DNA of 45,135 nt from Opitutia bacterium (GTDB taxonomy: Bacteria > Verrucomicrobiota > Verrucomicrobiia > Opitutales > Opitutaceae), in contig CANHAH010000007.1 in NCBI GenBank assembly GCA_947458705.1, positions 1 through 45,135 of the forward strand, read 5' to 3'. Numbering within the stretch: position 1 is the first letter of the stretch; each line of letters starts with the position of its first letter. Positions 1 to 45,135 of the stretch are shown here, piece by piece. The notes beneath the pieces were generated by a model. The model made no database searches. It worked only from the letters and a program-made list of their open reading frames with translations, and had not been told where the DNA came from. Made by a program: the position numbers and the translations under genes.

Positions 1-210
1 ACCGCCGAGGGTTGCGCCCGCGATGCCGCCGATGATAGCCCCGCTCGCGGCGTTGCGGTGACCGCTGTTGTTGCCGATGATGGCGCCAGCTATTGCACCC
101 ACCATCGCACCGCCAACGGCTCCTTGTTGGGTGTTGGGTCCTACTCCGATACAGCCGCTAAGAAACATTGCGACACAAAGTAGGCTGAGGATTGGAATCG
201 AGGGTTTCAT
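1..210 (-). CDS. Glycine-zipper lipoprotein, C-terminus cut by window edge
   Basis: Reverse-strand reading from ATG at 210: MKPSIPILSLLCVAMFLSGCIGVGPNTQQGAVGGAMVGAIAGAIIGNNSGHRNAASGAIIGGIAGATLGG. Lipobox LSGC followed by GxxxG/GxxxxGA glycine-zipper repeats; open to the window edge. Confidence 0.8.
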   Translation of the reverse strand, partial: MKPSIPILSLLCVAMFLSGCIGVGPNTQQGAVGGAMVGAIAGAIIGNNSGHRNAASGAIIGGIAGATLGG

Positions 211-315
211 GGCGGTTATTTAGACGGCGATATGCTGTGGGTAGTTCCATCGGTCTATCGGATTTTTTGAATATGTGGACTAGGCTGGGTTTACGGGAGT
301 TGGCGTGCGCGGGGA

Positions 316-368
316 TTTATCTCAGTAGACGGCGCGAAAACCCGGCCCTTTAGGGCCGGGAGGAGGTC
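316..368 (+). repeat. 53-bp dispersed element, copy 1, resembling IS200/IS605-IS1341 right end / omegaRNA-like hairpin
   Basis: TTTATCTCAGTAGACGGCGCGAAAACCCGGCCCTTTAGGGCCGGGAGGAGGTC; perfect 8-bp stem CCCGGCCC-TTTA-GGGCCGGG; 49/53 identical to the reverse complement of 32458-32510. Confidence 0.85.
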
Positions 369-379
369 AAGGAGGCGCC

Positions 380-1084
380 TTAGCGCGGAGTGGCGGCCGC
401 CTTCGCAGCGGCGTCGGCAGACTTTTTGGCTTTGAGAGCGTCGGTGTAGGATTTGTAGAGCGCTCGCCAGTTGCGGCCGTTGCTGATGAGAAATTGTTCG
501 GACTTGGTTTTGTAGATTTCAAAAATCACGGAGATTTGGTTCATGTTTTTGAAGTCGATCGAGCGCTCGCGGGCTTCCTTGAGGTAGCCGAGTATCGTTG
601 TGGCTTCGGCCGCGGTGAGGTCGGGCACGATGGCTTGGTAGCCTTTCATCGTGAAGGCGACTTTACCAACCGTGTATTTGTCGAGAATGGCTTCAACCTG
701 GGCTTCGGTTAGCTCATAGCGTAGGCCGGTCATGAGATCGGCGTGATAAGATTTGGGCTGGGCAGAATTGGCGATGACTTGGCGGTCAAGTTCGCTGAGG
801 GCCAAGCCAGTGACCGGGTTGATGCCGGCGGGTACGCTTGAGGGCGGGTGGGTGTTGTGCCAGTCGCGGATGGCGCGCAGGTGGGTGCTGATCAGTGCGG
901 CTACGCGCGCGTTTTTACTGGGGTCGTTGAGAGCAAGTGATTCGGCCCAACTGGCGGCTTTTTTATCGGCTTCAAGATCGGATTTAGTACGGGCCTCTAC
1001 GATAGCGGGAAGGGGCGTGGTATTTTGGGCGGCGGCGCGTTGGATGAACGCTAAAAAGAAGAGTGCGGCGAGAATGATGCGCAT
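380..1084 (-). CDS. Secreted protein of unknown function, DUF3826-like
   Basis: 234-aa ORF with signal peptide (MRIILAALFFLAFIQRAAAQ); overall pattern recalls DUF3826 proteins of Verrucomicrobia/Bacteroidetes (from memory, not searched). Confidence 0.75.
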   Translation of the reverse strand: MRIILAALFFLAFIQRAAAQNTTPLPAIVEARTKSDLEADKKAASWAESLALNDPSKNARVAALISTHLRAIRDWHNTHPPSSVPAGINPVTGLALSELDRQVIANSAQPKSYHADLMTGLRYELTEAQVEAILDKYTVGKVAFTMKGYQAIVPDLTAAEATTILGYLKEARERSIDFKNMNQISVIFEIYKTKSEQFLISNGRNWRALYKSYTDALKAKKSADAAAKAAATPR

Positions 1085-1225
1085 GAGATGTTTAGGGTGA
1101 TGGCAGAAAGACGAGCGACGCGGCGTAAAGGACCTTTAGCGAGAATGATTTATTGCACTTGGGCTGAGTTTTAGGTTAGCGCGAAATGGGATAGATTTTA
1201 GGCTGAATGCTGACTTACTAGGGAT

Positions 1226-2011
1226 ATGACATGCGCTAAGCGTTTTTTTCTTTTTGGGGCTGGAGCTGTGATTTTAGTCATGAGCGCATGGATGGGCTCG
1301 GGACTGGTGGCGCAACAAAACACCGGTGAGCTTGATGTGAGTGTGCGCACCCAAGTCGATCCTGATGCCATATTTGAAAAGAAAATTAAAGGCCAGCCAC
1401 CCGTGCCGCGGCCACGACTCTACGCAATCCTGCAGGTGCAGTTGCGTCCCAATCAGGAGCAACTGGTGAAGCCGGTTGACGCTGAGATGATCGCTCGTGA
1501 GGTAGCGCACCAACTGGATTTACAAGGATTTCAGCGGGTGCAGCCGAAGCAAAAGCCGCAGATTGTGATCACCGCCGAGTATGGGCGAGGAATGTTGCCG
1601 AATCCTTATTTGGGAGGCGCCTCAATGATTCACGACATTCAGGGCGATGCGCCAAGCGTCACGCTCGGCGTCGATGCGCTGAAGCAAATCATGCGAGAAA
1701 AAACCGCGTTCGTGGAGCAGAAGATCCAGAAAGCTTCCTACGAAAAACTCTTTATAGAGGTTAAGGCTTGGAAATATCCCTCGAGCCCTCAGGAGAAACC
1801 GCGTGTCATGTGGGTCGCGATGATGAACGTCGACGATCCCGACCATCGCGATCTCAACGCGGTTTTCAAAGACATGCTCGCGGCTGGGGCGCAGTATTTT
1901 GACAAGTCAATGGATGAGCCCGAGGTGAGCGTCTTTAAGCAACTGCCCGAGGGTACGGTTAAGGTCGGCACGCCTACGGTTATCGAGCCCACGAAGCCGG
2001 CGACAAATTAG
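1226..2011 (+). CDS. Hypothetical secreted protein
   Basis: 261-aa ORF with N-terminal hydrophobic signal (FFLFGAGAVILVMSAWMGSGLVAQQ); family not recognised. Confidence 0.75.
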   Translation: MTCAKRFFLFGAGAVILVMSAWMGSGLVAQQNTGELDVSVRTQVDPDAIFEKKIKGQPPVPRPRLYAILQVQLRPNQEQLVKPVDAEMIAREVAHQLDLQGFQRVQPKQKPQIVITAEYGRGMLPNPYLGGASMIHDIQGDAPSVTLGVDALKQIMREKTAFVEQKIQKASYEKLFIEVKAWKYPSSPQEKPRVMWVAMMNVDDPDHRDLNAVFKDMLAAGAQYFDKSMDEPEVSVFKQLPEGTVKVGTPTVIEPTKPATN

Positions 2012-2155
2012 GTTATTTCTCAGCGGCGGACTTGACACTGATTTACTAGGAGTAGGACGGCGTGAGGCTACCGACATGAAAAGAATGCAGTCGTGACCGG
2101 CGGTTAATTCGCTAAGAGTGTTGGTTTGCGCAGCCCTCAGGCCCGCTTTGTACTC

Positions 2156-2755
2156 ATGAAAATCAAATCCGCTGTATTCGAAGTCAGTAAGCCCGACCTA
2201 AAGTCGTGTCCCAATTGGAACCGACCGGAGTTTGCCTTCATCGGTCGCTCCAACGTCGGCAAATCTTCGCTGATCAACTTGCTAGCGGAGAAACGCGAGC
2301 TGGCGATGGTCTCTGATACGCCGGGTAAGACGAAGTTGATCAATTTTTTTATCATGAACGGTTCATGGTGTCTTGTGGATTTGCCTGGTTACGGCTATGC
2401 TAACGTCTCCAAACAAGCCCGTTTCGGTTTCAATGAAGCCGTTGCGGATTATCTCGAGCAGCGAGAAAATTTGCGCTGTGTATTTGTGCTCGTCGACTCG
2501 CGTTTACCGCCGCAAGAAATTGACGTTGAGTTCCTGCGCTGGCTCGGAAGTTGCCGCACTCCGTGCACGCTTGTTTTCACTAAAGCGGACAAACAATCCG
2601 CAACGCAGACGGCGGCTAATGTGAAAGTCTTCATGGCAAAACTCACTGCCTGGCGTGAAGAGCCGCCAGCGTTTATTGTAAGCTCCTCGAAAACTAAAAG
2701 CGGTCGGATGGAGATTTTAAAGGCGATCGAGTCTTATCTCACGTCACAGGGTTGA
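2156..2755 (+). CDS. engB: Ribosome biogenesis GTP-binding protein EngB/YsxC
   Basis: GRSNVGKSSLIN (G1), SDTPGKTKLINFF, DLPGYGYA (G3), TKADK (G4), SSSKTKSG; start taken at internal ATG (MKIKSAVF) rather than upstream ORF start 2126. Confidence 0.93.
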   Translation: MKIKSAVFEVSKPDLKSCPNWNRPEFAFIGRSNVGKSSLINLLAEKRELAMVSDTPGKTKLINFFIMNGSWCLVDLPGYGYANVSKQARFGFNEAVADYLEQRENLRCVFVLVDSRLPPQEIDVEFLRWLGSCRTPCTLVFTKADKQSATQTAANVKVFMAKLTAWREEPPAFIVSSSKTKSGRMEILKAIESYLTSQG

Positions 2756-2889
2756 ACGCGCCGTCGTCGCTCCGTAAAGACCAAGGAGTTGTTTCAAGGC
2801 GTTACTGCGATCCTCCAAGATCGCTCTAATTAAGGTCGCTCGTGGCTTGCCGAGAGCGGTAGGGGTGAACACGTTTTTGTTTCTCGGCC

Positions 2890-3756
2890 ATGTTTAATCC
2901 CTACGAATCCCGCGACGATCATCAGCCCATGACTTGGGTGCGCGGTTATCCTGTGTTTGCGGCGCACTTAATAGTAGCGGTTTTTGTCGCGTCCATGTTG
3001 GTGACGACACTTTTAAATGCCTTGGGCCTTACGGCGCTCTTGGGTTGGTTGCCGTTTAACAGCGTCGCAGTGTTGCAAGGGGAGGTTTGGCGTATCGTCA
3101 CGTATGGCTTGGTGAATCCGCCTAGTCTGAGCTTCGTGGTCGATATGTTTATGATCGTATGGTTCGGCCGCGAAGTGGAGCGTGTGTTTGGGCGTCGCTC
3201 GTTTCTGAGTCTTTACGCCGGGGTTTACTTGGTGACACCGCTCATTTTTACGGCGGTTGGTACGTGGTTGCCCGCGTCGTGGTCGGGTGGTGCAGGCGCT
3301 CTCGCCTTGTTTGTGGCGTTTGCGGCGATTTATCCAGAAATACCGACATTTTTTAATCTTAAAGCGGGGTGGGTGGCGGCGATTCTCGTCGGACTTTATT
3401 CGCTTATGGCAATCGGGGCGCGCGATTGGTCGCACTTAATTATGCTCTGGGCTACGATGGGCTGGGCGCTCGCGTTTGTACGCTGGAAACAAGGGCGACT
3501 GAATTTGCCTGCGATCCGTTGGCCGAAAATATCACTTGGTCGAAAAACCCCCCAGTTGCGCGTGGTGCCTGATCTGGTGCGCAAAGGGGAATCCAAGCCC
3601 GACGAGCCCGTGCGCCCGCGCGTGCTTGATCAGGCGGCCACAAGCGAAGTGGACGCACTCCTCGATAAAATCGCTCAGTCTGGCATCGGTAGTCTGACAG
3701 AAAAAGAGCGCGCGCGTCTCGAATCAGCACGCGCGGAGTTGCTCAAAAAGCGCTGA
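2890..3756 (+). CDS. Rhomboid-family membrane protein, probably catalytically inactive
   Basis: 288 aa with multiple TM segments, TM4-like motif GGAGALALFVAFAAIYPE and TM6-like DWSHLIMLWATMGWAL. Confidence 0.75.
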   Translation: MFNPYESRDDHQPMTWVRGYPVFAAHLIVAVFVASMLVTTLLNALGLTALLGWLPFNSVAVLQGEVWRIVTYGLVNPPSLSFVVDMFMIVWFGREVERVFGRRSFLSLYAGVYLVTPLIFTAVGTWLPASWSGGAGALALFVAFAAIYPEIPTFFNLKAGWVAAILVGLYSLMAIGARDWSHLIMLWATMGWALAFVRWKQGRLNLPAIRWPKISLGRKTPQLRVVPDLVRKGESKPDEPVRPRVLDQAATSEVDALLDKIAQSGIGSLTEKERARLESARAELLKKR

Positions 3757-6372
3757 TCAAGGTACGGGTGTGAGAGTGTAGGTCGCCCCGGTGGTGGTCG
3801 GAAAATCGACGGTTACGGTCGGACGCAGTGTGAGCACGGGTAACGCTGTCGGATCGGAGATCTCTGGTGGGTCGACGCTTACCGTGGCAAAAAACGTATT
3901 TGGATTCACGCCGCGGGCAGGTGCGGTTCGTGCTTGGGTGACGTTGATCGGCGTTGCAGTGCGGAGGCGCAGATTACCACCCAGGGTGGAGCGAATCACA
4001 GCACGGGTGAGTTTGCCCTCGCTCCAGGCGAGGTCGACTTCGAAGCCGCCTCGGGCTTTGATGCCAGTGACCGCCCCGCTCGGCCAGGCCGACGGGAGCG
4101 CGGGCAGGAGCTGGAGCACGCCGGCGTGGCTTTGCACCAGAAGTTCGGAGATACCGGCGGTGAAGCCAAAGTTCCCGTCGATCTGGAACGGTGAGTGCGC
4201 ATCGAAGAGGTTGCGATATAAGCCACCGCCTTTCATCGAAGTCTCGGAGGTCCCTACGAGATTGAAGAGATTTTTGATGATGACATAGGCGTGATCGCCG
4301 TCGAGTTGGCGGGCCCACATGTTGATCTTCCAGCCCATGGACCAGCCAGTGGCTTCGTCGCCGCGTAGCTCAAGGGAGCGGGCGACGGCGCGGAAGAGTT
4401 CCGGGGTGGTGTCGGGGTTGATCTGGTTACCGGGGTGGAAGCCGTAGAGGTGCGAGAGGTGTCGATGTTTAGGGTCGGTTTCTTTATAGTCGGTGCGCCA
4501 TTCTTGGAGCTGTCCGCGGGCGCCGATACGGTAGGGGGCGAGACGTTTGAGTTTGTCGCGCAGTTCTGTGACAAGGGCGGGGTCACGGCCGAGGAGTTCG
4601 GCGGCGGCGATGGTGCGCGTGAAGAGCTCTCTAATTATAGCGAGATCCATCGTGGCGCCCTGGGTTATGGCGGCTGATTTACCGTCGGGAGCGATGAAAG
4701 TGTTTTCTGGCGAGGTGCTGACGGGGGTGACGAGGCGGCCGTGCTCGTCGGAGACGAGCCAATCGGCGTTGAACTCGGCTGCGCCCTTGAGCAGCGGGTA
4801 GGCTTCGTCGGAGAGAAATTTTAGATCGCCGGTGAAGAGCCAGTGTTCCCAGTGGTGGGAGGTTAGCCAGCCGGCGGCCATATTCCAAAAGGCGGAGGTG
4901 GCGCGGCCGTCGACGGGGAAACTGTCGCGCCAGAGGGAGGTGTTGTGGTGTGCGACCCAGCCTCGCCGGTGATACATATCTCGGGCTGTAAGGGCGCCGT
5001 TAGCGGCGGTTTCGCGGGTAAGGCGGAAAAGAGGTTCGTGCAGTTCGGAGAGATTGGTGGTCTCAGCGGCCCAGTAGTTCATTTCGGCGTTAATATTGAC
5101 TGTGTAGCTAGACGCCCAAGGCGGGATCACGAGCTCGTTCCACTTGCCCTGGAGGTTAAGGGCTTGGGTGCCGGCGCGGGAGCCGGCGATCATGAGGTAG
5201 CGGCCGTATTGAAAAAGAAGCGCGGCAAGGGCCGGGTCGCCGCTGACGCGGAAGGCGGGGATACGGGCGTCGGTGGAGAGTAGGTCCTTCGAGGGGTCAC
5301 CGTCGAGGCGAAGCGAGACGCGGTTGAAAAGCGCTCTGTAGTCGGTGAGGTGACGTTCACGGAGGGTCGCGTAGGTCTGCGCGGCGGCTTCGCGGAGGTC
5401 GTGCTTGGTACGCAGGGACGGGTCGAGGCCATCGCGGCTTGGACTTTTATCGGGGCCGTTGAAACTGCTGGCGGCGGTGACCAAGAGCGTTGCCTCGGTC
5501 GCGCCCTCGACGTGGAAGGTTTCGCCTTCAGAGCTTACTTTGCCGTCGGTACGAATTGTGAGTCGCGCTTCAAAGAACGTGCCTTTGCCGCCGATGTCGG
5601 CGCCGTAGAGGACTTGGGCTGCGTAAGGGCGGCGGGTGCCGTCGGGGTTGTAGAGCTCGGGATATTTACGTTGGTCGCCCCATTGTTCGATCGTCTTGAG
5701 TTCGCGGCGGCTGACGTAGCCGGGGACCTGACCTCGGAAAACAAGTTCTTCGCCGTCAGTGGTAGCTTTTGCGGTGGGATGAACGGATGAAAAAGAAGTT
5801 TTGAACGTGAGAGTGCCGGGTCGGTCTGTACGAAGGCGGAGCGCGATGACTTGGTCAGGCGCGCTGGCGAGGTATTCACGCGTGAACGTCGCGCCGTCGC
5901 GCCGAAAGCTCACGCCGGCGGTAGCAGTGGTGAGATCAAGCCAGCGGCGATAATCAGTCGTGGCGCCTTGGCCGGAGAAATCGAGCCATAGATCTCCGAG
6001 TGGTTGGTAGCACTGTTGATTGCGGCCTAGCCAGTTCTTGGTGACGTAGGTATCGGCCTCGGCATTTTTGCCCGCTTTAATGAGTGCGGTGACGTGATCT
6101 AAATCTTTGGTGATATCGAGCGAGCGAAGATCAGCTGGTGGTTCGCCAGAGGTGAGCGTGTCCTCGTTGAGTTGGAGGTGTTCGCGGAGAGGACCGCCGT
6201 ATACCATGGCAGCGAGGCGGCCGTTGCCGATTGGGAGTGCATCGGTCCATTTCTCGGATGGTTGATCGTACCAAAGTGTGAGTGGGTCGCCTGGCGCGGC
6301 GTAACCGATCTGTGTTATTGCCGCTAAAAAGAGCAGAAACGTGGCAGTTGGGAGGCGGCTAGGTTCGGCCAT
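3757..6372 (-). CDS. Glycoside hydrolase family 95-like (alpha-L-fucosidase type), secreted
   Basis: 871 aa; signal peptide, [82 protein letters not shown] are typical GH95 motifs. Confidence 0.92.
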
Positions 6373-6663
6373 AAAAAAGGGGACGTCTTGAGTATGCGAA
6401 GAATGAGGTGCGAGAAACGCGAAAAGTGTATTGCGACGAAAAATAAGGTATCGGTGTATCGAGGCTAAGAGCGAGTTTTACGGTGCTTATCGATGATTTT
6501 TTCAACCAGATGTTCACGAAGATTTCTGGTGGGCGGATGTTTTCACGCGTCGATCAAACAATGCCTAATACAGTAAAGTACTCGACTGGACTTAGAGCAG
6601 GACTTTTGCGGTGTGTTGGATCATGCTCCGTAGACAGCTATAACCGCGGGCGGAATGGCCTGC

Positions 6664-7353
6664 TCAACGAGTGATCAAAAGATTAATACCGCGCCAAAGT
6701 GTATCCGCGATTAGAGCGTGACCGGCGGGGTTGGGGTGGATCGCGTCGGATTGGTTTAAATCAGGTCGCCCCCCGACGCCTTCGAGAAGAAACGGAATGA
6801 GAGTGAGATTATTTTTGGTGGCGAGCGTTGGATACATTGTGGCAAAGGCGCGCGCGTAATTTTCCCCCATGCTTGGGGGCATCATCATGCCAGCGAGGAC
6901 GATTTTTGCCTCAGGATAGCGCGCACGCACTCGGTCGATGATCGTCTGAAGATTTTTTTGAGTAACAGCGGGATCCAGGCCGCGGAGCCCGTCGTTGCCA
7001 CCGAGCGCTAGAATGAAAATATCGACTGGCTGGCGTAAAATCCAGTCGATGCGCCGTGCCCCGCCAGCGGTGGTTTCACCACTCAGACCGGCGTTGACGA
7101 CACGCCAACGCGGGACCGAATCGGTAGTCGCGAGGGCTTGATTTAATTTTTGCTGAAGCAGTGCGGGGTAAGATTCGACGGACGCGTTTTCCAGACCATA
7201 GCCTGCCGTAATGCTGTCACCAAAGCAGATCACGTTGCGTGCGTCGGATTCGGCGGCATGGATTGGGCTGAAAATTTGCCCCGCTAACGACATTAGAAAA
7301 ACCAACAACAAGCCGAATTTACGCGAGCCGAGAACCCAGAGAAACGGAGTCAT
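6664..7353 (-). CDS. tesA: SGNH/GDSL lipase, arylesterase / acyl-CoA thioesterase I (TesA-like)
   Basis: CFGDSITAGYGLENASVESYPALLQQKL (block I), GGNDGLRGLDP (block III), DAIHPNPAGHALIA (block V). Divergent from a ybbA/ybbP-like pair, as in E. coli. Start taken at internal Met (MTPFLWVLG) before the signal sequence. Confidence 0.85.
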   Translation of the reverse strand: MTPFLWVLGSRKFGLLLVFLMSLAGQIFSPIHAAESDARNVICFGDSITAGYGLENASVESYPALLQQKLNQALATTDSVPRWRVVNAGLSGETTAGGARRIDWILRQPVDIFILALGGNDGLRGLDPAVTQKNLQTIIDRVRARYPEAKIVLAGMMMPPSMGENYARAFATMYPTLATKNNLTLIPFLLEGVGGRPDLNQSDAIHPNPAGHALIADTLWRGINLLITR

Positions 7354-7396
7354 TTCTGGCTTTCGGGTGCTGAGTGTGTTTCGTGGCACTATAACG

Positions 7397-8101
7397 ATGA
7401 TGACTAATGCATGTATATTGAAAGTCGAGCGACTGACTAAAAATTATGGAACCGCTGCGGGGCCACTCACGGTTTTGCGTGAGGTCAGCTTCGACCTCGA
7501 GGCTGGAGCCAGTCTTGCGATCGTGGGGCCAAGCGGCAGCGGCAAGACGACCTTGCTCGGATTGTGTGCGGGCCTCGATCGCGCGTCGGGTGGAACGGTC
7601 ACGCTCGCTGGCCGCGAACTTGGAGCACTCAATGAAGATGGTCGTGCGCTTGTGCGCAACGCGCACGTGGGGTTTGTGTTTCAAAATTTCCAACTAATCC
7701 CGACGCTCACGGCACTAGAAAACGTGCTCGTGCCGCTTGAGCTGCGAGGTGAAGGCGGCGCCGCGGTTGAGGCGGAAGCAGCGTCGTTGCTTGGACGCGT
7801 TGGACTAGCTGCGCGTTGTGATCATTATCCCGTGCAGCTCTCCGGCGGCGAACAACAGCGCGTGGCTCTGGCGCGGGCGTTCATGAATCGCCCCAAAATT
7901 TTATTCTGCGACGAACCGACCGGCAATCTCGATGGCGATACTGCAGCTGCAATGGTGGAATTAATCTTTGGCCTTAACCGCGAAAAAGGCACGACACTTG
8001 TGCTCGTGACGCACGACCTCGAACTCGCGAAAAAATGTGGGCGTATCCTGCGCCTGCGCAGCGGAGCGGTGGTGTCGGATGAAAACCTATCGGCATCATG
8101 A
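7397..8101 (+). CDS. ybbA: ABC transporter ATP-binding protein (LolD/YbbA type)
   Basis: Walker A GPSGSGKTT, signature LSGGEQQRVALARA, Walker [13 protein letters not shown]; start at ATG 7397 (MMTNACILKVERL). Confidence 0.88.
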   Translation: MMTNACILKVERLTKNYGTAAGPLTVLREVSFDLEAGASLAIVGPSGSGKTTLLGLCAGLDRASGGTVTLAGRELGALNEDGRALVRNAHVGFVFQNFQLIPTLTALENVLVPLELRGEGGAAVEAEAASLLGRVGLAARCDHYPVQLSGGEQQRVALARAFMNRPKILFCDEPTGNLDGDTAAAMVELIFGLNREKGTTLVLVTHDLELAKKCGRILRLRSGAVVSDENLSAS

Positions 8102-10731
8102 GCTTCATTTTAAAAATGGCGTGGCGAGATTCGAGGGCTTCGCGGCGACGATTGTTGCTTTATTCTTTGTCCGTGGTGCTCGGTATCGCAGCGCTCGTCG
8201 CAATCGGCTCGTTCACGGTTAATCTGAAGCAAGCTATAGATGATCAAGCGAAGGGATTGCTCGGCGCGGATCTCGTGGTGACCTCGCGTACGGCTTTTAG
8301 CGAGTCGGTGCTCACGTACACCGCGGGGATCGGGGGCGAACGATCGCGCGTGCGCGAGTTTTCTTCAATGTTGGTATTCACTACGGCCAATGACGCCACG
8401 AGGCTAGTCCAGGTACGTGCGGTTGAGCCAAATTTTCCATTCTATGGAGAATTTGAAACGGCTCCCGCTGGCGCCGCCGCAGAGTTGCAGGCCGGAAGGC
8501 CAGTAGTAGTTTTAGAGGAGACACTACTCACGCAATTTGGCGTGAAAGTCGGTGACATGGTGAAACTCGGCCAAGGTACGTTTACGATCGCGGGGGCAAT
8601 CTTGAAGGTGCCCGGTGAGGCGGCGGCGATTGCGACCTTTGCACCTCGAGCGTACGTACCACTCGGGCTTTTAACGAAGACCGGACTCATGAATCGTGAG
8701 AGCATCACCCAGCACCGTCTGTTGATCAAACTACCTGAGGGGCAAGACGCGGAGGCTGTGGAGCGCGTGATGAAATCAAAATTTGCGAGTGAACGCCTTT
8801 CATTTTCCACGGTGGCGGAACGCAAGCGTAACCTCGGAGCGGCGCTGACCAACATCGAAGCTTTTCTCAATCTAGTGGGTTTTGTAGCGCTATTTCTCGG
8901 TGCTATCGGAGTTGCTAGTGCGATTCACGTCTATGTGCGCCAAAAGATTGCGACGGTTGCGGTGCTACGCTGCCTCGGGGCGACTGCGGCGCAGAGTTTT
9001 TCCGTGTATGTCGTGCAAGGCATCGGGCTTGGCATGTTTGGCGCGGCCATCGGGGCAGCGCTCGGGATCATCTTGCAGCTGTTGTTGCCCGTCGTTTTGC
9101 AGGGAGTCTTACCCCTTGATGTGAATTTTTTCATCGCGTGGTCGGCTGTTGGTCGTGGTTTGGGTGCGGGTTTGCTGATTTGTTTTTTATTCACACTTTT
9201 GCCGTTGCTGGCCGTACGGCGAGTATCGCCGCTTGTTGCGTTGCGCTCGGCGTTCATCGAGCGTACCGGTGCAGCCACCGATCCGTGGCGCATTATTTTG
9301 GGCGTACTGATTCTCGCGGCGGTCACGGGCTTCGCTTATTGGCAAACGCGCAGCTGGCGCATCGGGCTCGGTTTCACTGGGATGCTTGTAGTAGGTTTTG
9401 GTGTGCTGGCCGGACTCGCGCAGGTCGTGGCATGGGCCGCACGGCGTTTCACCCCACGGAGTTTGCCTTACGTCGTGAGGCAAGGGATCGCGAATTTGCA
9501 CCGGCCTAATAATCGCACGGTCTTGTTGTTGCTCTCGCTGGGATTGGGAACGTTTTTGATTCTCACGCTCTACCTCACGCGCACGACTTTGCTTAACCAA
9601 GTCGATCTCGCGGGCGAGGGCGCCCGGCCTAATTTGTTATTTTTCGACATTCAGGATGACCAAATCGAGTCGTTTAAGAAAATCGCCGCAGAGCAAAATG
9701 CCCCCGTCATTCAATCGGCGCCGATTGTGACGATGAAAATTTCTGCGCTCAAAGGCCGTCCTGTGGATGAACTCATGCGTGAGCGTGAGGCCTCGCGCTC
9801 GACGGCATTTGCAATCGAAAGTGACGCAGAAAAAAATAACCAACGCCGTCCCGCAGCCGGATCGCGTAGCGAGTCTAACGGGCGTGGCGGATTGCGTCTA
9901 TCGGGTGGAATGCTCGGGCGCGAGTATCGCTCGACCTATCGCGCTAAGCTCTCGGGTACGGAGCGGTTAGTCGCTGGAAAATTCGAAGGTCAGGTGCCGC
10001 CGGGCGCGGCGGTCGTGCCAATCTCGGTTGAGGAAAGTTTTCTAAAAAATCTACAACTCGCGCTCGGCGACGAGATTGAGTGGGACGTGCAGGGTGTGCC
10101 CGTGCGCACCAAAGTAACGAGTGTGCGAGCCGTCGAGTGGCGACGACTCGACTCTAATTTTTTCGTGGTGTTTCCCGAAGGTGCGATCGAGGCGGCTCCG
10201 AAGACGTTTGTGGCAGCGCTTCGAGCCGCGAGTCCGGCGGTTTCTGCGCAGACGCAACGCGCCCTCGTAGCCGCGTTTCCTAATATCTCGGCCATCGACC
10301 TCGCGCTGATTTTGCAGGCGTTAGACAGTATTTTTTCGAAGGTGGCTTTTGTGATCCAGTTCATGGCGCTCTTCACGGTATTCACCGGCGTGATAGTACT
10401 CGTTGGCGCGGTGCTCAACGGGCGTTATCAACGGATCCGCGAGACCGTATTACTCCGCACCCTCGGAGCGACGAGGCGCCAGCTCGTGCAAATCCAACTG
10501 GTGGAATACTCGATTCTCGGCGTGCTTGCAGCCGTCGTCGGCGGCGGGTTGTCAGTCGCGGGTAACGCCTTAATCGCACATTTTGTGTTTAAGATTTCTC
10601 CCGTGGCGCCGCCTTTGCTTATCCTTGGCGCGGTCGCGGCAGCGGCGGCGGTTACGGTGGTCACAGGTTTAGTGACGGGGCGCGGCGTCACGGATTATCC
10701 GCCGTTGGAAATCTTGCGTCAGGAAACTTGA
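8098..10731 (+). CDS. FtsX-like ABC transporter permease (YbbP-like, 877 aa)
   Basis: 4-bp ATGA overlap with ybbA-like gene; two repeated FtsX TM blocks (QKIATVAVLRCLGATAAQSF, RIRETVLLRTLGATRRQL). Confidence 0.88.
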   Translation: MSFILKMAWRDSRASRRRLLLYSLSVVLGIAALVAIGSFTVNLKQAIDDQAKGLLGADLVVTSRTAFSESVLTYTAGIGGERSRVREFSSMLVFTTANDATRLVQVRAVEPNFPFYGEFETAPAGAAAELQAGRPVVVLEETLLTQFGVKVGDMVKLGQGTFTIAGAILKVPGEAAAIATFAPRAYVPLGLLTKTGLMNRESITQHRLLIKLPEGQDAEAVERVMKSKFASERLSFSTVAERKRNLGAALTNIEAFLNLVGFVALFLGAIGVASAIHVYVRQKIATVAVLRCLGATAAQSFSVYVVQGIGLGMFGAAIGAALGIILQLLLPVVLQGVLPLDVNFFIAWSAVGRGLGAGLLICFLFTLLPLLAVRRVSPLVALRSAFIERTGAATDPWRIILGVLILAAVTGFAYWQTRSWRIGLGFTGMLVVGFGVLAGLAQVVAWAARRFTPRSLPYVVRQGIANLHRPNNRTVLLLLSLGLGTFLILTLYLTRTTLLNQVDLAGEGARPNLLFFDIQDDQIESFKKIAAEQNAPVIQSAPIVTMKISALKGRPVDELMREREASRSTAFAIESDAEKNNQRRPAAGSRSESNGRGGLRLSGGMLGREYRSTYRAKLSGTERLVAGKFEGQVPPGAAVVPISVEESFLKNLQLALGDEIEWDVQGVPVRTKVTSVRAVEWRRLDSNFFVVFPEGAIEAAPKTFVAALRAASPAVSAQTQRALVAAFPNISAIDLALILQALDSIFSKVAFVIQFMALFTVFTGVIVLVGAVLNGRYQRIRETVLLRTLGATRRQLVQIQLVEYSILGVLAAVVGGGLSVAGNALIAHFVFKISPVAPPLLILGAVAAAAAVTVVTGLVTGRGVTDYPPLEILRQET

Positions 10732-10802
10732 GTGGACCATGAGTTTTTTCCAATCGTGAGATTTTGCTCGGACCAAGCCGATGCTCTGCACAATTTAAAG
10801 GA

Positions 10803-11276
10803 ATGCGTTCTGTCGTCACGTTTCATTACACGCTCCGCGATCCTTCTGGCCAGGTGCTCGATACTTCGGGTGGCACTGCGCCTGTGACGTATCTTGAAGG
10901 GGCTGGTCAAATCATCGACGGACTCGATGAGCAATTGCGCGGCGTGGCTGCGGGCTTTAAGGGCCGCTTCACCGTGCTGGCGGCGAAAGCCTATGGCGAC
11001 CGTGATCCAGCTCAAGTGCAGCGCATAAAACGATCGCAGTTGCCTGTTGAGGGCGAACTTCATGTGGGCGATCAATTTCAGACCGACAGTGATCGTTTCG
11101 CTCCAGTCGTTACCATCGCCGGCATTGATGGTGACGAGGTTTTATTGGATGCGAATCACCCTCTGGCGGGGGTGGACCTTACCTTTGAGGTCGAAATCTT
11201 ATCGGTTCGCGCCGCGACGGAGGATGAATTAAGTCATGGTCACGCGCATGGCTCGGACGGCCACGCTTGCGGCTAA
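10803..11276 (+). CDS. slyD: FKBP-type peptidyl-prolyl isomerase, SlyD-like
   Basis: VTFHYTLRDPSGQVLDTS, YLEGAGQIIDGLDEQLRGVAAG, DANHPLAGVDLTFEVEIL, His-rich tail HGHAHGSDGHACG; start at internal ATG 10803. Confidence 0.88.
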   Translation: MRSVVTFHYTLRDPSGQVLDTSGGTAPVTYLEGAGQIIDGLDEQLRGVAAGFKGRFTVLAAKAYGDRDPAQVQRIKRSQLPVEGELHVGDQFQTDSDRFAPVVTIAGIDGDEVLLDANHPLAGVDLTFEVEILSVRAATEDELSHGHAHGSDGHACG

Positions 11277-11350
11277 AGCGTATTGCGGGCGAGCTTGGTT
11301 TGTCGGTTGATCTCGGCGGGTCCTGTGTTTTTTTTGGAATTTGAAATTTA

Positions 11351-12091
11351 ATGAAAACTCTCGGCATCGATATCGGTGGGTCGGCACTCAAAGGAGCTCT
11401 TGTGGACACCACGACGGGCAAACTACTCTCGGAGCGGTTTCGCATCGATACTCCCGATACGCTCACTCCCAAGGAAATGGCCGGCGCGGTCAAAGCGATG
11501 ACGCAACATTTTAAGTGGAAAGGTCCTGTGGGCATCGGTTTCCCAGGGGTGATTCAAGGCTCGACGATTTGGACCTCAGCCAATCTCGATAAAAATTTTA
11601 TTGGTTGCGACGGGGCGAAGCTCTTCGGGCAGGCGACACGCTGCTCAATCGCAATGATCAACGATGCGGCTGCGGCCGGCGCGGCCGAGATGCGATACGG
11701 CGCGGGGCACGGCTTCATGGGTAAGGCATTGTTGCTGACGCTTGGAACGGGTGTCGGTTCATGTTTTTCTTATCAAGGTGTCATCACCGCTATGGAGCTT
11801 GGGCATTTTCCTTGGGGCAAACACGGCAAGTCGGCTGAAAAATTTCTCGCGGCTTCAGTGCTCGAACAGAAGAAATTATCTTGGAAAGAGTGGGGCGGAC
11901 GTCTGCGTGATTATGTGGCGATTCTTGAAAAATTATTTTGGCCGGAGTTAATCATCGTCGGTGGCGGCGTTAGCGCAGATCATGCTAAATTTTTTAAATA
12001 CATCAAACCCCGTGCGCGGCTTGTACCAGCGGAGTTTCTGAACAACGCCGGCATCGTCGGTGCGGCGCTCTGGGCTGCGGAGAGGAAGTGA
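11351..12091 (+). CDS. ppgK: Polyphosphate glucokinase (ROK superfamily)
   Basis: LGIDIGGSALKGALVDT, GIGFPGVIQGS, NDAAAAGAAEMRYGAG, LLTLGTGVGSCF, ELGHFPWG, LIIVGGGVS. Confidence 0.87.
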   Translation: MKTLGIDIGGSALKGALVDTTTGKLLSERFRIDTPDTLTPKEMAGAVKAMTQHFKWKGPVGIGFPGVIQGSTIWTSANLDKNFIGCDGAKLFGQATRCSIAMINDAAAAGAAEMRYGAGHGFMGKALLLTLGTGVGSCFSYQGVITAMELGHFPWGKHGKSAEKFLAASVLEQKKLSWKEWGGRLRDYVAILEKLFWPELIIVGGGVSADHAKFFKYIKPRARLVPAEFLNNAGIVGAALWAAERK

Positions 12092-12163
12092 TTTTTTTAG
12101 GTACGGTCGGGAAAATCTCTTCCCAATTTCGCAGGGGGTGAGCTAACGTGCGCGCCTGACTAT

Positions 12164-13564
12164 ATGCTGTCTGTTGCGCCCAAACTTCGTCCCGTCCTTG
12201 ATCCCAATTTTTTGCCAGCTGCGCTTTGGCAACGCGCTTATTGCGCGCTTGTGGCCAAGGATCCCGGCTCGCGGCCATTTGTGATCGTGCTCGAGCGCAA
12301 AGATGGATCGGTGTTTCGTCATGAAAGTCGCGTGTTGGCTGCGAATCATCCTGCGGGCGTACTCACGCTGACGTACGCCGAACGACTTCTTAAGTTTTTA
12401 TTGTGGATGAAGGGTGGCCCACGCGTGTTAATTGCTGGGGCCGATGAGATCGCGGTGGCGCTTTCGAAAATTTATGCGCCTAGCGGTACGCGTGCTTTTG
12501 ATTGTGAGTTTATGGGAATAAAAATTTTCGACCGGGCGTTTTCGGTCGAAGCGGTAAGCTGGGAAAATCTACCAGAGACCCGCGAGACGAGTCTGCCGAT
12601 GGGTCGAAATCTAGACGGTTGTCGGATTGGTTTCGATCTCGGTGGGAGCGACCGGAAGGCTTCGGCGCTGATTGATGGCGAAGTGGTTTTCTCGGAGGAA
12701 ATCGCCTGGGATCCTTATTTCCAAAAAGACCCGTCTTATCATATAGAAGGCGTTAATGATTCATTGAAGCGAGCGGCGGCGCATTTGCCGCGTGTGGACG
12801 CGATCGGGGGGAGTGCGGCTGGTGTTTATGTGAGCAACGAAGTCCGTGCGGCGTCTTTGTTTCGCGGCGTTTCATCGAGCGATTTTGAACAACATATCCG
12901 CCGAATGTTTTTCACTTTGCAGGAGCGCTGGGGTGGGGTGCCGTTTGAGGTCGTAAACGATGGTGAAGTCACCGCGCTAGCGGGTGCGATGTCGATGAAC
13001 GATAACGCGGTGCTAGGCGTCTCGATGGGTACGAGTCAGGCGGGCGGTTACGTGACACCGTCAGGCAACATCACACCGTGGCTCAATGAGCTCGCGTTTG
13101 CACCGATTGATTATCGGCTGGATGCGCCCCGCGATGAGTGGTCGGGCGACATCGGTTGTGGCGTACAGTATTTTTCGCAACAAGGGGTGGGGCGACTCGC
13201 GGCGCAGGCCGGTTTTAATTTTCCGGCAACGTTGCCGTTGCCGGAGCAGTTGATCGCGGTACAAACGGCGATGAAGGTCGGCGATGCCCGGGCGCGTGCG
13301 ATTTATGAAAGCATCGGCGTGTGCTTCGGTTACGCGATCGCCCATTATGCGAATTTTTATGAAGTGAGGAATTTACTTGTGCTTGGGCGTGTGACCTCGG
13401 GTGACGGCGGGGAAATTATTTTGGAACGAGCAGGCGCAGTCTTGTTCGCGGAGTTTCCTGAGTTGGCGGAAACGATCCAGTTACGCACGCCGGATGAAAA
13501 AAATAAACGTCATGGTCAGGCGACGGCGGCGGCGAGTTTGCCGACGCGACGCGCCGCACGATGA
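12164..13564 (+). CDS. Divergent ROK/actin-ATPase-fold protein with N-terminal extension
   Basis: 466 aa; FDLGGSDRKASALIDGEVVFSEEI (phosphate-1-like), VVNDGEVTALAGA, VLGVSMGTSQAGGYV, LLVLGRVTSGDGGEII. Confidence 0.75.
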   Translation: MLSVAPKLRPVLDPNFLPAALWQRAYCALVAKDPGSRPFVIVLERKDGSVFRHESRVLAANHPAGVLTLTYAERLLKFLLWMKGGPRVLIAGADEIAVALSKIYAPSGTRAFDCEFMGIKIFDRAFSVEAVSWENLPETRETSLPMGRNLDGCRIGFDLGGSDRKASALIDGEVVFSEEIAWDPYFQKDPSYHIEGVNDSLKRAAAHLPRVDAIGGSAAGVYVSNEVRAASLFRGVSSSDFEQHIRRMFFTLQERWGGVPFEVVNDGEVTALAGAMSMNDNAVLGVSMGTSQAGGYVTPSGNITPWLNELAFAPIDYRLDAPRDEWSGDIGCGVQYFSQQGVGRLAAQAGFNFPATLPLPEQLIAVQTAMKVGDARARAIYESIGVCFGYAIAHYANFYEVRNLLVLGRVTSGDGGEIILERAGAVLFAEFPELAETIQLRTPDEKNKRHGQATAAASLPTRRAAR

Positions 13565-14586
13565 AGCCTAAGGTCGCAGCGGCAGAGGTGTTGATCGTCG
13601 GGCAAGGGGTCGCGGGAACTTTGCTCGCTTGGGAATGCGAGCGGGCTGGCATTCCGTTTATGTTGGCGGCTGGAGCCGAGGGCGTACCGGCGATGGTTTC
13701 TCGTATGGCCGCAGGTATCATTAATCCTGTAACGGGAAGAAGGTTGGTAAAAAGTTGGCGCATCGAAGCGGCGTTGCCGGTGGCGAGGGCGGCGTACTTT
13801 GAGATCGAGTCGGCCTGGGGTGTGAAGGTCTGGCGTGAAATGCGGGTGCGACGCATTTTTCAGGATGAGCGTGAGCGACGTACGGGTGCGGAGAAGACGG
13901 CGCGCGGGGAGTTGGCTCCGTATGCAGTGGTTGCGGAGACAGACGGACTTTGGATCGAAGGAGCTGCGCGCGTGGATCTGCCGCAGTTATTAGCGTCGGC
14001 GCAGGAGCGTTGGACGCGGGCAGGGCGTTGGCGCCTAGAGACGGTCAATCTGATGGTGGAAACCACGAGGTACAATCTTGTGGTAGATTGCCGTGGGTTG
14101 GCCGGTGCGCTGGACCCTGCATGGGCGATGGTTCCGTGGGAATTTTCCAAGGGTGAGACGATTGAGTTAGCGGTGTCGCATTTGCCCGCGGACGAGATTC
14201 GCAATTCAGGTCATTGGCTATTGCCTGTAGGCAAGGGAGCGGCCTGGTGCGGCGCGACGCATTCACCTGGGGTGGTGGACGCGACCCCGACTTTAGATGC
14301 GCGCAAGATATTAGAAAGCAGCGCCGCTCAACTGCTTCGAGGACAGCATTACACAGTCACCGGACACACGGCGGGTGTGCGGGTCAATTTACCCGATCGA
14401 CATCCAGTCGCGGGCAGGCATCCGACGGTGGCGCGTTTGGGTTTGCTCAACGGTCTTGGAGCTAAGGGAGCTTTGCTCGCGCCGATGTTGGCTAGGCAAT
14501 GGATCAATCATTTGGCGGAGGGCGTGCCTTTTGATGCCGCCATTGATGTTGCTCGTTTTGCGACTTCACATCGCGGATCGCCTTAA
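13561..14586 (+). CDS. FAD-dependent oxidoreductase (DAO-like fold)
   Basis: ATGA overlap with upstream gene; EVLIVGQGVAGTLLAWECERAG dinucleotide-binding motif, GIINPVTGRR, C-terminal GLLNGLGAKGALLAPMLA. Confidence 0.82.
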   Translation: MKPKVAAAEVLIVGQGVAGTLLAWECERAGIPFMLAAGAEGVPAMVSRMAAGIINPVTGRRLVKSWRIEAALPVARAAYFEIESAWGVKVWREMRVRRIFQDERERRTGAEKTARGELAPYAVVAETDGLWIEGAARVDLPQLLASAQERWTRAGRWRLETVNLMVETTRYNLVVDCRGLAGALDPAWAMVPWEFSKGETIELAVSHLPADEIRNSGHWLLPVGKGAAWCGATHSPGVVDATPTLDARKILESSAAQLLRGQHYTVTGHTAGVRVNLPDRHPVAGRHPTVARLGLLNGLGAKGALLAPMLARQWINHLAEGVPFDAAIDVARFATSHRGSP

Positions 14587-14724
14587 TCTTGGGTTTTCGG
14601 TTCCAAATTCCCAAGGGCAGTTATCGTCTTTTAGGCTAACTTTCGTGCAACTTTTGATAAGCGTTGGTGTTGTGTTAACGTACCGCGAGCGCTTCCCAAT
14701 CCCGACATCAGTTTCTTGACTTAT

Positions 14725-14750
14725 ATCAGCAGTCGCTGGCGCTGATTTTT
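14725..14750 (+). terminator. Possible weak stem-loop followed by T-run
   Basis: ATCAGC-agtcgctggc-GCTGAT followed by TTTT; only a 6-bp stem, about 140 bp downstream of the FAD oxidoreductase stop. Confidence 0.3.
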
Positions 14751-14858
14751 GGGTTTGGTCACACCGACCGCACGCCATTATATTTCATTTTGGGGCATGT
14801 GTAGCTTGCCTAGTGGTCGTCGTTTTTTCATTTTTAACTTATATACCTATTTGATAAC

Positions 14859-16223
14859 ATGAACGCATCTGTCCTCGCGCCTGTCGCCGTCAAAAAATCT
14901 AAAACGAAATATATCGTTATTGGCGCCCTTTTGCTTGTCATCGGCCTAGGGGCCGCGGCTTATTTTAAAAACAAAAAGGCCGATATAGGCCAAGTTGTCA
15001 CAGTCGAAAAAGCTGTGGTTAAGACCATTACGCAGCTCGTCACTGCCACGGGTAAAATTCAGCCCGAGACGGAAGTTAAAATTTCCCCTGAGGTCGCCGG
15101 TGAAATCATCGCCATCCCCGTAATCGAGGGGCAGACGATCAAGAAGGGCACGCTACTGGTTAAGATTAAGCCCGACACTTATCAGGCGCAACTCGAGCAA
15201 CAAGAGGCTGCTCTCGCCTCCGCCAAAGCCACCGCCGTCCTCGGCAAAGCCCAACTCATGAAGGCTAGCCAAGATTTCGCCCAATCTGAGGAGTTGCATA
15301 AGAAAAACCTCATCTCCGAGTCGGATTATACGGCCACCAAAACTCTTCTCGAAGTCGCCCAAGCCAACGTCGAAAATTATCAGGCGCAGATTCGCCGCAC
15401 TGAAGCTTCCCTTAGTCAATCCCGCGACCAACTTAACAAAACTACCATTTATGCGCCCATGGATGGGTCCATTAGTTCCCTGACCAGCGAAGTCGGTGAG
15501 CGCGTCGTGGCCCAAAGCAGTTTCACCGGCACCGAAATCATGCGTGTGGCCGATCTCACTAATATGGAAGTTCGAGTAAAGGTTAACGAAAACGACATCG
15601 TTAATGTGAAGATCGGTGATAAAACCGTGATCTCCATCGATGCCTTTCCTGGCCGCAAATTTGCCGGATCCGTCTATGAAATCTCCAGTTCGGCTCAAGG
15701 TGCAGGGGGTTCTGGCGCCGGATCCAATCAGATGCTTAACACCGATGAAGTGACGAACTTCCTGGTAAAAATCCGCATCGCTGATCGTGATATTAAACTC
15801 CGCCCCGGCATGAGCGCGACCGTCGACATCGAAACGCAGACGGTTGAAAATGTCATTTCCGTTCCGGTGCAAAGCGTCACTGTCCGTGCCGCCGGTGGTA
15901 AAACCTCAGAAGATCTCCAGAAAGAAAAAGCCAAGGAAACCCGCGAGAAATCTGGCAACGACCTCGACGTTGCTAACGAGCGTGAAGAAGCCCGTCGTAA
16001 CAAAGTAAAACTCGACCGCGTGGTCTTCGTAAAAAAAGGCGACATCGTCGAACTCCGTAAAGTCGAGACTGGCATCGCGGACAACATCTCCATCGAAATC
16101 AAAAGCGGCGTGAAATCCGGCGAAGATATTGTCTCAGGCAGTTACGCAGCCCTCACCCGCAAACTCAAAGACGGCGCCAAGGTCCAGCTCGAGAAACCCA
16201 AGAGTGAAGAGGACAAGAAATAA
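14859..16223 (+). CDS. Efflux periplasmic adaptor subunit (HlyD/MacA family)
   Basis: N-terminal TM, VTATGKIQPETEVKISPEVAGEI lipoyl-like block, coiled coil, KTTIYAPMDGSIS, RPGMSATVDIETQ. Confidence 0.92.
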   Translation: MNASVLAPVAVKKSKTKYIVIGALLLVIGLGAAAYFKNKKADIGQVVTVEKAVVKTITQLVTATGKIQPETEVKISPEVAGEIIAIPVIEGQTIKKGTLLVKIKPDTYQAQLEQQEAALASAKATAVLGKAQLMKASQDFAQSEELHKKNLISESDYTATKTLLEVAQANVENYQAQIRRTEASLSQSRDQLNKTTIYAPMDGSISSLTSEVGERVVAQSSFTGTEIMRVADLTNMEVRVKVNENDIVNVKIGDKTVISIDAFPGRKFAGSVYEISSSAQGAGGSGAGSNQMLNTDEVTNFLVKIRIADRDIKLRPGMSATVDIETQTVENVISVPVQSVTVRAAGGKTSEDLQKEKAKETREKSGNDLDVANEREEARRNKVKLDRVVFVKKGDIVELRKVETGIADNISIEIKSGVKSGEDIVSGSYAALTRKLKDGAKVQLEKPKSEEDKK

Positions 16224-16265
16224 TTTGGGCGCGGCCCTCGCTTTATTCGTCTCCGCCTCCACGCC

Positions 16266-17000
16266 ATGATTCCTTCACAAGTCCCCGCCGCCGGCCGCCT
16301 CACGCGCCCGGCTGGCCCTCTAGTCATCGACATCGCTGGCGTCACTAAGCTTTACGAAATGGGCGAAGAGACTATCCACGCCTTGCGCGGCGTTTCGGTT
16401 CAGATCCATCGCAACGAATACCTCGCGATCATGGGTCCTTCCGGCTCCGGTAAATCCACTCTCATGAATATGCTGGGTTGTCTCGATACGCCCACCGCTG
16501 GTCGTTACGAATTCAATGGGAAGAGCGTCGCCTCTATGATCGACGATGAACTTGCTGACATCCGTAACCGCGAGATCGGCTTTGTTTTTCAAACTTTCAA
16601 TCTCCTTCCGCGTTCTACCGCTTTGGCTAACGTCGAGTTGCCTCTCATATATGCAGGTTACGCGCCCGCCGAACGCCGAGCGCGCGCTATCCATGCTTTG
16701 GAAAACGTCGGCCTTGGTTCGCGCCTACATCACAAGCCTAACGAGCTCTCGGGCGGTCAACGCCAGCGCGTCGCTATCGCCCGAGCCCTCGTCAATTCGC
16801 CCTCGATCATACTCGCTGACGAGCCCACGGGTAATCTCGATTCTAAGACGGGCGTCGAAATCATGGCGCTCTTCGAGCAACTCTACGAGCAGGGTAACAC
16901 CTTGATCGTAGTCACCCACGAAGAAGACATCGCTCGCCACGCCCGACGTATTGTTCGCCTGCGCGATGGTCTAATCGAGAGTGATGGCTCGGTCTATTAA
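16266..17000 (+). CDS. ABC transporter ATP-binding protein (MacB/LolD type)
   Basis: [55 protein letters not shown]. Confidence 0.93.
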
Positions 17001-17021
17001 GTCGCGTTTCGCCCCGCTGAC

Positions 17022-18272
17022 ATGAAGCGTCTCCTTTACGAGCTTACCGAGTCCTTTCGCATAGCCTTCGCTCAAATCCGAGCGAACAAGCTGCGCTCGG
17101 TACTCACAGCGCTTGGCGTCATTATCGGTATCGTTGCCGTTACGCTCATGGGTACGGCCATTCGCGGTATCGACACAGGTTTTAATAAAAGCCTCGCGAT
17201 GCTCGGCGACGACGTTCTTTACGTCCAGAAATGGCCATGGGGTGGCGTCGAAGATTGGTGGAACTACGCCAATCGCCCGCCCATCCGCCCAGAAGATGCC
17301 GACAAGCTCAACCACATCATCGAGCAGACACCCAACTCCCTACTCGAAGTCGCGGTGCCTGTCTCCACGCGTGGCAATTCCGTTAAGGCTGGTGAAAACA
17401 AAGTTAGCGGAGTCTTCACGATCGGCACCACCGCAGACTACGGGCGACTCATCAGCGCCGATTTTTCCGAAGGCCGTCTTTTTAACGACACAGAAGCCGC
17501 CGGCGGTCGACCAGTCTGCGTTTTAGGTTTCGATGTCGCCGAAGCGCTCTTTCAAAATCGCTCTTCCATTGATCAGACGGTTATGATTGGAGGACATCCT
17601 TTTACGGTCATCGGCGTCGTTGCGAAACAAGGATCATTTCTCGGTCTTTTTTCATTCGATAATCAGGCGATTTTACCACTCGAGGCGTTTCGTAAATATT
17701 TCAGTGTGCGACGTGGCGCTGAGATTCGCGTTAAAATCACCGACAAAACTCGCGTGGCCGATGCTCGTGAAGAGCTCACGGGTGCGATGCGTCGTGTGCG
17801 TGCTCAACTTCCCGGTGAACGGGATAATTTTAACATCAACGAACAAGGCGCATTCAAAGCTCAACTCGATCCGATCAAGCAAGGCATCGCTCTCGCAGGA
17901 TTATTTATCACGGGACTTTCGTTATTCGTCGGCGCCATCGGAATCATGAACATTACCTTCGTCTCCGTGAAGGAGCGCACCAAGGAGATCGGTACGCGCA
18001 AAGCCCTCGGCGCTCGCCGGCGGACCATCTTGCTACAATTTCTTATTGAGGCCGTTTCGATTTGTCTAATCGGCGGCTTCGTTGGCCTTGGGCTTACTTA
18101 CGGGCTCGTGCTGGCGGTCGGCGCGGCATTTCCGGCGATTCCCGTCGAGTTCTCAGTGAGCCTCGTTTTTATCAGCATGGCCGTTTCCATTTTAACGGGC
18201 ATCATATCAGGTTTTGCTCCGGCGTGGGGCGCTTCCCGTCTCGATCCGGTGGTGGCACTGCGCTACGAATAA
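17022..18272 (+). CDS. MacB-like ABC permease, paralogue 1
   Basis: IRANKLRSVLTALGVIIGI N-term, VKERTKEIGTRKALGARRRTILLQFLIEA, C-terminal GASRLDPVVALRYE. Confidence 0.92.
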   Translation: MKRLLYELTESFRIAFAQIRANKLRSVLTALGVIIGIVAVTLMGTAIRGIDTGFNKSLAMLGDDVLYVQKWPWGGVEDWWNYANRPPIRPEDADKLNHIIEQTPNSLLEVAVPVSTRGNSVKAGENKVSGVFTIGTTADYGRLISADFSEGRLFNDTEAAGGRPVCVLGFDVAEALFQNRSSIDQTVMIGGHPFTVIGVVAKQGSFLGLFSFDNQAILPLEAFRKYFSVRRGAEIRVKITDKTRVADAREELTGAMRRVRAQLPGERDNFNINEQGAFKAQLDPIKQGIALAGLFITGLSLFVGAIGIMNITFVSVKERTKEIGTRKALGARRRTILLQFLIEAVSICLIGGFVGLGLTYGLVLAVGAAFPAIPVEFSVSLVFISMAVSILTGIISGFAPAWGASRLDPVVALRYE

Positions 18273-18279
18273 GACGCGC

Positions 18280-19521
18280 ATGAAATTTACCGAAATTCTC
18301 CGCATGGCCCTCGGTTCGCTGGGCGTTAATAAACTTCGTTCAGCCCTCACGATGCTCGGCATCACGATCGGCGTTTTTTCCGTCATAGGTGTAATGACGG
18401 CGGTCTCCGCGCTGCGTCAGTCAGTTGAGTCCGGTCTTAGTTTTTTGGGTTCCAATATCATTCAAGTTGGAAAAAATCCCGTTGGTATTTCCAGTGACGG
18501 AGCAAATCGTCGTCGCTTCGAAAATCGTCGCGACATCACCCTGCCTAACGCGCTCCGTTTTGCCCAACTCATTGAAGGGTATACCGATGTCGTCTGCCTC
18601 AAAGCTTTCAATAACGAAGGCGTCGTTCAGGCCACTTACGAAAATCGTAAGACCAGCCCCGGACTCAATTTCGGTGGTAGTAACGAACACTTTCTTACAG
18701 CCAATCAATACAGTATAGGCATCGGTCGCAATTTGACCCCGGCCGATATCGAGCTGGCTCGCCCCGTGATCATCATCGGCCAGACGATTGTTTCCCGGCT
18801 TTTTCCCAACGAGACGCCCTTGGGTAAACTAGTCAAAGTCTCCGGTAAAACGTACACCGTGATCGGTACATTTGCCGAGCGTGGCTCTTCCTTTGGCAAT
18901 TCTCAGGACGGTATTTTGATTATCCCGATCACGCGTTTCGTGATCGATTTCGGCAGCGCTCGTCGGAGTATCAGCATCGCGATCCAAGCGCCGTCGCAGG
19001 ATCGCTACAACGAGACTCTGGATAAAATCGTGACCGCGATGCGCATCGTGCGTGGTCTGCGGCCCGAGCAGGAAAATGATTTTGAGATTTTCTCGAACGA
19101 TTCGCTCATTGCCGCTTTCGCCAAAGTAGCTGACGCGATCAGCGCTGGTGCTTTTGTGATCAGCGCGATCGCACTCCTCGCTGCGGGAGTCGGCATCATG
19201 AACATCATGCTTGTTAGTGTGACTGAGCGCACGAAGGAGATCGGGATCCGTAAATCCATCGGCGCGCGAAAAATCAGCATTCTTACGCAATTTCTGATCG
19301 AGTCGGTTGCGATATCGGTCGCTGGTGGATTGGTCGGCATCTTACTTGGGGTTGGCGCGGGCAACGGACTTGCGTTGTTGCTTAGCGCCTCAGTGGTTTT
19401 CCCCTGGGGCTGGGCCGTCGCGGGTTTGCTGGTCTGCTGCGGGATCGGCGTCGGCTTCGGTTTTTACCCCGCGTGGAAAGCCGCCGCGCTCGATCCGATC
19501 GAAGCGCTGCGCTACGAGTGA
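18280..19521 (+). CDS. MacB-like ABC permease, paralogue 2
   Basis: LGVNKLRSALTMLGITIGV, VTERTKEIGIRKSIGARKISILTQFLIES, KAAALDPIEALRYE; start at ATG 18280 after the upstream stop. Confidence 0.92.
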   Translation: MKFTEILRMALGSLGVNKLRSALTMLGITIGVFSVIGVMTAVSALRQSVESGLSFLGSNIIQVGKNPVGISSDGANRRRFENRRDITLPNALRFAQLIEGYTDVVCLKAFNNEGVVQATYENRKTSPGLNFGGSNEHFLTANQYSIGIGRNLTPADIELARPVIIIGQTIVSRLFPNETPLGKLVKVSGKTYTVIGTFAERGSSFGNSQDGILIIPITRFVIDFGSARRSISIAIQAPSQDRYNETLDKIVTAMRIVRGLRPEQENDFEIFSNDSLIAAFAKVADAISAGAFVISAIALLAAGVGIMNIMLVSVTERTKEIGIRKSIGARKISILTQFLIESVAISVAGGLVGILLGVGAGNGLALLLSASVVFPWGWAVAGLLVCCGIGVGFGFYPAWKAAALDPIEALRYE

Positions 19522-19565
19522 TGAGTCCGGCTTGAGTCGCTGCGGTCGCGTCTGGCAGTTGGGAA

Positions 19566-20795
19566 TCAGCCGCGGCGAATTTCCGAGCCCGGAAAACGCA
19601 CTTGGATTCGGTACACTTTTTTCAACCGGCATTTGATTTGCCCGGTTTTTACGTCGAAATGTTCGGGAATTTCGATGCGGTGCAGATCCACGGCCGCGTG
19701 ATAGCCGCGTTCGGAAAATATATCGATCAACATTGCCAGGGCAACGGGATCCTCGAGGCATGAATCCTCGGCGTTTACCAAGGCGACTCCTGATATGGCG
19801 TGGCGCAGTACGATCGGCATCATCTTTTTTTCGATGAAGGCCGCCACGCGGCCAAATAACTCGGCATATTCCAGTTCGTAGCCATCGAGGCGGCGCACGA
19901 GCTCTTGACGGGCATGAATGATGATCTCGCTTGCAACTGGAATCGCACGCAGCCGGTCCACTGTGCGCGGGTCGAGCTCGAGTGTGCTCTGATATTCGAG
20001 TTCGTGCTGGATGTTGCGCTCGACCTCAGTGACCGAGCCCTGCGCGTTGACGAAATGATAATGGAAAATCTCCTTCAGCTCTTGAAGTGCGTCCCACGTT
20101 TGTTCTTTAAAAACTCGATAACGTCGTTGCGCCAGCGCTTGGTCGAAGTCGGTGGCGCGCTCTTCAAGTAATTCGCCCACGCCCGAGCGGCGGACTTCTT
20201 CGTTGTGGGCTTTTACTTCGCGTCCGCGAAATAGTTGTCGGTCCACCGAAGTCTTCTCATCTACAAACAACACCATGATATGAATCGTGGGCTGTCGAAA
20301 ATGGATGCTTAACGGCGTCGAGTAGAACTCGCGGCGTAGCATATGCATCTTGTCCACGAGCAACTTTAGGCACTCGACCTGTACTTTGGTGCGCGGAAAA
20401 CCATCGAGGATGACGCCATCGCGAAACTCCTCCCGCAATAAACGGCGAAGGAGCAACCCGATTACTTCGCGGTCGCCGACCATGTTGCCGCCATCTTTGA
20501 GCCGTTTAGCTTCAGGCGTGTCGAGTAAGGCGCTTATGACGACCGGCTCGCAGGTGAGACCGCGGGCTTGGGCGATGAAGCTTGTGTTGGTGCCTTTACC
20601 GGCGCCTGGGGCACCGCCGAGCAGGATGAATTCCTTGGGGAAGCGCAGGTTTTCACGGCCGAATTCAGCCTGAAGATCGGACCAAACCGCGCTGAAAATC
20701 AGCTGGGCATCTTTGATTTCAAGATCGGCCACGCGTGGTGGAGGAACGATATGACCGGTTTCAGAACGGGAAGAGGAATTGCTGGAAGGCGCCAT
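19566..20795 (-). CDS. Nucleoside monophosphate kinase (adenylate-kinase-like) with long C-terminal extension
   Basis: LLGGAPGAGKGTNTSFIAQARG (Walker A), GVILDGFPRTKVQVECL, LFRGREVKAHNEEVRRSG LID-like; about 180 aa extra after the kinase domain. Confidence 0.82.
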   Translation of the reverse strand: MAPSSNSSSRSETGHIVPPPRVADLEIKDAQLIFSAVWSDLQAEFGRENLRFPKEFILLGGAPGAGKGTNTSFIAQARGLTCEPVVISALLDTPEAKRLKDGGNMVGDREVIGLLLRRLLREEFRDGVILDGFPRTKVQVECLKLLVDKMHMLRREFYSTPLSIHFRQPTIHIMVLFVDEKTSVDRQLFRGREVKAHNEEVRRSGVGELLEERATDFDQALAQRRYRVFKEQTWDALQELKEIFHYHFVNAQGSVTEVERNIQHELEYQSTLELDPRTVDRLRAIPVASEIIIHARQELVRRLDGYELEYAELFGRVAAFIEKKMMPIVLRHAISGVALVNAEDSCLEDPVALAMLIDIFSERGYHAAVDLHRIEIPEHFDVKTGQIKCRLKKVYRIQVRFPGSEIRRG

Positions 20796-20840
20796 GGCTG
20801 GTTTTGAAGGTTCAGGCGTAGAGACTTTATCGACGGCATT

Positions 20841-20865
20841 CGACTAAAGAAAAAATCTTTAATCG
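20841..20865. promoter_or_regulatory. Inverted repeat in the divergent NMP kinase / NtrC-like intergenic region
   Basis: CGACTAAAGA-AAAAA-TCTTTAATCG: 10-bp arms with one mismatch (a G-U wobble if read as RNA from the minus strand); function unknown. Confidence 0.4.
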
Positions 20866-21003
20866 CCGCCGCGGGAACCTGGTGGGCTCATTTTGGTCAT
20901 AAGTGTATACGTTACGAACGGATTCCCGGTTTGGGCGTGAGTTAAATCTCTTCATGTCGGCACTTTCTGTCTTGGCGCCACGATTTTAATATAACCTCCG
21001 ACC

Positions 21004-22338
21004 ATGCGTGTCCTTATTGCTGACGATGAGCCTTCGATTCGTAAAACCATGCGGATTGCTCTCGAAACAATGGGTCATACTGCCGTCGAGGCTGCTACTG
21101 GGGCCCGTGCCCTGAAGATGTTGGCTGATGAAGTTTTTGACGCCGTGTTTCTTGATCTAAAACTCGGAGCTGAAGACGGGCTAGATGTGCTCGCACGTAT
21201 TCTACGCCTACAACCCGCGGTTGCGGTCGTGATATTCACCGCCTACGCAAATATTGCTACTACGGTGGAGGCGATGCGGCTCGGGGCTTTCGATTTTATC
21301 CCGAAACCTTTCATGCCGGATCAGATCCGCGCTGCGCTCGCCAAGATTGAAAAAGCTGCGACGCTTCACAATCGCGTCCGCGCCCTCGAATCCGATCTTG
21401 CCATCGAGTTGCCTCCGATCGCTTTGGAATCAGCTGAACCCGTCATGGCCCGTGCTCTCGCGATGGCGTTTAAGGCTGCGGAAAGTCCCGCGAGCCTGTT
21501 ACTACTCGGCCCGAGTGGCACTGGCAAAAGTTTGCTCGCTCGTGAATTGCACCGGCGTAGCGCGCAACGCGACGCAGCTTTTGTGACGGTCAATTGTCCG
21601 TCGCTTTCGCGAGAGTTGTTGGAGAGCGAGTTATTTGGTCACGTGAAAGGCTCATTCACTGGAGCCGTCACCGATACAGTGGGCAAAGTAGCTGCGGCGG
21701 CTGGTGGTACATTGTTTCTGGATGAAATCGGTGAACTACCGCTCGCTATCCAGCCTAAGCTCTTACGGCTTCTACAGGAGCGCGAATACGAGCGCGTGGG
21801 TGAGACCGTCACTCGACGCGCGCAGATCCGCGTCATCGCCGCGACCAACCGCAATTTACCGGACGAAGTTAAGGCGGGTCGCTTCCGGGAAGATCTTTAT
21901 TATAGACTTAATGTCATAGCGGTTACGTTGCCCGCCTTGCGTGAACGGCCTGGCGACCTGCTGGCGCTGGCAGAAAGTTATCGGCGGCATTTTGCTGCAC
22001 GTTTGGGCAAAAAAATCGTCGCTTATTCGCCCGCCGTGAAATCGGTATTAATGACGTACGCCTGGCCCGGTAACTTGCGGGAATTGAGCAACCTCGTTGA
22101 ACGCGCTGTAATCCTTGCTGCTCATGAGACTATCGAGCTGGCCGATTTACCGGATACGTTGGGCGCTCCGATAGATTCGGCGATTAACGTTGGTGCGCGC
22201 ATTACTTTGGATGCGCTCGAGACGGAACACCTGCGCCGCGTGCTAGCGACAACGGCTACACTGGATGAAGCCGCGCGTATCCTAGGCATCGATCCAGCTA
22301 CCTTGTACCGCAAGCGCCAGAAGCTCTGCCTACTTTAA
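21004..22338 (+). CDS. Sigma-54-dependent response regulator (NtrC family, AlgB-like)
   Basis: Receiver VLIADDEPSIRKT...FLDLKLGAEDGLDVLA, AAA+ LGPSGTGKSLLARELH, sigma-54 loop GSFTGA, GGTLFLDEIGELPL, Fis-type HTH at C-terminus. Confidence 0.93.
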   Translation: MRVLIADDEPSIRKTMRIALETMGHTAVEAATGARALKMLADEVFDAVFLDLKLGAEDGLDVLARILRLQPAVAVVIFTAYANIATTVEAMRLGAFDFIPKPFMPDQIRAALAKIEKAATLHNRVRALESDLAIELPPIALESAEPVMARALAMAFKAAESPASLLLLGPSGTGKSLLARELHRRSAQRDAAFVTVNCPSLSRELLESELFGHVKGSFTGAVTDTVGKVAAAAGGTLFLDEIGELPLAIQPKLLRLLQEREYERVGETVTRRAQIRVIAATNRNLPDEVKAGRFREDLYYRLNVIAVTLPALRERPGDLLALAESYRRHFAARLGKKIVAYSPAVKSVLMTYAWPGNLRELSNLVERAVILAAHETIELADLPDTLGAPIDSAINVGARITLDALETEHLRRVLATTATLDEAARILGIDPATLYRKRQKLCLL

Positions 22339-22353
22339 ACGCACCCGTTTGCG

Positions 22354-24141
22354 ATGCTGCGTACCCGTCTCTATATCGGTTTTTTGCCGTTTCTGCTGCT
22401 ATTGCTCGCGACGGGCGGCTACACGGTAATCGTGAGCCGACAATTCACGGGGTCGATCCAGCGTGAGTTGATCGCAGACCACGCGGCGGTCTTGGCCAGC
22501 CAGCGAATGCGGGCGGCGGTTACGGCCATGAGTCGCGCTTCATCCGTTTCGACACGCTCTGATCCGATCGAAGCTCAGCGATTTTTTGATGACGCGCGTG
22601 CGTCGTTTACGCGTGAGCTCATGGCGCAATCGGCTACAGCAGTGGGCGGCTTACGCGCGCCTTTGATCGCTGTGATTGATGAGGCTCTGCACGATTATGC
22701 GATTCAAGCTGAAGCTGCTTTACGTTCGGTTGGGCCTGGCTCGCTCCTGACGATGCAACGTCTTGAGACCGCACTTTATCGACTTTTCGCCGCCATTGAT
22801 GAGCTTAACCGCAGTGACTACACCGCGGCGTTGGCAACCGCCGCACGCGCCGAATCCCTTGCTACCACGACCTTGTATGTTATGCTCAGCGGTATTGCCG
22901 CCGCGCTGCTTATGTCGTTGGTTTTAGCTTGGCGGTTTTCGAGTTTTCTCCTTCAGCCAATTAAGGAGCTTACCGCGTCGGTGCTCGCCGTCGGCCAAGG
23001 TAATCTCGACCAGGAGGTGGCAGAGCGGTCAAGGGACGAACTGGGTCAACTTGCGCGCGCGTTTAACCAAATGTCGGCCAAACTCCGCGCTTACCGCGAT
23101 TCGACTTTAGCACACGTTGTTCGCACGCAGCGTACGATGGAGGCCACCCTCACATCGGCGCCGGATCCTGTATTTGTTTTGGATATTCACGGTACTTACA
23201 CAGTGCGCAATCCAGCAGCCGAGCGTCTTGCAAAAACACTAGATTTGCCTGATAAATTTCCACCAGAGCTCGCCGATTCGCTCGCGCAGGTGATGGCATC
23301 GGGTCAGCATTATTTGCCTACTGATTATCGCCACGTCGTTTCCTTGCGGGTGGATCGCGAATTGCGGTATTACCTGCCGCGCATTCTTGCGATCGGCGAC
23401 ACGCTCATCTCCTTCAAGGGCGCCGCGATCATACTCCAAGATGTGACCAAGTTTCGCCTGCTTGATGACGCTAAAACTAATCTTGCTGGCACCGTCAGCC
23501 ACGAGCTCAAGACTCCGCTCACGAGCTTGCGCTTAGCGATCTACCTATTGCTCGAGCAAAACGTTGGTGCGCTCGCGCCGGCGCAACGTGAGTTGCTTGA
23601 GTCCGCGCGGGACGACGCGGACCGGTTGCTGCGCATTCTCGATAACCTACTCGATTTGACGCGTCTCGAAGCCGGTGCGACCGCGCTTGATCTCACTGAA
23701 ATTTCCGTGAGCGAATTACTCGCCGAGGTCGCGGCTGAGGCGCGCGGTTTTATTGCGGCAGCTGGTGCGCACCTAGAAGTGTGTAGTGTCGAGGAACTCG
23801 TTCGGGTCCGCGTGGATGTGGCTCGCATCCGTCATGTGTTTATCAACTTGCTTACCAACGCCGCAAAATTCAGCCCGCCGAGCGGCTTGATTACGCTTAC
23901 GGCCTCGGTGGCCCCATTGGGCTTTGTGCGTTTTTCTGTTAGCGACCAAGGTCTGGGCATTCCGGCGGAGAGTTTGGCCAAGGTATTTGATCGTTTTTAT
24001 CGAGCGCCGGGACAGACGAAGGCCGGCGCGGGGCTTGGTTTGGCGATTGCCCGGGAGATCATCGTCGCACACGGCGGCAGCATTGCGTGCACGAGCGAAC
24101 CGGGAAAATGCACCGAGTTTTATTTCCAATTACCACGATGA
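22354..24141 (+). CDS. Sensor histidine kinase (TM-HAMP-PAS-HisKA-HATPase)
   Basis: HAMP-like LLQPIKELTASVLAVGQGNLDQEV, PAS DPVFVLDIHGTYTVRNPAAERL, H-box GTVSHELKTPLTSLRLA, N/G boxes NLLTNAAKFSP, DQGLGIPAE, GAGLGLAIAREIIVAHGG. Confidence 0.93.
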   Translation: MLRTRLYIGFLPFLLLLLATGGYTVIVSRQFTGSIQRELIADHAAVLASQRMRAAVTAMSRASSVSTRSDPIEAQRFFDDARASFTRELMAQSATAVGGLRAPLIAVIDEALHDYAIQAEAALRSVGPGSLLTMQRLETALYRLFAAIDELNRSDYTAALATAARAESLATTTLYVMLSGIAAALLMSLVLAWRFSSFLLQPIKELTASVLAVGQGNLDQEVAERSRDELGQLARAFNQMSAKLRAYRDSTLAHVVRTQRTMEATLTSAPDPVFVLDIHGTYTVRNPAAERLAKTLDLPDKFPPELADSLAQVMASGQHYLPTDYRHVVSLRVDRELRYYLPRILAIGDTLISFKGAAIILQDVTKFRLLDDAKTNLAGTVSHELKTPLTSLRLAIYLLLEQNVGALAPAQRELLESARDDADRLLRILDNLLDLTRLEAGATALDLTEISVSELLAEVAAEARGFIAAAGAHLEVCSVEELVRVRVDVARIRHVFINLLTNAAKFSPPSGLITLTASVAPLGFVRFSVSDQGLGIPAESLAKVFDRFYRAPGQTKAGAGLGLAIAREIIVAHGGSIACTSEPGKCTEFYFQLPR

Positions 24142-24830
24142 GCAAAAAACTTTCCATTTGCTCCGGGGGCGGTCTCGCGTTTGCTAACGAGGTCATGCAC
24201 GCCACCAAGGTCATCGGCAAAACCCTCGTTGCCTCGCCGGAGCGAGTGCTCGAGGCCGATGCCGACATTGCCATCGTGCATCGTGTGCAAAGCGGCGACG
24301 TGGCGGCTTTTGATGAGTTGATCCTCAAATACCGCGAGCGAGTGCTCGGGATCATTTATAACATGACCTCGAACCGCGAAGATGCGGCCGATCTTACGCA
24401 AGACGCCTTTATTAAGACGTTTCAGTCTATCCACCGTTTTAGTGGGCAGTCGGCCTTTTTCACTTGGTTGTATCGGATCGCGGTTAATACGGCGCTTAGT
24501 CACCTGCGTAAACACCGTCTCCGCTCGTTTTTTAGCCTACAACAGATCGACGCCGATGAACCTGTTTCCCGCGAGATCATCGCCGCCCTCACGGACACGA
24601 GCGGCGCCGAAAAAGATACTTACGTGCGTGAACTTCAGGAAAAATTGAACGAAGCGATGCAAAAACTGTCTATCAAGCATCGTACCGTGGTTACTTTATT
24701 CGAAATCGAGGGCCTTAGCCACCAAGAGATCGCCGAGATCATGGATTCTTCCGTGGGAACCGTGCGCTCGCGTCTGCACTACGCGAAGCAACTTTTGCAA
24801 TCTGAGCTCCAGCCCTACCTGCGCCGATGA
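24138..24830 (+). CDS. ECF RNA polymerase sigma factor (RpoE/AlgU-like)
   Basis: Region 2 DAADLTQDAFIKTFQSIHRFSGQSAFFTWLYRIAVNTALSHLRKHR and region 4 FEIEGLSHQEIAEIMDSSVGTVRSRLHYAKQLL; ATGA overlap with the HK gene. Confidence 0.92.
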   Translation: MSKKLSICSGGGLAFANEVMHATKVIGKTLVASPERVLEADADIAIVHRVQSGDVAAFDELILKYRERVLGIIYNMTSNREDAADLTQDAFIKTFQSIHRFSGQSAFFTWLYRIAVNTALSHLRKHRLRSFFSLQQIDADEPVSREIIAALTDTSGAEKDTYVRELQEKLNEAMQKLSIKHRTVVTLFEIEGLSHQEIAEIMDSSVGTVRSRLHYAKQLLQSELQPYLRR

Positions 24831-25693
24831 ATTCAAATCGCCACAAACCCGTGATGGTTGAGGATTTGCTGCGTTTGAAGAGGGCTGAGCGCCCGGCGGC
24901 TGATTTTTGGGCTCAATTCGAGCGCGAGCTACGTGCCAAGCAACTCGCGGCCCTAGTCACGAAACGTCCATGGTGGCAGACTTTGCCCGCCCGCGCCCTG
25001 GCAGGACTTTCGCGTTATCATTTACCGCTCGGAGCCACTGCGGTGTTGGCACTGACTTTTTTGAGCGTGCGAGAATATCAATCCCTGAACACCGGTTCCA
25101 GTGGCGTCGTTTTGCCTGGGCTCGTGAATCAAGGAACTGAAAACAACCTTCTGGCAAATTCCGGCTTACTGGCTCCGGCTCCTGCCAACGTCGTTGCTTT
25201 TTCGGCGATTAGCGCCACGGAAGCTGCGGCGACGGAAGATGCCGACATCAACGCGTCGGCAGAAAATAATTTTACTACAGCTGACGGGGCAGGGCGCGTT
25301 TCGGCGATGCCGGCACTCCGTGGTAGCGGCCCTGACAAGGTAGCCGTTTCGAGTCCATCGGCCCGTTCTATCGCGGAAAATTTTGCTGCAGCCCAATCGA
25401 ACGATAATACCTTTGGCGGTCGACCGCTGCTGAATCCCGCGATACGCGGTTTTGAATCACGCGTCATGCCGGCGCGTATGCCGGTGGTAGATCCGCTCGC
25501 GCAGATGAAGGCTCCCGCTGATGTGCGGCGTGCACGTTACCTTGGTACGGCGTTGCCGGTCGTGGCTAATGCGAAACCCTTCACTCCGCGTAGCAGCGAG
25601 CGGTTAGCCAGCCGCATTTCCGACGAACGTCTATACGAATCTGTTAACAGCCGACTCGGGCTCGGCGGCGATCGCTTGATGGTAAAATTCTGA
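24827..25693 (+). CDS. Putative anti-sigma factor (single-TM protein)
   Basis: ATGA overlap with ECF sigma gene; N-terminal cytosolic segment, one TM (YHLPLGATAVLALTFLSV), low-complexity periplasmic region. Confidence 0.6.
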   Translation: MNSNRHKPVMVEDLLRLKRAERPAADFWAQFERELRAKQLAALVTKRPWWQTLPARALAGLSRYHLPLGATAVLALTFLSVREYQSLNTGSSGVVLPGLVNQGTENNLLANSGLLAPAPANVVAFSAISATEAAATEDADINASAENNFTTADGAGRVSAMPALRGSGPDKVAVSSPSARSIAENFAAAQSNDNTFGGRPLLNPAIRGFESRVMPARMPVVDPLAQMKAPADVRRARYLGTALPVVANAKPFTPRSSERLASRISDERLYESVNSRLGLGGDRLMVKF

Positions 25694-25774
25694 GGTGGGC
25701 ATTTTGGTTGGTGCCCAGAACGATTAGATTGCACCCGGGCTTGAGCGCCGGGCGGGAGTTGATTGGCTGAGAGT

Positions 25775-26191
25775 ATGTCTGTTTTCCAAGAGACGCTGAC
25801 GTTACGGGTGCACGGAGCGGGCTTGCATGAATGCACCGAGCAGGTTGCGGGCGTGCTTGGTCGTAGCGGGATGAATCGAGGTGTGGTGACAATTTTTTGT
25901 CAGCATACGAGTGCGAGCTTGGTGATCATGGAAAACGCTGATCCTTCGGCGCGGCGCGATCTCGTAGCGTGGCTTGATCGCCTTGTGCCGTCGGATGATC
26001 CCGAGTTTGAGCACACGCTTGAAGGGCCCGATGACATGCCCTCGCACATTAAAATGGCTCTCACGCGGACGAGCGAGAGCGTTCCGTTTGCCGAAGGCAG
26101 GTTACAGCTGGGGACGTGGCAGGGAATTTTTCTATGGGAACACCGTCACGCGCCGCACACCCGCACGTTGATCGTGACGGTGTTGGGCTGA
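25775..26191 (+). CDS. yjbQ: YjbQ family protein
   Basis: VTIFCQHTSASLVIMENADPSARRDL, DDMPSHIKMALTRTSESVPFAEGRLQLGTWQGIFLWEHR are typical UPF0047/YjbQ motifs. Confidence 0.9.
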   Translation: MSVFQETLTLRVHGAGLHECTEQVAGVLGRSGMNRGVVTIFCQHTSASLVIMENADPSARRDLVAWLDRLVPSDDPEFEHTLEGPDDMPSHIKMALTRTSESVPFAEGRLQLGTWQGIFLWEHRHAPHTRTLIVTVLG

Positions 26192-26201
26192 ACGCGGCGG
26201 T

Positions 26202-27839
26202 TTAGCCCGGTACGCAGATGCCGCAGTTGTTGACGAAGAAGTCGTTGCCCTTGTCGTCCACGAGGATGAAGGCGGGGAAGTCTTCTACTTCGATCTTCCA
26301 AATTGCTTCCATGCCGAGCTCAGGGTATTCAAGGACCTCGACTTTCTTGATGTTGTCCTGTGCCAAGATTGCGGCGGGGCCGCCGATGCTGCCGAGGTAA
26401 AATCCACCGTGAGCTTTACATGATTTGGTGACGGCTTGGCTGCGATTGCCTTTGGCGAGCATGATCATGGAGCCGCCGAGAGCTTGAAAATTATTCACAT
26501 AACTATCCATGCGCCCGGCCGTCGTAGGTCCGAAGGAGCCGGAGGCGAAACCGGCAGGGGTCTTGGCTGGACCGGCGTAGTAGATGGGGTGGTTTTTAAC
26601 GTAGTCGGGTAGGCCGAGTCCGGCGTCGATGCGCTCCTGGAGTTTGGCGTGGGCGCTGTCGCGGGCCACGATCATCGGGCCAGTGAGCGATACGCGGGTG
26701 GTTACCGGATATTTGGAGAGTTCGGCTAGGATCTCGGGCATTGGCCGACGGAGATCGATTTTGACAATATTGTCGTCTTTGAAACGGCGGTCGGCAGCGG
26801 GTATGAATCGGCCGGGGTTGGTTTCCATCGCTTCGAGGAAGACTCCTTCTTTGGTGATCTTGGCTTTAATGTTTCGGTCGGCACTGCAGGATACGCCCAT
26901 ACCGACGGGGCAGCTGGCACCGTGGCGCGGTAGGCGAACGACGCGGACGTCTAGGGCGAAGTATTTACCGCCGAATTGAGCGCCGATTTTGCTGTTTTGA
27001 GCGATTTCGAGGATTTTCTTTTCCCACTCCAGGTCGCGGAAGGCGCGGCCGTGTTCGTTGCCGGTCGTGGGGAGTGCGTCTAGGTATTTAGCGGAGGCGA
27101 GCTTGAGGGTTTTCAGGCAGGCTTCTGCGCTAGTGCCGCCAAGAACAAAGACGAGGTGGTAGGGCGGGCAGGCGCTGGTGCCGAGGTATTGGAGTTTGTC
27201 GGTGACGAATTTTTCTAGGCTCTTTGGATTGAGCAGCGCCTTGGTTTCTTGGTAGAGAAACATTTTGTTGGCGGAACCGCCGCCTTTGGCGACGAAGAGG
27301 AATTCATATTTTGCGCCCTCGGTGGCGTAGAGATCGATTTGGGCGGGGAGGTTGGTGCCGGTGTTGACCTCTTTCCAAAGGTCGATCGGAGCGACTTGTG
27401 AGTAGCGGAGATTTTCCTTGGTGTAGCAGTCGTAGACGCCGCGACTGAGCCACTCGGCGTCGTTGGCGCCGGTCCAGACTTGCTGACCCTTTTTGCCGAG
27501 GATGGTGGCGGTGCCGGTGTCCTGGCACATTGGCAGAATGCCGCGAGCGGCGATCTCGGCGTTTTTGAGTAGGGTAAGGGCGACGTATCGGTCGTTGGCG
27601 CTGGCGGCGGGGTCGTCGAGAATGGCGGCTACTTGGGCGACGTGTTTGGAGCGGAGAAAAAACGACGTGTCGTGAAAGGCGTGTTGTGCGAGGTAGGCGA
27701 GGGTCTCGGGTGCGATTTTGAGAACTTCCTGTCCTTCGAAAATTGTGGTGCTTACGCCTTCCTTGGTGAGGAGGCGGTAAATGGTGTCGTCGGGGCCGAG
27801 AGGCAGCGGGTCTTGATAAACGAAAGCGGGCATGGGCAT
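26202..27839 (-). CDS. fumA: Class I (Fe-S) fumarate hydratase
   Basis: [87 protein letters not shown]. Confidence 0.93.
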
Positions 27840-27943
27840 ATGTACAACTTGGCGCGAGAGGCGCGGGGAGTAAAGCGAGCGGCGATTTTTGAGTCGCTTT
27901 AGCTGCGGAAATTAGCGCCGCGAAGGGTTGGCGTTAATCGGCC

Positions 27944-29194
27944 TTACGGGGTGGCCATTTTGCGGACGGTGGCTTCGAAACGCGGGAGGTCGGTGGGTGT
28001 TGTTATTTCGCTCCCCGGGTGGTTCCAGCCGTGGGCGCCGGGCCAAATACCGTGACTGAGAAACGAATCGCAGGCTGCGTTCATTCCGGTGATATTGAGA
28101 TAATCTTTTTGTTCTTTTTCGTCGCGCACGCCAGAGACGAGGTTGGGCGGAAACGGCGTGATGATGCGACTTGAGACATGGGCAAGATCGTTAAGCGCCA
28201 CGAAGGGGCGAGAGTCGACGAGGGAAGTGGCAGGGCGGGAAGTTTCACCTCGTAGGTAACGGTAATATTCGAGGTGGTTGCACTCGAGGCCATCGAAGGG
28301 CTCGGGTGTGCTGCGCTCAATGCGGCCGTCGTGCCAGCAAATCTCGATCTGTCGGCCTACTGCGTACTGCAGCGTGGCGCGCTCGCAATGGAGAGTCTCG
28401 TTGTGTGAGGCAGTGCCGGCGCAAGCGTGCGTGAGCGCGAAGCGCAAGTTGACGCCGGTGGCGGTCGTCGCTTCGACAAAAAACGTGTCGGCACCCTCGA
28501 TGGCATGCGCGCGGTAAAGTTCGGCTTGGACGGTGGCGAGTTGCGCCCAGCTTTGAAGCGAGTGCGGGCCGGCCCAGAACAGCATGTTGTGTACGAAGTG
28601 CGCCATGGCGTTGCCGAAACACGAATCGAGGACGGGTCGATCCGCTATCAAGAGGCGACCGGCCCAGTCATTGCGCAGGAAGTAACTCGCGGGTCGCGGC
28701 CAGAGAGCGCTGAGGGTCGTGCTCCGCAGTGCGCCGAACTCACCCGCGAGTAGGCGCTCTTTTAACGCGAGACGTGGTTTCTCAACTATAAAATTGAAGC
28801 CGACGAGAGAGGATTTAGCCGCGCGTTTATCGGCTACGATCATACGCTCGAGTTCGGCATGATCGAGTGTAGGCGGTTTCTCTAGATAAACGGGCAGGCC
28901 TAAAGCGGTGACCGCCGCGTGCATCTCGGCATGGAGATTGATTGGCGTGGGGATGACGACGAGGTCCAGATTGCGCGCGCAAGCCGCGAGCATGAGTCGG
29001 TAGTCGGCAAAGACTTGCACGCCACGGGCGGCGAAGCCGAGGGTTTCAAGGTCTTTGGCGAACCCATCGGTGTGTGGATCACAGGTGCAGATGAGTTTGG
29101 CCTGACCGCGTTCCTCAAGTCGGGCGACCGTAGTGTGGTGTGATCCGGCGAATCCGCCGAGGCCAATAATGGCGATGCGGATAGGAGGTTTCAC
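27944..29194 (-). CDS. Gfo/Idh/MocA family oxidoreductase
   Basis: IRIAIIGLGGFAGSHHTTVARL Rossmann start; LDLVVIPTPINLHAEMHAAVTALGLPVYLEKPP signature; overlaps the upstream isomerase gene by 4 bp. Confidence 0.88.
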   Translation of the reverse strand: MKPPIRIAIIGLGGFAGSHHTTVARLEERGQAKLICTCDPHTDGFAKDLETLGFAARGVQVFADYRLMLAACARNLDLVVIPTPINLHAEMHAAVTALGLPVYLEKPPTLDHAELERMIVADKRAAKSSLVGFNFIVEKPRLALKERLLAGEFGALRSTTLSALWPRPASYFLRNDWAGRLLIADRPVLDSCFGNAMAHFVHNMLFWAGPHSLQSWAQLATVQAELYRAHAIEGADTFFVEATTATGVNLRFALTHACAGTASHNETLHCERATLQYAVGRQIEICWHDGRIERSTPEPFDGLECNHLEYYRYLRGETSRPATSLVDSRPFVALNDLAHVSSRIITPFPPNLVSGVRDEKEQKDYLNITGMNAACDSFLSHGIWPGAHGWNHPGSEITTPTDLPRFEATVRKMATP

Positions 29195-30180
29195 ACGATT
29201 TTCAATTTAGGCAAATCCTGTCCATCGATTAGGCCGACGGGGCGACCCTGAGCATCGACTACAATCAGATCGTCGATCTTGTGGGCCTCAAAGAGACGGA
29301 GCGCGTCTACGCCAAGGGCTTCGGCGGAGACGGTTTTGGGTTTTCGCGTCATGAACGTAGCCACGGGGCGGCTCAAAAAATCCGGCCCAGTGAGCGCGCT
29401 ACGACGAAAATCACCGTCGGTCAGAATGCCCGATAAGCGGCCAGTTTTTTTGGCGACGAGGGCGATGCTTCCGCTCTTGGCTTTGGTCATCGCTAGAATC
29501 GCCTCTTGAAGGGTGACGGTGTCCGTTGCGATTGGAAGGCGCTCGGCGGTCCGCATGATATCTCGTACGCGCAGGAGCAGCACCCGGCCGAGATTGCCCG
29601 CAGGGTGGAAGCGCGCAAAGTCGTCGCGGGTGAGTCCGCGGGCTTCGAGGATCACCATCGCGAGGGCGTCGCCGAGGGCGAGGGCAGCAGTGGTGCTCGC
29701 GGTGGGGGCGAGTTTGAGCGGGCAGGCTTCGCGTGGAGCTCGGTAGAGGAGGCGATGGTCTGCCGCGCGGGCTAGGTCGGAATCGCCGTGGGCGGTGAAC
29801 GCAACGATGCTCAGACCAAAACGTTTCAAGAGCGGTACGAGGCGTAGAATTTCTTCGGATTGGCCGCTGTTACTAAGAAGAATCGCCAGATCGCCCTCAG
29901 CGCATAGCCCAAGATCACCGTGAAGCGCCTGTGTGGCGTCGAGAAAACAGGAGGCTACACCGGTACTGTTGAAGGTCGCGGCTATTTTTTGGGCGATATG
30001 GGCTGATTTGCCGACGCCGCTGAAGATCAGTTTGCCACTGGCGGTGACCGTGGACTCGACGGCACGAGCGGTGGCGACAAATTCCCGGTCTAAGCTCCGG
30101 GCGGTGGCGGTGAGGGCCTCGCCTTCGATACGGAAGCAGCGGCGGGCGCGGGCGAGAGCAGATTTCGGAGCGATGGCCAT
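29191..30180 (-). CDS. kdsD: KpsF/GutQ-type sugar-phosphate isomerase (arabinose-5-phosphate isomerase, SIS + CBS)
   Basis: SIS: GVGKSAHIAQKIAATFNSTGVASCFLDATQALHGDLGLCAEGDLAILLSNSGQSEEILRL; FHPAGNLGR; CBS pair at C-terminus (SGILTDGDFRR, VGLIDGQDLPKLKIV). Confidence 0.92.
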   Translation of the reverse strand: MAIAPKSALARARRCFRIEGEALTATARSLDREFVATARAVESTVTASGKLIFSGVGKSAHIAQKIAATFNSTGVASCFLDATQALHGDLGLCAEGDLAILLSNSGQSEEILRLVPLLKRFGLSIVAFTAHGDSDLARAADHRLLYRAPREACPLKLAPTASTTAALALGDALAMVILEARGLTRDDFARFHPAGNLGRVLLLRVRDIMRTAERLPIATDTVTLQEAILAMTKAKSGSIALVAKKTGRLSGILTDGDFRRSALTGPDFLSRPVATFMTRKPKTVSAEALGVDALRLFEAHKIDDLIVVDAQGRPVGLIDGQDLPKLKIV

Positions 30181-30257
30181 TTATGATTTGAACCGCGAGG
30201 GCGGAGACTGGAACTTAGGGGAGGCTTATTCGCATTCAATCCCTTTCACTGTTTCCG

Positions 30258-31136
30258 ATGTCCAAGTTTTTTAAAATTCTCTCCGCATTAATGGTGCTAG
30301 CCTTTGGGCTGGCGGGCGTGAGTTGTGGTCCCGGCGAGAGTTTGGGCTTGAGCGCGGAGACGGACGACGCTGCGTACCGCGAAGGTCAGCAACTGGTGAA
30401 ACAGGGCCGTCCGCAGGAAGCGCTGTCGACGTTTTTGCGTGTTATCGCGCGGCGCGGCGAGGCCTCGCCTGAGTCGCACCTCGAGGCCGGTCTCATTTAT
30501 AAACAGCACATCAAAGACCCTATCGCGGCCATTTATCATTTTCGTAAGTACCTCGAACAACAGCCCAACTCTCGCCAGGCTCCGCTTGTGCGCCAACAAA
30601 TCGAGGCGGCTAAACGCGATTTCGGACGTACGCTGCCCAATCAGCCCCTCGACTCCCGTGAAGTGCGGCTCGACGGTTTTGACCAACGTGAACGTCTTGA
30701 GCGCGAAAATGAACAACTTCGTAATGAACTCTCCACCTTGCGTGGTCTTAGCGGTAACGCGCCCGCGAACCTCGCTTCTGTTCCTCGTGGTGCCACCATT
30801 GAAAGCGTCGATGCACGCCTCCCTGCGCCCACTTCGGCGGACGAAGCTTCGGCTATCACCCTCGCGCCAATTGCTAATCGCGAACCAGAGCCCAGCGCTG
30901 ATTTTCAAACTTCAGGTAATGTCGCGGGTGCACGCGGCAAGGTCTCCGCTTTGAGTTCAACTGGAGGTCGGCGGCACACGGTCGCGGCAAAAGATTCGCT
31001 CTACGCCATCGCAAAAAAATATTACGGCGCTGCCACTAATGCGCGCGTCCAGGCTCTCATCGAGGCCAATCGTGATGTACTACCAGCTGGAGCGGGCACG
31101 CCGCTGAAGGAAGGTATGACGTTAAAAATTCCGTGA
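30258..31136 (+). CDS. LysM-domain lipoprotein with TPR-like repeats and coiled coil
   Basis: Lipobox-like LAGVSC, TPR-like PQEALSTFLRVIARRGEASPESHLEAGLIY, C-terminal LysM RRHTVAAKDSLYAIAKKYYGAATNARVQALIEANRDVL. Confidence 0.83.
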   Translation: MSKFFKILSALMVLAFGLAGVSCGPGESLGLSAETDDAAYREGQQLVKQGRPQEALSTFLRVIARRGEASPESHLEAGLIYKQHIKDPIAAIYHFRKYLEQQPNSRQAPLVRQQIEAAKRDFGRTLPNQPLDSREVRLDGFDQRERLERENEQLRNELSTLRGLSGNAPANLASVPRGATIESVDARLPAPTSADEASAITLAPIANREPEPSADFQTSGNVAGARGKVSALSSTGGRRHTVAAKDSLYAIAKKYYGAATNARVQALIEANRDVLPAGAGTPLKEGMTLKIP

Positions 31137-31196
31137 TCATGCCGGTCTACCGGCGTGGTGGTTTATATTTGCCCGCTTTTTTCTGATATTTCTCTC

Positions 31197-32348
31197 ATGC
31201 CCCGCACCTCGCAACGCACTGCCGGTTTCACCGAGTCGCTCATTCGTGAGATGTCACGCGTCGCCGTTCGACACGGCGCGATCAATCTCTCGCAAGGTTT
31301 TCCTGACTGGGATCCGCCTGCTGCGCTTGTTCAGGCGGGCAAAGATGCGATGGATGCCGGCAGGCACCAATACGCCGTTACGTGGGGTGCCCCTGAATTA
31401 CGCATGGCGCTCGGTGCTAAGATCGCGCGGTTCACGGGGCGGCCAGTTGATGCGGATAGCGAGCTCGTGGTGACCTGTGGTGCCACTGAGGCGATGATGG
31501 CTGCGTTCATGACCGTATGTGATCCGGGTGATAAAGTCGGGATGTTCTCTCCTTTTTACGAAAACTATAACGCCGATGCAATTTTATCCGGCGCTCAACC
31601 CATTCACATACAATTACATCCGCCGCACTATCGCTTTGATCCGGCGGAGCTACGCCGGGCATTCGCGAGTGGATTGAAGGCGTTCGTATTATGCAATCCA
31701 TCGAATCCGTGTGGTCGGGTGTTTACGCGCGAGGAGCTTTTACAGATCGCGTCGCTCGCTGAAGAATTCGACACGTGGGTGCTCACGGATGAAGTGTACG
31801 AGCACATCGTGTTCGCTCCACATCGGCACACGTATTTCTCGACGTTGCCTGGTATGGCTCAGCGCACGCTCATGTGTTCGTCGTTATCAAAGACGTTTTC
31901 GATCACAGGGTGGCGGCTGGGTTACCTCCATGCTGCGCCTAGTGTGATTGCGCAGGCGCGTAAGGTGCATGATTTTTTGACAGTGGGCGCGGCAGCGCCT
32001 TTGCAACACGCGGTAGTGACGGCGCTAAATTTTCCGGCAAGTTACTACGACGAATTGACGGCGAAGTATGCGGCCTCACGCGATGTGTTGCTGAGTTATC
32101 TCGATCAGACCGGCTTGAGCTACACGCGGCCTGAGGGTGCGTATTTTGTGATGCTCGACATTTCACCTTTCGGCTACGCAAGTGACGTGGAATTCGCGCA
32201 CTGGATGACTAGGGAGATCGGCGTCGCGCCTGTGCCAGGATCAAGTTTTTTTGCGAACGGCGAAAATCGTTACGTACGGCTTAATTTTGCCAAAAAACCC
32301 GCGACGCTCCACGCAGCGGGTGAACGACTGTTGAAATTAAAACGTTAA
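31197..32348 (+). CDS. Class I/II pyridoxal-phosphate aminotransferase
   Basis: INLSQGFPDWDPP, NPSNPCGRVFTREEL, VLTDEVYEHIVF, SSLSKTFSITGWRLGY (PLP Lys), VRLNFAKK; start at ATG 31197. Confidence 0.92.
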   Translation: MPRTSQRTAGFTESLIREMSRVAVRHGAINLSQGFPDWDPPAALVQAGKDAMDAGRHQYAVTWGAPELRMALGAKIARFTGRPVDADSELVVTCGATEAMMAAFMTVCDPGDKVGMFSPFYENYNADAILSGAQPIHIQLHPPHYRFDPAELRRAFASGLKAFVLCNPSNPCGRVFTREELLQIASLAEEFDTWVLTDEVYEHIVFAPHRHTYFSTLPGMAQRTLMCSSLSKTFSITGWRLGYLHAAPSVIAQARKVHDFLTVGAAAPLQHAVVTALNFPASYYDELTAKYAASRDVLLSYLDQTGLSYTRPEGAYFVMLDISPFGYASDVEFAHWMTREIGVAPVPGSSFFANGENRYVRLNFAKKPATLHAAGERLLKLKR

Positions 32349-32457
32349 TACTAATGTGGTTTGTGCGCTGCGCCAATTTTTAGGGCGGTGATTTTTCGGG
32401 GCCAAAGGAACAGCGCATAGGTTTCTCTGCGTGGAATTGCTGCTCGTTGGCTTAATA

Positions 32458-32510
32458 GACATCCTCCCGGCACTAAAGGAGCGGGTTTTCGCGCCGTCTA
32501 CTGAGATAAA
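32458..32510 (-). repeat. 53-bp dispersed element, copy 2, IS200/IS605-like end
   Basis: Reverse complement TTTATCTCAGTAGACGGCGCGAAAACCCGCTCCTTTAGTGCCGGGAGGATGTC; differs from copy 1 at 4 positions; ends 2 bp from the stop codon of the D-aminoacylase gene. Confidence 0.85.
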
Positions 32511-32512
32511 AC

Positions 32513-34090
32513 TTAGTTCAACCGTACCGCTTGGCCAGGTCGGGCGCGGGTGAGTTGACCGGCGCGAATCACGGGCACGCCGTTAACGATCACGTCACTG
32601 AACCCAGTCGCATAATGGTGCGGGTCGTCGTAGGTTGAGGTATCATTGACCGTAACCGGGTCGAAGACGACAATGTCAGCGATAGCGCCGGGGCGGAGTT
32701 CGCCGCGCTCGCCAAGACGAAACGTGCGCGCGGGCAGCGAGGTCATTTTGCGAACGGCGTCTTCGATTGGAATTACCTTTTGATCGCGGACGTAGCGTCC
32801 TAGTACGCGGGCGTTGTTACCGTAGCCGCGCGGGTGCGGGACGGCTTCGCCAAACTTCCGGATGCCGGAATCGGAGGCGATCATGGTGAGCGGTTGGCCG
32901 AGAAATTTTTTGAGGTCGGGCTCGCTCATACCGTGGAAGACGCCTTGCGCACCGCCGCGCGCTTCGATGTCGAGGATCGTCTCAATCTGGTCGTCGAGTG
33001 TCGCCGCGCCGCGGAGAAGTTGCGCGCATTGCGGTATGGTTTTGCCGTTAAAGCGCGGATCGGGTTTGAAGTTGGCGACGACGGCGTAGGTGAAGTCGCC
33101 TCGTTTGCCTTTAGCGATCGAGTCTTTCATCTCGGCGACCATCTGGGCCTTGATCGAGGGATCGGCGAGGCGCTCTTTGTAGCGGGCGGCGCCGCCTTCG
33201 CGGAACTCGGCAGCAATGAGCGCGGATATTCCGGTGCTTGAGGCGGTGTAGGCATATTGGTCCTGCGTAATTTTCAAACCCGAGGCGCGAGCGCGGTCGA
33301 GGTAGGCTAGGATTTCGTCGGCGCGTCCCCAAGCGTTGGGACTGGAGAGTTTGATATGGGAAACTTCGGCGGGGATTTTTGCCTCGCGGGCTACGGTGGT
33401 GAGTTCGTCGAGGGCATCAAGAATGCGGGAATTTTCGTAGCGCATGTGGCTTGCATAGATGCCGCCGTGTGCGGCTGCGACTTTGGCGAGGGCGATGATT
33501 TCATCGGTTTTGGCAAAAGAGCCGGGCAAGTAGATCAGTCCCGTGCTCAAGCCAACGGCGCCTTCCTTCATTGCTTGTTCAACTAGGGCGCACATTTTTT
33601 CCAACTCGGTGGGTGTAGGCGGGCGCATGAAGCTGCCGCCCATGACTTGGAAACGCACAGTGTTGTGTCCGATGAGTGTAGCGACGTTGAGCGAGACACC
33701 GGTGCGCGAGAGCTGGCTGAAGAAGGCGCCAACTTCGAGTTTCGAGCCGCCGCAATTACCTGTGACGATGGTGGTGACGCCCATACGCAGGAAATTTTCT
33801 GCCGTGGGCAGATCGTTCACGTCTTCAGAGTGGGTGTGGACGTCGATGAAGCCGGGCGCGACGACGTGGCCGGCGGCGTCAATTTCTGTGGGTGCGTTGG
33901 AGTCGGCCGGGAGTTGTCCCATGGCCACGATACGGCCGGCGCGGATCGCGAGATCACCGGGACGGGCAGGTGCGCCGGTGCCGTCTATGAGCGAGGCGTG
34001 CCGGATGATGAGGTCGTAGGTCTCGGCGCAAAGTGGCAACGAGATGAGCGGGGCGACAAGACAGAGAACGAGACGTCGGGCGAGGCGCAT
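32513..34090 (-). CDS. N-acyl-D-aminoacylase-type amidohydrolase, secreted
   Basis: DLIIRHASLIDGTGAPARPGDLAIRAGRIVAMG, HVVAPGFIDVHTHSE, VTGNCGGS, ASHMRYE, AEVSHIK, ASDSGIRKFGEAVPHPRGYG; signal peptide from internal Met (MRLARRLVLCLVAPLISLPLCA). Confidence 0.88.
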   Translation of the reverse strand: MRLARRLVLCLVAPLISLPLCAETYDLIIRHASLIDGTGAPARPGDLAIRAGRIVAMGQLPADSNAPTEIDAAGHVVAPGFIDVHTHSEDVNDLPTAENFLRMGVTTIVTGNCGGSKLEVGAFFSQLSRTGVSLNVATLIGHNTVRFQVMGGSFMRPPTPTELEKMCALVEQAMKEGAVGLSTGLIYLPGSFAKTDEIIALAKVAAAHGGIYASHMRYENSRILDALDELTTVAREAKIPAEVSHIKLSSPNAWGRADEILAYLDRARASGLKITQDQYAYTASSTGISALIAAEFREGGAARYKERLADPSIKAQMVAEMKDSIAKGKRGDFTYAVVANFKPDPRFNGKTIPQCAQLLRGAATLDDQIETILDIEARGGAQGVFHGMSEPDLKKFLGQPLTMIASDSGIRKFGEAVPHPRGYGNNARVLGRYVRDQKVIPIEDAVRKMTSLPARTFRLGERGELRPGAIADIVVFDPVTVNDTSTYDDPHHYATGFSDVIVNGVPVIRAGQLTRARPGQAVRLN

Positions 34091-34230
34091 GGGAGAAGTC
34101 TGTACTCTGGGGTTTAAAACAACGCGCGGCAATGCGGTATCATGGAGATTTGTGCGGTTTGAGAGCCGCGTGTTTTGGGGAGGTGAATTTAACCTGCACG
34201 GTCAATTTTTGACTTTGCGCGAAGGCGCGG

Positions 34231-35535
34231 GTGACGTGTGGTGGAGAGATGGTAGCGCGCCCCACGTTTCGCATGGCAGTGAAGTTTTGGCTCAAACTGG
34301 GGTTGCTCAGCTTCGGCGGACCTGCGGGGCAGATCGCGATGATGCATAGGGAACTCGTGGAGCAGAAAAAGTGGGTCGAGGAATCGCGATTTCTGCACGC
34401 GTTGAATTTCTGTATGCTCTTGCCCGGTCCGGAGGCGACGCAACTGGCGACCTATTGCGGATGGCTCTTGCATGGCTTGCGCGGTGGATTGGTGGCAGGC
34501 GTGTTGTTTGTGTTGCCGGGCGCGCTGGCGATGTGGGGCTTGAGTTGGATTTACGTGAGCTTCGGCTCGGTGCCGGCGGTGGCGGGCGTGCTGCACGGGC
34601 TGAAGGCGGCGGTGTTGGCGATTCTCGCGGTGGCCGTCCTGCGGGTTGGGCGCAAGTCTTTGAAAACGCCGATCGCGTGGGCGCTCGCAGTGACGGCGGG
34701 TGTGGTGCTCGCTTTGGGCCTGGTGCCGTTTCCGGTCGTCGTTCTCGTCGCGCTGGCGGTGGGGTTTTTCGGCGTGCGACGTTGGCCAGATGCGTTTGGG
34801 CAAACATCGACCGCGGGTGCGAGCGAGGCGGCAGAGGCAAACGATGTGACGCAAACGCGCACGGTGCGCGAGACGGTGTGGATCGCTGGTATCGGCTTGG
34901 CGTTGTGGTTTGTACCGGTCGTGGGCGCGGCGTGGCTGCAAGGCGGCGGTGGACTTTACGCCCAGCTCGGTTGGTTTTTTAGCAAGGCGGCGGCGGTGAC
35001 TTTTGGTGGGGCGTACGCGGTGTTGCCCTATGTGGGGCAACAGGCGGTGGAGCATTATTATTGGGTCACTTCACAGCAGATGATGGACGGGTTGGCGCTC
35101 GCGGAGACTACCCCGGGGCCGTTGATTTTGGTGCTGCAATACGTGGGGTTCCTCGCGGGCTGGGCGCAACCTGGTGGGCTGTCGCCTTTGGCTGCGGCGA
35201 CGTGGAGTGCGGCGATGACGACGTGGGTGACCTTTGTGCCGACATTTTTATTTATTCTTGTGGGCGCGCCGTACGTGGAGCGGTGTCGCGGGTGGGCTCC
35301 CTGGCGCGGGGCCTTGGCGGCGGTGTCGGCGGCGGTGGTCGGCGTGATCGCGCAGTTGGCGGTTTGGTTTACGTGGCACGCGCTGTGGCCGCGGGGCATA
35401 AGTGGCGGTGTTGATTTTTGGGTCTTGGGCTTGGGCGTGACGGCGGGGGTGGTGTTGCAGTGGGGCCGCGTTGGCCTCGGCTGGGTCGTGTTGGCGTCTG
35501 GGCTGGCGGGTGCGTTCAGCGCGGTGGGGCTTTGA
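34231..35535 (+). CDS. chrA: Chromate transporter family protein (long, two-domain ChrA)
   Basis: FWLKLGLLSFGGPAGQIAMMHRELVEQKKWV, LLPGPEATQLATYCGWLLHG, second half SKAAAVTFGGAYAVLPYV, LALAETTPGPLILVLQYVGFLAGW. GTG start uncertain; ATG at 34249 is an alternative. Confidence 0.92.
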   Translation: MTCGGEMVARPTFRMAVKFWLKLGLLSFGGPAGQIAMMHRELVEQKKWVEESRFLHALNFCMLLPGPEATQLATYCGWLLHGLRGGLVAGVLFVLPGALAMWGLSWIYVSFGSVPAVAGVLHGLKAAVLAILAVAVLRVGRKSLKTPIAWALAVTAGVVLALGLVPFPVVVLVALAVGFFGVRRWPDAFGQTSTAGASEAAEANDVTQTRTVRETVWIAGIGLALWFVPVVGAAWLQGGGGLYAQLGWFFSKAAAVTFGGAYAVLPYVGQQAVEHYYWVTSQQMMDGLALAETTPGPLILVLQYVGFLAGWAQPGGLSPLAAATWSAAMTTWVTFVPTFLFILVGAPYVERCRGWAPWRGALAAVSAAVVGVIAQLAVWFTWHALWPRGISGGVDFWVLGLGVTAGVVLQWGRVGLGWVVLASGLAGAFSAVGL

Positions 35536-35622
35536 GAGCGTCGGTTAATACAAGATGCTCATCGGTAAAATGAGATAAATGACTCAGCCGAGTGAGAGTT
35601 TGCGGCGCTAGAGTTGCCCATG

Positions 35623-35651
35623 AAAAAGGGCCGGTCCGTGAGACCGGCCCT
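35623..35651 (-). terminator. Rho-independent terminator for the S46 peptidase gene
   Basis: Perfect 10-bp stem AGGGCCGGTC-TCACG-GACCGGCCCT followed by TTTTT on the minus strand, just past the stop of the minus-strand gene at 35682. Confidence 0.85.
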
Positions 35652-35681
35652 GAAGGGCAAAGAAGACGAGGGCGGGCTTGA

Positions 35682-37754
35682 TTAACGGTGGCCTTGGGTC
35701 AGCTCGGAGACTAGGGCCGGTACTTCGTAGACTTTTTTCAACGCTTCCAAGATGCCGGCGCTGTGCACGCTCAGGGCGCGGGATTGTTTGTCGTCGTAGC
35801 CGAAGTCGGCGGAGAGCGATTGGATGTTGCCGTCGAAGATGATGCCGACGAATTCAGCTTTTTGGTTCACGATTGGGCTGCCGGAGTTGCCGCCGATGAT
35901 GTCGTTGGTGCTGACGAAATTGAAGGGCACGTTGAGATCGAGGGCGGATTTTTTCGCGACCCAGCGTGGCGGGAGGTCGAAGGGCGATTTGTTGTCTTGC
36001 TCGGCGCTGCGGGCGTAGAGACCGGCGAGGGTCGTCATGGCGGCGACAGGGGCTCCGTTTTCCTCGTAGCCTTTAACGGTGCCGTAACTGAGGCGCAGCG
36101 TGAAGGTGGCGTCGGGGTAGGTGTTGGCGCCTTCAAGGCCGAAGCGGGCTTTGCCGATGAGGGCTTGGGCTTGTTGTTTAATTTCGGTCTGAGCCTCGAC
36201 GATTTTACGCAGGGCGCGGGCTTCAGTGTCGATGAGGCGGGCGACTTCGATCATGGGGTCGTGGGCTGCGGCGACGACGGCGGCTCCGCCGGTGTAGAGT
36301 TTTTTACGGAAGGCGACGTCGCGCACTTGGGTCGTGTTTATGAGTTCGGCGGCGCGGGCGCGGGGGGATTTGCCGGCGAGTACGGCGAGCACGAGAGGGT
36401 CGTCGGCGCCGAGGTTGGCGGCGAGGTAGGTAAGTGAATCGGCGAGGGAAAGGATTTCGTAATCAGCGTAGATGGGTTTATCGGTGAAGAGCATGAGCTC
36501 GAAGGATTCTCGACGGGCTTCGGCGAATTCGGCGAGGCGTTCGCCGTTGGGCTTGGGTCGTTCGTCACCTGCGCGGAGCAAACGGCGGGCGAGGCTAAAG
36601 GAGTCGGCATTGAAGCCTCCGCCGCCCTCGAGTAAACGTTGGCGGTTAGCGACGAGGGCTATGCTCTTTTGCGCGGCGGCGATGCGCTCGAAGGCCGCGA
36701 GGGCCTCGGCGCCGTTAGGCGAATCGGCCAGCTTCTGTTTTAGGGCTTTTTCGGCGGCGACTTTGGCGCCGAAGAAGGCAGGGTCTTGTAGTGCGGCGAG
36801 ACCGCCGTCGCGGACTTTGCGGGAATTTTGAATACCGAAGAGGTCCTCGCGCGCCCTACGGTTATTTTCTTGGCTACGCGCGCTCCAGGAGCTGAGGAGG
36901 ACTTCGCGACGCTTGAGGGTGGCGAGTTGGTCGGGAAATTGGTTGTCGCGGAGGTAGGCGAGCTCAGGGGTGGTGAGCAGGCGACTGGTGCGGCCCGGGT
37001 GGCCGGAGACGAATACAAGTTCGCTATCCGCGGCACCGCGCGCAGACCATTTTAAGTAGTGGGTGGACTGGACCGGTTGATTATTTTCGTAGACGCGGAA
37101 GAAACAAACATCGAGGTCGTAGCGGGGGAATTCGAAGTTGTCGGGGTCGCCGCCGAAGAAGGCGATCTGTGCCTCGGGGGCGAAGACGAGGCGGATGTCG
37201 GTGTAGCGTTTGAAGCGATAAAGATGGTAAGCGCCGCCTTGGTAGAGGGTGACGACATCGCTGCGTAGACCGGTTTTGTCGCGGGATTCTTTTTCAACTT
37301 CTGCGATGATTTTACGGCGTGCTAGGGCGGCTTCGGCACCGCTGAGGGTGACAGAAACGGCGGCGTTAATGCGGGCGGTGACGTCTTCGATGGATTGCAG
37401 TACGTTTACTTCGAGGTCGTTACACTTGATCTCTTCAGATGCAGTTTTGGCGTAAAAGCCGTCGCGGAGGTAGTTGTGCTCTTGGGAACCCATTTTTTGG
37501 AGGGAGTCGGCACCAACGTGATGGTTGGTAATAACCAGGCCGTCGCCGGAGACGAATGAGGCGGAGCCGCCGCTATTGAAGCGTACTGAGGAGAGGCGCA
37601 CGTGATCGAGCCAAGCATCGGTGAGCTCGAAGCCGTATTTGGCTTTAATCTGGGCGCGGGGCGGGGCGGAATAGAGCCACATGCCTTCATCGGCGAGGGC
37701 GGCGGTGCCGACGCATAGCGCGGCAAGGGTGACTAAGAGTGAACGGAGTTTCAT
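35682..37754 (-). CDS. S46 family serine peptidase (DPP7/DPP11-like)
   Basis: Signal peptide MKLRSLLVTLAALCVGTAALADEGMWLY; GDGLVITNHHVG (His), DIIGGNSGSPIVNQKAEFVGIIFDGN (Ser); start set at internal Met 37754 (upstream ORF extension has no domain character). Confidence 0.92.
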   Translation of the reverse strand: MKLRSLLVTLAALCVGTAALADEGMWLYSAPPRAQIKAKYGFELTDAWLDHVRLSSVRFNSGGSASFVSGDGLVITNHHVGADSLQKMGSQEHNYLRDGFYAKTASEEIKCNDLEVNVLQSIEDVTARINAAVSVTLSGAEAALARRKIIAEVEKESRDKTGLRSDVVTLYQGGAYHLYRFKRYTDIRLVFAPEAQIAFFGGDPDNFEFPRYDLDVCFFRVYENNQPVQSTHYLKWSARGAADSELVFVSGHPGRTSRLLTTPELAYLRDNQFPDQLATLKRREVLLSSWSARSQENNRRAREDLFGIQNSRKVRDGGLAALQDPAFFGAKVAAEKALKQKLADSPNGAEALAAFERIAAAQKSIALVANRQRLLEGGGGFNADSFSLARRLLRAGDERPKPNGERLAEFAEARRESFELMLFTDKPIYADYEILSLADSLTYLAANLGADDPLVLAVLAGKSPRARAAELINTTQVRDVAFRKKLYTGGAAVVAAAHDPMIEVARLIDTEARALRKIVEAQTEIKQQAQALIGKARFGLEGANTYPDATFTLRLSYGTVKGYEENGAPVAAMTTLAGLYARSAEQDNKSPFDLPPRWVAKKSALDLNVPFNFVSTNDIIGGNSGSPIVNQKAEFVGIIFDGNIQSLSADFGYDDKQSRALSVHSAGILEALKKVYEVPALVSELTQGHR

Positions 37755-37827
37755 AGGGTAAAATCCAAAACTAAAACGGCAGCGGGAGGCGAGCCGGAAG
37801 GGACAGTCTAGAGGAAAGACATCGGGT

Positions 37828-39063
37828 TTAACCGACGAAAAATTTTTGGATGCGGTAGAGGCTCGAGACGAGCACATCGATCTCGGCTGCGGTGTTGTAC
37901 AGATAGAAACTTGCTCGCGTGGTGCTGGTGAGGCCGAGCTTACGCATGAGCGGCTGGTTGCAGTGATGGCCGCCGCGAAGCGCGAGGCCGTCTTCATCGG
38001 CAAACGTGACAACGTCGTGGGCGTGGACTTCGGCGAAGGCGAAGCTCACAAGTCCGCCTCGAGGCTGGCCGGCGCGTGGACCTATGATGCGTATGCCCGG
38101 GATGACGGAGAGTTTTTCCATCGCGATCTGCGCTAGTTGGTGATCGTGCTCGGCGATGGCATCGCGGCCGATCTCATCAAGGTAATCGCAGGCCGCGCCA
38201 AGAGCAATGGCATCAGCGATGTTGGGCGTGCCGGCTTCGTGACGTTCGGGAGATGGTTTCCACGTCGCGCCCTCGTAGGTGACACTGACGACCATGCCGC
38301 CGCCAGTTTCGTCGGGGGCGAGTTGATCGAGTAATGCGCGCCGACCGTAAAGCACGCCGATACCCGTTGGGCCGCACATCTTGTGGCCGGAGAAAGCGAG
38401 AAAATCGCAACCGAGGGCCTGTACGTCGATGCGGGTGTGACCGATGGATTGAGCGGCGTCTATAACTGAGACGGCACCGATCGCGCGGGCGCGAGCGCAG
38501 AGGCGCGCGGCGTCGTTGATGGTGCCGAGCGTATTGGAGATTTGGGTGAATGCCAGGAGCTTCACTGCGGGTGTGAGCAACGTATCGAGCGCAGCATAAT
38601 CTAGTCCGCCCTCGGCATCGGCGCCGAGCACAGGAATGTAGCGGACCGTGGCGCCGACGGCGCGGGCGGCTTGTTGCCACGGTACTAAGTTGGAGTGGTG
38701 CTCCATCTCGGTGGTGAGGATAACGTCGCCGGCTTTGAGGTGCGCGCGTACCCAGCCATGCGCGATAATATTAATACTTTCGGTCGTGCCGCGCGTGAAA
38801 ATAATTTCTGCGGGGTCGGCGGCGTGGATGAATTTAGCTACTCGCGCGCGCGCGCCCTCGTAGGCGTCGGTGGCTCGCATGGAGAGAGAGTGGAGGCCGC
38901 GGTGGACGTTGGAGTTGTCGCGCTCGTAATAGTGGACCAGAGCGTCGATCACGCGGCGCGGTTTTTGCGACGTGGCACCGTTGTCGAGGTAGACGAGGGG
39001 CTTGCCGTTGACCTGTTGGTGCAGGATCGGGAAATCAGCGCGGGTGCGGGCTAGGTCGAACAT
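37828..39063 (-). CDS. sufS: Cysteine desulfurase SufS
   Basis: FPILHQQVNGKPLVYLDNGATSQKPRRVIDAL, VHRGLHSLS, FTRGTTESINIIA, AFSGHKMCGPTGIGVLYGRR, LRGGHHCNQPLMRKLG. Confidence 0.94.
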   Translation of the reverse strand: MFDLARTRADFPILHQQVNGKPLVYLDNGATSQKPRRVIDALVHYYERDNSNVHRGLHSLSMRATDAYEGARARVAKFIHAADPAEIIFTRGTTESINIIAHGWVRAHLKAGDVILTTEMEHHSNLVPWQQAARAVGATVRYIPVLGADAEGGLDYAALDTLLTPAVKLLAFTQISNTLGTINDAARLCARARAIGAVSVIDAAQSIGHTRIDVQALGCDFLAFSGHKMCGPTGIGVLYGRRALLDQLAPDETGGGMVVSVTYEGATWKPSPERHEAGTPNIADAIALGAACDYLDEIGRDAIAEHDHQLAQIAMEKLSVIPGIRIIGPRAGQPRGGLVSFAFAEVHAHDVVTFADEDGLALRGGHHCNQPLMRKLGLTSTTRASFYLYNTAAEIDVLVSSLYRIQKFFVG

Positions 39064-39091
39064 AGTGCGGGCGGCGGAAAAGGAAAACGGC

Positions 39092-39547
39092 TTAATCTTT
39101 ATGCGTCTCGGTGGTGGCCGGAAGCGGGTCGCCTTTGAGGGCGTTAAGAGCTGCGTGCCAACCCAGCGTGGCGCACTTGATGCGGGCTGGGAACGTATGA
39201 ACGCCGGCGAACGCGGCGAGGTCGCTGATCTCGGCGGGCGCTTCGCCGGTGGTGACTATGTGGTGGAATTCGTCGTAAAGCTTTTGGGCTTCGGCAGCGG
39301 TCTTGCCCTTTAGTTGCGTCGTCATGAGCGAGGCGCTGGCCTGTGAAATGGCGCAACCGGATCCATCGAAGGTAATTTCCGCGATGCGGTCGCCATCGAG
39401 GCGCAAATGCACGCTGCATTCATCGCCGCAGGAAGGGTTATTGCCGTGGGCGACGCGGTTTGCGGTCGGGAGTTTGCCGCGGTTGCGGGGGCGGCGGTTG
39501 TGGTCTAGGATGACCTGTTGATAAAGTTCGGAGAGATCGGCGGACAT
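39092..39547 (-). CDS. sufU: Fe-S cluster assembly protein SufU
   Basis: LSELYQQVILDHNRRPRNRGKL, NPSCGDECSVHLRLDGDRI, FDGSGCAISQASASLMT, RIKCATLGWHAALNAL; start at internal ATG 39547. Confidence 0.92.
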   Translation of the reverse strand: MSADLSELYQQVILDHNRRPRNRGKLPTANRVAHGNNPSCGDECSVHLRLDGDRIAEITFDGSGCAISQASASLMTTQLKGKTAAEAQKLYDEFHHIVTTGEAPAEISDLAAFAGVHTFPARIKCATLGWHAALNALKGDPLPATTETHKD

Positions 39548-39640
39548 GGCGGCAGGATTGAAACTAGGTGATGGTTGGGCGTAATTGGCAACTGTGGCGT
39601 GCGGCTTGCAGGCGCAGGCATTACCGTAAAGATTCGCGCC

Positions 39641-40882
39641 ATGAGTCTTTTGATCCGGCACGCTCGCGTCCTTACCCTCGCTCAACCCGATGGGGCCGCT
39701 GTGACGACGTTGCTCGGCGGGCGCAAGGCTCGGCGCGGTCCAGCGCTCAAGGAACTCGGCGTGATTGCGCGCGGCGATGTGCTCGTAGTGGACGGGAAAA
39801 TCGCGGCCGTAGGACCGGAGTTACCCGTATCGGCGGATGCCGAAGTGATTGAGGCGGACGGGCGCGTCTTGATGCCCGGTTTCGTCGATTGTCATACGCA
39901 CGCCTGCTGGGCGGGCGACCGCCTCGCTGACTGGGAACAGGAATTGAGCGGGGTCGCGTCGGCAGAGATTTTAAAAAAAGGCGGCGGCATCCAAGCGACT
40001 GTGCGCGCCGTGCGAGAGGCGACGCGGAAACAACTCGCGGCGAGTTTGCGCGTTCGCCTCGACGCGATGCTGCGCGGTGGCACCACAACGATGGAAGTAA
40101 AGAGCGGCTACGGGCTGAGCATCGAAGGTGAGACGAAGATGCTGCACGCCATCGCTCGTGCGGCGCAGGAATTCGCTGGCACCGTCGTGCCCACGGCCCT
40201 ACTTGGGCAAGCTCTGGAAGGTGACGCGCCGGCTTTCACGCGTATGGTCGTGCGTGAGCTGTTGCCGGCGGTGTGGCACGAATTTCCTGGGATTGCGGTC
40301 GAAGCCGTGAGCGCGGCGGATGCGTGGCCAGTGGAGGCGTGCGTGCGTCTGTTTGAGCGCGCGGGCAAACATGGGTTGCCGCTGCGCGTGAGTGCGGACG
40401 CGACGATGTCGACGGGAATGGTGCCCGAGGCTTTGCGTCTGCATCTTCGCAGCGTGGATCATTTAGAAAATGCCTCAAAGGCGGACCTCGTGACGTTGGC
40501 GGCGAGCGACACTTTTGGCGTGTTCACGCCGGCGGCGAGTTTTCATAGCAAAGGTCGGTACGCGCGCGCCGGAGCTTTTGCGGACAGTGGTGGATTACTT
40601 GCGCTCGCGAGCGATTACGGTGTAGCCTCGGCACCGACGCACTCGATGCCCTTCGTCATTGCGTTGGCGGTGCGTTACGCGGGGCTGACGCCAGCTGAGG
40701 CGATTACCGCTACTACCGTGAACGCGGCGGCGGTGCTTGGGTTGAGCGATCGCGGCACGATCGAAGTTGGACAACGCGCCGATTTGATTATGTTGCGGCA
40801 CCGTGACGAACGCCTTTTGGCGCACGAAGTAGGTGGGAACCCCGTGGAGCTCGTAGTTGCGGGTGGCGCTCGCGTGGTTTAA
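39641..40882 (+). CDS. hutI: Imidazolonepropionase-like amidohydrolase (HutI family, divergent active site)
   Basis: VLMPGFVDCHTHACWAGDRL, GGGIQATVRAVREAT, GGTTTMEVKSGYGLSIEGETKML, SVDHLENAS; start at ATG 39641. Confidence 0.8.
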   Translation: MSLLIRHARVLTLAQPDGAAVTTLLGGRKARRGPALKELGVIARGDVLVVDGKIAAVGPELPVSADAEVIEADGRVLMPGFVDCHTHACWAGDRLADWEQELSGVASAEILKKGGGIQATVRAVREATRKQLAASLRVRLDAMLRGGTTTMEVKSGYGLSIEGETKMLHAIARAAQEFAGTVVPTALLGQALEGDAPAFTRMVVRELLPAVWHEFPGIAVEAVSAADAWPVEACVRLFERAGKHGLPLRVSADATMSTGMVPEALRLHLRSVDHLENASKADLVTLAASDTFGVFTPAASFHSKGRYARAGAFADSGGLLALASDYGVASAPTHSMPFVIALAVRYAGLTPAEAITATTVNAAAVLGLSDRGTIEVGQRADLIMLRHRDERLLAHEVGGNPVELVVAGGARVV

Positions 40883-40906
40883 GTACACTGCGCCGCGTCG
40901 GGTGAC

Positions 40907-41860
40907 GTGGAAGAAAGTTTTGCAGACGTCGGTGCAGGTCGTTTCCATGGTCGCGTGTCGCTCACGGTATTTCTAGGTCGCGAATTAATTTCCGCTTTGG
41001 GCGGGTTGGGAACGGCGCAGGTGCTCGGCCCGTGGCCCGGCGCGCGGCCAGCGGAGCGCCGACCGCATATGAAGTTTATTCCAGCGCTTTACGGGGAAGA
41101 TCACGCGCACGAACACGCGGAGCTTTGCCTCCTGTTGGCCGGACGGTGCCGGTTTAGTTTTGAACGCGCTGGTTGCGGATTGGAGCCAGGTGATCTGGTA
41201 ATTTGTCCCGCAGGCACGGCGCACGCCGAGGCATTTGGGCGGCCTGGCGTGGGCTATCGGCTCGTATGGTGGAGTTTACACGCAGGCGAACCGAGTCTGC
41301 ACGCGACGCGTTACTCCAAACGTGGCGGTTTCGAAGTAGAACATCGCATGAGCTTGGCGGCGTTACCGGCGGAGGCCCGTGGGCGTTTGACGGTATTGCG
41401 CACCATGGCGAGCGCGGGACGCACGCCTGACGTGGATGCGCTGCGCGAGGCGATGCTCACGGTGACACTCGCGTTGTATCGCCGCGTACTCGACGGCGGC
41501 GAGGCGCAGCACGATACGCGCGCTCAACTCGTTGGTAGAGCAGTGGATTATGTGCAGGCGAACGCCGCGCGGCCGCTGGCTCTGGAAGATGTGGCACGGG
41601 CGGTGCACGTGTCGCCTAATTATCTGACGGGACTTTTTCGCGCAAAGACGGGCACTCCGCTTGGGCGATTTATTTTGGGTGAGCGAATCGCTTTGGCGCA
41701 GCAACGCCTCGGGAGTGCCGGTGCGAGCGTTAAGGCCGTCGCGCTCGGATTGGGCTTTGCTGATCCCTTTGCGTTTAGCCGCGCGTTTAAGCGGGTGACG
41801 GGACAGACGCCGCGGGCGGCGCTGGCGGCACGGAGCGGAAGTTTGGCCATGGCTTCGTAA
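40907..41860 (+). CDS. AraC family transcriptional regulator
   Basis: N-terminal cupin-like HEHAELCLLLAGRCRFSFE; C-terminal double HTH LALEDVARAVHVSPNYLTGLFRAKTGTPLGRFILGERIALAQQRL...FADPFAFSRAFKRVTGQTPRA; GTG start uncertain. Confidence 0.9.
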   Translation: MEESFADVGAGRFHGRVSLTVFLGRELISALGGLGTAQVLGPWPGARPAERRPHMKFIPALYGEDHAHEHAELCLLLAGRCRFSFERAGCGLEPGDLVICPAGTAHAEAFGRPGVGYRLVWWSLHAGEPSLHATRYSKRGGFEVEHRMSLAALPAEARGRLTVLRTMASAGRTPDVDALREAMLTVTLALYRRVLDGGEAQHDTRAQLVGRAVDYVQANAARPLALEDVARAVHVSPNYLTGLFRAKTGTPLGRFILGERIALAQQRLGSAGASVKAVALGLGFADPFAFSRAFKRVTGQTPRAALAARSGSLAMAS

Positions 41861-41907
41861 GTGCGGCTATTCCCGCGGAGGGAGCGACGTGGTAGATTGA
41901 TTACTTT

Positions 41908-43233
41908 ATGAGCACACATTCTTCATCCTTGGCGTCGAAATTGGCCCTGCTTGGCGGCACGCCAGTGGGCGATGTGGTGTACTCGAAGTTCCCTGTATTT
42001 TCGGAGCGAGCGATTGAGCGTGTTGGCGAAGTCTTGCGCGCGGGCAAGGCCGTTGGACTCGGGCGGTTTCATTCTCCGGAAATCGCAGAGGCCGAAGAAA
42101 CGATCTCGCGTTATCACGGCGGACGTCGGGTGTTGGCGTGCAGCTCGGGCCACGCGGCGTTGCAGGCGGCGCTGGCGGGTTTGGAAATTTGCTCGGGCGA
42201 TGAAGTGATCACGACGCCTTACACGTGGGGCGCGTCGACCTCTTGTATTCTGCATCAGAATGCGATTCCAATCTTTGTGGATGTGGAGCGCGACACCGGC
42301 TTGATCGATCCGGTAGCGGTGGAGGCGGCGATCACGCCGCGAACGAAGGCGATTCTAGCGGTGCATATTTTCGGGCAACCCGCGAACTTGCGCCGCTTAC
42401 GCGAAATCGCCGACCGCCGCGGTTTGAAACTCATCGAAGACGGCAGCCAAGCGCACGGCGCGGAGATCGACGGCTTGCGCGTGGGCAACGTCGGCGATGC
42501 CGCAGGATTTTCCTGCATGGGCGGTAAAGTACTGCCGACGACGGAGGCGGGTTATCTCGTCACGCCGGACGAATCCGTTTTTTGGAAAGGTGCGATGATC
42601 GGACAACACATGGGACGCTCGCCGGAAAAAGATTTTCCGGATGCGCTACGACCTTGGGTGGATTCGCTCGTGTACACGTATCGCGTGACTCCGTTAAATG
42701 CAGTGTTACTCACGGAACAATTTGGACGAATCGACGGCTGGATCGCTGAGCGTCGCCGGCACGCGGAGCTATTACGGAGTAAAATAGCCGCGGCGAAATT
42801 TTTGCGGATGCCTGACTACGCGGTGGGCGTGAAGCCGGTGTATCATCTGCTCACAATGAATTTTGATCCCGTGGCGGCGGGTGTGTCGCGCAACACCTTC
42901 GCGGCGGCGATGAAGGCGGAAGGCATGATGGCCTTTGGTTATGTGCCGTCGCCAATCCCGGATTGGGCGCGGCTACACTGGCAGGATTACCGTGGCCCGA
43001 GGGTCTCCTGGCTCGCGGCGCTTGAGCGCTCGGGCGTGGATTATCGAGGGATGGCGTTGCCGCAGTGTCGTTGGCGCGTGGCCAACTCGATCGAGACGCG
43101 TTTTGACTTCGTTGATCCCAACGAAGAAATGGTGAGCCGTATGGCCGAGATTATTTTGAAAGTAGAAGCAAACATCGGGGCGCTGCGCGATCACGAGCGC
43201 ACGGCGGGACCGACCGCGCCGGCGCGACGCTGA
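41908..43233 (+). CDS. DegT/DnrJ/EryC1/StrS family aminotransferase
   Basis: LALLGGTPVGD, VLACSSGHAALQAALAGLEICSGDEVITTPYTWGAS, AVHIFGQPANLRRLREIADRRGLKLIEDGSQAHGA, FSCMGGKVLPTTEAGYL (candidate PLP Lys). Confidence 0.9.
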   Translation: MSTHSSSLASKLALLGGTPVGDVVYSKFPVFSERAIERVGEVLRAGKAVGLGRFHSPEIAEAEETISRYHGGRRVLACSSGHAALQAALAGLEICSGDEVITTPYTWGASTSCILHQNAIPIFVDVERDTGLIDPVAVEAAITPRTKAILAVHIFGQPANLRRLREIADRRGLKLIEDGSQAHGAEIDGLRVGNVGDAAGFSCMGGKVLPTTEAGYLVTPDESVFWKGAMIGQHMGRSPEKDFPDALRPWVDSLVYTYRVTPLNAVLLTEQFGRIDGWIAERRRHAELLRSKIAAAKFLRMPDYAVGVKPVYHLLTMNFDPVAAGVSRNTFAAAMKAEGMMAFGYVPSPIPDWARLHWQDYRGPRVSWLAALERSGVDYRGMALPQCRWRVANSIETRFDFVDPNEEMVSRMAEIILKVEANIGALRDHERTAGPTAPARR

Positions 43234-44621
43234 TGAAAGCGGGCTTCGGCAAGAGCGACCTCACGCCGCGTCTCGGCGTTCAATTGGCTGGCTACGGGCC
43301 GTACCGCAATCGCGCGGCGCAGGAAATCGTCGCGCCCCTTGCGGCGCGTGCGGCAGTGATCCGTGACGGAAAAACGAATGTCGTGTTGCTGAGTGTGGAG
43401 TTGTGTGGAACGCCGCGGCCCTTGGCCGAGCGCATTCGCGCGGCTGTCGCTGCGCGCGTGGGTTGCCGAGCGGATGAGGTATTTTTGTCTTCTACGCACA
43501 CGCACAGTGCACCCTCGGTCGGCGGGATGTTTGGGTGGGGTGAGCCGGATGCGGTTTATTTGGAGACATTGCCCGCACGGGCGGCCGAGGCAGCGGTCCG
43601 TGCTAAGGCCGCGCTGGCCGAGGTCGAGTGGCGACACGCACACGTCGCGTGTGAAGGCATTGCTGTGAACCGCGAGACAGACACGGGTTTTGCGCTGAAC
43701 GCAAATTTTGCGGAGCGGATAAATCCACTTTGGCGGCCAGAAAAGCCCGAGCAGACAGACCCGACCGTACGCGTGTTGGCAGCGTATGGTGCGGGCGGAA
43801 AACTGGTCGGGTTGCTCCACCATTTCGGCTGTCACCCGGTTGTTTATGGCGAAAAAACCGCGGCGATTCACGGGGATTTTGTCGGACTAGCCTCGATCCA
43901 ACTGGAAGCGAAGCACGCGGGTGCGGTGGCGATTTTTTTGCCGGGAGCGCTAGGCGATGTTAACCCGAAGTTGAACCACCGCGTACCGCGGGAATCGCGG
44001 CGGGCCTTGAACGCGATCGCGCGTCAGTATGTAGGCGCGGTGGCGCGTGGATTGCGCGTGGCGCGACCGGTCGCGTGCGCGGCTAACGCTTTGGTTAACG
44101 TGAGTGATGAAATTAAATTTACTCGCGTGGCTTGGTCGAAGGCTCGGGTACTCAAGCGGGTGTCGGCTTTGGAAAAGATTTTCACCGAAGCCGGCGTGAC
44201 AGATTTTCCCCACGCTGGCGGGTTACCGCCTTTGCACACTCGCGGGATGGAGATGGCCCGGTTACAGGGTATGCGGGCGTTGCTCACGGAGTGGCGCGGG
44301 CGGGTGGCGCCAAATCCGCCGGTACGCGTGCATGGTTTGAGGATCGGGCCGGTGGCGTTGTTGGGCTGCGGGCTGGAAGTGTACCACAGCTTGCAATCGG
44401 TGATTTTGAAAAACAGTCCGCACGTGGCCACCTGGGTCGTGAGCTTAGTTGGTGGCAACGGCTACGCACCGGATGCGGCGGCGCAGCGGAGGGCAGGTTA
44501 TTCGGATGATTTTGTGCCGCTGATGATGGGTGAGTTGCCGTACGCGCGAGTGGATCAGGACTTGATCCGAGCGTTGGCCAAGTTGGCGCGGCAGCTGGGC
44601 GCAAAAAAGACCGCGCGGTGA
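43233..44621 (+). CDS. Neutral/alkaline ceramidase N-terminal-like domain protein
   Basis: AGFGKSDLTPRLGVQLAGYG, VVLLSVELCGTPRPL, LSSTHTHSAPSVGG, HFGCHPVVYG, FLPGALGDVNP; TGATG overlap with the DegT gene. Confidence 0.82.
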   Translation: MKAGFGKSDLTPRLGVQLAGYGPYRNRAAQEIVAPLAARAAVIRDGKTNVVLLSVELCGTPRPLAERIRAAVAARVGCRADEVFLSSTHTHSAPSVGGMFGWGEPDAVYLETLPARAAEAAVRAKAALAEVEWRHAHVACEGIAVNRETDTGFALNANFAERINPLWRPEKPEQTDPTVRVLAAYGAGGKLVGLLHHFGCHPVVYGEKTAAIHGDFVGLASIQLEAKHAGAVAIFLPGALGDVNPKLNHRVPRESRRALNAIARQYVGAVARGLRVARPVACAANALVNVSDEIKFTRVAWSKARVLKRVSALEKIFTEAGVTDFPHAGGLPPLHTRGMEMARLQGMRALLTEWRGRVAPNPPVRVHGLRIGPVALLGCGLEVYHSLQSVILKNSPHVATWVVSLVGGNGYAPDAAAQRRAGYSDDFVPLMMGELPYARVDQDLIRALAKLARQLGAKKTAR

Positions 44622-44630
44622 GGCTCGGCT

Positions 44631-44900
44631 TTAGTTTTCGTAAATGCTCGAGCGGTGGCCGACGGCGATAACTATGACAACGACGCGGCACTCCTCGATC
44701 CGACAGAGTATGCGGTAGTCTTTCACGCGGTAGCGCCAAAACCCCTTGAGCTCGCCGCGAAGGGCTTTGCCGAAGGCCATTGGATCTGCAGCGCCACGGA
44801 TGCGTTTTTCGAGAACCCCTAAAATACTCTCTGCGGCCGAAGGGCCGATTTTCTCAAGCTGTTTGACCGCCTCAGGGCTCAGTTCAAAGTCCCAACGCAT
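44631..44900 (-). CDS. RelE/ParE-type toxin
   Basis: MRWDFELSPEAVKQLEKIGPSAAESILGVLEKRI...LRGELKGFWRYRVKDYRILCRIEECRVVVIVIAVGHRSSIYEN, typical RelE superfamily; start at internal ATG overlapping the antitoxin end. Confidence 0.88.
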   Translation of the reverse strand: MRWDFELSPEAVKQLEKIGPSAAESILGVLEKRIRGAADPMAFGKALRGELKGFWRYRVKDYRILCRIEECRVVVIVIAVGHRSSIYEN

Positions 44901-45135
44901 GACGAGCCTCATCGCCGCTCATGGTCTTGGCTCCGCTTTTGAGGTGACGTCCCCAAGCGGCGGCGGCGGCACGGTAGTCGATTTCTTCTTCGACGGCATC
45001 GTAGACGGAGCGCACGAGGGTGGCGAGGCGTTCGAGTTTGGCGTCGCTGGTGATGGAGCTTTGGGTGCTTTCGAGGGCGACACGCTTTATGTAGGTGGCG
45101 GGGCTCAGGCCACGTTTGCGGGCGGCGATAGCGAT
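44884..45135 (-). CDS. Antitoxin of RelE/ParE pair (ribbon-helix-helix-like), N-terminus beyond window
   Basis: Open reverse-strand frame to window edge: IAIAARKRGLSPATYIKRVALESTQSSITSDAKLERLATLVRSVYDAVEEEIDYRAAAAWGRHLKSGAKTMSGDEARHALGL*; overlaps toxin start by 17 bp. Confidence 0.75.
   Translation of the reverse strand: MAIAARKRGLSPATYIKRVALESTQSSITSDAKLERLATLVRSVYDAVEEEIDYRAAAAAWGRHLKSGAKTMSGDEARHALGL

Follow-up and report, generated by a model that had tools for sequence, protein, structure and literature searches.

Two 51-bp repeats in an Opitutaceae genome as probable terminal-only remnants of a collapsed tnpB-only IS200/IS605-family element

The closest described systems come from the haloarchaeon Haloquadratum walsbyi, in which the elements HqIRS46 (22-bp repeat) and ISHwa23 (19-bp repeat, shortened from 1500 bp to 52 bp) have collapsed into terminal-only PATEs (PMC3119063). 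For HqIRS46, two strains have full and collapsed forms at identical sites (PMC3119063). The literature on omegaRNA orphans yielded nothing closer than that report. The same type of scar, already described from salt-loving archaea, is seen here in a bacterial lineage, a freshwater genus of Opitutaceae. The window, i.e., the whole stretch of DNA that was analysed (45,135 nt), is contig C7 of a 2.9 Mb genome in 198 contigs that is ~81% complete.

A 53-mer occurs twice in the window, at 316–368 on the plus strand and at 32458–32510 on the minus strand. The copies are identical at 49 of 53 positions, and both the coordinates and the identity given for the second copy in a first-pass annotation were borne out. 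A search for the 25-base core with ≤3 mismatches hit the window at these two places only, and 100 shuffled versions gave no hit. Once the TTTA target is excluded and the right edge is shifted, the repeat unit is 51 bp long (320–370, plus strand; 32456–32506, minus strand), with its right boundary two bases beyond the 53-mer, at TCAA in copy 1 and TCTA in copy 2. The layout is the same in both copies: TTTA, 51 bp and flank, with the left half of a left end (LE) running through a single hairpin into the right half of a right end (RE). The features are as follows.

316–319, plus strand: TTTA of copy 1, retained insertion target and left cleavage site of the parent; TTTA precedes nearly all aligned LEs and hybrids and is retained in the empty sites of other hybrids.
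320–340, plus strand: left-end half of copy 1 (TCTCAGTAGACGGCGCGAAAA), one mismatch to the LE consensus of the tnpB element.
341–360, plus strand: palindrome of copy 1 common to LE and RE, loop TTTA, stem 341–348/353–360 with 8/8 pairs, DNA fold −11.3 kcal/mol.
361–370, plus strand: right-end half of copy 1 (AGGAGGTCAA), identical to REs adjoining tnpB 3′ ends, its last bases being the TCAA right cleavage site.
32507–32510, minus strand: TTTA of copy 2, retained target, placed by alignment with all other copies.
32456–32506, minus strand: LE/RE hybrid of copy 2, 51 bp, with a damaged stem (32485–32478/32473–32466) and right edge TCTA instead of TCAA; not present in the corresponding interval of three congeners.

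The perfect 8-bp stem with a TTTA loop that had been described for the repeat is thus present in copy 1 but not in copy 2, where the stem (CCCGCTCC-TTTA-GTGCCGGG) is paired at 6/8 positions, G-T counted, and the DNA fold is no better than that of shuffled sequence (z −0.15).

Intact ends of the parent element occur in this genus. The LE consists of TTTA, then TCTCAGYGGACGGCGCGAAAA, a hairpin and ATGAAGCGCC, and is followed by tnpB. In this genome, the LE reads TTTA, TCTCAGYGGACGGCGCGAAAA, hairpin and ATGAAGCGCCGCCC..., and then an ORF, MATILKAFRFALEP..., matching HTH_OrfB_IS605 (TnpB N-terminus). The RE follows the tnpB stop and comprises GGGAAT, the same hairpin as in the LE, and AGGAGGTCAA to the edge. 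Here it reads ...CGCCTGCTTCGCAGGCG...TTAAGGGAAT, hairpin, AGGAGGTCAA and flank, and lies directly 3′ of a TnpB C-terminus that carries a Cas12f1-like TNB domain. LE and RE have in common a 21-mer, CCCGGCCCTTTAGGGCCGGGA, which is a near-terminal palindrome in direct repeat. In the RE, GAAT stands at the hairpin foot and TCAA at the edge. Derivation from an IS200/IS605 TnpB-type element, as first proposed, is upheld by these ends flanking tnpB, and elements with the matching right end do exist (REs next to tnpB 3′ ends). The identification of the repeat as a right end holds for the portion from the hairpin to TCAA, but bases 320–340 are LE sequence. The hairpin foot of the hybrid is the GAAAA of the LE, not the GAAT of the RE, so the right cleavage site stands without its guide. 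The intact LE has an outer stem (GGCGC/GCGCC) and a consensus fold of −19.9 kcal/mol (z −4.2), versus −11.3 kcal/mol (z −1.5) for the hybrid, which lacks that stem.

As the first-pass annotation had observed, no tnpA or tnpB ORF adjoins either copy. Elements of the family lie elsewhere in the genome, with Y1 transposase on C78, C88 and C127, and TnpB on C25, C78 and other contigs. On C88 and C127, a cousin-type LE runs into the Y1 transposase. The complete tnpA and tnpB element on C78 was considered as the parent and rejected because its ends are those of the cousin subfamily, which leaves as parent the tnpB-only type, found in pieces at contig ends. This parent is an IS1341-like element of the IS200/IS605 family, without tnpA. 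The C78 element (L039, G000:C78:4361-8414), with divergent tnpA/tnpB of IS605 type, is a candidate source of transposase acting in trans. No whole intact parental element was found on one contig, and LE and RE are linked only through the shared palindrome and through internal-deletion forms that carry both ends on single contigs (~360, 450, and 520 bp). These forms show that loss of the core is frequent in this family. One further LE of the family (L008, G000:C56:1-1290) leads not into tnpB but into a small antitoxin-like gene of HTH type with a possible partner resembling RelE/HigB. Its left flank is orthologous in L058 (G005) and L061 (G009), i.e., the same site in three genomes, and the locus is perhaps a toxin–antitoxin pair adjoining or carried by an IS605 end.

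We searched the genome with a 65-mer query, which matched 25 places (E below 1e-4). The first-pass annotation had made further copies a test of its reading, and they are present. Aligned matches of this family sort into three classes (LE, RE, and hybrid); four are hybrids, namely both window copies, L003 (C49) and L009 (C198). Matches L022-L025 belong to a different element. They represent a separate repeat, TCAT followed by CTTTGGGAGACGTGGCGGAAACCTGGCCCTTTAGGACCGGG..., also seen in G009 (L080-L084, L087, L088), which terminates an element encoding an IscB-like HNH protein. All 11 copies are flanked by TCAT, complementary to an ATGA start. In about 10 of these 11 the adjoining frame has the look of a genuine N-terminus (signal peptides for the most part, and one HemE-like), and the element seems to lie immediately 5′ of start codons.

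Of the 115 genomes searched (E below 1e-6), those that carry the repeat family are this one, four congeners and a representative of another Opitutaceae genus, with many copies in G009 and G005. Hybrids in the relatives were L046, L059, L068, L070 and L076 in G009, L047 and L064 in G005, and L150 and L156 in G012, the last two orthologous to L076 and L070, respectively. This brings the total to 13 loci at 11 sites in four congeneric genomes, this one counted. When end halves were sorted by script, 11 distinct LE-RE, 21 LE-LE, 23 RE-RE and no RE-LE combinations were obtained. The 11 LE-RE loci correspond to 12 rows (L068 appears twice), and three of the 23 RE-RE are the RE-only mini-elements discussed below; L059 and L156, two further hybrids that are decayed and were missed by the script's ungapped match, were added by eye. 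The retention of LE-RE and absence of the reciprocal RE/LE join among sorted ends in this genome and its relatives is the outcome expected of deletion between direct repeats. Mean stem pairing, out of eight, was 6.2 in hybrids versus 7.6 in LEs and 7.8 in REs, by an ungapped count that is somewhat depressed by indels. No two hybrids were identical in sequence. A hybrid pattern search across the genomes of 84,980 species returned two G009 loci, one G005 locus and a diverged Opitutaceae copy (L129). Match L127 from the same search was rejected as a chance match without a hairpin. Public MAG records with hybrids are those of Opitutus sp. GAS368, Opitutae bacterium, and uncultured Opitutaceae bacterium.

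We consider it probable, at roughly 80%, that each window copy is a terminal-only remnant of a collapsed IS200/IS605-family tnpB-only (IS1341-like) element. The anatomy is chimeric, copies of the hybrid are many, the parent ends occur in the same genome, relatives have empty sites, and the reciprocal join is missing. As in terminal-only PATEs, LE and RE termini of one element type are joined through one near-terminal palindrome; CCCGGCCCTTTAGGGCCGGGA is a direct repeat in LE and RE, both of which stand on one contig in the internal-deletion forms; and the 51 bp are too short for a transposase and come with no target duplication. The full element would have inserted 3′ of TTTA without duplicating its target. 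Its two subterminal palindromes (the 21-bp direct repeat) may then have recombined or mispaired during replication, with loss of tnpB, the omegaRNA region and one palindrome, which would leave the left part of the LE, a single hairpin and the right part of the RE in 51 bp. The anatomy and the analogy with Haloquadratum walsbyi suggest that the deletion occurred in place, and its path probably led through the 21-bp repeat. The hybrid product is presumably inert: the left guide is kept, the right guide GAAT and the outer LE stem are gone, and the hairpins are decaying.

Comparison of orthologous loci, also suggested at first reading, showed copy 2 to be missing in congeners and several other hybrids to have empty sites. 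The L009 site in this genome reads GATTTTA, 52 bp and TTCGAGCC, and four congeners are empty there, reading GATTTTATTT(A/G)GAGCC or nearly so. At L059, and at L003 in G005, relatives are empty with the T-run and A retained; the empty site of L047 is less clean. Read from the empty sites, there is no target duplication at L009 and L019. Copy 2 is missing from the aminotransferase–amidohydrolase interval in G005, G009 and G012. Its empty site is inexact, since ~64 further bp beside it (32392–32455) are also absent from that interval in these three congeners. This segment was tested as a repeat and rejected (single copy in the genome, none in congeners). Five congeners possess the DUF3826 gene that neighbours copy 1 and lack the element; synteny on the far side is lost there, which makes the exact empty site unreadable.

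Alternatively, the 51-bp hybrid could be mobile in its own right, as a mini-element (PATE or MITE) with one hairpin that TnpA moves in trans. Hybrids do stand at unique sites in several genomes with relatives empty there, and the authors of PMC3119063 proposed that the 52-bp form was mobilised, as six strain-specific ISHwa23 insertions were all collapsed. In addition, three RE-only mini-elements consist of the RE alone after TTTA and TC: L019 (G000:C4:15983-16056), L056 (G012:C21:2829-2886), and L123 (G005:C61:3312-3385). They measure 54–70 bp after TTTA, and their three sites, unrelated to one another, share exactly the junction TTTATC/GCTCCCGC, which is easier to explain by one moving mini-element than by three equal deletions. 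The L019 site is empty in three relatives and the L056 site in two. However, the hybrid has neither the right guide nor the outer stem of the LE, its stems are decayed relative to intact ends, and identical hybrid pairs do not occur, so we regard its mobility as unlikely. The shared junction leads us to retain a small chance that collapsed forms move. Continued mobility of both the LE/RE hybrids and the 54–70-bp RE-only units (junction TTTA/TCGCTCCCGC, three sites) through TnpA acting in trans, which would place them with the smallest transposable units of the family, is likewise doubtful; scars able to move would rank with the shortest mobile units known.

We judge it very unlikely that the copies are REP-like or terminator elements selected at gene 3′ ends. 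Each adjoins a stop codon (~10 and ~2 bp off), copy 1 reads on the minus strand as a hairpin followed by TTTT, and IS605 stem loops are reported to be retained at gene 3′ ends in Borrelia (PMC2775950). Such a location is nevertheless expected of tolerated insertions. The terminator scan left copy 1 uncalled and found in copy 2 only a weak 5-pair stem, the main stem being broken, on which grounds the terminator reading was rejected; for copy 1 a terminator role keeps a small probability, but nothing supports it. REP families with TnpA-REP have a high copy number and a GTAG-type foot by the palindrome, whereas this genome holds four hybrids with a GAAAA foot. Both window copies have a GTAG 17 bases 5′ of the stem, a position at which most copies read GTGG or GCGG. 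The low copy number and stem decay disfavour the domesticated REP-like family that had been suggested, the decay pointing to inert scars instead. An independent omegaRNA or guide-RNA locus that would serve TnpB in trans, also suggested initially, has next to no probability: although the right 30 bases are the end of the right-end/omegaRNA region and TnpB genes are present, the region upstream of the RE hairpin in intact elements (...CGCTCCCGCCTGCTTCGCAGGCGGGCTGCTTAAGGGAAT...), including the scaffold with its first GC-rich hairpin, is replaced by LE sequence, an Rfam scan of the window gave no match, and no promoter-like site precedes copy 1 on the plus strand. The LE half likewise ruled out a pure right-end reading.

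End scars of this kind could pass for terminators, REPs or guide-RNA genes. Like REP elements with TnpA-REP, the hybrids have a single short palindrome and a connection to related HuH enzymes, but no GTAG foot directly adjoins their hairpin, copies are few, and no paired arrays were seen (PMC8266576). Free-standing IS605 stem loops on Borrelia plasmids are also without transposase, some at gene 3′ ends, but are left or right ends separately and not LE/RE hybrids (PMC2775950). The PATE-like element of Halanaerobium hydrogeniformans likewise derives from IS605 and consists of ends only, with pieces of LE and RE; since 58 nt of tnpB and a complete RE of 160 nt are retained, it is nearer to our 360–520-bp forms than to the 51-bp hybrids (PMC7290912). 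As in IS608, the palindrome foot of the parent RE carries GAAT as right guide, the right cleavage site is TCAA, and insertion is 3′ of a T-rich tetranucleotide; unlike in IS608, the left target is TTTA, not TTAC, the parent is without tnpA, and the hybrid retains a single palindrome without the right guide (PMC5934647). The terminal-only PATEs of H. walsbyi differ in being archaeal, with other sequence and target, and in offering a full and a collapsed form at one site, where among our genomes only empty or equally collapsed sites were found (PMC3119063). They resemble the hybrids in having IS605-type ends fused via one near-terminal palindrome, a direct repeat of 19–22 bp (21 here), a 52-bp product (51 here), a tnpB-only parent in ISHwa23, no target duplication, and relatives with empty sites (PMC3119063). 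The collapse of IS200/IS605 elements to end scars of ~51 bp, known from a haloarchaeon, extends to a bacterial lineage.
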